Positions 1 through 64,000 of a stretch of 64,000 nucleotides of DNA are shown here, piece by piece. The position numbers were made by a program, and so were the translations under genes. A model generated the notes under the pieces. The model was not told where the DNA came from. It searched no databases and was given only the letters and a program-made list of their open reading frames with translations. The stretch's first letter is position 1. Every line of letters starts with the position of its first letter. Origin of the DNA: Archangium primigenium (GTDB taxonomy: Bacteria > Myxococcota > Myxococcia > Myxococcales > Myxococcaceae); contig NZ_JADWYI010000001.1 of NCBI RefSeq assembly GCF_016904885.1, positions 8,675,224-8,739,223 on the forward strand. Direction: 5' to 3'.

Positions 1-2
1 CG

Positions 3-3000
3 CTCGCCTTCGCGGGCTTCCACGCCTGGCTGGTGAAGGGCGACGCCACGGAGGCCCAGGCCCGCTTCGACCAGGGCGCCGCGAAGGATCCCTCGGACCC
101 CTACGTCCTGTACGGCCAGCACCTGCTGGCGCGCCGGGCCGGCCAGCCGCGCCGGGCCCTGGACACCGCGCTCGCGGTGGCCACGCGCGCCCCCACCCAC
201 CCGCTGGCGGCGCCCAGCGCGCGCTACGTGCTGGAGCTGGCGGGCGCCTCCGCCGTGCTGGATGACGCCATCCTCACGGGCGTGCACGCCGCGCTCGACG
301 CCGGCGGCATCGGCGAGGCCGCCCAGCTCCTGCGCGCCACCCAGGCCCTCGTGCTCGGGACCCGGAGCGACCGCGCGGCCCAGGCGGCGGCGCTCCAGGA
401 CATGGGCGCCGCGGACACCGCCACCCTGCTCGGCCCCTTCTCCGCCTGGCACCTGCTCGGCTTCGACGAGCCGCTGGCCCCGGAGCGCACGGGCTCGCTC
501 GCGGACGCGCTGCCCGGCCCCTTCGGCCCCTTGCAGCCGCGCGTGCTGCGCGCGCCGGACGGCCGGCTGGACGTGGCGGGCGAGACGTCCTCGGGGGACG
601 TCTACCTGCTGGCGATGGACGCGGAGGTGCCCGAGGCGGGGGACTACGTGGCGCGCGCCGCGTCCGCCTCCTCGTACGTGCTGCACCTGGATGGCACGCG
701 CGTGCTCGAGCGCCGGGGCTTCGCGCTCGCCGCGTCCACGGTGGACACGCGCGCGGTGCACCTGACGGCGGGCCGCCACCGCGTGATCGTGAAGCTGCTG
801 CGCGAGCAGCGCTCCTCCAACGTGAGCGTGGCGCTGCTGCGCGCGGACGGGCGCCCCTCGGGGGTGCGCTTCAGCCCGGCCACCGGCGCCGCGCCCGCCA
901 CGTGGGGCCAGGCGCCCCGGGACATCCGCGCGCCGCTCGTCTACCCGCGCGCCGGGGACCTGGCCGCCGCGCTCGCCGACGAGGCCGGGCCCCTGCTGTC
1001 CGGCTTCATCGCGGTGCGTGACGGCATGGCGCGCGACCCGGATGGCGCCTGGCGGTTGATGACGCGGCTGCAGACGCTCACCCAGACGTCCGCGCTCCTG
1101 TCGCTGCGCGCGGAGCTGGCCGCGCAGGATCGCACCATTCCCAGCAAGGTGGCCCGGGGCCGCGCCACGCGGGACCTGGAGGTGGTGCTCGCCAAGGATC
1201 CCCGCGACGTGACGGCGCTGCTCCTGCGCGCGGAGCTGTCGCTCAATGACAACCAGCCGGCCGCGGCGCTGGAGACGCTCAAGACGGCCCGGGCGGCGGC
1301 CACGCCCGTGGGCTGGCCCCTGTTCATGCTGGAGGCGCGCGCCTCGCTCGCGCTGGAGGTGGACAACGCCGCCGAGGACAGCCTCACCGGGGCGCTCCAG
1401 GCCCAGCCGGGCCTGTGCGAGGCGCTCACCCTGCGCTACAGCCTGGCGCGGCGCCGGGACGCGGTGCAGCGCGCGGACGAGCTCGCCACGGCCATGGAGA
1501 ACTGCCCGGGCGCGCTCAACCGGGCGGCGGACCACGCGCGCCTGCGCGGAGATCAGGCGCGCACGGAGGCGCTCTATCAGGAGCAGCTGCGGCGCAACCC
1601 CGGCGACGTCTCCACCGCCCTGGCGCTCGCCGCCGCGCAGGTGGCCCAGCGCCGCTTCCCCGAGGCCACCTCCACCCTCCAGGCGCTCAGCCTGCTCTGG
1701 CCGCGCAACGCCCGGGTGGTGGAGAAGTGGGCGGACGTGCGTGAGCTGGCGGGGGACAAGGCGGGCGCGCTGGCGCTGCGCGAGCGCGCGCTGCTGCTGG
1801 ACGGGAGCAACCTCGCCCTGCGCCGCGCCGTGACGCGCGAGACGACGGGCCAGGAGCCGCTGCAGGCCCACGCCATCGACGGGCGCGAGGCCATCCGCGA
1901 CTACGAGGCCAACAACCGCTCGGAGACGGCCTCGGCGGCCTACGTGCTGGACGCGGCGGCCACCCAGGTCTACCCGGACGGCTCGCAGGTGAGCCGCATC
2001 CACATGCTGCAGAAGGCGTTGGATCAGAGCGGCGTGCAGGAGATCGCCGAGGTGCGCCTGCCCTCCGGGGCCCAGACGCTGGCGCTGCGCACCGTCAAGG
2101 CGGACGGCCGGGTGCTGGAGCCGGAGAACATCGAGGGCAAGGACACCGTCAGCCTGCCGGGCGTACAGGTGGGGGACTTCGTGGAGGTGGAGTACCTGCT
2201 CGCCGAGGCCGCGCGCGGGCCGGGGCAGCCGGGCTTCAAGGCCTCGGACTTCTACTTCAGCGTCGCCGACATGCCGGACCACCGGGCGAGCTACACGGTG
2301 GTGGCGCCCAAGGGCACGGGCATGCGGGTGGACGCGCACAACGTCCAGGTGACGCCGCCCCAGGTGAAGGGCGAGCAGGAGGTGTTCACCCACGAGGCGC
2401 GCAACGTGCCGCCGCTCATCCCCGAGCCGGACGCGCCCTCCAGCAAGGAGTACCTGCCCTTCGTGACGGTGGGCGCGGGCGAGACGGGCAACGACGGGCT
2501 GGTGAAGACGTACGCGGACGCGTTCCTGGACCGGGGCGTCATCAACTGGGAGGTGGAGGCGTTCGCGCGCGAGGCGGTGGGTGACAAGCAGGGCGTGGAG
2601 GCCGTGCGGGCGCTCTACACGGCGGTGATGAAGCGCGTGGGCGGCCGGGACTCGGGGCTGTCGCTGTCGGCCGCGTCCACCATCGCGCAGGACCGGGGCA
2701 GCCGCATGTGGCTGCTCAAGGCGGGCCTGGAGTCACTGGGCATTCCCACGCGGCTCACGCTCGTGCGCACCTTCTCCTCGGACCCCTCGCCCTACCTCTT
2801 CCCCGAGGAGTCGCTGCTCTCCTACGTGGCCCTGCGCGCGGACGTGCCGGGCACGGGGCCGGTGTGGCTGGACACGAGCACGCGCTTCGCGCCCTTCGGG
2901 GAGATGCCCGAGACGACCCTGGGCGGCCTGGAGGCCTGGCTGCTGCCCGAGCCCGGCCGCGCGCTGGAGAAGGTGAAGACGCCGCCCCTGACGGCCCGGG

Positions 3001-3632
3001 AGGGCAAGCAGGTGAAGCTCACCCTGGAGGTGGACGCCGCGGGCCAGCTCACCGGCCAGGGCGAGGAGACGTACTCGGGCCATGAGGCGGCCCAGCTCGC
3101 CGAGGCCTTCGACGCCATCTCCGGAGACCGCCGCCGCCAGGCAATGCAGGGCGCGGTGGGCCGCTACTTCAACGGGGCGGACCTCACCGAGCTCGCCTTC
3201 GAGCACAAGGAGGAGGTGGGCGCGCCCTTCACGGTGAAGTACGCCTTCAAGGCGACGAACTTCGCCCGCGTGGAGGGCACGACGCTGGTGGTGCCGCCCA
3301 TCACCATGCCCGCGCTGCTCGGGCGCCAGTACGTGCAGCTGAGCACCCGCACCATCCCCCTCTTCCTGGACCGCACGGACGCCACCCACACGGTGGTGAC
3401 GCTGAAGATGCCCGCGGGCTACCGCCTCACGGATCCCCAGGCCCAGCTCAAGTCGGACAGCCCCTTCGGCCGGCTGCTGCGCACGGAGAAGCAGGAGGGC
3501 GGCGCGCTCGTCGTCGACGAGACCCTGCGCGTGGAGCGCGGCCGCATCCCGGTGAAGCAGTACGAGGACTTCGCGCACTTCGCGGGCGAGGTGGACCTCG
3601 TCCAGTCGCGCGACCTGGTGCTCAAGAAGTAG
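3..3632 (+). CDS. TPR / DUF3857 / transglutaminase-like protein (5'-truncated by window)
   Basis: The frame is open to the left edge, so the true start lies outside the window; about 1,209 codons are visible. The first third is helical, Ala/Leu-rich TPR-like sequence interrupted around nt 540-880 by a beta-rich stretch resembling a PA14-type module. More TPR-like repeats follow to about nt 1850. A DUF3857 domain lies at about nt 1980-2450 and a transglutaminase-like domain at about nt 2590-2910. The usual catalytic Cys motif (G-x-C-K/R-D-K) is replaced by DRGSR, and the usual His of the HAW-type motif appears to be Tyr (LLSYVAL), while LDTS near the DPT position is kept. I infer a non-catalytic, probably periplasmic or envelope, protein. 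It converges on sufT with a 9-bp gap. The molecular role is unknown. Confidence 0.85.
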   Translation, partial: LAFAGFHAWLVKGDATEAQARFDQGAAKDPSDPYVLYGQHLLARRAGQPRRALDTALAVATRAPTHPLAAPSARYVLELAGASAVLDDAILTGVHAALDAGGIGEAAQLLRATQALVLGTRSDRAAQAAALQDMGAADTATLLGPFSAWHLLGFDEPLAPERTGSLADALPGPFGPLQPRVLRAPDGRLDVAGETSSGDVYLLAMDAEVPEAGDYVARAASASSYVLHLDGTRVLERRGFALAASTVDTRAVHLTAGRHRVIVKLLREQRSSNVSVALLRADGRPSGVRFSPATGAAPATWGQAPRDIRAPLVYPRAGDLAAALADEAGPLLSGFIAVRDGMARDPDGAWRLMTRLQTLTQTSALLSLRAELAAQDRTIPSKVARGRATRDLEVVLAKDPRDVTALLLRAELSLNDNQPAAALETLKTARAAATPVGWPLFMLEARASLALEVDNAAEDSLTGALQAQPGLCEALTLRYSLARRRDAVQRADELATAMENCPGALNRAADHARLRGDQARTEALYQEQLRRNPGDVSTALALAAAQVAQRRFPEATSTLQALSLLWPRNARVVEKWADVRELAGDKAGALALRERALLLDGSNLALRRAVTRETTGQEPLQAHAIDGREAIRDYEANNRSETASAAYVLDAAATQVYPDGSQVSRIHMLQKALDQSGVQEIAEVRLPSGAQTLALRTVKADGRVLEPENIEGKDTVSLPGVQVGDFVEVEYLLAEAARGPGQPGFKASDFYFSVADMPDHRASYTVVAPKGTGMRVDAHNVQVTPPQVKGEQEVFTHEARNVPPLIPEPDAPSSKEYLPFVTVGAGETGNDGLVKTYADAFLDRGVINWEVEAFAREAVGDKQGVEAVRALYTAVMKRVGGRDSGLSLSAASTIAQDRGSRMWLLKAGLESLGIPTRLTLVRTFSSDPSPYLFPEESLLSYVALRADVPGTGPVWLDTSTRFAPFGEMPETTLGGLEAWLLPEPGRALEKVKTPPLTAREGKQVKLTLEVDAAGQLTGQGEETYSGHEAAQLAEAFDAISGDRRRQAMQGAVGRYFNGADLTELAFEHKEEVGAPFTVKYAFKATNFARVEGTTLVVPPITMPALLGRQYVQLSTRTIPLFLDRTDATHTVVTLKMPAGYRLTDPQAQLKSDSPFGRLLRTEKQEGGALVVDETLRVERGRIPVKQYEDFAHFAGEVDLVQSRDLVLKK

Positions 3633-3641
3633 GGCCGCGCC

Positions 3642-4211
3642 TCAAATCCATCCGAGCTGGAGCCTCGCCACGTCCGACATCCGGTCCTGGCTCCAGGGCG
3701 GATCCCACACGAGCTGCACGTCCGCCTCGGCGACGCCCGGCACGGCCTTCACCTTCTGCCGCACGTCCTCCACCAGCACCGGGCCCATGCCACAGCCGGG
3801 CGCGGTCACCGTCATCTGGATCTCCACGCGCTGGCCGCCCTCGGGCAGGGGGCTGGCCTTGCACTCGTACACGAGCCCCAGCTCCACGATGTTCACCGGA
3901 ATCTCCGGGTCGTACACCGTGCGCAGCTCGTCCCAGATGCGCTCCGGGTCGAACTCGCCTTCCGGCGCGGTCACGGCGGGCGGCGGCGCGGACTTCGCGA
4001 GCTGCGCGAGGTAGTCGGCCCCCAGCACCTCGACGTCCTTCTCGTCGATGCGCATGAGCTGACCGTAGTCGCCCTGCACCGTCACGTTGCCGCCGAGCGT
4101 CTGGAGCACGCGCACCTCGGTGCCCTCGGGCACCACCACGCGCTCGCCGCTCGGGATCATCGTCACCTCGCAGTCACGCGAGAGCAGTGTCTGTAACCCT
4201 CTCATCCCCAT
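3642..4211 (-). CDS. sufT: SufT, MIP18/DUF59-family Fe-S assembly protein
   Basis: This is a 189-aa protein. An N-terminal extension of about 85 residues (beginning MGMRGLQ) is followed by a DUF59/MIP18 domain with the typical YDPEIPVNIVELGLVY segment near residues 100-115. The conserved Cys sits in TAPGCGMGP near residue 140. SufT proteins help mature [4Fe-4S] enzymes. It is the last gene of the suf operon, starting 8 nt after sufU ends, and it converges on the upstream DUF3857 gene. The start was chosen at 4211 because AGGGAC lies just ahead and the family N-terminus begins here; a second Met two codons later is possible. Confidence 0.93.
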   Translation of the reverse strand: MGMRGLQTLLSRDCEVTMIPSGERVVVPEGTEVRVLQTLGGNVTVQGDYGQLMRIDEKDVEVLGADYLAQLAKSAPPPAVTAPEGEFDPERIWDELRTVYDPEIPVNIVELGLVYECKASPLPEGGQRVEIQMTVTAPGCGMGPVLVEDVRQKVKAVPGVAEADVQLVWDPPWSQDRMSDVARLQLGWI

Positions 4212-4219
4212 GTCCCTCG

Positions 4220-4672
4220 CTATTCCGTCGACACCGAGGCGGCCTTGCCCTCGAGCGCCGCGCGCAGCGCATGCCACGCCAGGCTCGCGCACTTGACCCG
4301 CGCGGGAAACGCGCTCACCCCGGAGAGCACCGCCAGCTTGCCCAGCGCCTCCACATCCATGCCCTCGGGCCCCTCGGTCACCAGCCGGTGCACCTGCTCG
4401 AAGAGCCGCTCGGCGTCCTCGCGCGACAGCTCCTTCACCGCGCCCGTCATCAGCGACGCCGAGGCCCGGGAGATGGCGCACCCCTGCCCCACGAAGCCCA
4501 CGTCCTGGATGACGTCGCCGTCCATGCGCAGCGTCACCGTGAGCTGGTCGCCGCACAGCGGGTTGTAGCCATCCGCCCGCCGGTTGGCCCCTTCCACCTC
4601 GCGGAAGTTGCGCGGCCGCTTGCCGTGCTCCAGCACCACTTCTTGATACAGGTCCTGCAGCTCGGAGCTCAT
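4220..4672 (-). CDS. sufU: SufU, zinc-dependent sulfur-transfer protein / scaffold
   Basis: This is a 150-aa IscU-like protein of the SufU class. It has the three conserved cysteines C40 (NPLCGD), C65 (GQGCAIS) and C128 (VKCASL), plus D42, the set that binds zinc in Bacillus SufU. The SufU-type insertion of roughly 20 residues before the third Cys is present. In characterised systems SufU accepts the persulfide from SufS Cys and passes sulfur to the SufBCD scaffold. Its ATG overlaps the sufS stop (ATGA), implying translational coupling to its functional partner. Confidence 0.95.
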   Translation of the reverse strand: MSSELQDLYQEVVLEHGKRPRNFREVEGANRRADGYNPLCGDQLTVTLRMDGDVIQDVGFVGQGCAISRASASLMTGAVKELSREDAERLFEQVHRLVTEGPEGMDVEALGKLAVLSGVSAFPARVKCASLAWHALRAALEGKAASVSTE

Positions 4673-5898
4673 GCGAACACCTCCCGCACCTTGTGCAGCC
4701 CGCGCACCAGGGCGTCGATGTCCTCGCGGGTGTTGTACAGCGCGAGGCTCGCGCGCACCGTGGCCGCCACGCCGAAGCACGCGAGCAGCGGCTGGGCACA
4801 GTGGTGCCCCGCGCGGATGGCCACGCCCTCGCGGTCCAGGATGGTGCCCACGTCGTGCGCGTGCACGTCCTCCATGAGGAAGGACAGCACCCCCGAGCGC
4901 TCGCGCGCCTTGCCCATGATCCGCAAGCCGGGAACGCTCTCCAGCGCCTGGGTGCCATACTCCAGCAGCTCCTGGTCATGCGCGGCGATGGCCTCGCGGC
5001 CCACGCCATCCAGGTAGTCCAGCGCCGCGGCGAGGCCGATGGCCCCGGAGATGTCCGGCGTGCCCGCCTCCAGGCGGTACGGCAGGCGGTTGTAGACGGT
5101 CTTGTCCAGGGTGACGGAGAGGATCATGTCCCCGCCGCCCTGCCAGGGCGGGAGCGTCTCCAGCACCTCGGCCTTGCCGTAGAGCACGCCGATGCCGGTG
5201 GGGCCGAACATCTTGTGGCCCGAGAGCGTGTAGAAGTCGCAGTCCAGCTCGCGCACGTCCACGCGGAAGTGCTGCATGGCCTGGGCGCCGTCCACCAGCA
5301 CGGGCACCCCGCGCGCGTGGGCCTGGCGCACCAGCTCCCGGATGGGATTGACCGTGCCCAGGGCGTTGGACACGTGCGTCACCGCGAACAGCCGCGTGCG
5401 CTCGGTGAGCAGCGTGTCGAGCAGCTCCAGCCGCAGCTCGCCCCGCTCGTCCACGGGCAGCACCTTGAGCGTGGCGCCCACGGCCTGGCAGAGCATCTGC
5501 CAGGGCACGATGTCCGAGTGGTGCTCCATGCCGGTGATGAGGACCTCATCGCCCGGGCCCACGTTCTTGCGCCCGTACGTCTGGGCCACCAGGTTGATGG
5601 CCTCGGTGCAGCCGCGCACGAAGATGATCTCCTTCGTCTCGCGGGCGTTGATGAAGCGGCGCACCCGCTCGCGCGCGCCCTCGTACGCCAGGGTGGCGCG
5701 CTCGGAGAGGGCGTGCACGCCCCGGTGCACGTTGGCGTTGTCGTGCGTGTAGTAGCGCACCAGCGCGTCGATGACGGCCTGGGGCTTCTGCGTGGTGGCG
5801 GCGCTGTCCAGATACACCAGCGGCCGGCCCCGCACCTCCTGGTGGAGGATGGGGAAGTCGGCGCGGATGCGCGCCATGTCCAGGGTTGCCGCGCTCAT
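4669..5898 (-). CDS. sufS: SufS cysteine desulfurase
   Basis: This 409-aa group II PLP-dependent cysteine desulfurase has its Schiff-base lysine at K229 (SGHK), the PLP-stacking histidines near H126/H127 (MEHHSD), and the catalytic Cys at C367 in RAGHHCAQP. It releases sulfur from L-cysteine as an enzyme persulfide for SufU. Length and motifs are normal for the family. The start ATG at 5898 overlaps the sufD stop (ATGA), and its own stop overlaps the sufU start, so it sits inside a translationally coupled run. Confidence 0.96.
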   Translation of the reverse strand: MSAATLDMARIRADFPILHQEVRGRPLVYLDSAATTQKPQAVIDALVRYYTHDNANVHRGVHALSERATLAYEGARERVRRFINARETKEIIFVRGCTEAINLVAQTYGRKNVGPGDEVLITGMEHHSDIVPWQMLCQAVGATLKVLPVDERGELRLELLDTLLTERTRLFAVTHVSNALGTVNPIRELVRQAHARGVPVLVDGAQAMQHFRVDVRELDCDFYTLSGHKMFGPTGIGVLYGKAEVLETLPPWQGGGDMILSVTLDKTVYNRLPYRLEAGTPDISGAIGLAAALDYLDGVGREAIAAHDQELLEYGTQALESVPGLRIMGKARERSGVLSFLMEDVHAHDVGTILDREGVAIRAGHHCAQPLLACFGVAATVRASLALYNTREDIDALVRGLHKVREVFA

Positions 5899-7216
5899 GA
5901 CCGTCCCTCCTGGGTTCCCGGAAGCTTGCGCGCGAGCCACGCCTCCGCCTGGGCGCGCAGCGGCGCGAGCGGCAGCGCCGCCACCACCTCCTGCGCGAAG
6001 GCGAGCGTGAGCAGCCGCTCCGCCTCGTCCCGGGGAATGCCGCGCGAGCGCAGATAGAAGAGGGCCTGCGCGTCCAGGCGGCCCACGGTGGCGCCGTGCG
6101 CGCACTTCACGTCGTCCGCGAGGATCTCCAACTGGGGCCGCGCCTCGGCGCTCGCCTTCTCCGACAGGAGCAGGTTGCGGCACGCCTGGCGCGCGTCCGT
6201 GCGCTGCGCGTCCAGACGCACCATCACCTTGCCGTGGAAGGTGCCCCGCGACTGCCCGTCCAGCACGCCCTTGTACAGCTCGCGGCTCGTGCAGCGCGGG
6301 TGGGCATGGTCCAGGTTCGTCCAGTGGTCCAGGTGCTGCGCGCCCTGGCCCACGTACAGGCCGTTGAGCGTGGCCTCACCGCCCTCGGCGCCAAAGAAGG
6401 TGTGCACCTCGTTGCGCGCGAGCGTCCCCCCGAAGGACAGCACGTGCGAGGCGAAGTGGCTCTCGCGCCCCAGCGCCGCGTGCAGGGCGCCGATGTGCAG
6501 GGCCTCGTCCGCCTCGGCCTGCTGCTTGAGGTGGGTGAAGCGGGCCCCGTCGCCAATCGTCGCCTCCGTCACCGTGTTGGTGAAGGACAGGCCGGGCTGG
6601 GCGCCCACGTAGCTCTCCACCAGCGTCAGCTCACCGCGCTCGGCGACCCGCACCACGACGCGGGGGCTCGCCAGCGCCAGCGTGCCCACGCCACGCGACA
6701 GGAAGAGCAGCTGCACGGGCTCGGCGCACACCGTGCCCGGCGCCACGTCCACCCAGGCGCCCTCCTCCAGCAGCGCCGCGTTGAGCGCGGTAAAGGCGCT
6801 CGCGTCCGCGCGGGCCCGCTGGCCCACGAGGTCCTCGGGCACCAGGCCCTCCTGCAGCGCCTCGCGCAGGCCCCGCACCGTCAGGCCCTCGGGCAGGCCG
6901 TCCAGCCGCGACAGCTCGCGCACGAACCACCCGTCCACGAACACCAGCCGGGGACCCGGTCCGGGCAGGCTCAGCCGCGCCACCGCCTCGGTCATGCTCG
7001 CCTCGTGCACGGTGTGCACCGGGGCGAACGTCTGCTCCCGCACCGGGGCCACGTTCGTGTACTTCCAGTCCTCGTGGGCCGAGGTGGGAAACCCCTGCCG
7101 CGCGAGCTGGGCGATGCCGTCCTGCCGCAGGGCCCGCAGCCACGCCGGGGCCCCCACGGCCCGCTCCGCCTGGAACCGCTCGGCCAGGTCGAGGTAGTGC
7201 CGCAGCCCTCCGTCCG

Positions 7217-7220
<4 letters not shown>
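5895..7220 (-). CDS. sufD: SufD, Fe-S scaffold complex subunit
   Basis: This is a 441-aa protein of the SufB/SufD beta-helix family. The N-terminal helical part has the SufD-type HEDWKYTN motif near residue 48. The C-terminal half carries the conserved LDHWTNLDHAHP and SRGTFHGKV segments and ends with RSRGIPRDEAERLLTLAF, near-diagnostic for SufD. It forms the SufBC2D scaffold on which clusters are built. The start is GTG at 7220, whose TG overlaps the sufC stop (GTGA). The protein resembles its paralogue SufB, but the domain order and C-terminal motif identify SufD. Confidence 0.95.
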
Positions 7221-8013
<793 letters not shown>

Positions 8014-8017
<4 letters not shown>

Positions 8018-9450
8018 CCCACGCTTCCTTCCAGGCTCACACTGAGCAGCTTCTGCGCTTCCACGGCGAACTCCATGGGCAGTTCCTTGAAGACCTGCCG
8101 GCAGAAGCCATTGACGATCATCGACACGGCGTCTTCCTTCGAGATGCCCCGCTGCTGGCAGTAGAAGAGCTGGTCCTCGCCGATCTTCGACGTGGACGCC
8201 TCGTGCTCCACCTGCGCCGAGGCGTTCTTCACCTCGATGTATGGCAGCGTGTGGGCCCCGCACTGACTGCCGAGCAGCAGCGAGTCACATTGGGTGTAGT
8301 TGCGCGCGCCCTCGGCGCTCTTGAGCACCTTCACCAGGCCCCGGTACGTGTTCTGCCCCCGGCCCGCGGAGATGCCCTTGGACACGATGGTGCTCTTCGT
8401 GTTGCGGCCCAGGTGGATCATCTTCGTGCCCGTGTCCGCCTGCTGCCGGTGGTTGGCGAGCGCCACGGAGTAGAACTCGCCCACCGAGTCATCCCCCTTG
8501 AGGATGACGCTCGGGTACTTCCAGGTGATGGCCGAGCCCGTCTCCACCTGCGTCCAGGAGATCTTGGAGCGGTGGTGCGCGATGCCGCGCTTGGTGACGA
8601 AGTTGTAGATGCCACCGCGGCCCTGCTCGTCCCCGGGGTACCAGTTCTGCACCGTGGAGTACTTGATGGTGGCCCCGTCCAGCGCCACGAGCTCCACCAC
8701 GGCCGCGTGCAGCTGGTTGGTGTCGCGCTGGGGCGCGGTGCAGCCCTCCAGGTAGCTCACCGTGGAGCCCTCGTCGGCGACGATGAGGGTGCGCTCGAAC
8801 TGGCCAGTGTTCTCCGCGTTGATGCGGAAGTAGGTGGACAGCTCCATGGGACAGCGCACGCCCTTGGGGATGTAGACGAACGAGCCGTCGCTGAACACCG
8901 CCGAGTTGAGCGCCGCGAAGTAGTTGTCCGAGTGCGGCACCACCGTGCCCAGGTACTTCTTCACCAGCTCCGGGTGCTCGCGCACCGCCTCGGAGAAGGA
9001 GCAGAAGATGACGCCCGCTTTGGCGAGCTTGTCCTTGTACGTGGTGGCCACGGACACCGAGTCGAACACGGCGTCCACCGCCACGTTCTGCAGCCGCTTC
9101 TGCTCCTCGAGCGGGATGCCGAGCTTGGCGTACGTCTTGAGCAGCTCGGGGTCCACCTGGTCCAGGCTGTCCAGGCGCGGCTTCTGCTTGGGCGCCGAGT
9201 AGTAGATGATGTCCTGGTAGTCGATGGGCGGGTAGTCCACCTTCGGCCAGCGCGGCTCCTTGAGGGTGAGCCAGTGGCGGTAGGCGCGCAGCCGCCACTC
9301 CAGCATGAACTCCGGCTCGCTCTTCTTGGCGGAGATGATGCGGACGATGTCCTCGTTGAGGCCCCGGGGGATCGTCTCCGACTCGATGTCGGTGACGAAG
9401 CCCGCCTCGTAGGGGCGCTTCGTGAGTTCCTGCAGGGTCTGGGTGCTCAT
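8014..9450 (-). CDS. sufB: SufB, Fe-S scaffold complex subunit
   Basis: This 478-aa protein is of normal SufB length. Conserved landmarks are [41 protein letters not shown], the [13 protein letters not shown] cysteine region and the C-terminal QRGISKEDA motif. SufB is the cluster-assembling and sulfur-accepting subunit of SufBC2D. ATG at 9450 overlaps the stop of the regulator gene (ATGA). It is the first structural gene of the operon. Confidence 0.97.
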
Positions 9451-9941
9451 GAAGGGTTGCCTCGCACGGTGGAGGGAAGCGGCACGGGCGCCGGGGCCGG
9501 GGTGGACAGGGTGACGAGCCGACCGACGGGGCCACACAGGTCCGCGAGGCTCAAGCGGCCGAGCGCGTCCTGGAGGGTGCGGTTGATGATGCGCCAGTGG
9601 CCGCGCACCCGGCACACCGTCTCCAGCTCACAGGTGCCCCCGGCCTCGGGCGTGCCGTGGGCGCCGCACTCGGTGAAGGACACGGGCCCTTCCAGGGCGG
9701 TGATGATCTCCGTGAGGGGAATGGCCTCGGGCGGGCGGGCGAGCCCATAGCCGCCGCTCGCGCCCCGATGGGACACGAGCAGGCCGGCCCCGTGCAGGCC
9801 CTTGAGCACCTTGCTCACCGAGGGCAGCGGCACCTGGGTACACGCCGACAGTTCCTTGGCCGTGCGCGTCCCGGAGCCGGCACGCGCCAGCTCGGCCAGC
9901 AACACGATGCCGTAGTCCGTCATCTTGCTCATCCGGAGCAT
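9447..9941 (-). CDS. Rrf2-family transcriptional regulator of the suf operon (IscR/SufR-like)
   Basis: This is a 164-aa winged-helix protein of the Rrf2 family. The N-terminal HTH begins [13 protein letters not shown], with the recognition helix around [17 protein letters not shown] and a wing [14 protein letters not shown]. Three Cys lie in the C-terminal half (TEC, then GGTC, then ETVC, spaced C-x11-C-x5-C), plus another at LCGP; such cysteines hold a [2Fe-2S] or [4Fe-4S] cluster in IscR/SufR. It heads the operon and overlaps sufB by 4 nt, so it probably autoregulates and senses Fe-S status. The start at 9941 was chosen because GGAGAG lies 8 nt upstream; Mets at 9932 and 9923 have no comparable site. 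Confidence 0.9.
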
Positions 9942-10012
9942 TCGGAAGTCTCTCCACCCGGCCGGCCCCCCGGGGACGTCCAGGGCGCGCGGCATCAGGG
10001 CCTCTTTAAACA

Positions 10013-10027
10013 GGACCAAACTGGTCC
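10013..10027 (-). promoter_or_regulatory. 15-bp palindrome, candidate operator of the suf regulator
   Basis: GGACCA-AAC-TGGTCC is a perfect 6+6 inverted repeat in an AT-richer island (poly-A/T stretches on both sides), 72-86 nt upstream of the regulator start. On the minus strand a weak TTAATG / TTTAAA pair 18 nt apart could be -35/-10 boxes with the palindrome filling the spacer, the expected position for repression. Palindromes of this general shape are known targets of Rrf2 regulators. The assignment to this protein is inference. Confidence 0.55.
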
Positions 10028-10129
10028 GCATTAAAAATCGTCCCTGAGCGCCTGGTCTCCTGCCTGCTCCCCGACTGGCCAACGTCCAGGGGTGTCTCGC
10101 TTTGGAATGACTGTACGGACCTGGGGACG

Positions 10130-10417
10130 ATGCCCACCGTGAGCCTCCACGAGGTGGGCATGCCCAGGGACGTCACCGACAGCGATGGAATCAAGTGGAA
10201 CTGCATCCAGGCCTTCGCGGGGCTGGGCAAGGACCCGGAGAAGACCGAGGCGGCGCGCGTGGAGGACTCGGGCAACCGGTTCCACGTCGTCTGCACGCCC
10301 AGTGGCAACGCGAGGTCCGTGCGCATCGAGCTGCCGGAGGACTGGGAGAAGTCCCTCTCCGACGAGGCCCTGCTGAGCGCCATCCAGAAGCAGCGGGCCC
10401 AGGAGGACGCCAAGTAG
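10130..10417 (+). CDS. Small hypothetical protein
   Basis: This is a 95-aa soluble protein of unknown function with coding-type third-position GC. It has a WNCIQAFAGL stretch, a central beta-like RVEDSGNRFHVVCTPSGNARSV segment and an acidic/basic helical tail. No signal peptide or membrane segment is present. Two Cys are visible, with no CxxC pair. It is transcribed away from suf and converges on the LysR gene 9 nt downstream. GGGGACG precedes the ATG very closely; a later Met (MPRDV) is an alternative start. Confidence 0.65.
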   Translation: MPTVSLHEVGMPRDVTDSDGIKWNCIQAFAGLGKDPEKTEAARVEDSGNRFHVVCTPSGNARSVRIELPEDWEKSLSDEALLSAIQKQRAQEDAK

Positions 10418-10425
10418 CGCCCCCC

Positions 10426-11304
10426 TCACGCCATCGCGGCGCGGATGGCGGCCTCGAGCGCATCGACCACCACCCGCACGCGCTTCACCTGGCGCAGCTC
10501 GCGGTGGAACGCGAGGTACACCGACACCTCCGGCAGCTCGACGTCCGTCTCCAGCCGCACCAGCGGCGAGGCCAGCGCCGCGCTCAGCACCAGGATGCCC
10601 TGCCCCTGCTCGGCCGCCTCCAGCAGCGCGAAGTAGGAGTTGCTGCGGAACACGAACCGCTTCGCCCCGTGCGCCGCCAGCCACTGCGCCTGCGGCAGCT
10701 TGTCGAGGTCGACGTCGAAGCCCAGGAAGTCGTGCCGGGCCATGTCCTCGCGCCGCAGCCGCCCATCGCGCAGGCGCCGCTCGATGTACGACGGCGCCGC
10801 GTAGAGCCCCAACCGCACCGCCCCGAGGTGCTTCTGGATGAGCACCGGAGACGTGGAGCGGCTGTTGCGGATGCCGATGTCCGCCTCGCGCCGCGCGAGG
10901 TCCACCAGGCGCGTCTCGGCGCTCAGCTCGAAGTGCAGCGCCGGGTGCAGCCGCCGCAGCGTCGCGAGCACCTGCGTCACCGGCCGCAGGAAGCCATCGG
11001 ACAAGGACAGGCGCACCGTGCCCGCCATCGCCTCGTCGCCCTCGTCCCGCCGCACGGCCAGGAGCCCCAACTCCAGTTGCTCGGCGAGGCGGATGAGTTC
11101 CAGCGCCTCCGGCTCCACGGACGTGCCCGCGCTCGAGCGATGCACCAGCGGCCGGCCCAGGGCCTTCTCCAGGGCCTCGATGCGCCGGGCCGCCGTCGAG
11201 GTGGACACCCCGAGCGCGCGCCCCGCGGCGAGCAGGCTTCCGTGGCGGTGCAGCGCGAGCAGCACGCGCAGGTCATCCCAGAGGGGGGCGTTGGGGCTTT
11301 CCAT
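10426..11304 (-). CDS. LysR-family transcriptional regulator
   Basis: This 292-aa protein is typical in length for LysR regulators. The N-terminal winged HTH is at about residues 8-65 (HRHGSLLAAGRALGVSTSTAARRIEALE), followed by a periplasmic-binding-protein-like effector domain (for example MAGTVRLSLSDGF and EADIGIRNS). The HTH form LGVSTSTAARRI matches the subgroup that often controls an adjacent divergent oxidoreductase. It is transcribed divergently from the SDR gene with only about 50 bp between them, so it probably regulates that gene and itself. Confidence 0.92.
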   Translation of the reverse strand: MESPNAPLWDDLRVLLALHRHGSLLAAGRALGVSTSTAARRIEALEKALGRPLVHRSSAGTSVEPEALELIRLAEQLELGLLAVRRDEGDEAMAGTVRLSLSDGFLRPVTQVLATLRRLHPALHFELSAETRLVDLARREADIGIRNSRSTSPVLIQKHLGAVRLGLYAAPSYIERRLRDGRLRREDMARHDFLGFDVDLDKLPQAQWLAAHGAKRFVFRSNSYFALLEAAEQGQGILVLSAALASPLVRLETDVELPEVSVYLAFHRELRQVKRVRVVVDALEAAIRAAMA

Positions 11305-11308
11305 GAAT

Positions 11309-11339
11309 GGAAACTTGATTACCAGACATGCCCGTTTCC
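11309..11339. promoter_or_regulatory. Inverted repeat between divergent LysR and SDR genes
   Basis: GGAAAC (11309-11314) and GTTTCC (11334-11339) form a 6-bp inverted repeat separated by 19 nt in the short intergenic region. LysR proteins usually bind interrupted dyads in exactly this location. The dyad is short, so the assignment is tentative. Confidence 0.3.
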
Positions 11340-11357
11340 GGAAAATACCCGGCGCGT

Positions 11358-12170
11358 ATGTTTGGGCGCATGGACGACTTCGACTTCAAGGGAAAGACGG
11401 TGGTGGTGACGGGCGGCTCCATGGGCATCGGAGAGGCCTTCGCCCGCGAGCTGGATGCCCGAGGGGCCCGGCTGGTGCTCGTGGCGCGCGGTCAGCACAA
11501 GCTCGAGGCCCTCGCCGGCCAGCTGCGCGACGCGCACGTCATCGCGGAGGATCTCACCCTGCCCGGCGCCGCGCGGCGCGTGTTCGACGAGGTGGCGCGG
11601 CGGGGGCTCGAGGTGGACGTGCTCATCAACAACGCGGGCTTCGGCATGCACGGCCCCTTCCTGGACACGCCCCTGGAGACCCAGCGCGGGCAGATCGACC
11701 TCAACGTCGGGGCGCTCATGGAGCTGACCTACCTGTTCCTCCCGATGCTCGAGCGGCGGCGGGGCGGCGTCCTCCAGGTGGCGTCCGCGGCCGCCTACCA
11801 GCCCACGCCCTACATGGCGGTGTACGGCGCGACCAAGGCCTTCGTGCTCTCCTTCAGCGAGGCGCTGTGGGCCGAGTACAAGGACCGGGGCGTGCGGGTA
11901 GTGGCGCTGTCTCCGGGCGCGACGGACACGCCCTTCTTCGAGCGCGCGGGGGAAGGCGCGGGGGCTGGCGTGCCGCGGGCGCGCCCGGAGGACGTGGTGC
12001 GGCTCGGGCTCGACGCCTTCCAGAAGAACCGGCCCTCGACCATCCACGGCGTCCTGAACACGGTGGCCGCCTTCTGCGTGCGGTTCTTCTCGCGGGCCTT
12101 CGCGGTGAAGCTGCTCGCGCGGGTGAGCGCGCCCAAGCGCCCGGCGCTCCCCGCCTCCGCCGCGCGGTGA
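11358..12170 (+). CDS. Short-chain dehydrogenase/reductase
   Basis: This is a classical SDR of about 270 aa. The Rossmann motif is TGGSMGIGEAFA near the N-terminus, NNAG is at the usual central position, the catalytic Ser is in VASAAAY, and YxxxK is YGATK. The C-terminal stretch resembles the DltE/short-chain 17-beta-dehydrogenase-like group and ends in a basic tail. The substrate cannot be told; cofactor choice is uncertain (VARGQHK after beta-2 hints at NADP). ATG at 11358 or 11370 fits the family N-terminus; an upstream ATG at 11328 would add 10 atypical residues. It is likely controlled by the divergent LysR regulator. Confidence 0.9.
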   Translation: MFGRMDDFDFKGKTVVVTGGSMGIGEAFARELDARGARLVLVARGQHKLEALAGQLRDAHVIAEDLTLPGAARRVFDEVARRGLEVDVLINNAGFGMHGPFLDTPLETQRGQIDLNVGALMELTYLFLPMLERRRGGVLQVASAAAYQPTPYMAVYGATKAFVLSFSEALWAEYKDRGVRVVALSPGATDTPFFERAGEGAGAGVPRARPEDVVRLGLDAFQKNRPSTIHGVLNTVAAFCVRFFSRAFAVKLLARVSAPKRPALPASAAR

Positions 12171-12174
12171 GGGT

Positions 12175-12327
12175 TCAGAAGACGCCGCCCATGCCCACGA
12201 GGGCGCCCTTCTGGGAATAACCCAGGTGCGTGCCCACGAGCCCCAAGGCGAGCGCCACACCCACCAGACACGACAGCAGGAAACGAATCGCGGTCCTGAC
12301 GTCCCAGGACGGCAAGGGCGTGGCCAT
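12175..12327 (-). CDS. 50-aa single-pass membrane protein
   Basis: This short ORF encodes 50 residues: MATPLPSWDVRTAIR, then a hydrophobic helix (FLLSCLVGVALALGLVGTHL, residues 16-35) and a short Gly-rich tail. About 88% of its third codon positions are G or C, as in neighbouring genes. A strong ribosome site (GGGAGGGG) sits just ahead of the ATG, and the gene fills the space between the SDR stop (12170) and the next upstream region almost exactly. The function is unknown; it may be a small envelope protein. Confidence rests on coding bias plus the ribosome site. Confidence 0.6.
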   Translation of the reverse strand: MATPLPSWDVRTAIRFLLSCLVGVALALGLVGTHLGYSQKGALVGMGGVF

Positions 12328-12385
12328 GCCCCTCCCCGAGAGGAGGGCGCGCCGGGGTGAGCACCTCCGTGCACAACAAAAGCAC

Positions 12386-12415
12386 CGCGCCTGTGAAAGC
12401 GCTCACACAGGCGCG
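12386..12415. promoter_or_regulatory. CRP-like palindrome inside a 10-bp perfect hairpin
   Basis: TGTGA-AAGCGC-TCACA (12392-12407) matches the enterobacterial CRP consensus exactly. It is embedded in a larger perfect inverted repeat, CGCGCCTGTG (12386-12395) and CACAGGCGCG (12406-12415). It lies between the divergent 50-aa gene (start 12327) and the Kelch lipoprotein gene (start 12488). Myxobacteria have CRP-family regulators, but their site preferences may differ, so an operator role is inference. Confidence 0.4.
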
Positions 12416-12487
12416 CAGGCGTCCGCCCCTACGGTCTCGCGCGAATCCACCACCCGGCCGGGGAGTGGGGGCAGAGAGGGGCTGTTC

Positions 12488-14824
12488 ATGCGAACGAGCG
12501 TGGTGGGGGCCAGGTGGCCGTGGATCACGGTGGGTCTGATGTGGGGAGGAGTCGTGGGCTGCTCGGGGCCGCACGACACGCCGGTCCTCAATGCACCGCC
12601 CGTCATCGACTCGCTCGCGGCGACGGCGGAGCGGGTGCTGCCCGGGGGCCCGGTGTACCTGAGCGCCCGCGCGCATGATCCCGATGGACCGAACACGAGC
12701 GTGTCCTCCTGGGTCGCCTCCGCGGGCACGCTCCGCACACCGCTCGAGCTGGAGACGGAGTGGACGGCGCCGCTCGAACCAGGACCGGTGACCCTGACCT
12801 TCCAGGTGAAGGACGTCCGAGGAGCCTCCACGTCCCGCGCGCTCACCGTCCACGTGGAAGCCGAGACGAGGCCCGCGCCTCCGCCCACCGGCGCGTGGGC
12901 CGCCATCCACACCCTGCTCCGGGGGCGCGAGGGGATGAGCGTGGCGGCCTTGCGCTGGGATCGGCTGCTGGTGGTGGGCGGCGTGCTCTCCGAGTCCTCC
13001 TGGCCCGCCGAGGTCCATGATGCCCGCACGGGCCTGACCCTGCCCACGGGGGACATGGTCCACCGGGAACGCACGCACGCCACCGCCACCCCACTGCACT
13101 CGGGCAAGGTCCTCGTGGCGGGCGGTGGCACACCCACCGCGGAGCTGTATGACCCGGACAGCGGAACCTGGAGCGCCACGGGCAGCATGGCCACGAGTCG
13201 GGAGCGGCATTCCGCGACCCTGCTGCGCTCGGGTCGCGTCCTGGTGATGGACGCCACCGGCGCGGCGCCCGAGCTCTACGAGCCCCTCACGGGCACCTGG
13301 CGCCCGGTTTCCGCGCCACCGGGTCCTCCCGCCGAGCACACCGCGCACCTGCTGCCCTCCGGCAAGGTCGTGAAGGTGAACCTGGAGGCCGACCGGCCCC
13401 TGGAGCTCTTCGATCCAGAAACGGAAACCTGGAGCGTCAGCGCTCCCCCCAAGTACCCGCGCGAGGGCCTGGGACGCGCCGTCATCGTCCTGCCCTCCGG
13501 TGAGGTGGTGATCGCCCAGGCCCGCTCGGGACTGGTGCGCTACGACCCGGTGTCGAACACCTGGTCCGACATGCCAGGGCCCGCCGAGTCCGGGGGTGTC
13601 GCCTCGGGAGTACGGCTGCCCTTCGACGCGCTCCTGGTGGCGGGACACACGGGATGGACCGCGCGCTACGATCCACGGGCGCTCATGTGGCAGACCCTGG
13701 AGGCCCCGTCTTCCGGGCCCTCGCGGCTCGTGTCGCTGACCTCGGGCCAGGTGGTGCGCCTCCAGGACGACGGCGCCGCCCACACGCTGAGCCTGTTCGA
13801 TCCCGTGACCTGGAAGTGGAACCAGTCAGGGCCCCAGCGCTCGTCCCGGGAAGGGCACGCCGTGAGCCTCCTGGGGGCGGTCCACGTGCTGGTGACGGGC
13901 CAGGGGCCGACGCGGGAACCCTCCGCGGAGATCTACGACGCCACCACCCAGGTCTGGTCCAAGGCCCAGGACATGCGCCAGCCCCGACGGGACCACACGG
14001 CGACCACCCTGTCGTACTTCCAGACGCTGGTGGCGGGGGGCGAGTCTCCGACCGGAAGCGTCGAGGACTCGGCCGAGCTGTACCACACCGAGACCCGCGC
14101 CTGGCGCCCCACCGGCCCCCTGCGCCTGGGACGGGCCCAGCACACGGCGACCCCGCTCTCGCCGAGCCGGGTGCTGGTGGTGGGTGGACGGACGCAGTCG
14201 AGGGCTCCCACCGCGCACGCGGAGGTGTACGACGCGGAACTCGAGACCTGGAGCGCCACGGCGCCGATGGCCCAGGCCCGCATCGGTCACACGGCGACGC
14301 GCCTGCCCTCGGGCCGGGTGCTGGTGGTGGGCGGACGCGATGAGACCGCGCGCGCCACCCCCACCGCGGAGCTGTACGACCCCGCCCTGGGCACCTGGAC
14401 TCCCGCCGCGAGTCTTTCCCTCCCCCGGCAGGGTCACACGGCCGTGCTGCTGCCCTGGGGCCGGGTGCTCGTGATGGGCGGCACGGCCACGCACCGCGCC
14501 GTGGAGGAGTACGACCCGACGAGCGACACCTGGACCGTCCAGGGCGAGCTCCTCGCACCGCGCCAGGGGCACACGGCGACGCGCCTCTCCACGAACAAGG
14601 TGTTGGTGGTGGGCGGAGCCCCCGGATACCCGACGCAGGTGGAGCTGTATGACCCGCGCACGCGGACCTCGACGCCCCAGCCGCGAATGGGTGAGGAGCG
14701 CATGGCCCATCAGGCGGTGATGACGTCCACGGGCGACGTGCTCGTGGTGGGAGGCTCGAGCCCCGGCGCGGTGGGCATGCTCTACACCGCCGAGAAGCCC
14801 GGGGCGGGCCCGCGCGCGCCGTGA
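12488..14824 (+). CDS. Kelch-repeat lipoprotein with 14 repeats
   Basis: This is a 778-aa exported protein. It has a short signal sequence (MRTSVVGARWPWITVGLMWG) and a lipobox-like VVGC, with Cys 25 as the probable lipidation site. An Ig/cadherin-like domain follows at residues about 35-125 (PPVIDSLAATA... to LTVHVEAE). Then come 14 Kelch/galactose-oxidase-type repeats, each with a HTATxLxxGxVLVVGG strand and a YDPxTxTW turn. Fourteen is twice seven, suggesting two seven-bladed propellers. Such proteins are common surface or secreted proteins in myxobacteria, and ligands are generally unknown. An AGAGGGG ribosome site precedes the ATG. It converges on the glyoxalase-like gene with a 6-bp gap. 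Confidence 0.85.
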   Translation: MRTSVVGARWPWITVGLMWGGVVGCSGPHDTPVLNAPPVIDSLAATAERVLPGGPVYLSARAHDPDGPNTSVSSWVASAGTLRTPLELETEWTAPLEPGPVTLTFQVKDVRGASTSRALTVHVEAETRPAPPPTGAWAAIHTLLRGREGMSVAALRWDRLLVVGGVLSESSWPAEVHDARTGLTLPTGDMVHRERTHATATPLHSGKVLVAGGGTPTAELYDPDSGTWSATGSMATSRERHSATLLRSGRVLVMDATGAAPELYEPLTGTWRPVSAPPGPPAEHTAHLLPSGKVVKVNLEADRPLELFDPETETWSVSAPPKYPREGLGRAVIVLPSGEVVIAQARSGLVRYDPVSNTWSDMPGPAESGGVASGVRLPFDALLVAGHTGWTARYDPRALMWQTLEAPSSGPSRLVSLTSGQVVRLQDDGAAHTLSLFDPVTWKWNQSGPQRSSREGHAVSLLGAVHVLVTGQGPTREPSAEIYDATTQVWSKAQDMRQPRRDHTATTLSYFQTLVAGGESPTGSVEDSAELYHTETRAWRPTGPLRLGRAQHTATPLSPSRVLVVGGRTQSRAPTAHAEVYDAELETWSATAPMAQARIGHTATRLPSGRVLVVGGRDETARATPTAELYDPALGTWTPAASLSLPRQGHTAVLLPWGRVLVMGGTATHRAVEEYDPTSDTWTVQGELLAPRQGHTATRLSTNKVLVVGGAPGYPTQVELYDPRTRTSTPQPRMGEERMAHQAVMTSTGDVLVVGGSSPGAVGMLYTAEKPGAGPRAP

Positions 14825-14830
14825 GGTGAC

Positions 14831-15229
14831 TCAGCCCTGGGGCGTGGGAGCGGCGGGCGGCTCCCACAGCTCGATGGCGTTGCCCTCCGGGTCGTGGATG
14901 CGCGCGAAGCGGCCGGTCTCGGGCGTGTCCCAGTCCGCGCGCGTCTCCACCGCGATGCCCGAGCCCCGCAGCCGCACGAGCATCGCGTCGAGCCCCTCGA
15001 CCCGCAGGTTCAGCATCCACGCCTTGTCCGCCGCCCAGTAGTCCGTCTCGGCGCGAAAGGGCGCGAAGACCACCGGGCCGGCGGCGGTGCGCCAGTACCA
15101 GTCGTCCGGCTGCGCCATGCCAGAGGGGTTACACCCCGGACCCACGCCGAGGTGCGTGCGGTACCACTCCGACAACGCCTTGGGGTCCCGCGCACGAAAG
15201 AAGATGCCACCCACTCCGGTCACCGCCAT
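14831..15229 (-). CDS. VOC (glyoxalase/bleomycin-resistance fold) protein
   Basis: This is a 132-aa, single vicinal-oxygen-chelate module. Paired beta-alpha-beta-beta-beta units begin GVGGIFFRARDPKALSEWY and end FARIHDPEGNAIELWEP. The terminal ExWEP matches the metal-binding Glu of the fold. The length is normal for a one-domain VOC protein, which works as a dimer. The substrate cannot be read from sequence; many such proteins are annotated only as glyoxalase family. Confidence 0.9.
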   Translation of the reverse strand: MAVTGVGGIFFRARDPKALSEWYRTHLGVGPGCNPSGMAQPDDWYWRTAAGPVVFAPFRAETDYWAADKAWMLNLRVEGLDAMLVRLRGSGIAVETRADWDTPETGRFARIHDPEGNAIELWEPPAAPTPQG

Positions 15230-15296
15230 GTCGCCTCCCTGGATTCGCGGGGTGGCTTTTACGTCAGGGCGAGGACCGGAGGAAGACGGCCGGACG

Positions 15297-17033
15297 TCAC
15301 GGAACGCTCAGGGTGCGCTGCAGGGAGTTGAACCCGGTGGTGGCCTCCCAGGTGCCCGTGTTCGCGAGCTGGATGGCGTACTCCGCGCGGGTGTTCAGCG
15401 ACGCCGTCGGGTCCGGCAGGTTCAGCAGGACGGCGTAGGAGCCCGAGGGCAGCGAGGAAGGCAGCGTGACGCCCTGGCTGACGGTGGTGGTGGTGCCCGG
15501 CGCCCAGCGGCGGGGATCCGAGGACAGGGGCAGCCGGTGGACGGCGCCCGTGGACGCGTGGCGCAGGACGAGCTCCACCCCGCGCGGGTTGTAGGGCGCG
15601 GCGAAGCCCTCGTTCTTGAGGGCCAGTGACACGGACAGGACGGAGCCCCGGCTGGCCGTGGTGGGCAGGGTCGCGGACACGAGCGAGAAGCGGTAGCCCA
15701 GCCGCCGATCGATCTCCGGCCGGCAACCCGCGTTGCTCCAGCTGTTGAGCACCGTGCTCTCGTAGTCGTTGTTCAGGTACGAGTAGTGGAACTGGGCCAT
15801 CTCGGTGAGCGCGCTGGCGCAGTCCGAGCGCGGAGGGTTGGGGGCGCACGTCTCGCCGCCCATGGAGAGATACTGGGTCTCCGCCGCCAGGTAGGGGTAC
15901 TCCACCGAGGTGTTCTCGTACGTGCCGAAGTCGGTGGCGCTGGCGAGGAAGCAGTCGTTGTGGTGCCCGATGCGCGCCGCCGCGGTGCCGCTGAAGGCCT
16001 GCGCGGAGGTGAGCGCCGAGGTGCCATACATCGTCCGCTTGAACTTGGGCGTGCGCAGCTGGACCATGCGCGAGGCGGGCAGCGACGCGAGCAGCTTGTC
16101 CACCACCGCCTTGCGGTTGCTCCAGTCCTGCGTGGACACCACGCCCGCGTTGCCGAAGTTCTGGGTGTAGTACCACTCGCCCCACGCGCCGATGAGGCCC
16201 GCCTGCACGACGGCGATGACGTCCGCGTTCTTGCTCAGCAAGGGCGCCAGCTGGTCCAGGTGCGCGGAGACCCGGCTCAGGGGCACGTCATCCCCCGAGG
16301 TGTTGAGCGTGTACGCGAAGCGGATGATCATCTTGAGACCCGCGGCGCGCACGGTGTCCGACTGGCGCTGGAAGCGATCCAGCTGGGCCTGGCTGATGGG
16401 CCCGTTCTTGAACTCCGCCAGGTAGAAGATGCACATCACCTGGGTGATCTTCTGCGTCTCGCGGTAGCCCTTGAGCGTGGTGACGTTGAAGTCGGCTTTG
16501 TCGCAGTCCTGGGGGTAGCGGTAGAAGCCGCGCTCGGGGTTGGCGAGGGTGGCGGTGCTCGCCGTGTACCAAGTCGTCGTGCCCGTGCCCGGCGTCGTCC
16601 CGCCGCTGTAGACGTGGGTGGATTTGGCGGACGTCTCCTGCGGCGGCTCGGTCTGGAAGACGAGGTCCGCGTCGTTCGGCGTCGCCGTCTCGCCCAGGTC
16701 CGCGCGGGCCACCTTCCAATAGGCCGTGCCGTTGGTGCTCGTGTGCGTCACGGCGCCCACCTGCTGCCAGCTCCAGCCGCCCCCCAGGTGCTTGTAGAGA
16801 AAGCCGTTCTCCAGCAGGTAGTCCGCGCCCGTGCCCTGCAGCGCGAGGCCCGTCGCCGGGTTGCGATCCGTGTCGATATACGCGCGCACGAACTCGGGCG
16901 CGCCCGTGAACTGGAACTGGTAGGTGACGTGGGTGGCGTCGTTGCTCAGCACCACCCCCGAAATGGCCGCCTCGGCGGCGGCGGAGGACAGCAACAGGCA
17001 CGCGCTCGTGAGCGCGCCGAAGACATGACGCAT
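15297..17033 (-). CDS. Secreted DUF4874/DUF4832 protein
   Basis: This 578-aa protein starts with a signal peptide (MRHVFGALTSACLLLSSAAAEA). Residues 23-140 form an extra beta-rich domain (VVLSNDATHVTYQFQF). The NPERGFYR motif near residue 170 begins a DUF4874 (TIM-barrel-like) domain containing GLIGAWGEWYY. A C-terminal DUF4832 beta domain follows (LPTTASRGSVLSVSLALKNEGFAAPYNPR). The architecture resembles secreted glycoside-hydrolase-like proteins; the Glu in AWGEW is a plausible catalytic residue, but no activity is proved for the family. GGGAGAG precedes the start at 17033. Confidence 0.88.
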   Translation of the reverse strand: MRHVFGALTSACLLLSSAAAEAAISGVVLSNDATHVTYQFQFTGAPEFVRAYIDTDRNPATGLALQGTGADYLLENGFLYKHLGGGWSWQQVGAVTHTSTNGTAYWKVARADLGETATPNDADLVFQTEPPQETSAKSTHVYSGGTTPGTGTTTWYTASTATLANPERGFYRYPQDCDKADFNVTTLKGYRETQKITQVMCIFYLAEFKNGPISQAQLDRFQRQSDTVRAAGLKMIIRFAYTLNTSGDDVPLSRVSAHLDQLAPLLSKNADVIAVVQAGLIGAWGEWYYTQNFGNAGVVSTQDWSNRKAVVDKLLASLPASRMVQLRTPKFKRTMYGTSALTSAQAFSGTAAARIGHHNDCFLASATDFGTYENTSVEYPYLAAETQYLSMGGETCAPNPPRSDCASALTEMAQFHYSYLNNDYESTVLNSWSNAGCRPEIDRRLGYRFSLVSATLPTTASRGSVLSVSLALKNEGFAAPYNPRGVELVLRHASTGAVHRLPLSSDPRRWAPGTTTTVSQGVTLPSSLPSGSYAVLLNLPDPTASLNTRAEYAIQLANTGTWEATTGFNSLQRTLSVP

Positions 17034-17080
17034 GGTTCTCTCCCGGCAGGTCGCCCCGAGGTGGGGCCACCCGTCGCCTA

Positions 17081-17119
17081 GCACGATTTACCCGTTTGGC
17101 GGGTATTGCTTTTTCGTGC
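17081..17119. repeat. Nested inverted repeats upstream of the DUF4832 gene
   Basis: An outer pair, GCACGA (17081-17086) / TCGTGC (17114-17119), encloses an inner pair, ACCCG (17090-17094) / CGGGT (17100-17104). It sits between the end of the ATP-grasp gene and the start of the secreted DUF4832 gene, both on the minus strand. It could be an operator or a weak terminator; no T-run follows on either strand that would settle it. Confidence 0.35.
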
Positions 17120-17143
17120 CGGGAGAGCTCCGGAGGGGCGGTG

Positions 17144-18187
17144 TCAGCCCAGGGACGCGGCCTCCGCCTCGGGCTCCGGTGCGGACGGGCGCGCCTGCTG
17201 GCCCAGCCCGCACCGCCGCGCCGCCGTCTCGACGATGCGCTGGATGAGCTGGGGGTAGGACAGGCCCACCTCACGCGCGCCCATGGCCACCTCGCACTTC
17301 TCCTCGAGGTAGGGGTTCGGGTTGACCTCGAGCAGGTACGGCTCGCGGGTGGTGCTGGACACGCGGAAGTCGATGCGGGCGTAGTCGCTGAGCTTGAGCG
17401 CCCGGAAGGCCGTCACCGCGGCGCGCTCGATGCGGCCCACCAGCTCGTCCGAGAGGTCCTTGGGCATCACCAGCGCGGGCTCGCCGGGGCCCTCGGGGCC
17501 GAACTTCACTTCCCGGTCCGCGATCTTCATGCGCTTGCGGCTCCACTTGCTGCCGAAGTCCAGCTCCACCACGGGCAGCACCTGGGGCTTCGTGTGGTCC
17601 CCGAGCACGCCCACGTACACCTCGCGGCCCTCGATGAACTCCTCGGCCAGGGCCTCGTCGTCGTACTCCTCGCGGATGAGCCGCACCCGGCGCGCCAGGC
17701 CCTCCAGGTCCTTCTCCACGCCCAGGCCCATGGACGCATCCGAGCGGGCCGGCTTCACGATGAGCGGGAAGGACAGGTCGCCATGGGCCACCATGGACTG
17801 GCCGTCGAAGGTGGCGAAGCGCGGCGTGAGCACGCCGTGGAACTGGAGCAATTGCTTGGTGAGGACCTTGTCCTGCGCGAGCAGCAGGCCCGCCGTCCCC
17901 GAGCCCGTGAAGGGCAGACGCGCCAGCTCCAGCACGGCGGCCACGTTCACCTCCAGCCGGTAGTCATCGGCGAAGGTCTCGCACAGGTTGAAGACGAGGT
18001 CCGCGTTGCTGCGCGTGAGCCGCCGCACCAGGTCCGACAGGCTCTCGTCGACACGCACGGGCACCGCCGTGTGTCCCGCGTCCCTCAGACACTGGGAGAC
18101 CTGCTCGACGACCGGATCGGCCTCGTCCTGTCCGGACTGGTAGTAGAGGACCGCGATGCGCAGGGGAGACAAGGCCATGGGTGTCAT
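17144..18187 (-). CDS. ATP-grasp ligase, D-alanine-D-alanine-ligase-like
   Basis: This 347-aa protein has the Ddl-like pre-ATP-grasp N-domain (RIAVLYYQSGQDEADPVVEQV) and DLVFNLCETF. The ATP-grasp core has FPLIVKPARSDASMGLGVEKD, LAEEFIEGREVYVGVLG and the metal-binding end DYARIDFRV... LLEVNPNPYLEE. These fit the Ddl/ATP-grasp superfamily, but the sequence lacks several canonical Ddl segments, so another carboxylate-amine ligation is possible. Its ATG (18187) overlaps the stop of the upstream zinc peptidase gene (ATGA), implying coupled synthesis. A second Met three codons in is an alternative start. Confidence 0.85.
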   Translation of the reverse strand: MTPMALSPLRIAVLYYQSGQDEADPVVEQVSQCLRDAGHTAVPVRVDESLSDLVRRLTRSNADLVFNLCETFADDYRLEVNVAAVLELARLPFTGSGTAGLLLAQDKVLTKQLLQFHGVLTPRFATFDGQSMVAHGDLSFPLIVKPARSDASMGLGVEKDLEGLARRVRLIREEYDDEALAEEFIEGREVYVGVLGDHTKPQVLPVVELDFGSKWSRKRMKIADREVKFGPEGPGEPALVMPKDLSDELVGRIERAAVTAFRALKLSDYARIDFRVSSTTREPYLLEVNPNPYLEEKCEVAMGAREVGLSYPQLIQRIVETAARRCGLGQQARPSAPEPEAEAASLG

Positions 18188-19254
18188 TCCTCGTAGAAGC
18201 GGTCGGTGTAGAGGTAGTTCATGGACATCACCGTCACCAGCGACACGAGGCGGCAGATGGCCTCGCGGCTGTCGTCGGGATGCAGGGAGAGGTTCATCGC
18301 CGCGGTGCGCTCGATGAGGTGGTCCACCAGCGCGCGCACCACGCCTCGGCTCACGCCGGAGTACTGACTCACCAGGGCCATCATCCGCTGCCGCTCGGCG
18401 CGCACGAGCGTCTCCGCGCGCACGGGCGCCTCGCCGGGCCCCTCGAAGATGTCGTCCAGCGACTGGTCGAAGGCGTCGCGCAGCTCCAGGTCCACCTTCT
18501 CGTCCAGGTCGCGCTGGCGGTAGTGGTCCTGGACCGTGCCCTCCATCTCCTCGGTGGTGAAGTCGGGCGTGGCCAGCGTCACCACCGGCGGCCGGCGGCC
18601 GAGCGTGGCGACGATGGCCTCCACGTACTGCAGCTTCTTGAGCGCGCCCCACCCCTGGTAGCGCTTCGCCCAGTCGCTGCCCGGGGTGAGCCACACGGCG
18701 AAGGTCTCGGCGAAATCCTCGTCCGGGTGCTTCTGGGCGTACCAGCCGGAGATGTGCGAGACGTAGCGGCGCGAGAAGGGCTGCGGCTTGTAGTCGTCGC
18801 GGTACGGGCGCGAGTAGTCCCCGAACGTGCGCAGCCACTCCTGCGTCTCGTAGAGCCGGTAGGCGTAGTTGAAGGCGTGGCCCGCCTCGTGGCGCAGGTA
18901 CATGAGGATCTCCGCCTCGGTCTCCGCGCCGCCGCCCAGGTCCGCCTCGATGGACAGGAGGTTCGGGTCCGCCAGGTAGAACGGCAGCCCGATGACCGGC
19001 ACCCCCGAGGGGCATCCCCACTCGTCCGACAGGTAGCACTGGGGCTTGAAGGAAATCCCCTTGGCCTCGAGCTCCGCGTGCAGCTGCGCGATGCTGCGCT
19101 CCAGGGGCGTGCCCGCCAGCCGCAAGGACAGGTCCTTGATGCGCGCGGACAGCAGCGCCTCGCGTTGGGGCGACAGCCGACCACGGCCCTCCCCATGCTC
19201 GGTGGAGTGCTTCTCGCGCATCACCAGGGAATCCGCTGGGCTCGGAGGCATCAT
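18184..19254 (-). CDS. Putative zinc-binding metallopeptidase
   Basis: This is a protein of about 356 aa with an HExxH-type motif in YLRHEAGHAFNYAYRLY and a downstream DEDFAETFAVWLTPG segment. The Glu/Asp there is the expected third zinc ligand, as in the gluzincin-like families annotated as putative zinc-binding metallopeptidases. No signal peptide is seen, so it is probably cytoplasmic. The C-terminal 130 residues are helical and may be regulatory. It is cotranscribed and translationally coupled with the ATP-grasp gene. The start is uncertain: 19254 is used here, 19329 has the best ribosome site (GAGGGG), and 19221 is also possible. Confidence 0.82.
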   Translation of the reverse strand: MMPPSPADSLVMREKHSTEHGEGRGRLSPQREALLSARIKDLSLRLAGTPLERSIAQLHAELEAKGISFKPQCYLSDEWGCPSGVPVIGLPFYLADPNLLSIEADLGGGAETEAEILMYLRHEAGHAFNYAYRLYETQEWLRTFGDYSRPYRDDYKPQPFSRRYVSHISGWYAQKHPDEDFAETFAVWLTPGSDWAKRYQGWGALKKLQYVEAIVATLGRRPPVVTLATPDFTTEEMEGTVQDHYRQRDLDEKVDLELRDAFDQSLDDIFEGPGEAPVRAETLVRAERQRMMALVSQYSGVSRGVVRALVDHLIERTAAMNLSLHPDDSREAICRLVSLVTVMSMNYLYTDRFYEE

Positions 19255-19443
19255 GCTTCCATGAGGTAAGGAGGCCCCCGCGCCGTGCCCAGGTCCAAGG
19301 CGAGCGGGCGGTCGGGCGGCTCCTTCCATCCCTCCCCTCGGAGCCCCCCGACGAGCGAGTGCGTCACCATTTCACTCGCCGAGCGAGCAACCGGCGACAG
19401 CCCCATGCGATAATTCCACCATCCCCCGCAGTGGAGTTCCCCC

Positions 19444-21231
19444 ATGAGCGTTCGCCGCACCGAGGGTCAAGGTCCCGTTCTCACTCCCCGTCCCGCCGCC
19501 ACGGAGGCCGCGCCCGCGCCCGTGGAGAAGAACACCGTGAAGGCGACCTCGACGGACGCGCCGGCGGCCTCGCCCTTCGCCCAGGATGGCTTCGCGACAA
19601 AGGCGCCCGCGGGTCAGACGAACACCCTGCTGCCCTCCGCGCCCCAGGGCGTGGGCCGGCTGCCCCTGGCGAGCGCCGAGGCCCAGGGCGCCATCCAGAC
19701 GACGCTCGCGGGGCTCAACGCCGGCGCGCCCCCGACGCTCGGCGCCGCGGGCCAGGAGTACGTGCCTCGCAGCGTGGAGCGCGATGCGCTCGGCATGACG
19801 CACGTGCGCCTGGACCGGCGGCACGAGGGCGTGAAGGTCTTCGGCGAGCAGGTCATCGGCCACCTGGACAAGGACGGCAAGCTCACGGGCACCACGGGCG
19901 AGCGGAACCCGATTCCCGCGGGCCTCGGCCGCGAGACGCCCAAGCTGTCCCCCGCCCAGGCCGAGCAGCTGGGCCGCGAGGCCTTCGGCGAGAAGCCGGA
20001 CAAGCAGCCCGCGGTGGAGCGCACCGTCTACCAGGACGCCTCGGGCACGTACCACTCGGCCTACCGCGTGGAGATCTCCAAGACGTCCGGCGAGGAGCTG
20101 CCGCGCCAGATGAACTACATGCTGGACGCCAACACCGGCAAGCTGCTCAGCCAGTTCGATCAGATCGACGGCTTCTCCGCGGGACGCCACGGCGGCCACG
20201 GCGCCCACGCTCCGTCGGAGGCGGCCCCGTCCGCGCCCACCGCGCCCGGCACGCGCAAGGCCGATGATCAGACGATGTACAGCGGCAAGGTGGACCTCTC
20301 CACCACGAAGAAGGCCGACGGCACCTACACCCTCGAGGACACCTCGCGCGGCAAGGGCGTGGTGACGTACGACGCCAAGAACGCCGAGCAGGCCTCGGGG
20401 CGCACGCAGTTCACCGACAAGAACGACGTGTGGGGCGAGGCCACGGACAACCCGCGCGCCAAGGCCGCGGTGGACGCGCACTACGGCGCGGAGATGACGT
20501 ACGACTTCCTCAAGGACGTGCTGGGCCGCAACTCCCTGGACAACGCGGGCGAGAAGCTCACGTCCTACGTGCACGTGAGCAACAACTTCGTGAACGCCTA
20601 CTGGGACGGCGAGAAGATGAACTACGGCGATGGCGACGGGCAGACGGCCGGCCCGCTCACCACGCTGGACATCGCCGGCCATGAGATCGCCCACGGCCTC
20701 ACCGAGCGCACCGCGGGCCTCGTGTACGAGGGCGAGTCCGGCGGCCTCAACGAGTCCTTCAGCGACATCATCGGCGCGGGCGTGGAGTGGTACGCCTCGC
20801 AGAAGAACCCCGGGGTGAAGTTCAACTGGACCGTGGGCGAGGCGGCGTGGACGCCCAAGAACGGGAGCAACGAGGACGGGTTGCGCTACATGAACGACCC
20901 GAAGAAGGACGGGTACTCCATCGACAACTACAAGGACTACCCGAAGCAGCAGGAGGTGCACGGCTCCAGCGGCATCGCCAACAACGCCTTCTACCTGCTC
21001 ACCGAGGGCGGCAAGAACCGCACCTCCGGCCTGGAGGTCAAGGGCGGCATCGGCATGGACAAGAGCCTGAAGATCTTCGGCCGCGCCCTGACCACGTACA
21101 TGACGCCCAAGACGACCTTCGCCCAGGCGCGCGAGGCCACGCTCAAGGCGGCCACGGACCTCTACGGCGCCAGGTCCGTGGAGCTGCAGAAGGTGAAGGA
21201 CGCCTGGACCGCGGTGGGCGTGGGCAAGTAG
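19444..21231 (+). CDS. M4 (thermolysin-family) metallopeptidase without Sec signal
   Basis: This is a 595-aa protein. Residues 1-90 are Pro/Ala/Thr-rich and look disordered, with no hydrophobic signal segment. Residues about 100-225 are a FTP/PepSY-like propeptide (VKVFGEQVIGHLDKDGKL). The catalytic domain covers about 270-595. Zinc ligands are H413 and H417 in HEIAHG, with E414 catalytic, and E437 in GGLNESFSD. YxN and the C-terminal catalytic His (HGSSGIANNAFY) are present, so it should be active. GTGGAG lies ahead of the ATG; a GATAAT box at 19409 could be a -10. Export route is unclear; see findings. Confidence 0.93.
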   Translation: MSVRRTEGQGPVLTPRPAATEAAPAPVEKNTVKATSTDAPAASPFAQDGFATKAPAGQTNTLLPSAPQGVGRLPLASAEAQGAIQTTLAGLNAGAPPTLGAAGQEYVPRSVERDALGMTHVRLDRRHEGVKVFGEQVIGHLDKDGKLTGTTGERNPIPAGLGRETPKLSPAQAEQLGREAFGEKPDKQPAVERTVYQDASGTYHSAYRVEISKTSGEELPRQMNYMLDANTGKLLSQFDQIDGFSAGRHGGHGAHAPSEAAPSAPTAPGTRKADDQTMYSGKVDLSTTKKADGTYTLEDTSRGKGVVTYDAKNAEQASGRTQFTDKNDVWGEATDNPRAKAAVDAHYGAEMTYDFLKDVLGRNSLDNAGEKLTSYVHVSNNFVNAYWDGEKMNYGDGDGQTAGPLTTLDIAGHEIAHGLTERTAGLVYEGESGGLNESFSDIIGAGVEWYASQKNPGVKFNWTVGEAAWTPKNGSNEDGLRYMNDPKKDGYSIDNYKDYPKQQEVHGSSGIANNAFYLLTEGGKNRTSGLEVKGGIGMDKSLKIFGRALTTYMTPKTTFAQAREATLKAATDLYGARSVELQKVKDAWTAVGVGK

Positions 21232-21236
21232 TCCCC

Positions 21237-21266
21237 GCGGGCCGTGCCATTCCAGGCACGGCCCGC
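21237..21266. terminator. Bidirectional terminator hairpin
   Basis: GCGGGCCGTGCC (21237-21248) and GGCACGGCCCGC (21255-21266) form a perfect 12-bp stem with a 6-nt loop in the 43-bp gap between the converging M4 peptidase and YwqG-like genes. No T-tract follows, as is usual in these genomes. Confidence 0.7.
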
Positions 21267-21274
21267 GCGCCGCT

Positions 21275-21922
21275 TCAGGCGCCTTGCCAGAGGAAGCGGA
21301 AGGGCGTGCCGCAGGCGCCCGTCGCGCAGCGGAACACGTAGCCCCGGCCCCCGTCCCCGAAGGCCAGTCCGAAGGGCAGCGACGCGAGCTGCGCCACGAA
21401 GCGCATGGGCGCGCCGCAGCACGTGGGCTCGGCCTCGCCATTCACCCAGACGGGCACGCCGCCCACCTTGCTCTCGGGGGCCTCGGCCTGCGCCCGGTCG
21501 AGCGCCTCGAGCTGCGCGTCCGTGGCGGTGTTCACGTCCACCGACAGGGCCTCGGTGTCCTCCTGGGCGGGCGTGAAGTCCAGCCGCGTCCGCTCCAGCG
21601 CGGCGGGTGACGCCGGCGCGCCCGTCACCGAGGGCGGGCCCGACACCACGGCCACCACGGCGTTGGCGCCCGCGTGCGCGTCCCACCGGAAGCAGACCGT
21701 GTCCGGGTTCTCGCACTGGAAGACGTAGAGCGCCGCGTGGGGCGCCAGGTCCAGGCGGCCCGGCACGTGCGGCAGTTGAAAGAGAAACCGCATGGGGGCG
21801 CCACACGTCGCGCACACCGGCCAACGCACGGCGCCCGCGGGCTCCGGCGCGCCGCCCACCTGGGCGAGCGGCACTCCGGACTCCGCGGGCACGAGCGCCC
21901 ATACCTTGGAAGAAGCGTCCAT
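21275..21922 (-). CDS. YwqG/DUF1963-like protein with paired Cys motifs
   Basis: This 215-aa soluble protein has two similar halves, each with a Cys cluster followed by G-A-P-M-R-F (CATCGAPMRFLFQL near residue 37, CCGAPMRFVAQL near residue 170). Other Cys lie in FQCENPD and CATGACGTPF. The GGxPxW turn and the LFQL/VAQL strand recall the YwqG (DUF1963) fold. The cysteines may bind zinc. The function is unknown. It starts 13 nt after the endonuclease gene stops on the same strand, so the two are probably cotranscribed. Confidence 0.7.
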   Translation of the reverse strand: MDASSKVWALVPAESGVPLAQVGGAPEPAGAVRWPVCATCGAPMRFLFQLPHVPGRLDLAPHAALYVFQCENPDTVCFRWDAHAGANAVVAVVSGPPSVTGAPASPAALERTRLDFTPAQEDTEALSVDVNTATDAQLEALDRAQAEAPESKVGGVPVWVNGEAEPTCCGAPMRFVAQLASLPFGLAFGDGGRGYVFRCATGACGTPFRFLWQGA

Positions 21923-21935
21923 TCAGGCCGAGAGC

Positions 21936-22751
21936 CTAGAAGTCCGAGATGCGATCCGCCAGCGAGGGATCATCCACGAAGGGGTTGCGGTTGCCCTGGT
22001 AGCCCTGGATGGCGTCGTTGCGGGCGACCTCGGCCGCGTCCACCTTGTCCATCTGGTTCCACTGCTTGAGCACCGCCTCGTCCCCGGCGGGGATGGGCTT
22101 GCCGTACACCGTGGAGAAGTAGAAGAGGGCGCGCGCCACGTTGCCCTTGTGCTCGTCCCGGGGCTCGAACACCGTCTGCCCGTTGGCGTCCTTGCCGAGC
22201 TTCGAGCCGTCCTGGCTCCACTTCACGTCCTTGACCACCTTGCCGAACGGGTAGCTGCTGCGGATGGAGTTGGCCTTGCTGTCCGTGGGGAACAGGTGGT
22301 GCAGGTCGCTCTTGGCCGCGCCCGTGGCGCCCTTGGACTGGGGCCACGAGTGCTCGGTGTTCATGTCGCTGCTGTTGGGAATCTTGTTCGTGGCGAGCTC
22401 ACGGCCCGTGTACACGCACTCCACCTTGCCGTCGTGGTTGTCCAGCTCGGTGAAGATGACCTTGCGCGCCTGGTTGTAGCCCAGGTCCTTGTGCTGGGCC
22501 GCCGCGTCGTGCAGCGCCTTGATGAGCGCCTTGTCCTTGAGCCCGTCCGTGGAGCCGCCCTTGCCCGGCGTCGTGGGCGTCGTGGGCGTCGTCGGGCCCG
22601 GCGTGGGGCGCGGCTTGGCCGCGGACGTGAAGCTGTCCACGCTGGCGGCGGCACCGCGCGAGATCACTGCGGAAGCGCGCGGGGCCTCGGTCGTGGGGGC
22701 CGGCGACGAGGACAGCGGGCGGGGAGCGGTGGTGGTCGAGCGCAGGAGCAT
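21936..22751 (-). CDS. Endonuclease I (EndA/Vvn) family nuclease
   Basis: This 271-aa protein has a 75-residue Ser/Thr/Pro-rich N-terminal region with a TTPTTPTTPG tract and no hydrophobic signal. It is followed by an endonuclease I domain. The catalytic beta-beta-alpha-metal motif is NTEHSWPQS, with SDLHHLFPTDSKANSIR and the FG motif after it. Family members are periplasmic or secreted non-specific DNases. The start at 22751 has AGAGG 8 nt ahead. Its gene is divergent from the substrate-binding-protein gene, and it is likely cotranscribed with the downstream YwqG-like gene. Confidence 0.9.
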   Translation of the reverse strand: MLLRSTTTAPRPLSSSPAPTTEAPRASAVISRGAAASVDSFTSAAKPRPTPGPTTPTTPTTPGKGGSTDGLKDKALIKALHDAAAQHKDLGYNQARKVIFTELDNHDGKVECVYTGRELATNKIPNSSDMNTEHSWPQSKGATGAAKSDLHHLFPTDSKANSIRSSYPFGKVVKDVKWSQDGSKLGKDANGQTVFEPRDEHKGNVARALFYFSTVYGKPIPAGDEAVLKQWNQMDKVDAAEVARNDAIQGYQGNRNPFVDDPSLADRISDF

Positions 22752-22833
22752 CACGAAGGCCTCTGAGAACGGCCGCGGGGGGGCGGCGCGTGGATATTTC
22801 CATTGTCGTCCCCACGCCCGGCAAGTTGCCTGT

Positions 22834-22855
22834 CTCCGCACTTTCTCCGCACTTT
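22834..22855. repeat. Tandem 11-bp direct repeat in a divergent promoter region
   Basis: CTCCGCACTTT occurs twice head-to-tail (22834-22844 and 22845-22855) between the divergent endonuclease and substrate-binding-protein genes, one helical turn apart. It could be an activator site; there is no further evidence. Confidence 0.35.
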
Positions 22856-22926
22856 CCCTACCGTGTGGGCAAGAAACCCTCCTCGTCTCACCCGGCGTCC
22901 TCTGGCCCACCGCGTTAGAAGGCCGC

Positions 22927-24111
22927 ATGCGTCCGTTCCCGAGACTGATGGTCGCCGTGCTCCTCATGAGCAGCGCGGCGTGTGAGAAGAAGAGCGCGCC
23001 CGCGCCGGCGAGCCCCACCCCCGCGGCGGCGAGCACGGGAGGCCCGGCGGCCGAGGGCCCCATCCTGCTGGGGCAGGTGGGCAGCCTCACGGGCAGTGAA
23101 GCCACTTTCGGCCAGTCGGCGAAGCACGGCATCGCCATGGCGGTGCGCGAGGCCAACGCGGCGGGCGGCGTGAAGGGACGCCCCCTCGCGGTGCGCGTCT
23201 ATGACAGCCAGGGGCGGCCCGAGGAGGCGGCCCAGGCGGCCATGCGCCTCATCAGTCAGGACAAGGTGGTGGTGGTGCTCGGCGAGGCCGCGTCCTCCAA
23301 CTCCCTGGCCATGGCGGACAAGGCCCAGGCGGCCGGGGTGCCGATGATCACCCCCACGTCCACCCATCCCGACGTCACGCGCAAGGGCGACTACATCTTC
23401 CGCGTCTGCTTCATCGACTCCTTCCAGGGCGGGGTGATGGCGAAGTTCGCCCGCGACACGCTCCAGTTCGAGCGCGTGGCGGTGCTCCAGGACAACAAGA
23501 GCGCGTTCTCGGTGGGCCTGGCGGACACGTTCCGCGAGGCCTTCGTCGCGCGCGGGGGCCAGGTGCTCACCACGGAGAGCTATTCGAAGGGGGACACGGA
23601 CTTCCGCGCGCAGCTCACCACCTTCAAGAAGCTCAAGCCGCAGGCGCTCTTCGTGCCCGGGTACTACACGGACGTGGCCCTCATCGCCCGGCAGGCGCGG
23701 GAGTTGGGGCTGGCGGTGCCGCTGCTCGGCGGCGACGGGTGGGAGTCGGACCGGCTGTTCGAGCTGAGCGGCGGCGCGCTCGAGGGCGGCTACTACGTCA
23801 ATCACTACGCGGTGGACAACCCGGACCCGCGCACCCAGGACTTCATCACCCGCTACAAGGCCGAGTGGAAGGAGGCGCCCGACAGCGTGGCGGCCCTGGC
23901 CTATGACGCCGCGCGCCTGGCCATCGACGCGATCGGGCGCGCGCCGGACCTGTCGGGACGCGCGGTGCGCGATGCCCTCGCCGCCACCCGGGACTTCCCC
24001 GGCGTGGGCGGCACCATCAACCTGGACGCGCACCGCGACGCGGTGAAGGAGGCGGTGATTCTCAAGGTCGAGGGCGAGACCCGGCGCTTCGTCACCACCG
24101 TGAAGCCGTAG
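22927..24111 (+). CDS. Branched-chain-amino-acid-type ABC substrate-binding lipoprotein
   Basis: This is a 394-aa protein. It has a lipoprotein signal (MRPFPRLMVAVLLMSSAAC, lipidated Cys 19) and a Pro/Ala linker, then a type 1 periplasmic binding fold of the LivJ/amide-binding class. Landmarks are GQVGSLTGSEATFGQ, GVKGRPLAVRVYDSQGRPEEA, MITPTSTHP and KLKPQALFVPGYYTD. No permease or ATPase gene is nearby, so it may act as a free sensor or with a remote transporter. AGAAGG precedes the ATG. The ligand is unknown. Confidence 0.92.
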   Translation: MRPFPRLMVAVLLMSSAACEKKSAPAPASPTPAAASTGGPAAEGPILLGQVGSLTGSEATFGQSAKHGIAMAVREANAAGGVKGRPLAVRVYDSQGRPEEAAQAAMRLISQDKVVVVLGEAASSNSLAMADKAQAAGVPMITPTSTHPDVTRKGDYIFRVCFIDSFQGGVMAKFARDTLQFERVAVLQDNKSAFSVGLADTFREAFVARGGQVLTTESYSKGDTDFRAQLTTFKKLKPQALFVPGYYTDVALIARQARELGLAVPLLGGDGWESDRLFELSGGALEGGYYVNHYAVDNPDPRTQDFITRYKAEWKEAPDSVAALAYDAARLAIDAIGRAPDLSGRAVRDALAATRDFPGVGGTINLDAHRDAVKEAVILKVEGETRRFVTTVKP

Positions 24112-24268
24112 TCACCGCCCGGTGGTGACGGGTGTCACCATGGGATGACACCAGGCACCAGGGGCCGGGGCCCCCTCCCCACCCCGCACGGCCTGGAGTC
24201 ACCGGGGGAGACCCGGAGGGCCTCAAGGAAAACAGGTACTTGCGCGAGGACTTCCGCGCATCCGGGGT

Positions 24269-24284
24269 TGGCACACCGACTGCA
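24269..24284 (+). promoter_or_regulatory. Sigma-54 (RpoN) -24/-12 promoter
   Basis: TGGCACACCGACTGCA matches the consensus TGGCAC-N5-TTGCA at 14 of 16 aligned positions, counting the unspecified ones. It has the required 10 nt between the GG and GC doublets. Transcription would start near 24296, about 40 nt before the lytic transglycosylase ATG. Sigma-54 promoters need an enhancer-binding protein; none is encoded here. Confidence 0.65.
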
Positions 24285-24336
24285 ATAGGTCAGAGCATCG
24301 GTTCACCCCACTTCGCCTTCCCCGAGGACTCCCGCC

Positions 24337-25317
24337 ATGTCCATCTCGTCCCTGTCGAACAGCAACGCCGCCTTCCGCATCCCCCAGCAGAACATCGAGT
24401 CCGCGGTGAGCGAGGCGCGGCCCACGTCCATCCAGGCCGGTGGCTGCTGCCCGGGCCAGACGAGCCCGGCGAGCAACCCCCTGGGCGACCTGTTCAAGGA
24501 CAGCTTCGGCGGCGCGGAGAAGGGCGGCGGTCTCCAGCAGTTCCTCGAGGGCGCCAAGCAGCTCGTCGAGACGCTCAACCAGCTCAAGGATCTGCTGGAG
24601 GGGGGCGTGCCCGAGCTCGGCGATGACGCGGCGGCCGGTGGCCTGGATGCGGCGGGCGGCGCGGCAGGTGGCGCGGCGGGTGGCGCGGCGGCTCCGGCTC
24701 CGGCTCCGGTGGGCGGCGCGGGTGGCGCGGCGGCTCCGGCCCCGGTGGGTGGCGCGGCGGCTCCGGCTCCGGTGGGTGGCGCGGGCGCGGCGGGCGGCGC
24801 GAGCAACGGCGTGAGCTCGGGCGGTGGCTCGGGTGACGCGAAGCTCGGCCCCGGCTTCCCCAAGCAGCTGGATCAGTTCAAGGGCGCCATCGAGTCCGCG
24901 GCGGCCAAGGCGGGCGTGCCGGCCAACATGCTGGCCGGGCAGATCTGGCAGGAGTCGCGCGGCAACATCGAGGCCATCACCACCAACGGTGGCAACGGCC
25001 TGTCGGACACGGGCCTGATGCAGGTCAACCCCAACACCTTCGGTGAGCTGCAGGCCAAGCACCCGGAGCTCCAGGGCAAGAACCTGGCGGATCCCGAGAC
25101 CAACATCCTCGCGGGCGCCTTCTACATGAAGGACATGAACGAGCAGTTCGGCGGCAACTGGGACCTGGCGCTGCGCGGCTACAACTCGGGCCCCAACGGC
25201 GTGGACCGCAACGACCCGCGCGCGCTGCCGGCCGGCACGGGCGACGCCACCTACGTGGACAAGGTGAACAGCTTCTGGAAGACGATCGAGTCCGGCAACG
25301 GCACCCTGCCCGCCTAG
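24337..25317 (+). CDS. Lytic transglycosylase (SLT domain) without Sec signal
   Basis: This is a 326-aa protein. Residues 1-100 are polar with a CC pair (GGCCPG) and a helix (FLEGAKQLVETLNQLKDLLE). Residues about 105-165 are a Gly/Ala/Pro linker made of short repeats (AAPAPVGG units). The C-terminal 160 residues are an SLT lysozyme-like domain with catalytic E206 in QESRG, GLMQVNP, and a final ALRGYNSGPNGV. It should cleave peptidoglycan glycan strands. There is no signal peptide. It is preceded by a strong sigma-54-like promoter. It may act in predation or cell-wall remodelling (inference). Confidence 0.9.
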   Translation: MSISSLSNSNAAFRIPQQNIESAVSEARPTSIQAGGCCPGQTSPASNPLGDLFKDSFGGAEKGGGLQQFLEGAKQLVETLNQLKDLLEGGVPELGDDAAAGGLDAAGGAAGGAAGGAAAPAPAPVGGAGGAAAPAPVGGAAAPAPVGGAGAAGGASNGVSSGGGSGDAKLGPGFPKQLDQFKGAIESAAAKAGVPANMLAGQIWQESRGNIEAITTNGGNGLSDTGLMQVNPNTFGELQAKHPELQGKNLADPETNILAGAFYMKDMNEQFGGNWDLALRGYNSGPNGVDRNDPRALPAGTGDATYVDKVNSFWKTIESGNGTLPA

Positions 25318-25367
25318 TCCCGGACCCGAGACGACCCTGGGAGTCCCCCACCCCTCCCGCGCGGCGC

Positions 25368-25985
25368 TCAGTGCGCCGTGCTGGGGGGGTGATGCGCTTC
25401 ACGGCGACGGTAGAACTCCGAGGCCGCGAGGAAGCCCACGCTGAACGCGGGCCGGAAGACCTTGGTGTAGAACCAGTTCACCCCGGGCACCGCGGCGATC
25501 ATGTCCCCCAGGCTCCACATCTCCTCGTGGAAGTGGATGCGCGGCTGCATCTGCCCGTCTTCGGTGCGCTCCAGGGAGAACTCGTAGACGAGGAAGGTGC
25601 GCAGCGGGTAGGTGTACAGCCAGCTGAATTGTTTGAGGTTCATGATTCCGTCCACGAGGACGCGGCCCCGCGTCTGGCCTTCCTCGAGCTGGACGTTGAG
25701 CTGGGTGATGTCGAAGTCGAAGCGCAGCATGCGGTGGAAGCCCTCCGCGCCGCGCCGGTAGGTCTCGCGACCCCCGCCCGTCTGCCAGGGGTCCACGAAC
25801 ACGATGTCCTCGGCCATGTAGGGCGCGAGCCGCTCGCTGAGCTCGGCCGGAGGCACGCTCGTGTCGTAGAGGAGGAGCGTCACCTCGCGGAAGCGCGCCT
25901 CCAACTGGGCGATCAGGGCGCGGTCGCCGCGGCGCGCGGAGGACTTCGTGTCAGGAGAGTCGGAGGTCGTGGAGGCCGTCTTCAT
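25368..25985 (-). CDS. NTF2/SnoaL-fold protein (DUF2358-like)
   Basis: This 205-aa protein has a basic, disordered N-terminus of about 20 residues. It is followed by an alpha+beta cone-fold region: LLLYDTSVPPAELSERLAPYMAEDIVFVDPWQTGGGRETYRRG, then FDFDITQLNVQLEE. The C-terminus (GVNWFYTKVFRPAFSVGFLAASEFY) is aromatic and may contact membrane or ligand. The pattern resembles the DUF2358 family of the NTF2-like superfamily. The function is unknown. It converges on the lytic transglycosylase gene and is divergent from DUF2252. Confidence 0.7.
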   Translation of the reverse strand: MKTASTTSDSPDTKSSARRGDRALIAQLEARFREVTLLLYDTSVPPAELSERLAPYMAEDIVFVDPWQTGGGRETYRRGAEGFHRMLRFDFDITQLNVQLEEGQTRGRVLVDGIMNLKQFSWLYTYPLRTFLVYEFSLERTEDGQMQPRIHFHEEMWSLGDMIAAVPGVNWFYTKVFRPAFSVGFLAASEFYRRREAHHPPSTAH

Positions 25986-26102
25986 GGGCGTCCAGGGTAG
26001 GCACGGGGAGCCCCTCCGGGAACCGGCCCGGGCCACCGGGGCCAAGGGGGCATCCGGGCGACCCCTCCTGTCCCATGCTCCGCGAGTGCCTACCTTTCGG
26101 AC

Positions 26103-27581
26103 ATGCCGTCTCGTTCCCGGGCCCGTAGCGCCACCCGTCGTCTGAACGCCCTCCACGCCACCCGCCCCTCCCGGCGCGTCAAGGTCCAACAGGATCTCAC
26201 CGAACCGGAGCAGGGCCCGCCGCTCGTGCCGGATCACATCCCCGTGCGCGCCGAGCGCAAGCGGCAGGGGCGGATCCTCCGCGACAAGTTTCCCCGCGAG
26301 ACCCATGCCCAGTGGAAGGCGGGCCGCGAGCGGACGGATCCCATCGCCCTGCTGGAGGCGTCCAACGTGGGACGGCTCGGCTCGCTCGTGCCCATCCGCC
26401 ATGCGCGCATGAGCGTGGACCCCTTCAGCTTCCTGCGCGGCTCGGCCGTCATCATGGCCAACGACCTGGCCACCACGCCCACGGTGGGCATCAAGGTCCA
26501 GGCCTGTGGGGACGCGCACCTGGCCAACTTCGGCATGTTCGCGACGCCCGAGCGCAACCTCGTCTTCGACCTGAACGACTTCGACGAGACGCTGCCCGCG
26601 CCGTGGGAGTGGGACCTCAAGCGCCTGGTCGCCAGCGTGTGGGTGGCGGGCCGGGCCCATGGCGACTCCGAGTCCCAGTGCGAGGCGGCGGTGGAGGCGT
26701 GCGCGCGCGAGTACCGGCGGTGGATGAACACCCTGTCGCACTGGAGCTTCCTGGACGTGTGGTACGCGCGGGTGGACGCCGAGGAATTGCGCGACACGCT
26801 CTACAAGCACGAGGGCGCGAGCGCGGAGAAGACACTCGCCCAGGCGCGCCGGCGCACCCAACTGGCCACCCTGCCCAAGCTCACCGAGCTGCGCGAGGGC
26901 CGCCGCTGCATCATCGACGACCCGCCCCTGGTGGCGCACACCCGGCGCGACGACGCGGAGCTGCTCGCCGAGGTGCTCCAGGTCATGGGGGACGGCTACC
27001 TGTCCACGCTCTCCGGGGAGCGCAGCACGCTGGTGCGGCGCTACACGATGGTGGACGTGGCCCGCAAGGTGGTGGGCGTGGGCAGCGTGGGCACGCGCTG
27101 CTACCTGGCGCTGCTCCTGGGCGCGCACGCGGAGGACCCGCTCTTCCTCCAGGTGAAGGAGGCCAACGCCTCGGTGCTCGAGCCCTTCGCGGGCAAGACG
27201 GCGTACACCAACGCCGGTCAGCGCGTGGTGGAGGGGCAGCGCTTCATGCAGGCCGCGTGCGACATCTTCCTCGGCTGGTGCCGCGTGGGCGGACGGGACT
27301 TCTACGTGCGGCAGCTCCGGGACATGAAGGGCTCCACGGACGTGGAGCGGCTGTCGCCCCGGGGCTTGCGCCAGTACGCCGCCCTGTGTGGGCGCACGCT
27401 CGCCCGCGCCCACGCCCGGGGAGGCGATGCCGCCGTGCTGCGGGGCTACCTCGGACGCAGCGAGACATTCGACCGCGCGCTGTGTGCGTTCGCCCGGGCC
27501 TACGCGGACCAGACCGAGCGCGACTACGGCCTGTTCCAGAAGGCCATCCGCTCGGGCCGCCTGGCGGTGGAGAAGGAATAG
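26103..27581 (+). CDS. DUF2252 family protein
   Basis: This 492-aa protein has the hallmark DUF2252 motifs: RMSVDPFSFLRGSA, then GDAHLANFG, then DLNDFDETLPAPWEWDLKRLV. These resemble the catalytic and metal-binding loops of aminoglycoside-phosphotransferase/kinase-like folds, so a phosphotransferase is possible, but no activity is known to me. The N-terminus is basic (MPSRSRARSATRRLN). No convincing ribosome site precedes the ATG, so the true start may be slightly downstream. It is followed 125 bp later by the cold-shock gene on the same strand. Confidence 0.88.
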   Translation: MPSRSRARSATRRLNALHATRPSRRVKVQQDLTEPEQGPPLVPDHIPVRAERKRQGRILRDKFPRETHAQWKAGRERTDPIALLEASNVGRLGSLVPIRHARMSVDPFSFLRGSAVIMANDLATTPTVGIKVQACGDAHLANFGMFATPERNLVFDLNDFDETLPAPWEWDLKRLVASVWVAGRAHGDSESQCEAAVEACAREYRRWMNTLSHWSFLDVWYARVDAEELRDTLYKHEGASAEKTLAQARRRTQLATLPKLTELREGRRCIIDDPPLVAHTRRDDAELLAEVLQVMGDGYLSTLSGERSTLVRRYTMVDVARKVVGVGSVGTRCYLALLLGAHAEDPLFLQVKEANASVLEPFAGKTAYTNAGQRVVEGQRFMQAACDIFLGWCRVGGRDFYVRQLRDMKGSTDVERLSPRGLRQYAALCGRTLARAHARGGDAAVLRGYLGRSETFDRALCAFARAYADQTERDYGLFQKAIRSGRLAVEKE

Positions 27582-27629
27582 ATCACTTTTTTACATCTCC
27601 CCTCTTCCCAAGCGTTACGAAGTATGACA

Positions 27630-27670
27630 CACCGGCTTCGCTGCGTTCGTATGCGAAGCGGCTTCCGGTG
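27630..27670 (+). promoter_or_regulatory. Structured 5' leader of the cold-shock gene
   Basis: In the AT-richer 125-bp leader, CACCGGCTTCGC (27630-27641) can pair with GCGAAG (27653-27658) and CCGGTG (27665-27670), giving a two-part hairpin with a 6-nt bulge. Cold-shock genes in other bacteria carry temperature-responsive leader structures, so this is a candidate RNA element. The function is inferred from position only. Confidence 0.4.
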
Positions 27671-27676
27671 CAACTC

Positions 27677-27706
27677 ATGCGCCCGGACAAGAAAGAAGAC
27701 GAGTAA
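27677..27706 (+). other. Possible 9-codon leader peptide (MRPDKKEDE)
   Basis: An ATG at 27677 opens nine highly charged codons ending in TAA at 27704-27706, directly abutting the cold-shock ATG (TAAATG). The purine-rich codons (AAGAAAGAAGACGAG) also contain the only ribosome-binding-like sequence for the cold-shock gene. It may simply be that site; translation is unproven. Confidence 0.25.
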
Positions 27707-27910
27707 ATGGCAACTGGTACCGTGAAGTGGTTCAACGACGCGAAGGGCTTCGGTTTCATCACGCAGGAGGGCGGCGGCGAGGATCTGTTCTGCCACCACA
27801 CCGCGATTCAGGCCGACGGCTTCCGCTCCCTCCAGGAGGGACAGCGGGTTGAGTTCGACGTCGCCCGTGGCCCCAAGGGCCTGCAGGCGCAGAACGTCCG
27901 CGCGATCTGA
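27707..27910 (+). CDS. Cold-shock protein (CspA family)
   Basis: This is a 67-aa single cold-shock domain. The RNP1 motif is KGFGFI (residues 13-18), and the RNP2-position segment is DLFCHH (26-31), slightly unusual where VFVH is common. It binds single-stranded RNA/DNA and acts as an RNA chaperone. A structured leader precedes it and a rho-independent terminator follows, so it is monocistronic. Myxobacteria carry several csp paralogues, so no numbered symbol is assigned. Confidence 0.95.
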
Positions 27911-27932
27911 TCGCCGACGTCTGATTCATCGA

Positions 27933-27970
27933 AGGCCTGGTCTCCGCGTGAGGCCGGGCCTTTTCCTTTT
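27933..27970 (+). terminator. Rho-independent terminator of the cold-shock gene
   Basis: AGGCCTGG (27933-27940) pairs with CCGGGCCT (27954-27961) with one G-T wobble, followed by TTTTCCTTTT. This is the only classic hairpin plus T-tract in the window. Confidence 0.8.
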
Positions 27971-27986
27971 GGAGCAACCCCCTCGC

Positions 27987-29105
27987 TCAGCGGGCGGCGG
28001 CCGCCACGGCCACCGAGGCCCAGACGGCGCGCGGCAGGGGGTGGAGTCCCGGCGCCTGGCGCTCGCCCTCGGTGAAGAGGAAGCCGAGCCCGGCCAGCAG
28101 CGTGGCCAGCGTCACGTCGAAGGCGTTGAGGCTGTCCCCCCAGCCCGCCGTGAGGTTGGCCATGGAGCCCCCGGCGAACAGGTAGAGGGGCCGGCCCCGC
28201 GGTGACACCTCCTCCACGTGGGGAAGCAGCTCGCGCCGCGGCCCCAACGCCGCCACGTCGAGCTCGTCCGCCACGTGGCCCACGTTGAGCAGGAAGCAGC
28301 CCGCGCGCAGGTGGGCCAGTTCTGGCGCACCGATGACCCGCGCGGCGCCCGTCGCCGTGACGATCACCTCCGCGCGCGCGAGCCGCTCGGGGGTCAGCGG
28401 CCCCGCGTCCCAACCCGCGTAGCGCGCCTCCAGCAGCCGCGCCGCGTCCCGCTCGGCCACCTCCACCGTCGCGCCGAAGGCCCGCGCCACGTCCGCCACC
28501 CCCTGCCCCACCCGCCCATGGCCCACCACCAGCACCCGCTTGCCGTGCAGGGACAGGTGCGTGCGCTCACAGAAGGCCAGCCAAGTGGTGAGCCCCACCA
28601 GCCAGCGGTTGTGCAGCCCTTCCTTGATGGGCAGGTCGTCCCAGTTGAAGACCGGGTAGCGCGGGGACAGCGCGCGCAGCCGGGCGATGCCCGAGCCCGT
28701 GGCCTCCAGGCTCCCGCGCACCGCGGGCCCGCCCTCGCGCGCGTGCAGCGCCCCGGAGAGGTCCGCGCCCATCTCGCACAGGTGCGTGGGGCCCCAGGCG
28801 AGCGCCCGCGCGGTGCCCTCGGCCAGCGCCTCCGGGGACATGTCCTTCCACGCATGGGCCTCGGCGCCGCGCGCGCGCAACCACGCCACCACCTCGTCGC
28901 GCACCGTGGTGGCGTTGCACGTGGTGAGGAACACCGCCGCGCCCTTGTCGAGCAAGGCCTCCACGGCGGGGATCATCTTGAGGTCCAGGTGCATGGAGCA
29001 CGCGAGCCGGATGCCCTTCAGGTCCGGCAGCGCCTCGCCCCCGGCGCGCGTCAGGGGCATGTGCAGCCGCGCCCACGCCAGCTCTCGTGCGAACACATCC
29101 ATCAT
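27987..29105 (-). CDS. Diverged S-adenosylhomocysteinase-like protein
   Basis: This protein is about 372 aa, shorter than true SAH hydrolases (about 430-475). It keeps the fold landmarks: CSMHLDLK (equivalent of SMHM), a CNATTVRDE segment, the NAD-binding loop GHGRVGQGVADVARAFGA, and NVGHVADELDV. By hand alignment several catalytic residues of SAH hydrolase are changed: the Asp-Asp-Gly-Gly-Asp loop is EMGAD, SEETTTG is LEATGSG, and the KxxxD pair becomes KEGLH. The C-terminal Lys/Tyr lobe that contacts NAD is absent. It may be a pseudoenzyme or have a new substrate. The start is uncertain (29105 or 29102; a GTG further up is also possible). Confidence 0.75.
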   Translation of the reverse strand: MMDVFARELAWARLHMPLTRAGGEALPDLKGIRLACSMHLDLKMIPAVEALLDKGAAVFLTTCNATTVRDEVVAWLRARGAEAHAWKDMSPEALAEGTARALAWGPTHLCEMGADLSGALHAREGGPAVRGSLEATGSGIARLRALSPRYPVFNWDDLPIKEGLHNRWLVGLTTWLAFCERTHLSLHGKRVLVVGHGRVGQGVADVARAFGATVEVAERDAARLLEARYAGWDAGPLTPERLARAEVIVTATGAARVIGAPELAHLRAGCFLLNVGHVADELDVAALGPRRELLPHVEEVSPRGRPLYLFAGGSMANLTAGWGDSLNAFDVTLATLLAGLGFLFTEGERQAPGLHPLPRAVWASVAVAAAAR

Positions 29106-29171
29106 GAGGGGGACGTGTATCACGGGGCCCGGGGCCCCTGGAGCGTCGGGCGGACGGGGTACACTCGCGGC

Positions 29172-30239
29172 ATGAGAGCCGATGCGTTCGAGGGGGCGCT
29201 GCTGGGAACGGTCGTGGGCGACGCGCTGGGGCTGCCCCGCGAGGGCCTGTCCCACCGGCGCGCCCTGCGCATGTTCGGCCCGGCCCCGCTGCACCACCGC
29301 TTCCTGCTCGGCCGGGGCGTGGGCAGCGACGACACCGAGCATGCGTGCATGGTCGGCCAGGCCCTGCTCGCCGCGCCCGAGGCCCCCGAGCGCTTCGCCC
29401 GGAGCCTCGCGTGGCGGCTGCGCGGCTGGCTGCTCGGGCTGCCCGCCGGGGTGGGCTGGGCCACGCTGCGCGCCACGGTGAAGCTCTGGCTCGGCTTTTC
29501 CCCCCAGCACAGCGGGGTGGTGTCCGCGGGCAATGGTCCGGCCATGCGCGCGCCCCTCCTCGGGGTGTGCTTCGCCGAGCAGCCGGAGCGGCTGGCGGCC
29601 TTCGTGCGGGCCTCGAGCCGGCTCACCCACCGGGATGCCCGCGCCGAGCAGGGCGCCCTGGCGGTGGCGCTGGCGGCGGCCCATGGCGCCCGGCGCGGAC
29701 CCGCGGGCGTGGACGCGGAGGAGGTGATGCGCGAGTGGGCGGCCCATGTCGACGAGCCGCTCCTGCGCGAGGCATTCGCCTGCCTCCGCGCGGCCTGGGA
29801 GCGCGGGGCGAGCGTGGCGGCGTTCGCCGAGGACTTGGGGCTCGGAGACGGCGTGAGCGGCTACGTCCTGCACACCGTGCCGGTGGTGCTCTACGCCTGG
29901 CTGCGGCACGCCACGGACTTCCGGCGGGCGGTGGAGGAAACCATCCTGCTCGGCGGGGACAGCGACACCACGGGCGCCATCGTCGGAGCGCTCATGGGCG
30001 CCACGCTCGGTCCGGGCGCCATCCCCGCCGAGTGGCTCGCGCCCATCGCCGAGTGGCCCCGCTCCGTGGCGTGGATGCGGCGGCTCGGGGGACGGCTCGC
30101 CGCGCGCTTCGCGGGCCCCGCCACGGACACGTCCCCGGGCGCCCTGCCCCTGTTCTGGCCGGCGCTCGTGCCGCGCAACCTGCTCGTGCTCGTCGTGGTG
30201 CTGGGCCACGGGTTCCGGCGGCTCCTGCCTCCGTACTGA
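29172..30239 (+). CDS. ADP-ribosylglycohydrolase (DraG/ARH) family protein
   Basis: This 355-aa protein has the family signatures in order: EGALLGTVVGDALGLP at the N-terminus, GSDDTEH for the first metal-binding Asp pair, and LGGDSDTTGAIVGALMGA near residue 260 for the second. It should bind two Mg ions and remove ADP-ribose from proteins or small molecules, as in DraG. The C-terminus has a hydrophobic stretch (LLVLVVVLGHGF) that could attach to membrane. It starts 66 nt from the divergent SAH-hydrolase-like gene. Confidence 0.9.
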   Translation: MRADAFEGALLGTVVGDALGLPREGLSHRRALRMFGPAPLHHRFLLGRGVGSDDTEHACMVGQALLAAPEAPERFARSLAWRLRGWLLGLPAGVGWATLRATVKLWLGFSPQHSGVVSAGNGPAMRAPLLGVCFAEQPERLAAFVRASSRLTHRDARAEQGALAVALAAAHGARRGPAGVDAEEVMREWAAHVDEPLLREAFACLRAAWERGASVAAFAEDLGLGDGVSGYVLHTVPVVLYAWLRHATDFRRAVEETILLGGDSDTTGAIVGALMGATLGPGAIPAEWLAPIAEWPRSVAWMRRLGGRLAARFAGPATDTSPGALPLFWPALVPRNLLVLVVVLGHGFRRLLPPY

Positions 30240-30263
30240 GTCCCTCCCGAGCCCCTCCCCGCC

Positions 30264-30292
30264 CGCCTGGTGCCGGAGCGGGGCGCCAGGCG
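30264..30292 (+). terminator. Hairpin after the ADP-ribosylglycohydrolase gene
   Basis: CGCCTGGTGCC (30264-30274) and GGCGCCAGGCG (30282-30292) form an 11-bp stem with one G-T pair in the gap before the universal stress gene. There is no T-run. It probably separates the two transcripts. Confidence 0.45.
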
Positions 30293-30360
30293 CCGGGCTT
30301 GCTCCTGACGCCCGCGGCCCCACCCTGAAGGGAGGACCCACAGGCCACAGGAGGGCGGAC

Positions 30361-30792
30361 GTGATTCAGCACATCCTCGTCGCGATCGATGGCTCGGAGA
30401 CCTCGCGCAAGGCCGCGCGCTTCGCGCATGATCTGGCCCAGCAGACCCAGTCGCGCATCACCCTGCTTTTCGTGCTCGAACCGCCCCGGATGGTGCCGCT
30501 CGGCTTCCTGGACTCGGAGCTCATCTCCACCGGTCAGCGCTCGGCCGAGGACATGGAGCGGGTCAAGCGCCTGCTCGACGAGCTCGCCGCGGACCTGCCC
30601 CGCGCCCAGGTGCAGAAGGTGGTGGAGATCGGCCGACCCGCGGACACCATCGTCGAGCAGGCCGACCGGCTCGGCGCGGACCACATCGTCGTGGGCGCCC
30701 GGGGGCTCAACGCCGGCGGCAAGTGGCTGCTCGGCTCGGTGAGCGACCGGGTGATCCACCACGCCAGCCGCCCCGTGACGGTGGTGCACTGA
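30361..30792 (+). CDS. Universal stress protein (UspA family)
   Basis: This is a 143-aa single USP domain. The N-terminus is HILVAIDGSETS, and the ATP-binding loop GARGLNAGGKWLLGS keeps the G-2x-G-9x-GS pattern, so it is the nucleotide-binding type. The start is GTG at 30361, with a strong AGGAGGG site 5 nt ahead. A hairpin overlaps its stop codon. The physiological role is not readable from sequence. Confidence 0.93.
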   Translation: MIQHILVAIDGSETSRKAARFAHDLAQQTQSRITLLFVLEPPRMVPLGFLDSELISTGQRSAEDMERVKRLLDELAADLPRAQVQKVVEIGRPADTIVEQADRLGADHIVVGARGLNAGGKWLLGSVSDRVIHHASRPVTVVH

Positions 30793-30803
30793 GGCAGTGC
30801 ACC
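30783..30803. terminator. Hairpin overlapping the stop codon of the usp gene
   Basis: GGTGCACTG (30783-30791) and CAGTGCACC (30795-30803) form a perfect 9-bp stem with a 3-nt loop. It spans the TGA (30790-30792) and the 16-bp gap between two convergent genes, so it can serve both. Confidence 0.6.
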
Positions 30804-30808
30804 GAGCC

Positions 30809-32380
30809 TCAGCGCTTCACGCGCTTCATCGTCTCCTGCACCAGGTCCACGTACTGGCGGTTCTTCGGGTTGATCTTGAAGGCCTTGCGGTAGGCGTCCT
30901 CGGCCTGGGCCCACTGGCCCTCGCCGCGCGACACCTCGCCGGTGAAGAACCACGCCTCCTCGCACCCGGGCTCCTGCTTGAGCACGTCCTGCAACTCCTG
31001 CAGCGCGAGCTTGCCGTGCGACTCGGGCTTCATCAGGTAGCGCGCCCAGGCGCGGTAGGCCTTGTAGAGCGGCTTCGGGTCGATGTCGCACGCGTACTCG
31101 AAGTACTCGAAGGCGCCCGCGTGGTTGGTGGCCTTCAGGCGCTTCATCGCCTCGTCGAACTGGGTGGTCGCGTCCAAGAGGTCCGTGCGGATGCGGAACT
31201 GCTCCGCGGTGGAGGGCCGGCCCGTGTTGTTCGTCTTCTTCTCGCGCGCCGCCTGGCGCCGCTTGCGCCAGAGCGCCGCCTGCTCCACCTCGGTGAGCGC
31301 CCCGTACGCGCGCGCGTAGGCCACCAGCAGTCCCTCGGCCTTCTCCTTGAGGTCCGCCGTCTGGAAGCGCAGGGGCGAGAACTTGTCGGACAGCGCGAGG
31401 AACGCCTTGCGCAGCGCCACCGGCTGCACGTTCTCCGGCACGGCGAGCAGGTCGAACGGATCCTGGCTGCGGTGCGAGAGGAAGGCGCTGAGCAGCGCGT
31501 TCTTCACGCCGTCGTCCTCGTCCGAGAACGGCAGGCCCGCGGGCACGGCCGACACCGTCTCCAGCGTGCCGGGCATGGGCGTGAGGGCGGGCCCGGGCGG
31601 GGGCGGCGCCACGGCGTGCGCGCCCGAGCCCGCCGCGACGGGGGCGGGCCGCTTGTCCACCTCCTCGGTGAAGTCCGCGAGCCCCAGGAGGCAGAAGGCG
31701 TAGAGCCGGCGCAGCGTGGCGTCGGTGTCCATGCCCGAGCGCTCCATCAGCTCGGAGAAGGTGGGCCGGAAGCGCAGCGCCTGGAAGAGCCGCGCGTCCT
31801 TGGCCGACAGCTTGGGCCCCTCGATGCCGGGCACCTGCGCGAAGCGCTGCTCGTCGGTGAAGGCGAAGTGCGTGGCCACCTCGTCGAAGGGCATCACGTT
31901 GCTCACCCCGGTGAGGATGAGCTGCGAGCTGTTCATGCGCACGCTGGTGTCCGGCGGCTCCACGTCCGCGATGAGCCGGAAGCGCGCGTCCGTCCAGCGA
32001 AAGCAGTCCAACAGGCTCATGGCCATGTTCGCCTGCATCTGCTTGTACAGGTCGAACGGGCTGATGAGGCCCTTCTGCACCAGGAGGCCGCCGAGCGGCA
32101 CGTCCGTGCTCACGCTCTCGGCGAGCGCCTTCTGGTAGTCCACCTCGGAGAGCTTGCCCTTCTCCACGAGGAACTTGCCCAACGTCTCGTGCAGCAGGTT
32201 GCTGGAGCTCGCCACCGGCGCGCCGTCCTCGAAGGTGATGCGCTTCTCGCGCTGGCGCACCTTGAGCTCCAGCGTGCACGAGCGCTCCTCGATGGACAGC
32301 GCGTGGAGCAACAGCGGGAAGGGCGTCTCGGCGAGAGCCCCGTCGCGCTGCTTGAGGACCTGGGCGGGCGTGGCGAACAT
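30809..32380 (-). CDS. DUF4388 protein with J-like and TPR regions
   Basis: This 523-aa protein begins with a DUF4388 domain (FPLLLHALSIEERSCTLELKVRQREKRITFEDGAPVAS), found in many myxobacterial gliding and signalling proteins. A GSPII_E-like winged region (LGKFLVEKGKLSEVDYQKAL) follows to residue about 230. Then comes a Pro-rich linker and a DnaJ-like segment (DPFDLLAVPENVQPVALRKAF) in which the HPD tripeptide is missing (KFSPLRF). TPR-like repeats close the protein. No enzyme activity is expected; it is probably an adaptor or scaffold. It lies 61 bp after the TPR membrane gene on the same strand. Confidence 0.8.
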   Translation of the reverse strand: MFATPAQVLKQRDGALAETPFPLLLHALSIEERSCTLELKVRQREKRITFEDGAPVASSSNLLHETLGKFLVEKGKLSEVDYQKALAESVSTDVPLGGLLVQKGLISPFDLYKQMQANMAMSLLDCFRWTDARFRLIADVEPPDTSVRMNSSQLILTGVSNVMPFDEVATHFAFTDEQRFAQVPGIEGPKLSAKDARLFQALRFRPTFSELMERSGMDTDATLRRLYAFCLLGLADFTEEVDKRPAPVAAGSGAHAVAPPPPGPALTPMPGTLETVSAVPAGLPFSDEDDGVKNALLSAFLSHRSQDPFDLLAVPENVQPVALRKAFLALSDKFSPLRFQTADLKEKAEGLLVAYARAYGALTEVEQAALWRKRRQAAREKKTNNTGRPSTAEQFRIRTDLLDATTQFDEAMKRLKATNHAGAFEYFEYACDIDPKPLYKAYRAWARYLMKPESHGKLALQELQDVLKQEPGCEEAWFFTGEVSRGEGQWAQAEDAYRKAFKINPKNRQYVDLVQETMKRVKR

Positions 32381-32441
32381 GGCGCCCCAGCTTAGCGGTT
32401 CTCCGGGGGAGTCAGGAAATATCCGCTGGGGCTCAAGTCCC

Positions 32442-33242
32442 CTATTCCCCGTCGTCCTCCCAGGCGTAGGTGCCATCCGGCTGGTAGTACTCGGTCTCCG
32501 AGGGGGTCAGCCGCGTGAGCACCGTGCCCACGAGCACGAGCCCCACCACCAGGGCGCCCCCGTACAGCAGGGGCCGGCTGGGACGCGCCCGCCACGCCCA
32601 CAGCCGCTCGCGCCGCCGCTGGAAGGAGGGCGCGGCCGTGTACTCGCGCCAGGCATCCTCGCGCATCAGCGCCCCGTCCGCGTCCCGGCCCGCCCGGTCG
32701 AGCGCGCGCGCCAGCAGCACCCGGCCCTCCACCGTGCCGGGCCGCGCCTCGCGCAGCCGCCCCAGGGCCTCGATGGCGCCCGGGAAGTCCCCGCGCGCCA
32801 GCCGGTGGCGCCCGCGCTCCAGGTCGATGGCGCCCATCTGGTAGCGCGCGTCGAGCTTCTCGGCCTCGTCGAGCAACAGCTCGCCCCGGGCCTTGTCCCC
32901 CGAGCCCAGGTACGCCACGCCCAGCAGGTAGAGCGTGGCGACGTCCTCGTCCCCCGCCTCCAGGTTGGGCTTGAGCACCTCCACCGCCGCCGCATGGCGG
33001 CCCCAGCCCACGTACAGGTCCGCCAGCTCCGCGCGGGCGCGGCGGTCATGGGGGTTGGTGTGCAGCGTGCGCTGGAGTTGCGAGGCCCGGCGCCAGCGCG
33101 CCAGCGCCCGCATGGGCCGGGGCAGCACACCCACCGTGGCGCGATCCAACAGCCACAGCGCGCCGAGCACCACCAGCGCCGAGAGCACCGGGCTGCCCGT
33201 CAGCCGCGCCAACAGCATCCACAACAGCCAACCTTTGATCAT
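32442..33242 (-). CDS. TPR membrane protein
   Basis: This is a 266-aa protein. A hydrophobic N-terminal segment (MIKGWLLWMLLARLTGSPVLSALVVLGALWLL) forms one or two membrane helices. About 130 residues of TPR-like repeats follow (ADLYVGWGRHAAAVEVLKPNL...). A C-terminal membrane helix (LLYGGALVVGLVLVGTVL) and an acidic tail ending WEDDGE close it. The TPRs would sit in one compartment between the anchors. The function is unknown; the downstream DUF4388/TPR gene suggests shared work. Confidence 0.75.
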   Translation of the reverse strand: MIKGWLLWMLLARLTGSPVLSALVVLGALWLLDRATVGVLPRPMRALARWRRASQLQRTLHTNPHDRRARAELADLYVGWGRHAAAVEVLKPNLEAGDEDVATLYLLGVAYLGSGDKARGELLLDEAEKLDARYQMGAIDLERGRHRLARGDFPGAIEALGRLREARPGTVEGRVLLARALDRAGRDADGALMREDAWREYTAAPSFQRRRERLWAWRARPSRPLLYGGALVVGLVLVGTVLTRLTPSETEYYQPDGTYAWEDDGE

Positions 33243-33562
33243 CGCGCGCGCCTCATATCAGCAGGTCCGGAGCGCCGCCCATCCCCCCGGCCCCCGCGCC
33301 CCTCCGGGGGCGTTGTGGGGCGTGGCGTTTCGCCCCGGGGGGCGTTTCGCGCCACTCGCGGAGGGCGGCCCGGCGGCCTGAATTCCATGCATTGCCGAGT
33401 GTTCGGGGCGCGTTTTTCGGGATTGCAAGCGGAATCGACCGGGAATTCGCGGCCCCTGGGAGCACTGGCGTAGGATCGACAGTCGCAACCCCCCTGGCGT
33501 CGACATTGCAGCAGCGCGCTCCGCCTTCTTTTTTCCACTCCCTCTTGAACCCCGTGGACTTC
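33243..33562. other. 320-bp intergenic region before the giant surface-protein gene
   Basis: No convincing gene is present on either strand. It contains G-rich inverted segments (about 33296-33350), an AT-richer part from 33370 on, a sigma-54-like site at 33495-33510 and a pyrimidine-rich tract (33515-33545) just ahead of the start. Confidence 0.5.
33495..33510 (+). promoter_or_regulatory. Possible sigma-54 promoter of the giant surface-protein gene
   Basis: TGGCGTCGACATTGCA keeps the TGG and TTGCA elements with exactly 10 nt between the GG and GC doublets. It differs from consensus at the AC/G positions. Transcription would begin near 33522, about 40 nt before the ATG at 33563. Confidence 0.4.
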
Positions 33563-36500
33563 ATGAGAAATCCCGACCCCTCGCCGCCCCCCTCATCCGG
33601 TGCAGGTCGCGCGATGCGCTCGAGCATCCCGGCGCTGCTGATCGCCGTCGCGATGAGCCTCACCTCGGGCGCCGTCCAGGCCCAGCCCGTGAGCAACGCG
33701 CCGCCCAAGCTGCGCTACGCCGAGGACCTGCGCGGCAACTTCGCGCTCGTCGGCAATACGCTCGCGCAGGACTGCCGCAAGACGACGCCCTTGCCCATCA
33801 CCGGCCGCATGCCGCCGGTGGAAACGTTCGTGCCGGGCGATCCGGCCTGCTACCAGCGCGACACGTCCCCGGACTTCTTCTGGACGTTGAATGACCCGGC
33901 CATGGAGACCACGGGGGCCACCACCCAGCCCGCCGCGCCCATCACCACCTCGAGCAAGGGCATCAACCCGCTGACGGCCTCGAGCCAGGCGGCGCTGTCG
34001 CTGCCCACGGGCGCCACGGTGGTCTACGCGCGGCTGTACTGGGCGGCCACCCGCTTCACCGCGGGCGCCGGCGACAAGGTCCAGGCGCCGGACCTCACCG
34101 CGCACCTGTCCCGGCCGGGCGTGGCCGGCTTCGAGATGGACCTCACCGCGGACGACTACGCCTTCCAGTACACGGCGGGCGGCGAGTACCAGTACCAGTC
34201 CACGGCGGACATCACCGACATCGTGAAGAACTACGGCGCGGGCCGCTATCAGATCAGCGACGTGCTGGCGGTGTCGTTGGACACCAGCGCGGGCGGCGGC
34301 GAGTACATCTTCGACGGCTGGTGGATGGCGGTGTTCTACGAGGTGCCGGGCGCCACCAAGCGCCACCTCAAGCTCTTCGACAGCATGCGCATCGTGGATG
34401 GGGCGCCGGGCACGTCCTTCACCCTGAGCGGCTTCTACGTGCCCACGTACGCGGTGGACGCCAAGCTGGGCGTCATCGCCTTCGAGGGCGACGACCCCGC
34501 GCCGGACATCAACGACACGTTCTCCTTCAACGGGAAGATCGTCAGCAACGACCTCAACCCGCCCAACAACTTCTTCAACAGCACGCGCTCGTGGAGCACC
34601 ACGAAGACGGGCGTGACCACGGACACGCCGCTGACCGGCCTGGACCCGGGCTCCGACGGCAAGTTCGATTCCTACCCCATCAGCAACCGCAACGACCGGC
34701 CGCAGCTCACCGGCACGCCGGGCAGCATGTCCGGCATCGACCTGGACGTGGTGGACGTCACGGTGGCCGCGGGCGACCACACCGCCACGGCGCTCGCCAA
34801 CACCTCGGGTGACCGCTTCTGGCTCGCGGGCTTCATCACCTCCATCACCACCCAGGCGCCCGACTTCACCAACACCCTCAAGACGGCCGAGAACCTCACG
34901 CGCAAGGACGGCACGGTGCGTCCGGGCGACCGCATCCGCTACACCATCACCACGCAGAACACGGGCGATGACCACTCCAAGGACACGGTGGTCAACGACA
35001 AGCTGCCCCCCCAGCTGGACTACGAGGCGGACTCGCTCGAGCTGCTCAGCGTGGCGCCCGGCGACAGCACACCGCTCGGCCAGCTCACCGACGCCAAGGG
35101 CGACGACGTGGGCCACTACGACACGGCCACGCGCACCATCACCGTGTACCTGGGCAAGGGCGCCACGCCCACCCGCGGCGGCACGCTCCGGGGCATCATC
35201 CAGCCGGGTGACGTGGGCGAGAGCACCAGCCTCACCTTCGTCGCGATCGTGAAGTCCGGCGTCTCGGGCATCGTCGAGAACCAGGCCATCATCACCGCCG
35301 GCGGCATGCTCGGCATCGATCCGGTGGACACGCCCTCGCAGAGCCCGGAGGGCTCGGGCCCCACCGACTTCGAGGTCGCCGAGGTTCCCCGGCCCGTCAT
35401 CAAGGTGCCGGCCAACGGCGCGCTCATCAACAACAAGCGCCCCGTGTACTCGGGCACCGCGCGGCCGGGCTACACGGTCATCGTGAAGGTGGATGGCACC
35501 GACCTGTGCACCACCACCGCCGACGCGGCGGGCAACTGGTCCTGCCCCACCCCCACGGGCCGCGCCGACCTGGCCCAGGGCGCCCACAATGTCACCGCCC
35601 AGGCGCGCAACGCCGCCGGTGTGACGAGCGACATCGTGCGCAACGACTTCACGGTGGACGCCATCGCCCCCTCGCCGCCCGTCATCACCGCGCCCACCTC
35701 GGGCCAGGTGTTCGACAAAACCCAGCGCCCCACCTTCGAGGGCACCGCCGAGCCCAACGCCCTGGTCACCGTGAGCGTGGACGGCCGGGTCATCGGCCGC
35801 ATCCGCGCCGACAGCTCGGGCAACTGGTTCCTCATCGCCCCCACGGCGCTGGCCGACGGCCCGCACACCGTGGGCGCCACGGCCAAGGACGCCGCGGGCA
35901 ACGAGAGCACCGCCACGAGCGTGCCCTTCAGCATCAGCGTCAACCCGCCCGACACGAAGATCACCAAGAACCCGCCGGCCAAGACGCTCGACCGCACGGC
36001 CACCTTCGAGTACGAGGGCATCCCGTCCGGTGGCATCCAGAGCTTCGAGTGCAGCCTGAATGGCGTCACCTTCACCACCTGCACCCCGACGCTCGTGTAC
36101 ACGAAGACGTACACGGACCTGCCGGATGGTCGGCACACCTTCCGCGTGCGCGCCCGCAACTACTCGGGCTTCGTGGACACCACGCCCGCCACCTACACGT
36201 GGCTCGTGGGCCTCGACAGCGACAACGACGGCATCCCCGACAGCATCGAGACCGCCACGGGCACCAACCCGAACGACGATGACACGGACGATGACGGCAT
36301 CCTCGATGGCAACGAGGACACGAACGCCAACGGCGTCGTGGACGGCGGCGAGACGGACCCCCGCCTCAAGGACACCGACGGGGACGGCATCCAGGACGGC
36401 ACCGAGATGGGCCTGACCGCGCCCCAGGGCACGGGCACCAACCTCGCCGTCTTCATCGCCGACCAGGATCCCTCCACCACCACGCTGCCGCTGGACGCCG

Positions 36501-39500
36501 ACACCGACAACGGCGGCGTGCCCGATGGCATCGAGGACCTCAATCACAACGGCCGCATCGACTCGGGCGAGACCGACCCGAACAACCCCGCGGACGACCT
36601 GACCGACAGCGACAACGACGGCATCCCCGACAGCGTCGAGATCGCCACGGGCACCAACCCGAACGACGATGACTCGGATGACGACGGCATCAAGGACGGC
36701 AACGAGGACAAGAACCACGACGGCAAGGTGGACGCGGACGAGACCGACCCGCGCAAGCGTGACACCGACGGCGACGGCCTCCAGGACGGCACCGAGCTGG
36801 GCCTGACCGCGCCCCAGGGCACGGGCACCAACCCCGCCGTCTTCATCGCCGACCTGGACCCCTCCACCACCACCAACCCGCTCGACCGCGACACCGACAA
36901 GGGTGGCGTGTGGGACGGCGTCGAGGACAAGAACCACAACGGCCGCATCGACGCGGGCGAGATCGACCCGAACAATCCCGCGGATGACGGCCTGATCGAC
37001 AGCGACGGCGACGGCCTGCCCGACGTCATCGAGAACGCCAACGGCACCGACCCGAACGACGACGACTCGGACGACGACGGCATCAAGGACGGCAACGAGG
37101 ACAAGAACCACGACGGCAAGGTGGACGCGGACGAGACCGACCCGCGCAACCGTGACACCGACGGCGACGGCATCCAGGACGGCACCGAGATTGGCCTGAC
37201 CGCGCCCCAGGGCACGGGCACCAACCCCGCCCTCTTCATCGCCGACCTGGACCCCTCGACCAAGACCAACCCGCTCGACAAGGACACCGACAAGGGTGGC
37301 GTGTGGGACGGCGTCGAGGACAAGAACCACAACGGCCGCATCGACGCGGGCGAGACCAACCCGAACAACGCCGCGGACGACGTGACGGTCGACAGCGATG
37401 GCGATGGCCTGCCCGACGTCATCGAGAACGCCAACGGCACGGATCCGAACGACGACGACTCGGACGACGACGGCATCAAGGACGGCAACGAGGACAAGAA
37501 CCACGACGGCAAGGTGGACGCGGGCGAGACCGATCCGCGCAACCGTGACACCGACGGCGACGGCATCCAGGACGGCACCGAGCTGGGCCTGAGCGCGCCC
37601 CAGGGCACGGGCACCAACCCCGCCCTCTTCGTCGCCGACCAGGACCCCTCCACCAAGACCAACCCGCTCGACAAGGACACCGACAAGGGTGGCGTGTGGG
37701 ACGGCGCCGAGGACCTGAACCACAACGGCCGCATCGACGCGGGCGAGACGGATCCCAACAACCCCGCGGATGACGACCCCACCAAGGACTCCGACGGCGA
37801 TGGCATCCCCGACGCCACCGAGGTCGCCAACGGCACCAACCCGAGCAGCGACGACACGGACAACGACGGCATCACCGACGGCAACGAGGACAAGAACCAC
37901 GACGGCAAGGTGGACCCGGGCGAGACGGATCCGCGCAAGCCCGACACCGACGGCGATGGCATCCAGGACGGCACCGAGATTGGCCTGACCGCGCCCCAGG
38001 GCACGGGCACCGACCTGTCCGTCTTCGTCCCCGACCAGGACCCCTCCACCCAGACCAACCCGCTGGATCCGGACACCGACAAGGGCGGCGTGCCGGACGG
38101 TGGCGAGGACCGGAACCACAACGGCCGCATCGACGCGGGCGAGACGGATCCCAACAACCCCGCGGACGATCAGCCCACCCCCGGTGGCGGCGTGGACTCG
38201 GACGGCGATGGCATCCCGGACAGCGTGGAGATCGCCAACGGCACGGATCCGAACAACGCGGACACCGACGGCGACGGCCTCAAGGACGGCGAGGAGGACA
38301 AGAACCAGAACGGCAAGGTGGACCCGGGTGAGAGCGATCCGCTCAAGGCCGACACCGACGGCGGCGGCGTGAACGACTACGACGAGGTGAAGAGCGGCAC
38401 CAACCCGCTGGATGGCCGCGACGACTACCTCATCGGTGGCCGGGGCTGCAGCAGCTCGGGCGGCGCTCCGCTCGCGTGGCTCACCACGGCGCTGCTCGCC
38501 GCGCCCTGGCTGCGCTCGCGGCGCTCCTCGCTCCGGGGGGCGCTGGCCAAGGGGGGCCTGCTCGGTCTCATGGGCGTGCTCGCGGCTCCGACCGCGCACG
38601 CCCAGGTGACGGCGGCACCCCTGTCCGAGTCCATCGACGCACAGCGCTACAAGCCCGGCCCGGGCATCAACGACATCCTGGGCGTGCACGGCGCCCGGGT
38701 GGGCCAGCACCTGGGATGGCACCTCGGGGCGTCGATCAACTACGCGAGCAACCCCCTGGGCATCTTCAACCCTCGCACGGACACCTTCGTCCACGAGATC
38801 GTGTCGGACCAGGCGACGCTCGACCTGATGGGCTCGCTGTCGCTGTGGGAGCGCTTCGAGCTGGGGGTGGCGGTGCCGCTCACCTACCAGGCCGGGCAGG
38901 CGGCCACCTCCGGCACGCCCTTCGCCACCGGGACGACGGGCTCGGGGCTCGGGGATTTGAGGCTCGTGCCCAAGGCGCACCTGGTGTCCGCGGGCGCCTT
39001 CGGCCTGGGCCTCGTGGTGCCCATCCACCTGCCCACCGCGGGAGGCGCGGACTACCGCGGCGGCGCGAGTGTCAGCGCCCGTCCCCAGCTCATCGCCGAG
39101 TGGGGGCGGGAGCCCGCGGGCTTCCGACTGGTGGCCAACCTGGGCGCCAACGTCCAGCGGGCCGCGCAGCTGCGCAACCTCGATGCGGGCACCGAGCTGA
39201 TGTACGCGCTGGGCGCCCAGCTGCCCTTCACCCAGAAGCTGGCGCTCCGGGCCAACCTGGCGGGCGCGTTCGCGCTCGGCGACAACGACTTCTCGGGGCG
39301 GCCCCTCGAGGTGCTCGCGGCGCTGCAGTACCGCTTCAATCCCGGACTGGCGGCCCACATCGGCGGCGGCCCGGGCATCACCCGCGGCTACGGCACGCCG
39401 GGCTTCCGCGTCTTCGCGGGGCTCGACTGGGGCAGGCCGGAGGGTGAGCCGGCCCGGGCCGAGACCACGCCGACTCCCGCGCCCGCGCCGGTCCCCGCCG

Positions 39501-40303
39501 GGCCGGTGGACTCGGACGGCGACGGCATCCCGGACGTGAAGGACAAGTGCCCCACGCAGCCCGAGGACAAGGACGGCTTCCAGGACGAGGACGGCTGCCC
39601 GGATCCGGACAACGACAAGGACGGCATCCCGGACACCAAGGACAAGTGCCCGCTGCAGCCCGAGACGGTCAACGGCTACCAGGACGAGGATGGGTGCCCG
39701 GACGAGGATCCCAACAAGGACTCGGACGGGGACGGCATCCCGGACGTGAAGGACAAGTGCCCGCTGGTGGCCGAGGACAAGGACGGCTTCCAGGACGAGG
39801 ACGGCTGCCCGGATCCGGACAACGATCAGGACGGCATCCCGGACGCGCAGGACCAGTGCCCGAACGAGCCGGAGACCATCAACGGCGTGAAGGACGAGGA
39901 CGGCTGCCCGGACGAGGGCAAGTCCAAGGTGCGCCTGGAAGGCAACCGCATCGTCATCCTGGACAAGGTGTACTTCGCCACGGCCAAGGACGTGATCCTT
40001 CCCAAGTCGTTCAACCTGCTCAAGCAGGTGGGCTCGGTGCTCCGGGCCAACCCGCAGATCGAGTTGCTGCGCGTGGAGGGCCACACGGATGACCAGGGCA
40101 ATGACGCGAGTAACCTGAACCTGTCCAAGCGCCGCGCGGGCACGGTGCGCCAGTTCCTCATCAAGGAGGGCATCGCGGCCGAGCGGCTCGAGGCGGAGGG
40201 CTACGGCGAGACCCGCCCCGTGGACACCAACAAGACGGCGCTCGGCCGGGAGAACAACCGGCGCGTCGAGTTCAACATCCTGAAGCTGGCGGGCCAGCAG
40301 TAG
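33563..40303 (+). CDS. Giant surface protein: adhesin half with MYXO-CTERM-like segment fused to OmpA-domain half
   Basis: This is about 2,246 aa (2,229 if the ATG at 33614 is used). Order: signal peptide (IPALLIAVAMSLTSGAVQA); a beta-rich domain to residue about 430; DUF11-like domain about 432-610; three Ig-like domains about 610-884; five thrombospondin-3-type tandem repeats of 130-136 aa plus a partial sixth, about 885-1620. Next is a MYXO-CTERM-like segment at 1629-1655: Gly-Cys-Ser, then a Leu/Ala-rich helix, then RSRRSS. A second signal-like stretch ends AHA before residue 1681. A barrel-like domain spans about 1681-1970, TSP3 repeats about 1983-2118, and a peptidoglycan-binding OmpA domain about 2120-2246 (VEGHTDDQGND, NNRRVEFNI). 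It looks like two envelope genes in one frame. Confidence 0.88.
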   Translation: MRNPDPSPPPSSGAGRAMRSSIPALLIAVAMSLTSGAVQAQPVSNAPPKLRYAEDLRGNFALVGNTLAQDCRKTTPLPITGRMPPVETFVPGDPACYQRDTSPDFFWTLNDPAMETTGATTQPAAPITTSSKGINPLTASSQAALSLPTGATVVYARLYWAATRFTAGAGDKVQAPDLTAHLSRPGVAGFEMDLTADDYAFQYTAGGEYQYQSTADITDIVKNYGAGRYQISDVLAVSLDTSAGGGEYIFDGWWMAVFYEVPGATKRHLKLFDSMRIVDGAPGTSFTLSGFYVPTYAVDAKLGVIAFEGDDPAPDINDTFSFNGKIVSNDLNPPNNFFNSTRSWSTTKTGVTTDTPLTGLDPGSDGKFDSYPISNRNDRPQLTGTPGSMSGIDLDVVDVTVAAGDHTATALANTSGDRFWLAGFITSITTQAPDFTNTLKTAENLTRKDGTVRPGDRIRYTITTQNTGDDHSKDTVVNDKLPPQLDYEADSLELLSVAPGDSTPLGQLTDAKGDDVGHYDTATRTITVYLGKGATPTRGGTLRGIIQPGDVGESTSLTFVAIVKSGVSGIVENQAIITAGGMLGIDPVDTPSQSPEGSGPTDFEVAEVPRPVIKVPANGALINNKRPVYSGTARPGYTVIVKVDGTDLCTTTADAAGNWSCPTPTGRADLAQGAHNVTAQARNAAGVTSDIVRNDFTVDAIAPSPPVITAPTSGQVFDKTQRPTFEGTAEPNALVTVSVDGRVIGRIRADSSGNWFLIAPTALADGPHTVGATAKDAAGNESTATSVPFSISVNPPDTKITKNPPAKTLDRTATFEYEGIPSGGIQSFECSLNGVTFTTCTPTLVYTKTYTDLPDGRHTFRVRARNYSGFVDTTPATYTWLVGLDSDNDGIPDSIETATGTNPNDDDTDDDGILDGNEDTNANGVVDGGETDPRLKDTDGDGIQDGTEMGLTAPQGTGTNLAVFIADQDPSTTTLPLDADTDNGGVPDGIEDLNHNGRIDSGETDPNNPADDLTDSDNDGIPDSVEIATGTNPNDDDSDDDGIKDGNEDKNHDGKVDADETDPRKRDTDGDGLQDGTELGLTAPQGTGTNPAVFIADLDPSTTTNPLDRDTDKGGVWDGVEDKNHNGRIDAGEIDPNNPADDGLIDSDGDGLPDVIENANGTDPNDDDSDDDGIKDGNEDKNHDGKVDADETDPRNRDTDGDGIQDGTEIGLTAPQGTGTNPALFIADLDPSTKTNPLDKDTDKGGVWDGVEDKNHNGRIDAGETNPNNAADDVTVDSDGDGLPDVIENANGTDPNDDDSDDDGIKDGNEDKNHDGKVDAGETDPRNRDTDGDGIQDGTELGLSAPQGTGTNPALFVADQDPSTKTNPLDKDTDKGGVWDGAEDLNHNGRIDAGETDPNNPADDDPTKDSDGDGIPDATEVANGTNPSSDDTDNDGITDGNEDKNHDGKVDPGETDPRKPDTDGDGIQDGTEIGLTAPQGTGTDLSVFVPDQDPSTQTNPLDPDTDKGGVPDGGEDRNHNGRIDAGETDPNNPADDQPTPGGGVDSDGDGIPDSVEIANGTDPNNADTDGDGLKDGEEDKNQNGKVDPGESDPLKADTDGGGVNDYDEVKSGTNPLDGRDDYLIGGRGCSSSGGAPLAWLTTALLAAPWLRSRRSSLRGALAKGGLLGLMGVLAAPTAHAQVTAAPLSESIDAQRYKPGPGINDILGVHGARVGQHLGWHLGASINYASNPLGIFNPRTDTFVHEIVSDQATLDLMGSLSLWERFELGVAVPLTYQAGQAATSGTPFATGTTGSGLGDLRLVPKAHLVSAGAFGLGLVVPIHLPTAGGADYRGGASVSARPQLIAEWGREPAGFRLVANLGANVQRAAQLRNLDAGTELMYALGAQLPFTQKLALRANLAGAFALGDNDFSGRPLEVLAALQYRFNPGLAAHIGGGPGITRGYGTPGFRVFAGLDWGRPEGEPARAETTPTPAPAPVPAGPVDSDGDGIPDVKDKCPTQPEDKDGFQDEDGCPDPDNDKDGIPDTKDKCPLQPETVNGYQDEDGCPDEDPNKDSDGDGIPDVKDKCPLVAEDKDGFQDEDGCPDPDNDQDGIPDAQDQCPNEPETINGVKDEDGCPDEGKSKVRLEGNRIVILDKVYFATAKDVILPKSFNLLKQVGSVLRANPQIELLRVEGHTDDQGNDASNLNLSKRRAGTVRQFLIKEGIAAERLEAEGYGETRPVDTNKTALGRENNRRVEFNILKLAGQQ
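36215..38424 (+). repeat. Tandem thrombospondin-3 coding repeats (about 393 bp period)
   Basis: Units begin with a D-S-D-x-D-G-x-P-D codon block at 36215, 36605, 36998, 37391, 37787 and 38195, so unit lengths are 390, 393, 393, 396 and 408 bp, all multiples of three. A sixth unit is partial. Each holds several Asp-rich calcium-binding TSP3 motifs, a GLTAPQGTGTN block and a NHNGRIDAGETDPNN block. DNA identity between units 2, 3 and 4 is very high, implying recent duplication or gene conversion. Confidence 0.92.
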
Positions 40304-40337
40304 GCCCGGGCCCGGCCCCTCACGAGCGGCTGGACAG

Positions 40338-40376
40338 GAACGGCGCGGGCAGGCACATGACCTGCTCGCGCCGTTC
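40338..40376 (+). terminator. Strong hairpin after the giant surface-protein gene
   Basis: A 16-nt arm (40338-40353, starting GAACGGCGCG) pairs with 40361-40376 (ending CGCGCCGTTC) with a single G-T wobble and a 7-nt loop. It lies 34 bp after the stop, without a T-tract. Confidence 0.65.
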
Positions 40377-40409
40377 GCGTTTCCGCCCCCCCTCGCCGAG
40401 GTAGACTCC

Positions 40410-41360
40410 ATGCCCGACCTGTCCCCCCGCATCGTGGCCTTGATCGTCCCCTTGCTCCTGGCGGCGGCCCCTCCGTCCGCCCCGTCCGCCGCCGCGCCGA
40501 AGGAGCCGGACGTCTTCACCGGCGTGGAGCGCGTGGTGGCCGTGGGCGACGTGCACGGCGACGTGGACGCGCTCAAGGACGTGCTGCGCATGGCGGGGCT
40601 CATCAACGCCAAGGGCAAGTGGACGGGCGGCAAGGCCCACCTGGTGCAGACGGGGGACATCCCGGACCGGGGTGACCACTCGCGCGCGGCCTTCGAGCTG
40701 CTCATGCGGCTGGAGAAGGAGGCGCTCGCCGCGGGGGGCCGGGTGCACGCGCTGCTCGGCAACCACGAGGTGATGAACATGCTCGGGGACCTGCGCTACG
40801 TGACGAGCGGCGAGCTGGCCTCGTTCGCGGACCAGACGCCCCAGGCGGACGCGGAGGGCCAGCCCAAGGGGCTCGCCGGCCACCGGGCGGCCTATGGCCC
40901 CGAGGGGCGCTACGGCCGGTGGCTGCGCACGCACGCCGCGGTGGTGCGCATCAACGACACGCTGTTCGTCCACGGCGGCGTGGCGCCCAGCGTGCCCGCC
41001 AAGACGCTGGGCGAGCTCAACGCGTGGGTGCGGCAGGACCTGACCCCGGGCAATGCCCCGGGCGGCGCGCGCGATCCCCAGGGGCCCTTGTGGTTCCGCG
41101 GCTACGCCCTGGGCGAGGACGGCGCGGAGCAGGCGCTCGATGGCGTGCTGGGACGCTTCGGGGCGCGGCGGATGGTGATGGGCCACACCACGGAGCGCGA
41201 GGGGAAGATCCGCGCGCGCTTCGGGGGCAAGGCGGTGCTCATCGACACGGGCCTGAGCACCGGCTACGGCCACCACCTGGCGGCGCTGGAGCTCAAGGGC
41301 GACACGCTCACGGCGCTCTACCCCGACGGCCGGGTGGAGCTCTCGCGCGGCACGCCCTGA
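40410..41360 (+). CDS. Secreted Shewanella-like metallophosphoesterase
   Basis: This 316-aa protein has an N-terminal signal (SPRIVALIVPLLLAAAPPSAPSA). The calcineurin-type motifs are in order: GDVHGD, GDIPDRGD, GNHEV, then VHGGVAP and GHTT near the C-terminus. The large insertion between GNHE and VHGG is typical of the Shewanella-like phosphatase group. It should use two metal ions to hydrolyse phosphoesters; the substrate is unknown. It converges on hemW with a 16-bp gap. Confidence 0.92.
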   Translation: MPDLSPRIVALIVPLLLAAAPPSAPSAAAPKEPDVFTGVERVVAVGDVHGDVDALKDVLRMAGLINAKGKWTGGKAHLVQTGDIPDRGDHSRAAFELLMRLEKEALAAGGRVHALLGNHEVMNMLGDLRYVTSGELASFADQTPQADAEGQPKGLAGHRAAYGPEGRYGRWLRTHAAVVRINDTLFVHGGVAPSVPAKTLGELNAWVRQDLTPGNAPGGARDPQGPLWFRGYALGEDGAEQALDGVLGRFGARRMVMGHTTEREGKIRARFGGKAVLIDTGLSTGYGHHLAALELKGDTLTALYPDGRVELSRGTP

Positions 41361-41376
41361 GCGGCCGGGCGCGGGC

Positions 41377-42606
41377 TCACAACAGCCGCGCGCAGATGGC
41401 GCTGTGCACGTCGGCGCCCGCGTCGGTGAGCACCAGCCGGGGGCCGTCCAGCCGGGCGAGGCCGTGCTTCACCAGCCGCGCCACCTCCGCGCGCCGGGGC
41501 TCCACGGCCTGGCCATAGCGCGTACACACCGCCTCCCAGTCCACGCCCGAGCGCAGCCGCAGGCCCATGGACAGGCGCTCCTCGAAGAGTTCCTCGGGGC
41601 CCAGGTCCTCCACGGTGGCCATGGTGGGCGTCTGGCCCTCCTCCACCGCGCGCAGGTACGCCCCCGAGCCCCGGGGATTCACGTAGCGCTGGCCCCGCGC
41701 GGGCGCCTCCCACGTGCCCTCGGTGAGCAGCATGCCGGTGGCGCCCACGCCCAGCGCGAGGTACTCGCCGCCGGTCCAGTACAGCGCGTTGTGGCGCGAG
41801 CCCAGGCCCGGTCGGGCATGGTTGGAGATCTCGTAGCGCGCGAGGCCCCCGGCGGCGTAGACGTCGCGCAGGGTCTGGGCCATCTCCACCACGGTCTCGT
41901 CCGGAGGCAGGACGAGGGTGCCCGCGTCCAGTTGCCGCGACAGGGGCGTGGCCACCGCCAGCACCTCGCGCTCCACGGTGAGCGCGTAGGTGGACAGGTG
42001 CTCGGGCGCGAGCGCCACGGCCTGGCGCGCATCCGCCTCCACCTGCGCGCGCGACTGGCCATGCACGCCGTAGATGAAGTCCATGGACACGAGGGGGAAG
42101 CCCGCCCGCCGGGCCATGTCGTACGCGGCCACGCCCTGGGGGCCGGTGTGCTCGCGGCCCAGGGCCTGGAGCGTCTCGGCCTGGAAGGACTGCATGCCCA
42201 GCGACAACCGGTTGACGCCCGCGGCGCGGTAGCCCGCGAAGCGCTCGGCGTCCGCGAGGCCCGGGTTGGCCTCCAGGGACACCTCCGCGTCCGGCGCCAC
42301 GCGCAGCCGCGCCGCGATGCCCTCCAGCACGTGCGCCACCCAGCGCGGGTGCCACAGGGACGGCGTGCCCCCGCCCAGGAAGATGGACTCCAGGGGCCGC
42401 TCGCGCAGCGCGGGCCAGACCGCCAGCCGCGCGTCGAGCTCGGTGAGCACCGCGCGCGCGTAGCGCTCCTCGGGCACCTCGCGCACCACCGCCACGGCGA
42501 AGTCGCAGTAGGGGCACTTCGCCACGCAGTACGGGAAGTGCACGTACAGCCCGAAGCGCGCCGCCGGGGTACCCGTGAGGGGGTCAGTCGGACCCGCGAA
42601 CCCCAT
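41377..42606 (-). CDS. hemW: HemW, radical-SAM heme chaperone
   Basis: This is a 409-aa protein. The radical-SAM Cys triad is C27, C31 and C34 (YCVAKCPYC). GGGTPS follows, and the HemW-type C-terminal domain carries SRHNALYWTGGEYLALGVGA, diagnostic relative to the related oxygen-independent coproporphyrinogen oxidase HemN. HemW carries heme to target proteins rather than oxidising coproporphyrinogen. The residue after the third Cys (CDF) fits HemW. It starts 4 nt after the coiled-coil gene stops on the same strand, so the two form an operon. Confidence 0.93.
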   Translation of the reverse strand: MGFAGPTDPLTGTPAARFGLYVHFPYCVAKCPYCDFAVAVVREVPEERYARAVLTELDARLAVWPALRERPLESIFLGGGTPSLWHPRWVAHVLEGIAARLRVAPDAEVSLEANPGLADAERFAGYRAAGVNRLSLGMQSFQAETLQALGREHTGPQGVAAYDMARRAGFPLVSMDFIYGVHGQSRAQVEADARQAVALAPEHLSTYALTVEREVLAVATPLSRQLDAGTLVLPPDETVVEMAQTLRDVYAAGGLARYEISNHARPGLGSRHNALYWTGGEYLALGVGATGMLLTEGTWEAPARGQRYVNPRGSGAYLRAVEEGQTPTMATVEDLGPEELFEERLSMGLRLRSGVDWEAVCTRYGQAVEPRRAEVARLVKHGLARLDGPRLVLTDAGADVHSAICARLL

Positions 42607-42610
42607 GCCG

Positions 42611-44281
42611 CTACTTCGCCCTCTGGAGCTGGGCGAGCTGGGCCTCCAGCCGCGTCACCTTCATCTTGTGGCTGGCCGCCGTCTCCAGGGCCAGCTCCGC
42701 CGCCATGAGCTTGCGCTTCATGCTCGCCACGTCCGCGCGCAGCTGGTCCCGCTCGGCGAGCAGGTCCGCGTCGGCCTCGGCGGACGGGGCCTCGGCGGGC
42801 GGGGCCGCCTCGGCGGCCTGGGCACGCGCCTCGGCCAGCTCTTCTTCCAACTCCGCCACCCGGCGCTGGAGCGCCTGACGCGCGGCGGCCTCCGCCTCGG
42901 TGGCCACGCCCTTGCTGCGCGACACCTCGAGCGCGCCCTCCAGCATCTTCACCCGCTGGCGCATGCGCTCGGCCAGGTCCTCGGCCTCGCGCACCCGGCT
43001 GTCGGCGTTGAGCTCCTCCACCTCGAGCGCCTCGTCCTCCGCGGACGCGCCCTGCGCCCGGAGCGCCGTGAGCTCGGCCTCCACCTCGGCCAGCGCGCGC
43101 GTGAGGTCCTGCCGGTCCGCCGTCGCCGTGCGCAGCTCCTCCTCCAGCCGCGTCACCTGGGCCTCGGCCGTCTCCGCCACCTCGGAGAGCGCCGCCGTGT
43201 CCGAGTCCATGCGCTCGCGCAGCCGCACCATCTCCGTCTCGGCGTCGTCCAGGCGCGCGACGAGATCGACCTTCTCGTCCTCCAGCTCGATCGAGCGGGC
43301 GCGGATCTCGTCCAGGGCGCTGGAGGACCACTCCGACTCGGAGAGCGCCGACTCCAGCTGGGTCACGCGCGCCGACAGCCCCGCGCGCTCCGCGGCCAGC
43401 AGCTCGCGCTCGCGCAGGGCCGCCTGCAACTGCTCCGCGCCGCTCTCCACCTCGGCCAGCGTCGCCTGGTACTCGTCGCGCACGGCCTCCAGCGCGCCCT
43501 GCGTCTCCAGGTGCTCGGTCACCAGCTCGGACACGCGGTCCTGTGCGAGCGACAGCGCCTCCTTCGCGCCGATCAGCTCCTCGGCGATCGCGCCCCGGGC
43601 CTCGCGCTCGCTCGTCAGCGCGTCGGTGAGGCGCGTGAGCTCGGCCTCCACCTCGGCCAGCGCGCGCGACAAGTCCTTGCGGTCCTCCTCCACGCGGCCC
43701 AGCTCCGCCTCCAGCCGCGCCACCTGGGACTCGGCGGCCGCCGTCCGGGCCATCTCCCGCGTGAGCGCCGCGGAGGACTGCTCCTTCTGCGCCGCGGCCA
43801 CCTTGAGCCCCACCAGCTGGCCCTGGGTCTCCACCACCTGGGCGCGCAGCGTCGTCTCGGCGATGCGCGAGGCGCGCAGGTCGCTGTCCCGGTCCTCGTA
43901 GAGCGTCCGGGCGCGCGCGAGCGTGTCCACCTTCTGGGCGAGCACGGCGCGCAGGTGCGCCACCATCGCCTCGGCGGAGGCGCCCACCGGGGCGCGCGGC
44001 TCCACGGGCTCGGCGAAGGGATCCGTCCCCACGGGCCGGGCCGCCGCCTCGGGGAACACGGAGGCCTGGGACGCCTGCGAGGGCCGCGCGGGCGGACGCG
44101 CGGAGGGCACGGACCCCGAGGGCCGGAAGGCGGCGGTCGAGCCCGTGGGCGCACGCACCGCGGGCACGGGCGCGGTGCGACGCGGAGGCAACGGGGGCGG
44201 CGCGGCCACGGCCACCGCCTCCGGCTCCAGCAGGCTCTCGCGCAGCTCGGCGAGGGGATCCATTTCCTCTGACGACTCCAT
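42611..44281 (-). CDS. Long coiled-coil protein
   Basis: This is a 556-aa protein. The N-terminal 110 residues are acidic and then Pro/Ala-rich. From about 115 to the end it is almost continuous heptad-repeat coiled coil, rich in Glu, Arg, Leu and Ala, with two near-identical stretches (RALAEVEAELT) about 225 residues apart. No membrane segment or catalytic motif is present. It resembles filamentous or scaffold proteins of myxobacterial polarity and gliding systems only in general composition. ATG at 44281 is used; MDPL at 44263, with AGAGGAA directly ahead, is an alternative. It is the first gene of a probable two-gene operon with hemW. Confidence 0.75.
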   Translation of the reverse strand: MESSEEMDPLAELRESLLEPEAVAVAAPPPLPPRRTAPVPAVRAPTGSTAAFRPSGSVPSARPPARPSQASQASVFPEAAARPVGTDPFAEPVEPRAPVGASAEAMVAHLRAVLAQKVDTLARARTLYEDRDSDLRASRIAETTLRAQVVETQGQLVGLKVAAAQKEQSSAALTREMARTAAAESQVARLEAELGRVEEDRKDLSRALAEVEAELTRLTDALTSEREARGAIAEELIGAKEALSLAQDRVSELVTEHLETQGALEAVRDEYQATLAEVESGAEQLQAALRERELLAAERAGLSARVTQLESALSESEWSSSALDEIRARSIELEDEKVDLVARLDDAETEMVRLRERMDSDTAALSEVAETAEAQVTRLEEELRTATADRQDLTRALAEVEAELTALRAQGASAEDEALEVEELNADSRVREAEDLAERMRQRVKMLEGALEVSRSKGVATEAEAAARQALQRRVAELEEELAEARAQAAEAAPPAEAPSAEADADLLAERDQLRADVASMKRKLMAAELALETAASHKMKVTRLEAQLAQLQRAK

Positions 44282-44399
44282 GTCCCCGTACGTTACCGCC
44301 CACGCGCCCGCTTCTCCACCGGACACGGTATCTCCCGACAACCCCGCCCTCCCGGCTGGTCTCCAGGCGTACACCTCGCGGGACGGGGGGGTGGGGAGG

Positions 44400-44500
44400 C
44401 GTTGGACAGTGGGCGGAAAGGCCTCGGCCGTGCCTTGCCACCCCCCGCGGTGGGTGCCAGGGTCGCCCGCCCATGGCTCAACGCTACACACTGTCCAACG
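44400..44500 (+). repeat. 12-bp inverted repeat bracketing the M16 peptidase start
   Basis: CGTTGGACAGTG (44400-44411) and CACTGTCCAACG (44489-44500) are perfect inverted repeats 77 nt apart. The first is upstream and the second lies in codons 6-10 of the M16 gene, so in mRNA they could enclose the start codon. It may be coincidental. Confidence 0.35.
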
Positions 44501-47070
44501 GACTCACCGTCGTCTTCCAGGAGCAGCACGCCGCCCGGGTGGCCGCCTTCCAGGTGTGGGTCAAGGTCGGCAGCGCGGATGAACGTCCCGACCAGGCCGG
44601 ACTCGCCCACCTGCACGAGCACATGCTCTTCAAGGGCACGGCGCGCCGCGCCCCGGGGGAGATCGCCCGCGACGTGGAGGCGCACGGCGGGGAGATCAAT
44701 GCTTGGACGTCCTTCGATCAGACGGTCTACCACATCGTCATCGCCAGCCAGTTCGCCCGCATGGGGCTGGACATCCTGAGTGACGCCGTGCGCGCCTCGT
44801 CGTTCGACGCGGACGAGCTGGCGCGGGAGATCGAGGTGGTGTGCGAGGAGATCAAGCGCGGCCAGGACACGCCCGCGCGCCGCGCCTCGCGCGACCTGTT
44901 CGCCACGGTGTACCAGGAGCACCCCTACCGCCACCCCGTCATCGGCACCGCCGAGAGCGTGCGCAGCTTCACCCGGGACAAGGTGCTGGAGTTCTACCGG
45001 CGGCACTACACGCCCCGGAACCTCGTGCTCTCGGCCACCGGGGACTTCACCGAGGCGGAGCTGCGCGCGTGGGTGGAGGAGTTCTTCGGCGGCGACTGGG
45101 GCCGGCCCTTCGAGGGCGTGCTGCCGCGCGTGCGCGAGCCCGAGATGACCCGGCGCCGCATCCACCTGCGCCCGGACGAGGTGAAGGAGGCCTACCTCAA
45201 CCTCGCCTTCCCCATCCCCCAGGCGGACCACCCGGACGTGCCCGCGCTGGACGCGCTCGCCATGATCGCCGGCCAGGGAGACGCCTCGCGGCTGGTGCTG
45301 GAGGTCAAGCGCAAGCGGGGCCTCGTCAATGACTTGCACGCCTACGCGTACACGCCGCGCGACCCGGGCCTGTTCGCCACGAGCCTCACCCTGCCCGCGC
45401 AGCACCTCGCCGCGGCGCTCGAGGAGACGGTGCGCGGGCTCACCGCGCTGCGCACCACCCCGGTGCCCGAGCACGAGCTGGCCACGGTGAAGTCGCTCAT
45501 CGAGTCCGAGTCCATCTACCAGCGCGAGACGGTGCAGGGCGTGGCGCGCAAGCTGGGCCACTACCAGTCCGCGCAAGGCGACCTGGACGCGGAGGCGCGC
45601 TACTACGCGGCCATCGCGCGGCTGACGCCCGAGCACATCCAGGACGTGGCCCAGCGCTACCTGCGCTTCGAGCACGCCATCGTCACGGGCCTGCTGCCCC
45701 CGGGCACCGCCTTCGGCGCCGAGCACGTCACCGACATCCTCGATCGCGTGCCCCAGGAGGCGCCCGCCGAGGCCCCGCCCCGGCGCGTGCCGCCCCCCCC
45801 GCCCACGCCCGCGCCCCGAGCGCCCCCGCCCCGGGACACCGCGGGCCGCGTGGTGGAGGAGCGCCTGCCGTCGGGCGCGCGCATCCTCGTGCGCCAGGAG
45901 CACGCCGTGCCGCTCGTCGCCCTGCGCGCCGTGTTTCCCGGCGGCCTGCGCTACGAGACGGCGGAGACCAACGGCCTGACCACCCTGCTCGCGCGCACCC
46001 TCACGCGCGGCACGCCCTCGCATGACGCCGAGGAAATCTCCCACCTCATCGACGGCTTCGCCGGCTCGCTCTCGGGCCAGGGGGGCCGCAACTCGGTGGG
46101 CATGCGGGGCGAGGTCCTCGCGCGCCACTTCGCGCCCGCCTTCCGCCTCTTCGCCGAGTGCCTCAACCAGCCGCTCTTCCCCGAGGCCGAGGTGGCGCGC
46201 GAGCGCGCCCTGCTCCTGCAGGACATCCTCACGCGCGAGGACAAGCCCAGCGGCGTGGCGTTCGACCTGTTCGGCCGCACGCTCTTCCACACGCACCCCT
46301 ACCGGCTGCCGGGCCTCGGCGAGCAGGCCTCGGTGGAGCGCCTGGGGCCGGACACCCTGCGCGCCTACCACGCCGCGCACATGGACCCGTCCCAGCTCAC
46401 CCTGAGCGTGGTGGGCGACGTGGCGGTGGACGAGGTGCTCGCGCTCGCGCACGAGGCCTTTGGCGCCTCCCGGGGCCAGGCCCGACCCCCGCCCCACGTC
46501 CCGCCCGAGTCGCCCCCCACGGCGCCCCGCCAGGACAAGCGCCAGCTCGCGCGCGCCCAGGCACACCTGGTGCTGGGCTTCCCCGGCGTGCGGCTGGACG
46601 ATCCGCGGCGGCACGCGCTGGAGGTGCTCTCCACGCTGCTCAGCGGCCAGGGCGGACGGCTCTTCGTGGAGCTGCGTGACAAGCGCTCCATGGCCTACAG
46701 CATCAGCAGCTTCTCGGTGGAGGGCGTGGACCCGGGCTACTTCGCCGTCTACATGGGCACGAGCCCGGAGAAGCTGGACGCGGCGCTGGAGGGCATCCGC
46801 GCGGAGCTCACCCGCGTGCGCGACGAGCCCATGACCGAGGCCGAGCTCACCCGCGCCCGGCGGCACCTCATCGGCACGCACGAGATTGGCCTGCAGCGCA
46901 ACAGCGCGCGCGCCGCGCTGCTCGCGCTGGACGCGTGCTACGGCCTGGGCCAGGAGAACTTCCAGCACTACGCCGAGCGCGTGGCGGCGGTGACGGCCGA
47001 GGACGTGCGCGCGGTGGCCCGCCAGCTCATCGACTTCGAGCGGAGCGCGCTCGCGGTTGTCGGGCCCTGA
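44473..47070 (+). CDS. M16 zinc peptidase, two halves fused
   Basis: This is an 865-aa protein holding two M16-type domain pairs. The first half has the inverted zinc motif HLHEH (H46, E49, H50) with MLFKGT and the distal Glu in EIEVVCEEI. A Pro-rich linker spans about residues 430-460. The second half keeps the fold (ERLPSGARILV, LLSGQGGRLFVELRDKRSMAYSISS) but has no HxxEH (TNGLTTLLARTLT), so it is a non-catalytic partner. This equals the alpha/beta arrangement of bacterial M16 pairs in one chain. There is no signal peptide. It is divergent from the coiled-coil gene. Confidence 0.92.
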   Translation: MAQRYTLSNGLTVVFQEQHAARVAAFQVWVKVGSADERPDQAGLAHLHEHMLFKGTARRAPGEIARDVEAHGGEINAWTSFDQTVYHIVIASQFARMGLDILSDAVRASSFDADELAREIEVVCEEIKRGQDTPARRASRDLFATVYQEHPYRHPVIGTAESVRSFTRDKVLEFYRRHYTPRNLVLSATGDFTEAELRAWVEEFFGGDWGRPFEGVLPRVREPEMTRRRIHLRPDEVKEAYLNLAFPIPQADHPDVPALDALAMIAGQGDASRLVLEVKRKRGLVNDLHAYAYTPRDPGLFATSLTLPAQHLAAALEETVRGLTALRTTPVPEHELATVKSLIESESIYQRETVQGVARKLGHYQSAQGDLDAEARYYAAIARLTPEHIQDVAQRYLRFEHAIVTGLLPPGTAFGAEHVTDILDRVPQEAPAEAPPRRVPPPPPTPAPRAPPPRDTAGRVVEERLPSGARILVRQEHAVPLVALRAVFPGGLRYETAETNGLTTLLARTLTRGTPSHDAEEISHLIDGFAGSLSGQGGRNSVGMRGEVLARHFAPAFRLFAECLNQPLFPEAEVARERALLLQDILTREDKPSGVAFDLFGRTLFHTHPYRLPGLGEQASVERLGPDTLRAYHAAHMDPSQLTLSVVGDVAVDEVLALAHEAFGASRGQARPPPHVPPESPPTAPRQDKRQLARAQAHLVLGFPGVRLDDPRRHALEVLSTLLSGQGGRLFVELRDKRSMAYSISSFSVEGVDPGYFAVYMGTSPEKLDAALEGIRAELTRVRDEPMTEAELTRARRHLIGTHEIGLQRNSARAALLALDACYGLGQENFQHYAERVAAVTAEDVRAVARQLIDFERSALAVVGP

Positions 47071-47104
47071 AGCCGGCCCCTGAAGCCGGGCCCTGAAAAG
47101 ACGA

Positions 47105-47165
47105 CTCCCCCCTCCCGGTGACGGGAGGAGGGAGCGGGGAGACCGGGCCTCGGTGCGAGGCCCGG
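47105..47165. terminator. Two tandem hairpins between convergent genes
   Basis: Hairpin 1: 47105-47117 with 47122-47134 (13 bp, one mismatch, loop GTGA). Hairpin 2: CCGGGCCTCG (47143-47152) with CGAGGCCCGG (47156-47165), 10 bp perfect. They fill the 117-bp gap between the M16 gene and pilY1 and probably stop transcription from both sides. Confidence 0.65.
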
Positions 47166-47187
47166 CGAACCGGGAGGACTTCGGGGC

Positions 47188-50100
47188 CTACTCGCTGCAG
47201 GCCTCGGAGTTCTCGTGACGGCACTCGTGGAGGTTGCGCGGCACCTCCAGCCAGGAGATGTCCGGCGTCACGTTCTTCTGCGAGCCGAGCTTCTCCGTCT
47301 CCACCGCCATGCCCGGAGCGGACAGGGCGACCTCGTAGCGGATGCCGCCCGTCTTGGACAGGGCGACGATCGGCGCCGGCTCGCCCGGAGGCGCGGTGGT
47401 GGGACGGCCACGGCCGCGGATCCAACCCGTGCCGCCCGCGCCGAGATCCAACCGGAAGCCCGCCGCCTGATCCGGCAGACCCGTGATGGCATCCGCCTGC
47501 CAGGCGTAGGACATGTCACCCGGACCACTCAGCGAGCAGGCCGCCGCGCCCACGCCGTCCGCCGGAGCGAACGAGGACCAGAACACCACGCCGGCGAGCA
47601 CCGTGGAGCCCGACGCGGTGCGCTCGGTGGCCTTGTTGTCGTACTTCATGAACCAGCCCGCCGACTCGGAGCCCGCGGACTTGAGCTTGGGCAGATCCGA
47701 CGCGCTCAGGTAGCGCTGCTCGACGCCGGACGCGTCCTTGAACGTCTTGTAGAGCTCCTTGGGAATCGTCACGTCCACGAGCGAGCAGTTGATGCCCTCG
47801 CACGAGACGCCCTGCTTGTCCGTCACGCGCGTCTTGTCGAAGGCCACCGCGGAGATGGAGTCCTTGAAGGTGCGCTTGGCGCCACCGTAGGCGTGGAAGC
47901 CGAAGTAGCTGTTGCCGCCCACGGTCCACTGCTCCTCGGGGTTGAGCTTGAGGTCGGACTTGAACGACGGCAGCGTCGAGCTCGTGCAGCTCCACACGCC
48001 GCTCTTCACCGAGCACGAGGTGCCGGCGCTGAACGACGTCTTGTCCGAGCTGCCCACGGGGTAGGAACCCGAGCCCGGGGACGTGGCGTTGGGGCACGAG
48101 ATGGTGAGGTTGGTGAGCGTGCGGCTGGTGTTGCTGCACGCCTCCACCGCGGAGTCGCTCTTCCACGTCTCCTTGTTCACCTGGAGCACGCCCGCCACGT
48201 ACTTGATCTCCGTGGTGCGCTCCTGGCCATTGACCTTGGACACGAACGTCTCGTCCACGTTGCACTTGAGGCGCAGGCAGGCCACCAGGTTCTGCGGGCT
48301 GCAGCCCGTGCTGGGCATGGCACGCATGTGCTGGCGGTCACCCGTTCCCAGGAAGCTGCGCAGCCACCCCGTGTCCGGCTGGAGCACGGTGGAGGCCATG
48401 TGGAAGAACGGCGCCTTCTCGAAGGCGTTGGGCGAACCGAACGCCGAGCCATCCTGGCGCTGCACCTCGAGCGAGCGCGCACCGAACCAGTTGCTCACCG
48501 TGCCGGTGCCCGTGTCGAGCACGCCCGGCTCGTGCATGCGGAACGTCCACACCTGACCGCCCATGTCGCCGACGATCATCGTGTCGAAGAAGCCGTCCAG
48601 GTCACGCTGCACGCCCTTGGCCTCGCCCACGTCGATGAGCGCGGGCGCGGCCACCACCGGCATCATCTGGTTGAGCACCGTCTGGTAGTCGGAGCCGCCC
48701 GCGCCGGGACGCGCCTCCGCGGACCAGACCTTGTTGCCCGTCCAGGCATCCACCATGTACACGCCGCGGCCACGCGAGAGGTCCGGGCTGTAGCCGCCGT
48801 TGAGCACGGCCACCCAGCGCTCGTCCCAGCCGCGCGCGTTGGACGCATCCGTGCTCTTGATCCGCACCGGGCCAATGGGAGGCGGCTTGGGCGCGAAGTT
48901 GGACCACGACTGGCCCACGCTCAGCGACTCGGGATCGCACGCGTTCGGGAACATCCAGCGGAAGGGCTTGTGCCCGCCCGAGGGATTGCGCACCGCCTCG
49001 AGCATGAGGCGCGGATCCGTCACGTCCAGCGCCGTGTAGCGATCGCCACCGCTGCGCTCGCCCACGACGGCGACGGTGCGGAACTCGTCCCACTGCTTCT
49101 TGCCGTCGGCCTTGTTCACGCCGTCGGCCCAGATGTCACGCACCATGGCGGTGCCATCCACGAAGTAGTGGTGGTTGCGCGACGCGCCGAGCTGCAGGGA
49201 CAGCTTGGCCGTCAGGTCCGGCGGGATGAAGGCCCACATCTCCTGGCCCGAGCCGATGTCGTGCAGGTCGTCCAGCACGCCCTTCTCCTGCCAGTCCGGC
49301 TTGCCGTTGCCGTTCTCGTCGGCGCTGTCGGGCAGGGCCGAGCCCACGTGGATGGCGTGCAGCATGCCCGCGTTGGAGCCCACCAGCACGATGCGCTCAC
49401 GCTTCTGCCGCTCCTTGCGGTAGCGGTCGTAGGAGCCGTAGCGGTACTCGGCGCCGGACGAGTCGGTGTCCTTCTCCAAGGGCGTGCGGGCGTAGCAGCT
49501 CTTGCCCCCACCCCCCGCGCCGCACAGCGCCTCCGAGGACACGGACGAGGAGAAGTCGTCGTAGAGCGTGGACACGCACTGGCTGCTCAGGCCCAGGTTG
49601 CACAAGAACGGCTCCACGGGCGGCTCCACCGTGACGGGCGTGGAGTGGAAGATGTCCGCGAGCTTGCAGGACTTCTTGCCCGTCTTGTCATCCGCGCACG
49701 GACGCTCCTTGTACTTGAACACGGAGCCGGTCCCGGTGAGCTCCTTGCCGGCGTAGTCCAGACCGCGCACGTGGTTGATGAGCAGCTCCACGCACTGGTC
49801 GCGCTGCGCGTTGGTGAGCGTGGTGGACGAGGCGTCCTCGCCAATCGAGTTGAGCAGCGGCGCGCAGAAGTCATCGCCGCCCGCGAGCAGCGCCGGCTTG
49901 AGCAGGGCCATGTTGTCCGTATGGAATTCCACGGGCGGGTTGTCCGCATCGGTGAACTTGCCATCGTTGTTGCGGTCCACGACCGTGAAGATGCAGCGGC
50001 CACTGTCGGCCCCCAGCGGGTTGGACAGGTCGCACTTCTTGGCCGCCTTGCGCGCGCCGAGCGTCTCGCCCAGATCCCAGAAGGGAATGGCCGCCGAGCC

Positions 50101-52404
50101 CTTCTCGACCCGGCCGTCCTCCAGCTTCGTGGCCGTGATCACCTTCACCCAGATGCCGTCGGTGTTCTCCTGGACGATGTTGTTGATGGAGAAGTCGCTC
50201 GCCTGGGGCACCAGGCCCTTCAGCTTCGTGGGCTTGTCCACGTAGAACGAGTCCTCGCAGTCCCCGTCCTCGTTGAGGTCGAACGGGATCTTCCCGTCCT
50301 TCTTCTTGGCGACATCGCAGCCCTGGGCGAACTCGCTGAAGAAGAAGAAGCGGAAGAGGTGGCCCTCGTAGGGACGGCCCATGCGCGGCACGAAGCGCGG
50401 CACGTACACGGAGGACTGACCGCCCGTCTGCACGCTGGCGATGTTGGCCGTGGCGAACGACGTGGACAGCTGGCGGATCTCGCCCAGCACCTCGTTGATG
50501 CGGCTCTTGAGGTCGTCGGTGTTGTCCGCGCGGAAGAACTTGCCGTTGCCCGCCAGCGCGATGCTCTGCAGCATCACGCCCGTGTCCTCGAGCAGCTTGC
50601 CGGTGACGGAGTCGCGGCGCTCGCCGAAGCCGATGGTGAACGTGCGGATGGTCTGCTTGCCCGCCATGTCCTCGCGCAGGTCGGTGTTGGCCAGGAAGAA
50701 GGCCACGTCGTCCATGAAGTTCTTGTTGCCCACGCCCAGACCCGTGGGCCAGTTCCAGTACTCGTAGCCGTAGTCACAGACCGTCTTCGGGTACAGCTTG
50801 CCCTCCGGGTCACCCGGGATGGGGAACTGGTCGCAGTAGTTGATGCCGCCCACGTCCGGGCTCGTCTTCGGATTGAGGCTGTTGAACTGGACCAGCGACC
50901 CGTCGGTCACGTGCCGCGCCTTGTTCTTGGTGAGGATCTCCATCATCTTCGTGATGGGCACGGTGTTGTCGTACTTGGGCGCGCCGTCCGCGATGACGAT
51001 GACCGAGTTGACTTGGCACTCGCTGCACACCAGCTTCTCCTCGGGGTTCCACGGCTCCCAGGGCTGACCGGGCAGCCACACGCCGTTGTAGACCTGCGGC
51101 TCCTTGAGCCACTCGTCCTTGGCCGAGCCGTACGCAAAGCCCTCCTGGCCCGTGTTCGGGTTGTCCTCGGTGCCGCCGTTGCAGCAGCCCGGCCAGCCGT
51201 AGCCCGGGTTGATGCTCTGCTGGAACCACTTCTCCCACGTGTTGAAGGCCGTCTGGCGCTTGGTGGAGGAGAAGTAGCCACCGAGGCCGAACAGCGCCTC
51301 ACCGATGGCGCGCTCGTCGTGGCGGTACTCCAGGTTGTTGATGGCGGTCTTGAGCGTCGCGGTGTCGCTGTCGGTGAGCTCGAAATCCGGCGCGGCCTTG
51401 CTGCAGTTGGGGTGCATACGCGCGAGGATCTCCGGCGGGTCGTACCAGCCGTGATCCTTGCCGAAGGTGGCCAGGCCCACGCGCACCGGCTGCTTGGAGC
51501 TGATGATGTCCTTGATCACCTTGCGGGTGATGACGAACTTGGGCGGACGCAGGTTGAGCGCGCCCCCCTTGAGGATCCACTTGCGGTTGGCCTCGGCGGG
51601 CAGCGGCGGCTCGTACCATCCGCGCGAGGGGCTGTTCATGGTGCCCGTCGTCTTGGCGGACACGATGGGGCCACGCCACCAGCCCACGCTCGTCAGACAC
51701 GCCTTGCACTCGTTGAGCACCGCCGAGCCGCTGTAGACGTTCTCCCAGCCAAGCACCTGCCAGCAGGCGGTCTCGATGTCCGAGGTGGGGTCGAGCTGCT
51801 TGAAGCTCACGGTGAGCGAGTACGGCGCCTCCTTCACCTGCCAGCCGATGCGCCGACCACGCGAGTGGTAGAACTTGGTGGGGTCGAAGAACGGAGAATT
51901 GAGCCCCTCGGTGTCGTAGACGTTCTTGCCGTTGAGCGTGGGCTCCGTGCTGTCCTTCTTGAACCAGTCCATCGCCTTGACGAGTTCCGAGTCCGTGCAG
52001 CCCGTGCGCAGCATGTGGCCCGAGGGACCATCGCCGCCCAGGTCACCCGGGTTCTTGGCGGGCGGGGGGGCCGGGGCCTTAGTGTCGTAGACCTCGGGCA
52101 GGTACTGGGGGTAGTCCTGCATGGACTCGTTGTTGCCCACGAGGAACATCACCGCCGCGGGCGTGCCCTTGACCTCGAAGAAGTCCTTGTCCGCGCCATC
52201 CGGCGGGCTGACCTTCGCCTCGCCCACGGACAGGGCGCTCGTGCAGCACGCGGCCTTGGTGGGCAGCGGCAGCGAGTCCGACTGGCTCTCCAGGGCCACC
52301 AGGCCCACGGCGCCGCCCATGACCAGTCCGGAGGCCAACGCCACCCTGCGTTGGAAGGGCGAGCGTAACGCACGTCGCAGCGTTTCGATGTTGATGCGCA
52401 TCAT
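47188..52404 (-). CDS. pilY1: PilY1, type IV pilus tip adhesin
   Basis: This is a 1,738-aa protein. It starts with a basic N-terminus and hydrophobic segment (RRVALASGLVMGGAVGLVAL). A von Willebrand A region starts near residue 80, but the MIDAS DxSxS is replaced by GNNES (FLVGNNESM); VNSVIVIADGAP is the later strand. The C-terminal half is the PilY1 beta-propeller, with IVLVGSNAGMLHAIHVG, DADENGNGKPDW and DRNNDGKFTDAD calcium-type loops, and VGDMGGQVWTF. About 20 Cys are spread along the chain. With the upstream minor pilins it primes and caps type IV pili in M. xanthus. AGGAG lies 7 nt before the ATG. Confidence 0.92.
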   Translation of the reverse strand: MMRINIETLRRALRSPFQRRVALASGLVMGGAVGLVALESQSDSLPLPTKAACCTSALSVGEAKVSPPDGADKDFFEVKGTPAAVMFLVGNNESMQDYPQYLPEVYDTKAPAPPPAKNPGDLGGDGPSGHMLRTGCTDSELVKAMDWFKKDSTEPTLNGKNVYDTEGLNSPFFDPTKFYHSRGRRIGWQVKEAPYSLTVSFKQLDPTSDIETACWQVLGWENVYSGSAVLNECKACLTSVGWWRGPIVSAKTTGTMNSPSRGWYEPPLPAEANRKWILKGGALNLRPPKFVITRKVIKDIISSKQPVRVGLATFGKDHGWYDPPEILARMHPNCSKAAPDFELTDSDTATLKTAINNLEYRHDERAIGEALFGLGGYFSSTKRQTAFNTWEKWFQQSINPGYGWPGCCNGGTEDNPNTGQEGFAYGSAKDEWLKEPQVYNGVWLPGQPWEPWNPEEKLVCSECQVNSVIVIADGAPKYDNTVPITKMMEILTKNKARHVTDGSLVQFNSLNPKTSPDVGGINYCDQFPIPGDPEGKLYPKTVCDYGYEYWNWPTGLGVGNKNFMDDVAFFLANTDLREDMAGKQTIRTFTIGFGERRDSVTGKLLEDTGVMLQSIALAGNGKFFRADNTDDLKSRINEVLGEIRQLSTSFATANIASVQTGGQSSVYVPRFVPRMGRPYEGHLFRFFFFSEFAQGCDVAKKKDGKIPFDLNEDGDCEDSFYVDKPTKLKGLVPQASDFSINNIVQENTDGIWVKVITATKLEDGRVEKGSAAIPFWDLGETLGARKAAKKCDLSNPLGADSGRCIFTVVDRNNDGKFTDADNPPVEFHTDNMALLKPALLAGGDDFCAPLLNSIGEDASSTTLTNAQRDQCVELLINHVRGLDYAGKELTGTGSVFKYKERPCADDKTGKKSCKLADIFHSTPVTVEPPVEPFLCNLGLSSQCVSTLYDDFSSSVSSEALCGAGGGGKSCYARTPLEKDTDSSGAEYRYGSYDRYRKERQKRERIVLVGSNAGMLHAIHVGSALPDSADENGNGKPDWQEKGVLDDLHDIGSGQEMWAFIPPDLTAKLSLQLGASRNHHYFVDGTAMVRDIWADGVNKADGKKQWDEFRTVAVVGERSGGDRYTALDVTDPRLMLEAVRNPSGGHKPFRWMFPNACDPESLSVGQSWSNFAPKPPPIGPVRIKSTDASNARGWDERWVAVLNGGYSPDLSRGRGVYMVDAWTGNKVWSAEARPGAGGSDYQTVLNQMMPVVAAPALIDVGEAKGVQRDLDGFFDTMIVGDMGGQVWTFRMHEPGVLDTGTGTVSNWFGARSLEVQRQDGSAFGSPNAFEKAPFFHMASTVLQPDTGWLRSFLGTGDRQHMRAMPSTGCSPQNLVACLRLKCNVDETFVSKVNGQERTTEIKYVAGVLQVNKETWKSDSAVEACSNTSRTLTNLTISCPNATSPGSGSYPVGSSDKTSFSAGTSCSVKSGVWSCTSSTLPSFKSDLKLNPEEQWTVGGNSYFGFHAYGGAKRTFKDSISAVAFDKTRVTDKQGVSCEGINCSLVDVTIPKELYKTFKDASGVEQRYLSASDLPKLKSAGSESAGWFMKYDNKATERTASGSTVLAGVVFWSSFAPADGVGAAACSLSGPGDMSYAWQADAITGLPDQAAGFRLDLGAGGTGWIRGRGRPTTAPPGEPAPIVALSKTGGIRYEVALSAPGMAVETEKLGSQKNVTPDISWLEVPRNLHECRHENSEACSE

Positions 52405-52413
52405 GAGAGGCTC

Positions 52414-52929
52414 CTAAAGACCGAACCGCACGACGAACTCGACTTCGGTCCCACGACCGTTTTCATCCAGGCAGTGGACAGTAATCTTGTGGGGGACCCC
52501 GCCAAAAGTGCTTCGTCCAACATTGTTGCTCAAATCCCGCAGGGCCCGGCGGTTGCCGCCGGCCTTGGACTCCACGGCGGTGATGCCCGCCACCTTCGTC
52601 TTCTGGTTGATGTGGCCGCTGCGCACACACCGGGCGTCCTTGGGGACGTCCGGGGTCTCCGGGCAATCGTCGATGCCCACGGCGTTGAGGTTCACGTTCA
52701 CCGCGGACAGGTCCACCGGACTGCCGTCCAGCAGGCTGAAGCGCGAGAGCATGTACTGACGGCCCGCGTCGGCGCACGCCAGGAGCTCGTCGCCGGAGCG
52801 CTCGTTGCGCGCCGCGCCCAGCTCGCTCTGGGAAAAAGACACGGCGGCCGCCGCCAACAGGCTGATGACCGCCAACAGCACCACCACCAGCAACAGCACC
52901 GATCCGCGCCTGTCGAGGTGTTTTCTCAT
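52414..52929 (-). CDS. pilX: PilX-like minor pilin
   Basis: This 171-aa prepilin-like protein has a short basic leader (MRKHLDRRG), then a hydrophobic helix (SVLLLVVVLLAVISLLAAAAVSF), and SQSELGAARNE. It lacks the Glu at +5 that most pilins have, typical of PilX/GspK-type tip subunits. The rest is a small globular domain with four Cys. A perfect AGGAGG sits 6 nt ahead. It lies between pilW and pilY1, with 9 nt to pilY1, in one operon. Confidence 0.85.
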   Translation of the reverse strand: MRKHLDRRGSVLLLVVVLLAVISLLAAAAVSFSQSELGAARNERSGDELLACADAGRQYMLSRFSLLDGSPVDLSAVNVNLNAVGIDDCPETPDVPKDARCVRSGHINQKTKVAGITAVESKAGGNRRALRDLSNNVGRSTFGGVPHKITVHCLDENGRGTEVEFVVRFGL

Positions 52930-52946
52930 GGGGAATCCTCCTAGCC

Positions 52947-54134
52947 CTAGCCGCCAGCGCAATTGAAGTTGTCCGTGGGAAGCTTGCCCTTGCACTCGTC
53001 CGGAGTGCCCGCGTTCAGGGAGTAGACGGGCATCGGCAGCTCCGAGGAGCGCATGTTACGCACCTGGACCGTCATTTCTGACACGACGCGCCGGAAGCCG
53101 TACGCGATGGGCTTGTTGGTGACGGGATCCGTGGTGAGCGCCTCCTCGGGCAGCTCGATGAGATCCTTGCCCGACAGCACGAGCTTGCGCCCGAAGGCGG
53201 GGATGTCGTTCATCATGTCCTTGTTCGCGCCCGAGTCGCGCGTGCTGCTGCGCGCCACGAGGCCAATCACCACGGCGCGGATGTTGGCCGGGCTGTTGTT
53301 CTTGCGCAGCGGGTCGTCCAAGGGCGTGTAGTAGCCCGGGGCCGGCTCGATGGGGTCGGGAATGAACGACGAGCCATCCTCGCGCAGGAAGCTCACGCGC
53401 ATGGCCTCGATGTCCTCGGCCACCGGCTCGCCGTAGTTGTCCTCCAGGGGGTTCTTCTCCCCGAGCCCATGGCGCCGGAAGAGGTAGGGACGGCCCGGGG
53501 TCGTCGCGTCGCCATCGTCGTCGACGAGGCGCACCGAGTAGTGGAACACGTCGATCTTGAAGATGGCCGTCTTGGCCGAGCCGCCCGCGGAGTTGAAGCA
53601 GAGCGGGGTGAACTTGTTCATCCGCGGGAACTTGCCGTCGGGATCCGCGACCTCCAGGGGCAGCGCCGCGCTGCCCTTGGGCGCGTCCTCGCTCAGCTGC
53701 GCGTAGGTCCAGTCCAGCGCGCCCGTGCACACCACCTGGATGACCTGACCCTTGCGCAAGCCCTCCGTCAGCGGCTCGGCCAGGGTGATGGACGTGCTGC
53801 CCACGTTGGACGCGAACGCGTTGAACGCGGGGTTGCGCATGCGGAAGGAGAGCTGGTTGGAGCGATTGACCGAGTTGGTCCCATCGCGCCCCCAGCCCGC
53901 CGGGAAGTCGAACGCCAGGGGCGGCTCCATGCCGTAGCCCGCCATGCGCAGGTTGCGCACGACCATCAGGTGGGTCTGGCGCAGGGACGCCTGGCCGCCG
54001 CGGATGCCCGCCTGGGTGTAGAAGGACTGGGTGTAGCCCAGGAACGCCGCGGACACCGCCAGGACCGTGACGAAGGTCACGGCCGAACTCACCATCAACT
54101 CGATGAGCGTGAAGCCTCGCCGCCGCCGGTCCAT
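52947..54134 (-). CDS. pilW: PilW-like minor pilin
   Basis: This is a 395-aa protein. The type III prepilin signal is RRRGFTLIELMVS, with cleavage after Gly and Glu at +5. It is followed by SAVTFVTVLAVSAAFLGYTQSFY and a PilW-type QASLRQTHLMVVRNLRMAGYG. The large globular part (about 330 aa) is typical of PilW, the biggest minor pilin. Its ATG overlaps the pilV stop by one base (TGATG), so translation is coupled. Confidence 0.88.
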   Translation of the reverse strand: MDRRRRGFTLIELMVSSAVTFVTVLAVSAAFLGYTQSFYTQAGIRGGQASLRQTHLMVVRNLRMAGYGMEPPLAFDFPAGWGRDGTNSVNRSNQLSFRMRNPAFNAFASNVGSTSITLAEPLTEGLRKGQVIQVVCTGALDWTYAQLSEDAPKGSAALPLEVADPDGKFPRMNKFTPLCFNSAGGSAKTAIFKIDVFHYSVRLVDDDGDATTPGRPYLFRRHGLGEKNPLEDNYGEPVAEDIEAMRVSFLREDGSSFIPDPIEPAPGYYTPLDDPLRKNNSPANIRAVVIGLVARSSTRDSGANKDMMNDIPAFGRKLVLSGKDLIELPEEALTTDPVTNKPIAYGFRRVVSEMTVQVRNMRSSELPMPVYSLNAGTPDECKGKLPTDNFNCAGG

Positions 54135-54691
54135 CACACGCCTCCCATGTTGATGAGCAGGGTCTGGGTGGTGATGACGCGCGGCTGGCCCGCGTCGAAG
54201 TAGCGCACCTTCACCCAGATCTGCTTGCGCTCGACCCCCTCGCGCACCGCCTGCTTCTTCACGATGTAGTAGCGGTCGAAGCGGGTCGGGTGGCCCTCCT
54301 CGTCGGTGAACGAGGGCGTGCGCAGGCCGCCGAACTTGGCGCCATTGAAGGTGAGCATGCTCTCGCCGTGCATGCAGTCGCGGTAGGTCTTGGAGCTGTT
54401 CTCGTCCGGATCGAGCAGCACGTTCTTCTTGTCCAGGGGGTCCTCCGTGCACGGGCCCGTCGCGTTGTCCGCGAGGCGGTCGTCACTGAACTTCCAGAGG
54501 TGGATCTGCTCGGCCAGGTCGTTGGCCACGTCCGTGGCCTGCATGATGCGGCGGGCCTGGGAGGTGGCCCCGCGCGCCTGCACGAGCGCGCTGAGCAAAC
54601 CCACGAGGCCCACGAGGAACACCACCGCGGCGATGAGCGACTCGATCGTCGTGAAGCCGGCCCGGGGGCGCGAAACAATCCGTGGCTGCAT
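54134..54691 (-). CDS. pilV: PilV-like minor pilin
   Basis: This 185-aa prepilin has leader MQPRIVSRPRAG then FTTIESLIAAVVFLVGLVGLLSALV, with Glu at +5. The globular part carries two Cys (GPCTED, YRDCMHG). GAGGTGAATTCC ahead of the ATG provides a ribosome site. It starts 5 nt after the FimT-like gene ends. PilV-type proteins take part in the pilus-priming complex with PilW, PilX and PilY1. Confidence 0.85.
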   Translation of the reverse strand: MQPRIVSRPRAGFTTIESLIAAVVFLVGLVGLLSALVQARGATSQARRIMQATDVANDLAEQIHLWKFSDDRLADNATGPCTEDPLDKKNVLLDPDENSSKTYRDCMHGESMLTFNGAKFGGLRTPSFTDEEGHPTRFDRYYIVKKQAVREGVERKQIWVKVRYFDAGQPRVITTQTLLINMGGV

Positions 54692-54696
54692 GGAAT

Positions 54697-55497
54697 TCAC
54701 CTCGAGGAGTTGGCCGAGAAGGTCCGCACGAGACCCGTGTTGGTCATGACGATGGCCTGGGCGCTGTCCGTGCCACCCGAGCCCGTGGCCCGCAGGGTGA
54801 GCGAGGCCGAGCCCGCCTTGGACGCCACGCCCTTGGCGTTGGCGAAGGTCACCGAGCCGTCCGGCTCGAACAGGATGACGCCGCGCAGGGGATTGGCGGG
54901 CGTGCCGTCGCCGGAGCAGAAGGTGCACGCCACGTCGTTGGGCACCGAGCAGAACGGCGGCGGAAAGGTATAGGACACGCCCGAGGCCGCGGTGGACGGC
55001 CCCTTGGCCAGACCGATGCGGTCGATGAGCGCGTCCGAGCAGCCCTTGTGCTTCACCCGGCCCACCGCGTCGGCGAAGCCCATGTCCAGCACGCGCACCG
55101 TGGCGTTGAAGTTGCCGGAGTCGAAGACCGTGTACTCCGCGCCCGAGGGCGCCGGCGCCTCGGGCACCAGGTCCTTGAGCGACCTCCAGTCCGAGTGGGT
55201 CTCCAGCGTCTTGGTGATGCTGGACCACGGGTCCACCACCACCCAGTAGCGGATGGGCTCGCCCAGGCTGGGACCATCCGCGTTGAGAATCACCGCCACG
55301 CGCTGGTTGCGGCCATAGGCGTGCGAGCGCGCGCTGGAGATGACGGCGGCGAACTCGAGTGCCCCGCCCGTCAGGCGCGTGCGCTGGGGCAGCACCTCCA
55401 GCGCGGCATACGAGAGCGCGGCGAGCACCGCGATGATGCCCACCACGGTGGCCATCTCGACAATGGTGAAGCCGGAGTTGCGACGGGTTCGCTTCAT
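54697..55497 (-). CDS. fimT: FimT/FimU (GspH-like) minor pilin
   Basis: This is a prepilin of about 266 aa. The leader MKRTRRNSG is followed by FTIVEMATVVGIIAVLAALSYAAL, with Glu at +5, then a GspH-type core (GGALEFAAVISSARSHAYGRNQRVAVIL). A C-terminal beta region contains PPFCSVPNDVACTFC. It is longer than typical FimT (about 170). It is the first gene of the minor pilin operon. No clear ribosome site precedes either candidate ATG (55497 or 55509), so the start is uncertain. Confidence 0.82.
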   Translation of the reverse strand: MKRTRRNSGFTIVEMATVVGIIAVLAALSYAALEVLPQRTRLTGGALEFAAVISSARSHAYGRNQRVAVILNADGPSLGEPIRYWVVVDPWSSITKTLETHSDWRSLKDLVPEAPAPSGAEYTVFDSGNFNATVRVLDMGFADAVGRVKHKGCSDALIDRIGLAKGPSTAASGVSYTFPPPFCSVPNDVACTFCSGDGTPANPLRGVILFEPDGSVTFANAKGVASKAGSASLTLRATGSGGTDSAQAIVMTNTGLVRTFSANSSR

Positions 55498-55757
55498 AGG
55501 GGAGTTCATCACGAGGTGCCCCGGGGACGGCACACTCCAACCCGAATCAGGGTCGGACACAAAAACACTGGACTTCGACGCACTCTTACTGGTCTCCGAG
55601 GCTCCAGCTTACCGTAAATTCCTGACGCGAATATCGCATCGTCCGCCTGCTCACTGTAGGACCTGGGAGGTGACGCGGCCCGGTTCGGAAATTTCTTCCC
55701 CGGCTGCAGCCATCCCGGCATCTTCCCGGGAGCGCGGAGAGCTAGGAGAAGAGCGAC

Positions 55758-56627
55758 ATGACGGGCACGTATCAAACCCTCACGGTGGACCTGTCGGAGG
55801 GCGAGTCGGAAGCGGCGCAGGACCTACTGCACGAGTCGGGAATCCTGGGACTGGAGGTGCGGGACCGCGAGGCCCCCGTCATGCCCGGAGTGCGGGCCCC
55901 CGTGGCCGGCGCGGCCATCCTGGTGGCCTACTTCGAGGACGCGGCCACGGCCCAGGAGGCCCGCGAGGCCCTGGCCGAGGCCTTCCCCTCGGCGCGGCTG
56001 ACGCTGGCCGAGGAAGCGCAGCAGGACTGGAGCAACGCCTGGAAGGCGCACATCAAGTCCGTGCAGGTGGGCCGGCTCTGGGTGGGCCCGCCCTGGGACG
56101 TGCCCAACGCACCCGCGGATCGGGTGCGCCTGGTCATCGAGCCGAAGATGGCCTTTGGCACCGGCGACCACCCCACCACCTCGCTGTGCCTGGGTGCGGT
56201 GGACGCCTACATGGCGGACCATCCAGGCGCGAGCGTGCTGGACGTGGGCACGGGCACGGGGGTGCTGGGCATCGCCGCGAAGAAGCTGGGGGCCGGGCGG
56301 GTGGTGGGCACGGACAACGATCCGGTGTCGGTGGAGCTGGCACGGGAGAACGCCGAGGTGAATGCGACTCCGGAGGTGGAGTTCTCCGGCAAGTCGCTGG
56401 ACGCCGTTCAGGGTCCTTTCGACCTGGTGGTGGCCAACATCCTCGCCAACACGCTCATCGAGCTGGCGCCGCTCATCACCGCGCACGTCAAGGACCGGCT
56501 GCTGCTCGCCGGGGTGCTCGCCCACCAGAAGGCGGACGTGGAGGCGGCGTACGTGAAGCTCGGGCTGGTGCCGGAGCCGGGCGCGCAGCAGGGCGAATGG
56601 GTGCGCCTGGACTTCCACCGGGGTTAG
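55758..56627 (+). CDS. prmA: PrmA, ribosomal protein L11 methyltransferase
   Basis: This 289-aa protein has an N-terminal substrate-recognition domain (to about residue 90). The methyltransferase fold has MAFGTGDHPTTSLCLGA, the SAM-binding loop LDVGTGTGVLGIAAKKLGA, and NILANTL at the catalytic motif position. It trimethylates L11. AGGAG lies 9 nt upstream of the ATG. It is divergent from the minor pilin operon and followed 9 nt later by the DUF962 gene. Confidence 0.94.
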   Translation: MTGTYQTLTVDLSEGESEAAQDLLHESGILGLEVRDREAPVMPGVRAPVAGAAILVAYFEDAATAQEAREALAEAFPSARLTLAEEAQQDWSNAWKAHIKSVQVGRLWVGPPWDVPNAPADRVRLVIEPKMAFGTGDHPTTSLCLGAVDAYMADHPGASVLDVGTGTGVLGIAAKKLGAGRVVGTDNDPVSVELARENAEVNATPEVEFSGKSLDAVQGPFDLVVANILANTLIELAPLITAHVKDRLLLAGVLAHQKADVEAAYVKLGLVPEPGAQQGEWVRLDFHRG

Positions 56628-56636
56628 ACTCCGCGC

Positions 56637-57125
56637 ATGCTGACACCACACACGCGGGCACTCTTCGACGAGTACGTCTCCTCCCATCAGCATCCCACCA
56701 ACCGGCTCACCCATAAAATCGCCATTCCCGTCATCGTCCTGCACGCCGTGGCCATGCTGGACTGGGTGAGGCTCGTGGAGGTGCCGGCCCTGCCCGGAGG
56801 CGTGCTCACGCTCGCGATGGTGGCCTGGGTGTTCTCCACCGCGTGGTACCTGCGCGCGGACCCGAAGCTCGGCGCGCTGGTGTCCGCCTTCATGCTGCTG
56901 TGCATCCCGCTCGGTCGGCTGCTGCCCGTCTGGGCGGTCATCGCCCTGGCGGTGGGGGGCTGGCTCATTCAGCTCGCCGGGCACGCCGTGTGGGAAAAGA
57001 AGTCGCCTTCCCTCTTCACCAACCTGGTGCACGCCCTGGTGGGGCCGCTGTTCTTCGTGGCCCTGCTCTCGGGGGCTTACGCGCTGCCCGAGCGGCCCGT
57101 GGGCACGCCCCAGACGGTCCCCTAG
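56637..57125 (+). CDS. Mpo1-like (DUF962) membrane protein
   Basis: This 162-aa protein has the DUF962 pattern: HQHPTNRLTHKIAIPVIVLHAVAML at the N-terminus, then four hydrophobic helices, with HAVWEKKSPSLFTNLVHAL near residue 120. Yeast Mpo1 is an iron-dependent dioxygenase of 2-hydroxy fatty acids that uses such conserved His residues; the same activity here is inference. It begins 9 nt after prmA, so it is in the same transcript although unrelated in function. Confidence 0.85.
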   Translation: MLTPHTRALFDEYVSSHQHPTNRLTHKIAIPVIVLHAVAMLDWVRLVEVPALPGGVLTLAMVAWVFSTAWYLRADPKLGALVSAFMLLCIPLGRLLPVWAVIALAVGGWLIQLAGHAVWEKKSPSLFTNLVHALVGPLFFVALLSGAYALPERPVGTPQTVP

Positions 57126-57153
57126 CGCGCCCTGGAGGGCTCGCTCCGCCGCC

Positions 57154-57175
57154 CCCTCCCCTGCCACGGGGAGGG
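57154..57175 (+). terminator. Hairpin after the prmA transcript
   Basis: CCCTCCCC (57154-57161) and GGGGAGGG (57168-57175) form a perfect 8-bp stem with a 6-nt loop, 28 bp after the DUF962 stop. The rest of the gap to 57394 shows nothing else I can support. Confidence 0.5.
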
Positions 57176-57394
57176 CTGGCCGGGTTGGCGAGAGGCACCG
57201 CGCGTCCGAGATTGTGGGAAGGCACTCATTTCCACCGCGCAGGAGCCCACGATGGCAGGCATGTCCAGCACGTCCCCGCTCCCCCTCCTCCCGGGTCCGG
57301 ATGTCTCCGGCCGGGAAGGCGTCCCCTTGGTACGGGTGGACGCGCGACGGTGAAGCACTGGTAACAGGCCACACGCAGCTCCAGCCGAGGACCC

Positions 57395-58636
57395 ATGCCA
57401 GGACAGGCCCTTTCTCGACTCTTGGATCGCCTCCCCTTCGGGCGGGGCATCATCGAAGGCGTGCCCGTCGCGCCGCCCACGCACCTGCCCCGCCGCGAGG
57501 CCCTCCGGGTCTACCAGGGCTTCGACGACCTGCCGCCGGCCACCGGGCCGCGACTGCTGGGCGACGGCGTGACGATGCTCGTGCACCACCCCCATCCCCG
57601 CCCCGTGCGGCAGGGGCCCCTGCGGGTGATGACGTACAACATCCTCCTGGGCGGCGAGCGCCGGGCGCTGCTGGAGGCCTACTTCGCCGCGCTCGAGGAG
57701 ACGGGGCGGATGCCGGACATCATCGCCCTCCAGGAGGCGTGCCAGCCCACCGCCGTGGAGCTCGCGCGCGACTATGGCTTCCACCTGGCCTACCAGGGGC
57801 GCGACATCGACGGGCCGGTGGTCAACGGCAAGGCCATCCTCAGCCGCTACCCCCTGCTGGAGGCGGTGCACTTCACCTACGACTTCCCCACGGAAGCGCG
57901 CGTGGCCGCCGCCACGCGCCAGGGCTTCATGGGCGAGCTGGACGAGGACCGCGGCGCCATCTTCGCGCTCATCGACGTGTGCGGCCGCCCGGTGGCCCTC
58001 TACAACGTGCACCACTCGCTGGGTGACAGCGGCATCAACGCCGGCCAGCTCTGGCAGCTCCAGGCGCTCGTGCACGCCCGAGAAGGCGTGCCCTCCATCG
58101 CCCTGGGCGACTTCAACGCCAACATCAACGTCAAGCAGCACTACTCGCTCTTGCCCAACCCGCTGCGCAAGCACGAGCCCACCGAGACGGTGCTCGATTA
58201 CGAGTCGCGCTACGGCGACGTGCACCCGAGCGTGGGCGACTGGGGCGTGGGCAACATCGCCGACGTGCGCGTGCGCCGCGCCCTCCACGCGCTCGAGCAC
58301 GAGCTGCCCGACCCCCTGCGCCGGGCGCGGGCGTTGCGCGTGCGCATGCCGGACGGCTCGCACATGAGCCCGGACGAGGCGCGTGAAATCCTCGTGAAGG
58401 GCACCCACCCGAAGAACTCGGCCATGTGGATGCGCCTGCAGGACGTGGCGGACATGTCCACCCTCAACTCGCTGCCCGACGGCGCGGGCGTCGTGCCCGC
58501 CACCGGCAAGCGCTTCGACACGTTCTTCGCCTCGCGCGAGCTCGAGCCCCTGCTGCTCGAGGTGGACCACTCCACGGACGCCTCGGACCACCTGCCGTGC
58601 ATCGCCGATTTCGAGCTGCGCGACCTGCGGCACTGA
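57395..58636 (+). CDS. Endonuclease/exonuclease/phosphatase (EEP) family hydrolase
   Basis: This is a 413-aa protein. EEP motifs appear in order: MTYNILLGG, IIALQEACQP, LYNVHHS, LGDFNANI and SDHLPCIADF. They form the DNase I/exonuclease III-like metal phosphodiesterase fold. About 65 residues at the N-terminus are outside the domain, and a 100-residue insertion lies between LGDFNA and SDHLP. No signal peptide is evident. The substrate (nucleic acid, phospholipid or other) cannot be decided from sequence. Confidence 0.85.
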   Translation: MPGQALSRLLDRLPFGRGIIEGVPVAPPTHLPRREALRVYQGFDDLPPATGPRLLGDGVTMLVHHPHPRPVRQGPLRVMTYNILLGGERRALLEAYFAALEETGRMPDIIALQEACQPTAVELARDYGFHLAYQGRDIDGPVVNGKAILSRYPLLEAVHFTYDFPTEARVAAATRQGFMGELDEDRGAIFALIDVCGRPVALYNVHHSLGDSGINAGQLWQLQALVHAREGVPSIALGDFNANINVKQHYSLLPNPLRKHEPTETVLDYESRYGDVHPSVGDWGVGNIADVRVRRALHALEHELPDPLRRARALRVRMPDGSHMSPDEAREILVKGTHPKNSAMWMRLQDVADMSTLNSLPDGAGVVPATGKRFDTFFASRELEPLLLEVDHSTDASDHLPCIADFELRDLRH

Positions 58637-58708
58637 ATCCAGTCCTGGTGGAGGGCGCGGCTTCCTGGTGAAGTCGCGCCTTCCCCTCGTCAAAGGCCCG
58701 CTCCCGCC

Positions 58709-59443
58709 GTGATCCGACTCCTCGTGCCGCTCCCCGAGCACGCGCCCTCCGAGGTGACCCTCTCGGGCGACCGGCGCCACTACTTGCTGCACGTGCTGCG
58801 CCTGGCCGAGGGCGACGCGCTCGAGGTCTTCGATGGCGCGGGCCGGGCCTTCGACGCGCGCGTGGCGGCCGTGGAGCCGGAGACGGTGCGCCTGACGCTC
58901 GGCGAGGCGCGGAGCACGCCGGCCGCGCGCGCGGTGCACATCCTCCAGGGCCTTCCCAAGGGCGACAAGCTGGAGTGGGTGCTGCAGAAGGGCACCGAGC
59001 TGGGCGCCGCCGCCTTCCACCCCGTGGCCACCGCGCGCAGCGTGGTGAAGCTCGACCCCAAGCGCGCCGAGGACCGCACCTCGCGGTGGATGAAGATCGT
59101 CGAAGAGGCGGCGCGGCAGTGCCGCCGCAACGACGTGCCGCTCGTGCACCCGCCCCGCCCGCTCGTCGAGGCCGCCCGGGCGCTCGCGCCGGGCACGCTG
59201 CTGCTCGTGCTCGACGAGGAGGAGTCCGCGGCGCCCCTGGGCGAGCTCTTCCGCGCGAGCGCTCCCGGGACGCCCGTGGCCCTCGTCATCGGCCCCGAGG
59301 GCGGACTGGCCCGCGAGGAGGTGAGCGCGCTCCAGGCGCTGGGCGCCCGGCCCGTCACGCTCGGCCGCCGCATCCTCCGCACGGAGACCGCGGCCCTCGC
59401 CGCGCTCACCGTCATGGCCCATCTGGACGGGGAGCTCGGTTAG
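58709..59443 (+). CDS. rsmE: RsmE, 16S rRNA m3U1498 methyltransferase
   Basis: This is a 244-aa SPOUT methyltransferase with an N-terminal PUA-like domain (GDRRHYLLHVLRLAEGD). The knot-forming C-terminal motifs GPEGGLAREEV and LGRRILRTETAA are typical of RsmE. It methylates U1498 in the ribosome P-site region. The start is GTG at 58709. Length is normal. Confidence 0.93.
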   Translation: MIRLLVPLPEHAPSEVTLSGDRRHYLLHVLRLAEGDALEVFDGAGRAFDARVAAVEPETVRLTLGEARSTPAARAVHILQGLPKGDKLEWVLQKGTELGAAAFHPVATARSVVKLDPKRAEDRTSRWMKIVEEAARQCRRNDVPLVHPPRPLVEAARALAPGTLLLVLDEEESAAPLGELFRASAPGTPVALVIGPEGGLAREEVSALQALGARPVTLGRRILRTETAALAALTVMAHLDGELG

Positions 59444-59537
59444 GGGCCGGGAAGACGGGCCCTCACCCGCCCCCGTCTGTCCGACCCACGCCACGTCCCT
59501 AGGTTTGGAGCGAACCCCTCCGAAGGGAGCCGTCTCC

Positions 59538-59801
59538 ATGGCCATGTTCGTCTACGCCTTCATTGGACTCGTCGTGGGCGCCCTCGCCTTCGTGGCGATG
59601 CCGTCGGAAACCAAGGTGCGCCTGTTCTCCAGCGGGCTGCTCGGGCTGCTGGGCGGAATCGTGGGCGGACTGTTCGGCTCTTCCATCTCCCCCCCGAGCG
59701 TCTCGACCCTGAGCCCCCTGGGTGTCGTGCTGGCCGTCGTCGGCTCGCTCGCGGTGTCGGTGGCCATGCACCTGGCGGCCCGCCGGCGCTACGCCGCCTG
59801 A
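59538..59801 (+). CDS. Small GlsB/YeaQ-like membrane protein
   Basis: This is an 87-aa protein with three hydrophobic helices and Gly-rich turns (FIGLVVGALAFVAM, GLLGLLGGIVGGLFG, LGVVLAVVGSLAVSVAM) and a basic tail. It matches the layout of the transglycosylase-associated (YeaQ/GlsB) family, often stress-induced, with unknown biochemical role. The start at 59538 has AAGGGAG about 8 nt upstream; an earlier ATG at 59505 lacks one. Confidence 0.78.
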   Translation: MAMFVYAFIGLVVGALAFVAMPSETKVRLFSSGLLGLLGGIVGGLFGSSISPPSVSTLSPLGVVLAVVGSLAVSVAMHLAARRRYAA

Positions 59802-59914
59802 GCGGACGAAGGCCCTCGGCGAGCGGGGGTCCTCGGGTCGACGGCCGTTTTCTTGCCCCGGGCACGGGGAGGGCGTTTCATGGTGCTACAGCCTTCTTCA
59901 GCCTGGAGGAACCG

Positions 59915-61093
59915 TTGTCCAAGTGCCTGAAGTGCGGAGCCTCGCTGCCGCCCGTGGGGGAGTGCCCCGCCTGCGCCGCCGCCGCGCTCCCACCCGCCAG
60001 CCGGGCCGTGCCCGCCATGTTGGATAAGGACATCCACATCGACCGCCGACGCGCGCAGCGGGAGGAGGACCCCGCCACGCTGCCCTCGGAGCCCGCCCTG
60101 CCCCCGGGGATGATCGCCCGGCCCGCCACGCCGCCCGGCATGGCGCCCGCGCAGCGGCCCACCGCCGCGCCTCCGCCCACCGTGCGCAACGTGGCCCCCG
60201 TGGTCGCCGCGCCGAGGCCGCCTCCGGCCGCCGCGCCCCAGGCCCTCGCCGCTCCGCCGACGCCCCACTCGCCCATGCCGCCCACCGCGGTCGCTCGGCC
60301 CGGGGTCTCCGCGCCGGCTCCCCGTGCCGCTCCGCCGCCCGCCGCCGCGCGTCCCCCCGGCACGCCGGGACTGCCCGTCATGCCGCCGCGTCCCGCTCCG
60401 GCTCCCGTCGCGCCGCCTGTCGCCGCGTCGGAGGCCGAGGACGCGTCCTTCTCCGTCGACGTCGACGAGGAAGCACCCGAGACCCTGCCCGTGAACACCG
60501 CCGCGCCCGTGCGACCCGTGCCCGCCCCGGTTCCCGTCGCGGCCCCGGCCCCCGTGCCCATCGCGGCCCCCGCGCCCGCCCGCGCGAAGCCCGTGGCACC
60601 GCCCATGCCCGCCGCCGCGGGTGAGGTTCATGCACGCCCGGCCTCGCTCTGGCGCCGCCTGCTGGCCTTCAGCATCGACACGGGCGCCATCGCGGGCATC
60701 GTCGCGCTCTACCTGCTGCTCGCCTCGTCGGTGGCGGGCGTGCACAAGGCCCAGACGAACCTCACCGGGCTCGATGCGTTCCTCGTCCAGGTCCGCGCGC
60801 TCCAGGCCGTGCTCATTCCCGGCGCCGCGCTGCTCGTCGTGCTCTCGCTCGTGTACTGCGCCGTGGCGGCCTTCCTCTGGAATGGCCGGACCCTGGGCCG
60901 GTGGGTGCTGGGCCTCAAGCTCGTGGACACCCGGGGCATGGCCCCGGCGCCGGGCCGGGCCATCGTCCGCGCCCTGCTCGCGTGTGTGTCCTTCGGCTTC
61001 TTCCTCGCCGGCTTCTGGATGGCCCTCTTCGACCGGCGAGGCCAGACGCTGCACGACAAGCTGACGTCCACCTACGTGGTGCGGCCGAGCTAG
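59915..61093 (+). CDS. Zinc-ribbon / proline-rich / RDD-family membrane protein
   Basis: This is a 392-aa protein. A four-Cys zinc ribbon lies at residues 4-20 (CLKCGASLPPVGECPAC). A linker of about 215 residues is dominated by Pro and Ala. The RDD domain covers about 240-390, with three membrane helices, the ARPASLWRRLLAFSIDT Arg/Asp motif, and LGRWVLGLKLVD. RDD proteins are poorly characterised. The start is TTG at 59915, supported by GGAGGAACCG just ahead and the ribbon's position. Its stop overlaps the histidine kinase stop on the other strand (CTAG at 61090-61093). Confidence 0.82.
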   Translation: MSKCLKCGASLPPVGECPACAAAALPPASRAVPAMLDKDIHIDRRRAQREEDPATLPSEPALPPGMIARPATPPGMAPAQRPTAAPPPTVRNVAPVVAAPRPPPAAAPQALAAPPTPHSPMPPTAVARPGVSAPAPRAAPPPAAARPPGTPGLPVMPPRPAPAPVAPPVAASEAEDASFSVDVDEEAPETLPVNTAAPVRPVPAPVPVAAPAPVPIAAPAPARAKPVAPPMPAAAGEVHARPASLWRRLLAFSIDTGAIAGIVALYLLLASSVAGVHKAQTNLTGLDAFLVQVRALQAVLIPGAALLVVLSLVYCAVAAFLWNGRTLGRWVLGLKLVDTRGMAPAPGRAIVRALLACVSFGFFLAGFWMALFDRRGQTLHDKLTSTYVVRPS

Positions 61094-64000
61094 AGCGAGG
61101 CGGCCACCTGCTCCAGGGCCTTCTGCAGTTGGAGCAGGGCGTAGGGCTTGGGCAGGAGGACGGCGCCCATGCGCAGCGCATCCTCCGGGGGCAGCGCCGC
61201 GCTGGCATGTCCCGAGGCGATGAGCACCCGCAGCCCCGGCCGGAGCCGGACCGCGTCCCGCGCGAGCTCCACGCCAGAGCGGCCCGGCAGGGTCACGTCC
61301 GTGAAGAGCAGCTCGAAGGCGTCCACCGCCAGCACCTCGCTGGCCTCCTCGGCGCTGGCCACCGCCACCACGTCATGGCCGAGCAGGCCCAGCAGCTCGT
61401 AGGCCGAGGAGCGGATGTCCTCGTCGTCCTCCACCAGCAGCACCCGCAGGCGCCGCGTCTTGTCCGGCGCGCGTCGGGACTCGGGTGGGGTGGGCACGCG
61501 CGCGGCGCGCTTCTGGTCGCGCTGGTCGAGCAGCTGCCGCACCTTGCGCGCCAGATCCTCGCTCCGGTAGGGCTTGCTCAGCAGGTGGACGCCCGGGTCC
61601 AACCGGCCCCCGTGCACGATGGCGTCCTCGGTGTAGCCGGAGGTGAAGAGCACCTCCAGGTCCGGCAACAAGGCCTGGGCCTGACGGGCGAGCTCCGGGC
61701 TGCGCACCGGGCCGGGCATCACCACGTCGGTGAAGAGCAGGTCCACCGGATCGCCGCGCGTCAGCAGTGACAGGGCGCTCTGGCCGTCCACGGCCTTGAG
61801 CACGCGGTAGCCCAGGTCCGAGAGGATGTCCACGGTGGTGGCGCGCACCGCCATGTCGTCCTCCACCACGAGGATGGTCTCGGAGCCGCCTTCCACCGGA
61901 CCCGAGAGCACCTCGGGCTGGACGGCCTGCTCCTGCTCGGTGCGCGGCAGGTACAGCTTGAAGGTGGTGCCGCGTCCCAGCTCGCTGCGCAGCTCCACGT
62001 GGCCGCCGCTCTGCTTGACGAAGCCGTACACCATGCTCAGGCCCAGGCCCGTGCCCCGGCCCTCGGGCTTGGTGGTGAAGAAGGGCTCGAAGGCGCGCTC
62101 CATCACCTCCGGGGACATGCCACTGCCCGTGTCCGTCACGGACAGCATCACGTAGGCGCCCGGGGCCACCTCCGGGTGCAGCCGCACGTACTCCTCCCCC
62201 AGCACGACGTTGTCCGCCATCAGCGTGAGCGTGCCGCTGCCCGCCATCGCGTCGCGCGCGTTGATGGCCAGGTTGAGCAGGACGTTCTCCATCTGGTTGG
62301 GGTCGATGAACGTGTTCCACAGCCCCCCGGCGATGATGGCCTCCACCCGCACGTCCTCGCCGAGCGAGCGGCGCAGCAGATCATCCATGCCGCGCACCAG
62401 GCCACCCAGGTCCAGCACCAGGGGCCGCAGGGGCTGGCGCCGGGCGAAGGCGAGCAACTGGGAGGCGAGCTTGGCGCCCCGGTTCACCGAGCCGATGGCG
62501 TTGTTCACGCGGCGCTGGGCGCGCTCGTTGCTCGCCACGTCGCGCTGGAGCAGCTGGAGGTTGCCGGAGATGACCTGGAGCAGGTTGTTGAAGTCGTGCG
62601 CCACGCCGCCGGTCAGCTTGCCCACCGCCTCCATCTTCTGGGACTGGCGCAGCTCCTCCTCCACGCGGCGCTGCTCCGTCACGTCCCGGCCCACGCCGTA
62701 GACCAGGCCCTCCTCGGGCACCAGCACCGCCGTCCAGGACAGGTGCCGCACCGAGCCGTTCTTGTGCTTGAGCGGCGTCTCGAAGCGCCGCGTGGCGTCC
62801 GCCGCGGTGAGCCGGGCCAGCTCCGCCCGCATGGCCGCGTGGCCCTCGGCCTCCAGCCAGTCCAGGGTCCCCCTCACCAGCTCGTCCTCGCGCCAGCCCA
62901 GCACCGCGCTCCACGCGGGGTTCACGCTGAGCAGCCGCCCGCCGGTGTCCATCACCCCCAGGAGTTCCTGGGAGATCTTCCACACGCGGTCCCGCTCGCG
63001 CGTGCGCTGGGCCACCCGCAGCTCCAGGTCCTCGTTGGCCCGGCGCAGCTCCGCCAGCACCCGGAAGCGCTCGCTCGTCGCCCAGACCCGATCGGCGATG
63101 TTGCGCAGGAAGTCGATCTCGTCCTCGCTCCAGTCGCGCACGCGCGTGTCGTGCAGCAGCAGCACCGCCACGAGCCGCCCGTGCTCCATCAGGGGCACGT
63201 TGAGCAGCGAGCGGACCCCGAGCGCCACGAAGTTGGCCGCGTGGGGCGCCGTGCGCGGATCCTTCTCCACGTCGGGGATGACCACCGTCTCCCCGCGCTT
63301 GAGGTCCTCCAGGTGCACGCCGTAGTCATCGAAGGAGTGCCGGCCCGCCACGCTGAGCACGTCGGGACGCGCCACCCAGTCGCGCTGGACCTCGATGACC
63401 CGGCGCGGGCTGTCGATGGTCCCGTAGGCCGCCCGGATGCAGCCCATCAGCGGGCCCACCACGTCCATGGCCGTGCTGGCGATGGCGAAGGTCGTCTCCA
63501 GGTCGCGCAGCCGGTCGCCCACCTCCACGAGCGCCGCCAGCCGCAGCTCGCCTTCCTTGCGATCGTGGATGTCGATCAACACGCCGGGAAAGCGCCGCGG
63601 CTGCCCCTCGGCGGACAGCTCGCAGTGGCCACTGGCCTCGATCCACCGGTAGCCCCACTGGGCGTGCAGCACGCGGTACTCGGCGCGGTAGGGGCTGCCC
63701 AGCCGCACCGTCTTGGCGATCATCGCCTCGACCCGGGGGCGGTCGTCCGGGTGGATGGCGCGCACGAACGCCTCGAGCGGCAGGCCCCGCGCCGCCTCCT
63801 GGACGTCGAGCCCCAGCGCCTGGGCGAAGCGCGCGTCCGCGATGAGCTGGTCCTCCGGGATGTTCCACACCCAGGTGCCCATCACCACGTCCGAGTTGAG
63901 CGCGAGCTGCATGCGCTCGTTGGCATCCCGCAGCGCGTCCTCGATGCGCCGGCGCTCGGTGATGTCCTGCACGACGCCGATGAGCCGCACCGGCCGCCCC
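61090..64000 (-). CDS. Hybrid histidine kinase with PAS/GAF sensors and two receivers (5'-truncated by window)
   Basis: The frame runs off the right edge; about 970 codons are visible. In protein order: end of one PAS domain (VVQDITERR), a PAS with PAC (WVWNIPEDQ to DIHDRKEGE), a GAF domain (FAIASTAMDVVG to VWATSERF), a further PAS, then HisKA with the phosphoacceptor His in GGVAHDFNNLL (nt 62596-62598). A HATPase follows with NLAINARDAM and GTGLGLSMVYG. Two receiver domains have phosphoacceptor Asp in FTDVVMPG and FTDVTLPG. No membrane helix is visible in this part, so sensing is probably cytoplasmic. Output is likely phosphorelay to an unlinked partner. Confidence 0.92.
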   Translation of the reverse strand, partial: GRPVRLIGVVQDITERRRIEDALRDANERMQLALNSDVVMGTWVWNIPEDQLIADARFAQALGLDVQEAARGLPLEAFVRAIHPDDRPRVEAMIAKTVRLGSPYRAEYRVLHAQWGYRWIEASGHCELSAEGQPRRFPGVLIDIHDRKEGELRLAALVEVGDRLRDLETTFAIASTAMDVVGPLMGCIRAAYGTIDSPRRVIEVQRDWVARPDVLSVAGRHSFDDYGVHLEDLKRGETVVIPDVEKDPRTAPHAANFVALGVRSLLNVPLMEHGRLVAVLLLHDTRVRDWSEDEIDFLRNIADRVWATSERFRVLAELRRANEDLELRVAQRTRERDRVWKISQELLGVMDTGGRLLSVNPAWSAVLGWREDELVRGTLDWLEAEGHAAMRAELARLTAADATRRFETPLKHKNGSVRHLSWTAVLVPEEGLVYGVGRDVTEQRRVEEELRQSQKMEAVGKLTGGVAHDFNNLLQVISGNLQLLQRDVASNERAQRRVNNAIGSVNRGAKLASQLLAFARRQPLRPLVLDLGGLVRGMDDLLRRSLGEDVRVEAIIAGGLWNTFIDPNQMENVLLNLAINARDAMAGSGTLTLMADNVVLGEEYVRLHPEVAPGAYVMLSVTDTGSGMSPEVMERAFEPFFTTKPEGRGTGLGLSMVYGFVKQSGGHVELRSELGRGTTFKLYLPRTEQEQAVQPEVLSGPVEGGSETILVVEDDMAVRATTVDILSDLGYRVLKAVDGQSALSLLTRGDPVDLLFTDVVMPGPVRSPELARQAQALLPDLEVLFTSGYTEDAIVHGGRLDPGVHLLSKPYRSEDLARKVRQLLDQRDQKRAARVPTPPESRRAPDKTRRLRVLLVEDDEDIRSSAYELLGLLGHDVVAVASAEEASEVLAVDAFELLFTDVTLPGRSGVELARDAVRLRPGLRVLIASGHASAALPPEDALRMGAVLLPKPYALLQLQKALEQVAASL

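Follow-up and report, generated by a model that had tools for sequence, protein, structure and literature searches.

The gene found on the minus strand at positions 27987-29105 of the window, by which is meant the whole stretch of 64,000 nucleotides of Archangium primigenium DNA analysed here, raises the question of what a protein does when it keeps the fold of S-adenosylhomocysteine (SAH) hydrolases and has exchanged their catalytic residues. An earlier note on this DNA had left two answers side by side, a pseudoenzyme and a new NAD-dependent activity. The open reading frame, which has a second ATG at 29102, encodes a protein of 372 residues assigned by Pfam and alignment to the SAH-hydrolase fold and, within it, to what we call the HxDxK family. 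It matches PF00670 with 68.6 bits (gathering cut-off 27) and PF05221 with 30.5 bits (gathering cut-off 25), its NAD domain is also matched by the 2-hydroxyacid dehydrogenase model PF02826 (35.5 bits), and its best PDB sequence match is the Pyrococcus furiosus SAH hydrolase 7r37 (E = 1.5e-38). The structural comparison proposed in the earlier note returned the same fold: an AlphaFold model built from a 20-row alignment (pLDDT 91.0, pTM 0.80) is matched best by VIA-align to 7r3a (Z 44.1 over 369 residues, rmsd 2.9), the first eleven rows (Z 43.6-44.1) are archaeal, Thermotoga-type and cyanobacterial SAH hydrolases, and Foldseek likewise ranks SAH hydrolases first. The whole chain, beyond its Rossmann part, aligns with these enzymes. 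The protein nevertheless stays under the curated cut-off of all five NCBIfam adenosylhomocysteinase models listed, with scores of 188.1 bits against 275, 162.3 against 497.6, 134.7 against 512, 75.9 against 485 and 71.5 against 440. A canonical ahcY, whose presence elsewhere the earlier note had suggested checking, was found in the host genome (9.49 Mb in 3 contigs) at 5933519-5934898 of contig C1 with 491.8 bits, and the gene in the window is thus a second, divergent copy of the fold.

The departure from the canonical enzymes is concentrated in the substrate site. According to PMC4647836, the 2'-OH of the substrate is bound by Glu156 and Asp190, its 3'-OH by Thr157 and Lys186 and its 5'-OH by His55, Asp131 and His301; Asp131 is also the donor of the C4' proton, Lys186 acts in the 3'-keto step, and Leu54, Leu347, Met358 and Phe362 surround the adenine. 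These positions, numbered as in the human protein, were followed in an alignment of 73 rows comprising 23 of the family and 50 others; one of the latter is a gene in two pieces, leaving 49 non-family rows per position, which stand for 47 different genes since two loci were fetched twice. As the earlier note had read them, the residues aligned with Asp131, Glu156 and Asp190 are Met112 (28770..28772), Ala135 in E134-A135-T136 (28698..28706) and His165 in the segment FNWDDLPIKEGLHNR (28605..28649), all on the minus strand, as are the remaining sites. The second of these stretches retains Glu155 and Thr157 as Glu134 and Thr136, and the third retains Lys186 and Asn191 as Lys161 and Asn166 and has Asp156 for Asn181. 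His55 is kept as His39 in H39-L-D41-L-K43 (28977..28991), where Asp and Lys occupy the base-reading positions of Thr57 and Glu59, and the NVGH motif (28275..28286), likewise stated earlier to be conserved, keeps His301 as His277; the NAD domain is itself retained. In GDSLNAFD (28116..28139) Asp324 replaces His353 and Phe329 replaces Met358, and two further exchanges turn Asp130 into Glu111 and Thr158 into Gly137.

None of this is peculiar to the window protein. Asp131, Glu156 and Asp190 are kept in none of the 23 family rows, whereas all three are kept in 49 of 49 others. The first position holds Met in 17 rows and Phe in 6, the second Ala in 17 and Gly in 6, and the third is His in every row, as Asn181 is Asp, Glu59 is Lys, Thr158 is Gly and Asp130 is Glu (23/23 each); Thr57 is Asp in 22 rows and Glu in one, so that HxDxK is read in 22 and HxExK in the other, and Asp takes the place of His353 in all 22 rows with a residue there. 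In the non-family rows, Asn181, His353, Thr57, Thr158 and Asp130 are each kept 49 times out of 49, and position 59 is Glu in 37 and Gln in 12. One could suppose that the family is still made of ordinary SAH or S-inosylhomocysteine hydrolases in which Glu111, Asp156, His165 and Asp324 stand in for the lost residues, given that the family rows do show new acids and a His close by, that the fold is unchanged and that HxDxK resembles the motif of S-inosylhomocysteine enzymes. Set against this are the canonical ahcY already present in the host, the failure to reach any of the five NCBIfam cut-offs (188.1 of 275 bits at best) and the retention of the three acids in every row outside the family, and we regard such a substitution as improbable. 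That the HxDxK family is real and distinct is close to certain, and that it is not an SAH hydrolase is very probable.

A second possibility is that catalysis has been lost altogether and that the protein is a non-catalytic binder of NAD or of a nucleoside, used for sensing or regulation, as is known for animal SAH-hydrolase-like proteins. The loss of Asp131, Glu156 and Asp190 would be in keeping with this, and in AgmF, a NAD-dependent SAH-hydrolase homologue, replacing either of two of these residues by alanine (D129A, D188A) is described as abolishing activity (PMC8599513); their loss in the HxDxK family may equally mean that no such sugar chemistry takes place. The same 23 rows, on the other side, all keep His55, Glu155, Thr157, Lys186, Asn191 and His301, the hydride-transfer residues among them, and the residues that took over the other positions vary little or not at all, a pattern more in keeping with a new active site than with the loss of one; moreover, no regulatory partner recurs beside the gene in the loci compared. 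Judged from the altered site common to the 23 rows, the gene is not a decaying copy. The gene pairs are under purifying selection: from eight pairs run, dS was finite in six and saturated in two, and dN/dS was 0.33 between the window gene and its nearest orthologue (G004), a value that may be inflated, since dS is lowered where third positions are rich in GC; the five other pairs give 0.03-0.25, with dS above 3 in two of them. The pseudoenzyme put forward in the earlier note is therefore disfavoured, and we consider it quite unlikely, while its other proposal, a new NAD-dependent activity, gains support from the fixed altered site, the kept NAD and hydride-transfer residues and the purifying selection. 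The family is predicted, with good confidence, to be catalytic.

The earlier note had also pointed out that the C-terminal lobe, which contacts NAD in other enzymes, is missing. The absence is real: 22 family rows have 8-20 residues after the conserved LP motif and 49 others have 37 or 45, and the tail that ends the canonical copy of the host genome is absent from the window protein. Archaeal-type enzymes, which are active, lack the Lys426/Tyr430 contacts of the long C-terminus as well (PMC10978960), and for this reason the missing lobe tells little by itself. The tail of the HxDxK family is shorter than those of both compared types, archaeal and canonical.

The family, which we take to have arisen from the SAH hydrolase fold, forms a single clade in a tree of 52 rows (23 of the family, 21 canonical, 3 from the PDB and 5 plasmid-borne), with support of 100/100, a stem of 2.0 changes per site and unity in 100% of 200 bootstrap trees. 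The tree carries a warning of long-branch attraction and of unusual composition in five rows: it is unsure where L106, L108, L109 and L110 join, and which SAH hydrolase lies nearest to the family. Two of these rows, L108 6001-7011 (Photobacterium sp. DA100 plasmid) and L109 6001-6936 (Ensifer canadensis pT173e), are divergent SAH hydrolase paralogues on long branches outside the family, and by eye both show Glu in place of Asp190 and Asn in place of His353. Relatives within the family share 44-75% identity with the window protein in a 22-row alignment in which the active-site motifs are ungapped. The closest (G004, 75%) belongs to the same bacterial family as the window, and the others come from an Anaerolineae MAG, a deltaproteobacterial MAG, Reinekea, a Spirochaetes MAG, a Rubrobacter MAG and Klebsiella pneumoniae records, where the gene (54%) is annotated as adenosylhomocysteinase. 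Counting the centre genome each time, carriers amount to 2 of 96 genomes in the bacterial family of the window by identity (the next best protein has 33%), 2 of 195 in its phylum, with scores far off the rest (1e-196 vs 1e-68), 2 of 369 in the class to which Reinekea belongs and 9 of 196 in the family of G547; for the Rubrobacter MAG they are 4 of 346 in its phylum and 7 of 39 in its family, and for the Anaerolineae MAG 1 of 301 in its phylum. Such a rare and patchy distribution is as expected of a gene moved between lineages or often lost. Among mobile elements, 99 plasmid records match and 3 of the 20 listed exceed 50% identity (two Klebsiella, one Yersinia); phage records give 3 matches, each under 30% identity, one exact DNA-pattern scan of viral_contigs gives none, and the Klebsiella gene has no blastn match in E. 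coli genomes. One of the records titled as a Klebsiella pneumoniae plasmid (L057, CP125156.1) is 5.37 Mb long with fusA, sbcB and dacD and looks like a mislabelled chromosome, and in Yersinia frederiksenii (L058, NZ_MT039226.1, 83602-84694) a family copy is split over two frames with no gene listed there.

What reaction would such a site carry out? The reading that we favour, tentatively and at somewhat under even chances, is a working NAD-dependent enzyme predicted to oxidise carbon 3' of a nucleoside-like substrate within rebuilt 2' and C4' surroundings. Hydride would be taken from the sugar carbon 3' with the kept Lys161 and Thr136 and the bound NAD, and His39 and His277 would lie at the 5' side of the substrate. 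The holders of the 2'-OH (Glu156 and Asp190) and the residue that gives or takes the C4' proton (Asp131) are replaced, so that the sugar or its 2' substituent probably differs and the canonical 4',5'-elimination of homocysteine becomes unlikely. New acid-base chemistry may be supplied by His165 together with Asp156, or by the lengthened Glu111, and the likely product would be a 3'-keto nucleoside, or a compound derived from one by elimination or hydration. As to the base, the Lys of an HxExK motif is tied to hypoxanthine-containing substrates in archaeal enzymes (PMC10978960), and the Asp41/Lys43 pair, by its resemblance to that hypoxanthine-reading motif, suggests a 6-oxopurine, inosine- or guanosine-like. 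The likeness, it must be said, carries a motif across a long branch and with Asp replacing Glu. That the substrate is a nucleoside is predicted with about even confidence; that its base is a 6-oxopurine is a guess, rather more apt to be wrong than right. The most specific form of the proposal, in which a family widespread though rare and concealed by its adenosylhomocysteinase label carries out NAD-dependent 3'-oxidation, with or without elimination, of 6-oxopurine or 2'-modified nucleosides through the rebuilt His-Asp/Lys site, is speculative and on balance doubtful, and it is with the same reserve that we would speak of a reaction not yet described for the SAH hydrolase fold.

The surroundings of the base leave room for a different substrate. 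Leu347 is the sole base-pocket position kept (22/22 family rows), and Leu54 gives way to Met in 9 rows, Cys in 7, Thr in 6 and Val in 1, Met358 to Phe in 22 of 22 and Phe362 to Leu in 16 or Thr in 6, exchanges that on sequence grounds would be less favourable to a purine ligand. Together with the three replaced sugar-contact residues, the changed His353 position and the affinity of the NAD domain to the 2-hydroxyacid dehydrogenases of PF02826, they lend some weight to an enzyme that reuses the NAD domain and the Lys/His set on a hydroxy acid or another sugar. All 23 family rows retain the residues of the 3'-OH and of the 5' side, though, and the likeness to SAH hydrolases extends beyond the Rossmann part over the whole chain; a non-nucleoside substrate hence seems to us unlikely, without being far-fetched, and 3'-oxidation of a nucleoside-like substrate is retained as the working proposal.

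Another way to accommodate the family is as an alternative cleaver of SAH or S-ribosylhomocysteine that completes the methyl cycle in bacteria without AhcY and LuxS. Nine genomes, all in the family of G547, have the gene without canonical AhcY and without LuxS (G547, G1226, G1311, G1316, G1340, G1344, G1379, G1383 and G1400), and canonical AhcY is thus found in 0 of 9 carriers there against 59 of 187 other genomes (Fisher one-sided 0.037, two-sided 0.060, kinship uncorrected), a comparison that takes both searches as drawing the same 196 genomes, for which the handles shown agree. Nevertheless, 128 of the 187 non-carriers also show no AhcY, six genomes elsewhere (G000, G004, G195, G196, G197 and G198) combine the gene with a canonical-looking AhcY, the Klebsiella record W01, which carries the gene and no canonical AhcY, has a LuxS, and the 2'-OH ligands that a ribose would call for are gone. 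Among the seven carriers related to the Rubrobacter MAG at family level, weaker untyped PF05221 hits lie outside the family gene in six, and G837 has none. The anti-correlation is weak and confined to one bacterial family, which makes the replacement of AhcY a lead and not a case, and a role as methyl-cycle cleaver is very doubtful.

Among the genes nearby, the earlier note singled out an ADP-ribosylglycohydrolase, and the gene is indeed divergent from one at 29172-30239 on the plus strand (PF03747, 202.8 bits). The NAD-themed link drawn from this pairing did not survive comparison: tblastn finds the protein in 0 of 23 other loci, that of the nearest orthologue included, and the functional link was rejected. 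Among these loci, three are short (L079 3.8 kb, L082 6.3 kb and L104 6.2 kb) and one is the broken Yersinia copy. In the syntenic sister G004 (locus L078) the family gene still stands between USP and the binding protein, with the USP gene directly adjoining it and with neither ADP-ribosylglycohydrolase nor DUF2252; as far as the compared loci reach, the pairing is local to the host genome. Also in the window, a full-length DUF2252 protein (26103-27581, PF10009, 477.9 bits) lies downstream of the family gene and was not found in the 23 other loci, a transglycosylase SLT-domain ORF occupies 24337-25317, and an ORF of 2303 residues at 33392-40303 shows by eye many Asp-rich DxDxDG-type repeats and an OmpA-like end, overlapped by an antisense ORF of 2395 residues that is probably a GC-rich artefact.

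Outside the host, an association occurs in the family of the Rubrobacter MAG, where the gene is divergent from a PnrA-type (Bmp) binding protein and an ABC transporter in 4 of 7 loci (PnrA-type by Pfam in three and by similarity in the fourth), the contig ending within 400 bases of the start of the gene in the remaining three; one of these transporter operons runs on into an inosine-uridine nucleoside hydrolase. We count this in favour of a nucleoside-like substrate. The transporter link is confined to that family, and elsewhere no partner recurs among the compared loci. Across phyla there is no recurrent neighbour except an IlvD/Edd-type dehydratase gene (PF00920) adjoining the family gene in L079 and L080; it is convergent in L079, and the association was left as chance. 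SpoU-type methylase genes precede the family gene in L098-L101 (by Pfam in L098 and L101, by clustering in the other two), and an MltA-like gene comes before in L098. An ABC ATPase adjoins it in L074 and L097, the former also having a FecCD permease, a corrinoid adenosyltransferase, a periplasmic binding protein and a TonB receptor close by; these corrinoid-uptake-like neighbours we read as btuB/C/D/F, and in Klebsiella the family gene is convergent to cobT. Cobalamin as a shared theme was discarded all the same. Riboswitches for it do accompany the corrinoid-uptake-like genes (L097 5889-6023 and 2766-2979; L074 3022-3197), and one in L097 separates the family gene from the ATPase gene, so that it would govern the latter; at the Rfam gathering threshold a scan of 22 sources shows none upstream of the family gene, and the window contains none. 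In the sister loci L095 and L096 the gene is flanked by different genes.

If the proposed reading holds, the gene that Klebsiella records annotate as adenosylhomocysteinase, and that also occurs in the bacterial family of the window, in Reinekea, in a Rubrobacter MAG and in other genomes, bears the wrong name, and a second catalytic design with its own fixed residues exists within the SAH hydrolase fold. In that case a methyl cycle should not be inferred from an adenosylhomocysteinase annotation alone, and the family would offer a small, clean target for discovering a new reaction. No paper was tied to it by title or abstract in the literature searched, which was that outside subscription papers and preprints.

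In relation to known systems, the best sequence matches and some of the best structure matches are the archaeal-type SAH or S-inosylhomocysteine hydrolases (7r37 of P. furiosus, 7r3a of M. maripaludis and 5tov of T. maritima). With these enzymes the window protein shares the lack of a long C-terminal NAD-contact extension, a Lys at the base-reading position and the set Lys186, Thr157, His55 and His301; it differs from them in identity (26-30%) and in the positions of Asp131, Glu156, Asp190, Asn181 and His353, all changed, whereas 7r37, 5tov and 7r3a keep the DDG, EET and FDN motifs that the HxDxK family does not. Canonical AhcY (human 1li4, mouse 5axa) has the same fold, NAD domain and hydride-transfer residues as the family, and is set apart by 24-26% identity, the NCBIfam cut-offs and the tail missing in the window protein. 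The human SAH-hydrolase-like proteins, which are not known to have hydrolase activity, are divergent relatives met in the same searches (3mtg and 3gvp), and they are not specially close, with 199.8 and 196.9 bits against 254-276 for 7r37, 5tov, 3x2e, 7r3a and 7r39. A parallel in kind is AgmF, likened here through its published description as an SAH-hydrolase homologue running another NAD-dependent reaction, whose substrate, compound 2, we take to be angustmycin C. By that description, AgmF refuses SAH and dehydrates compound 2 to angustmycin A; it retains the key residues for catalysis and depends on His56, Asp129, Lys184, Asp188 and His299 (PMC8599513). The counterparts of its Asp129 and Asp188 in the window protein are Met112 and His165. 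AgmF is a precedent for a changed reaction within the fold, and the HxDxK family departs further, having replaced what AgmF kept.
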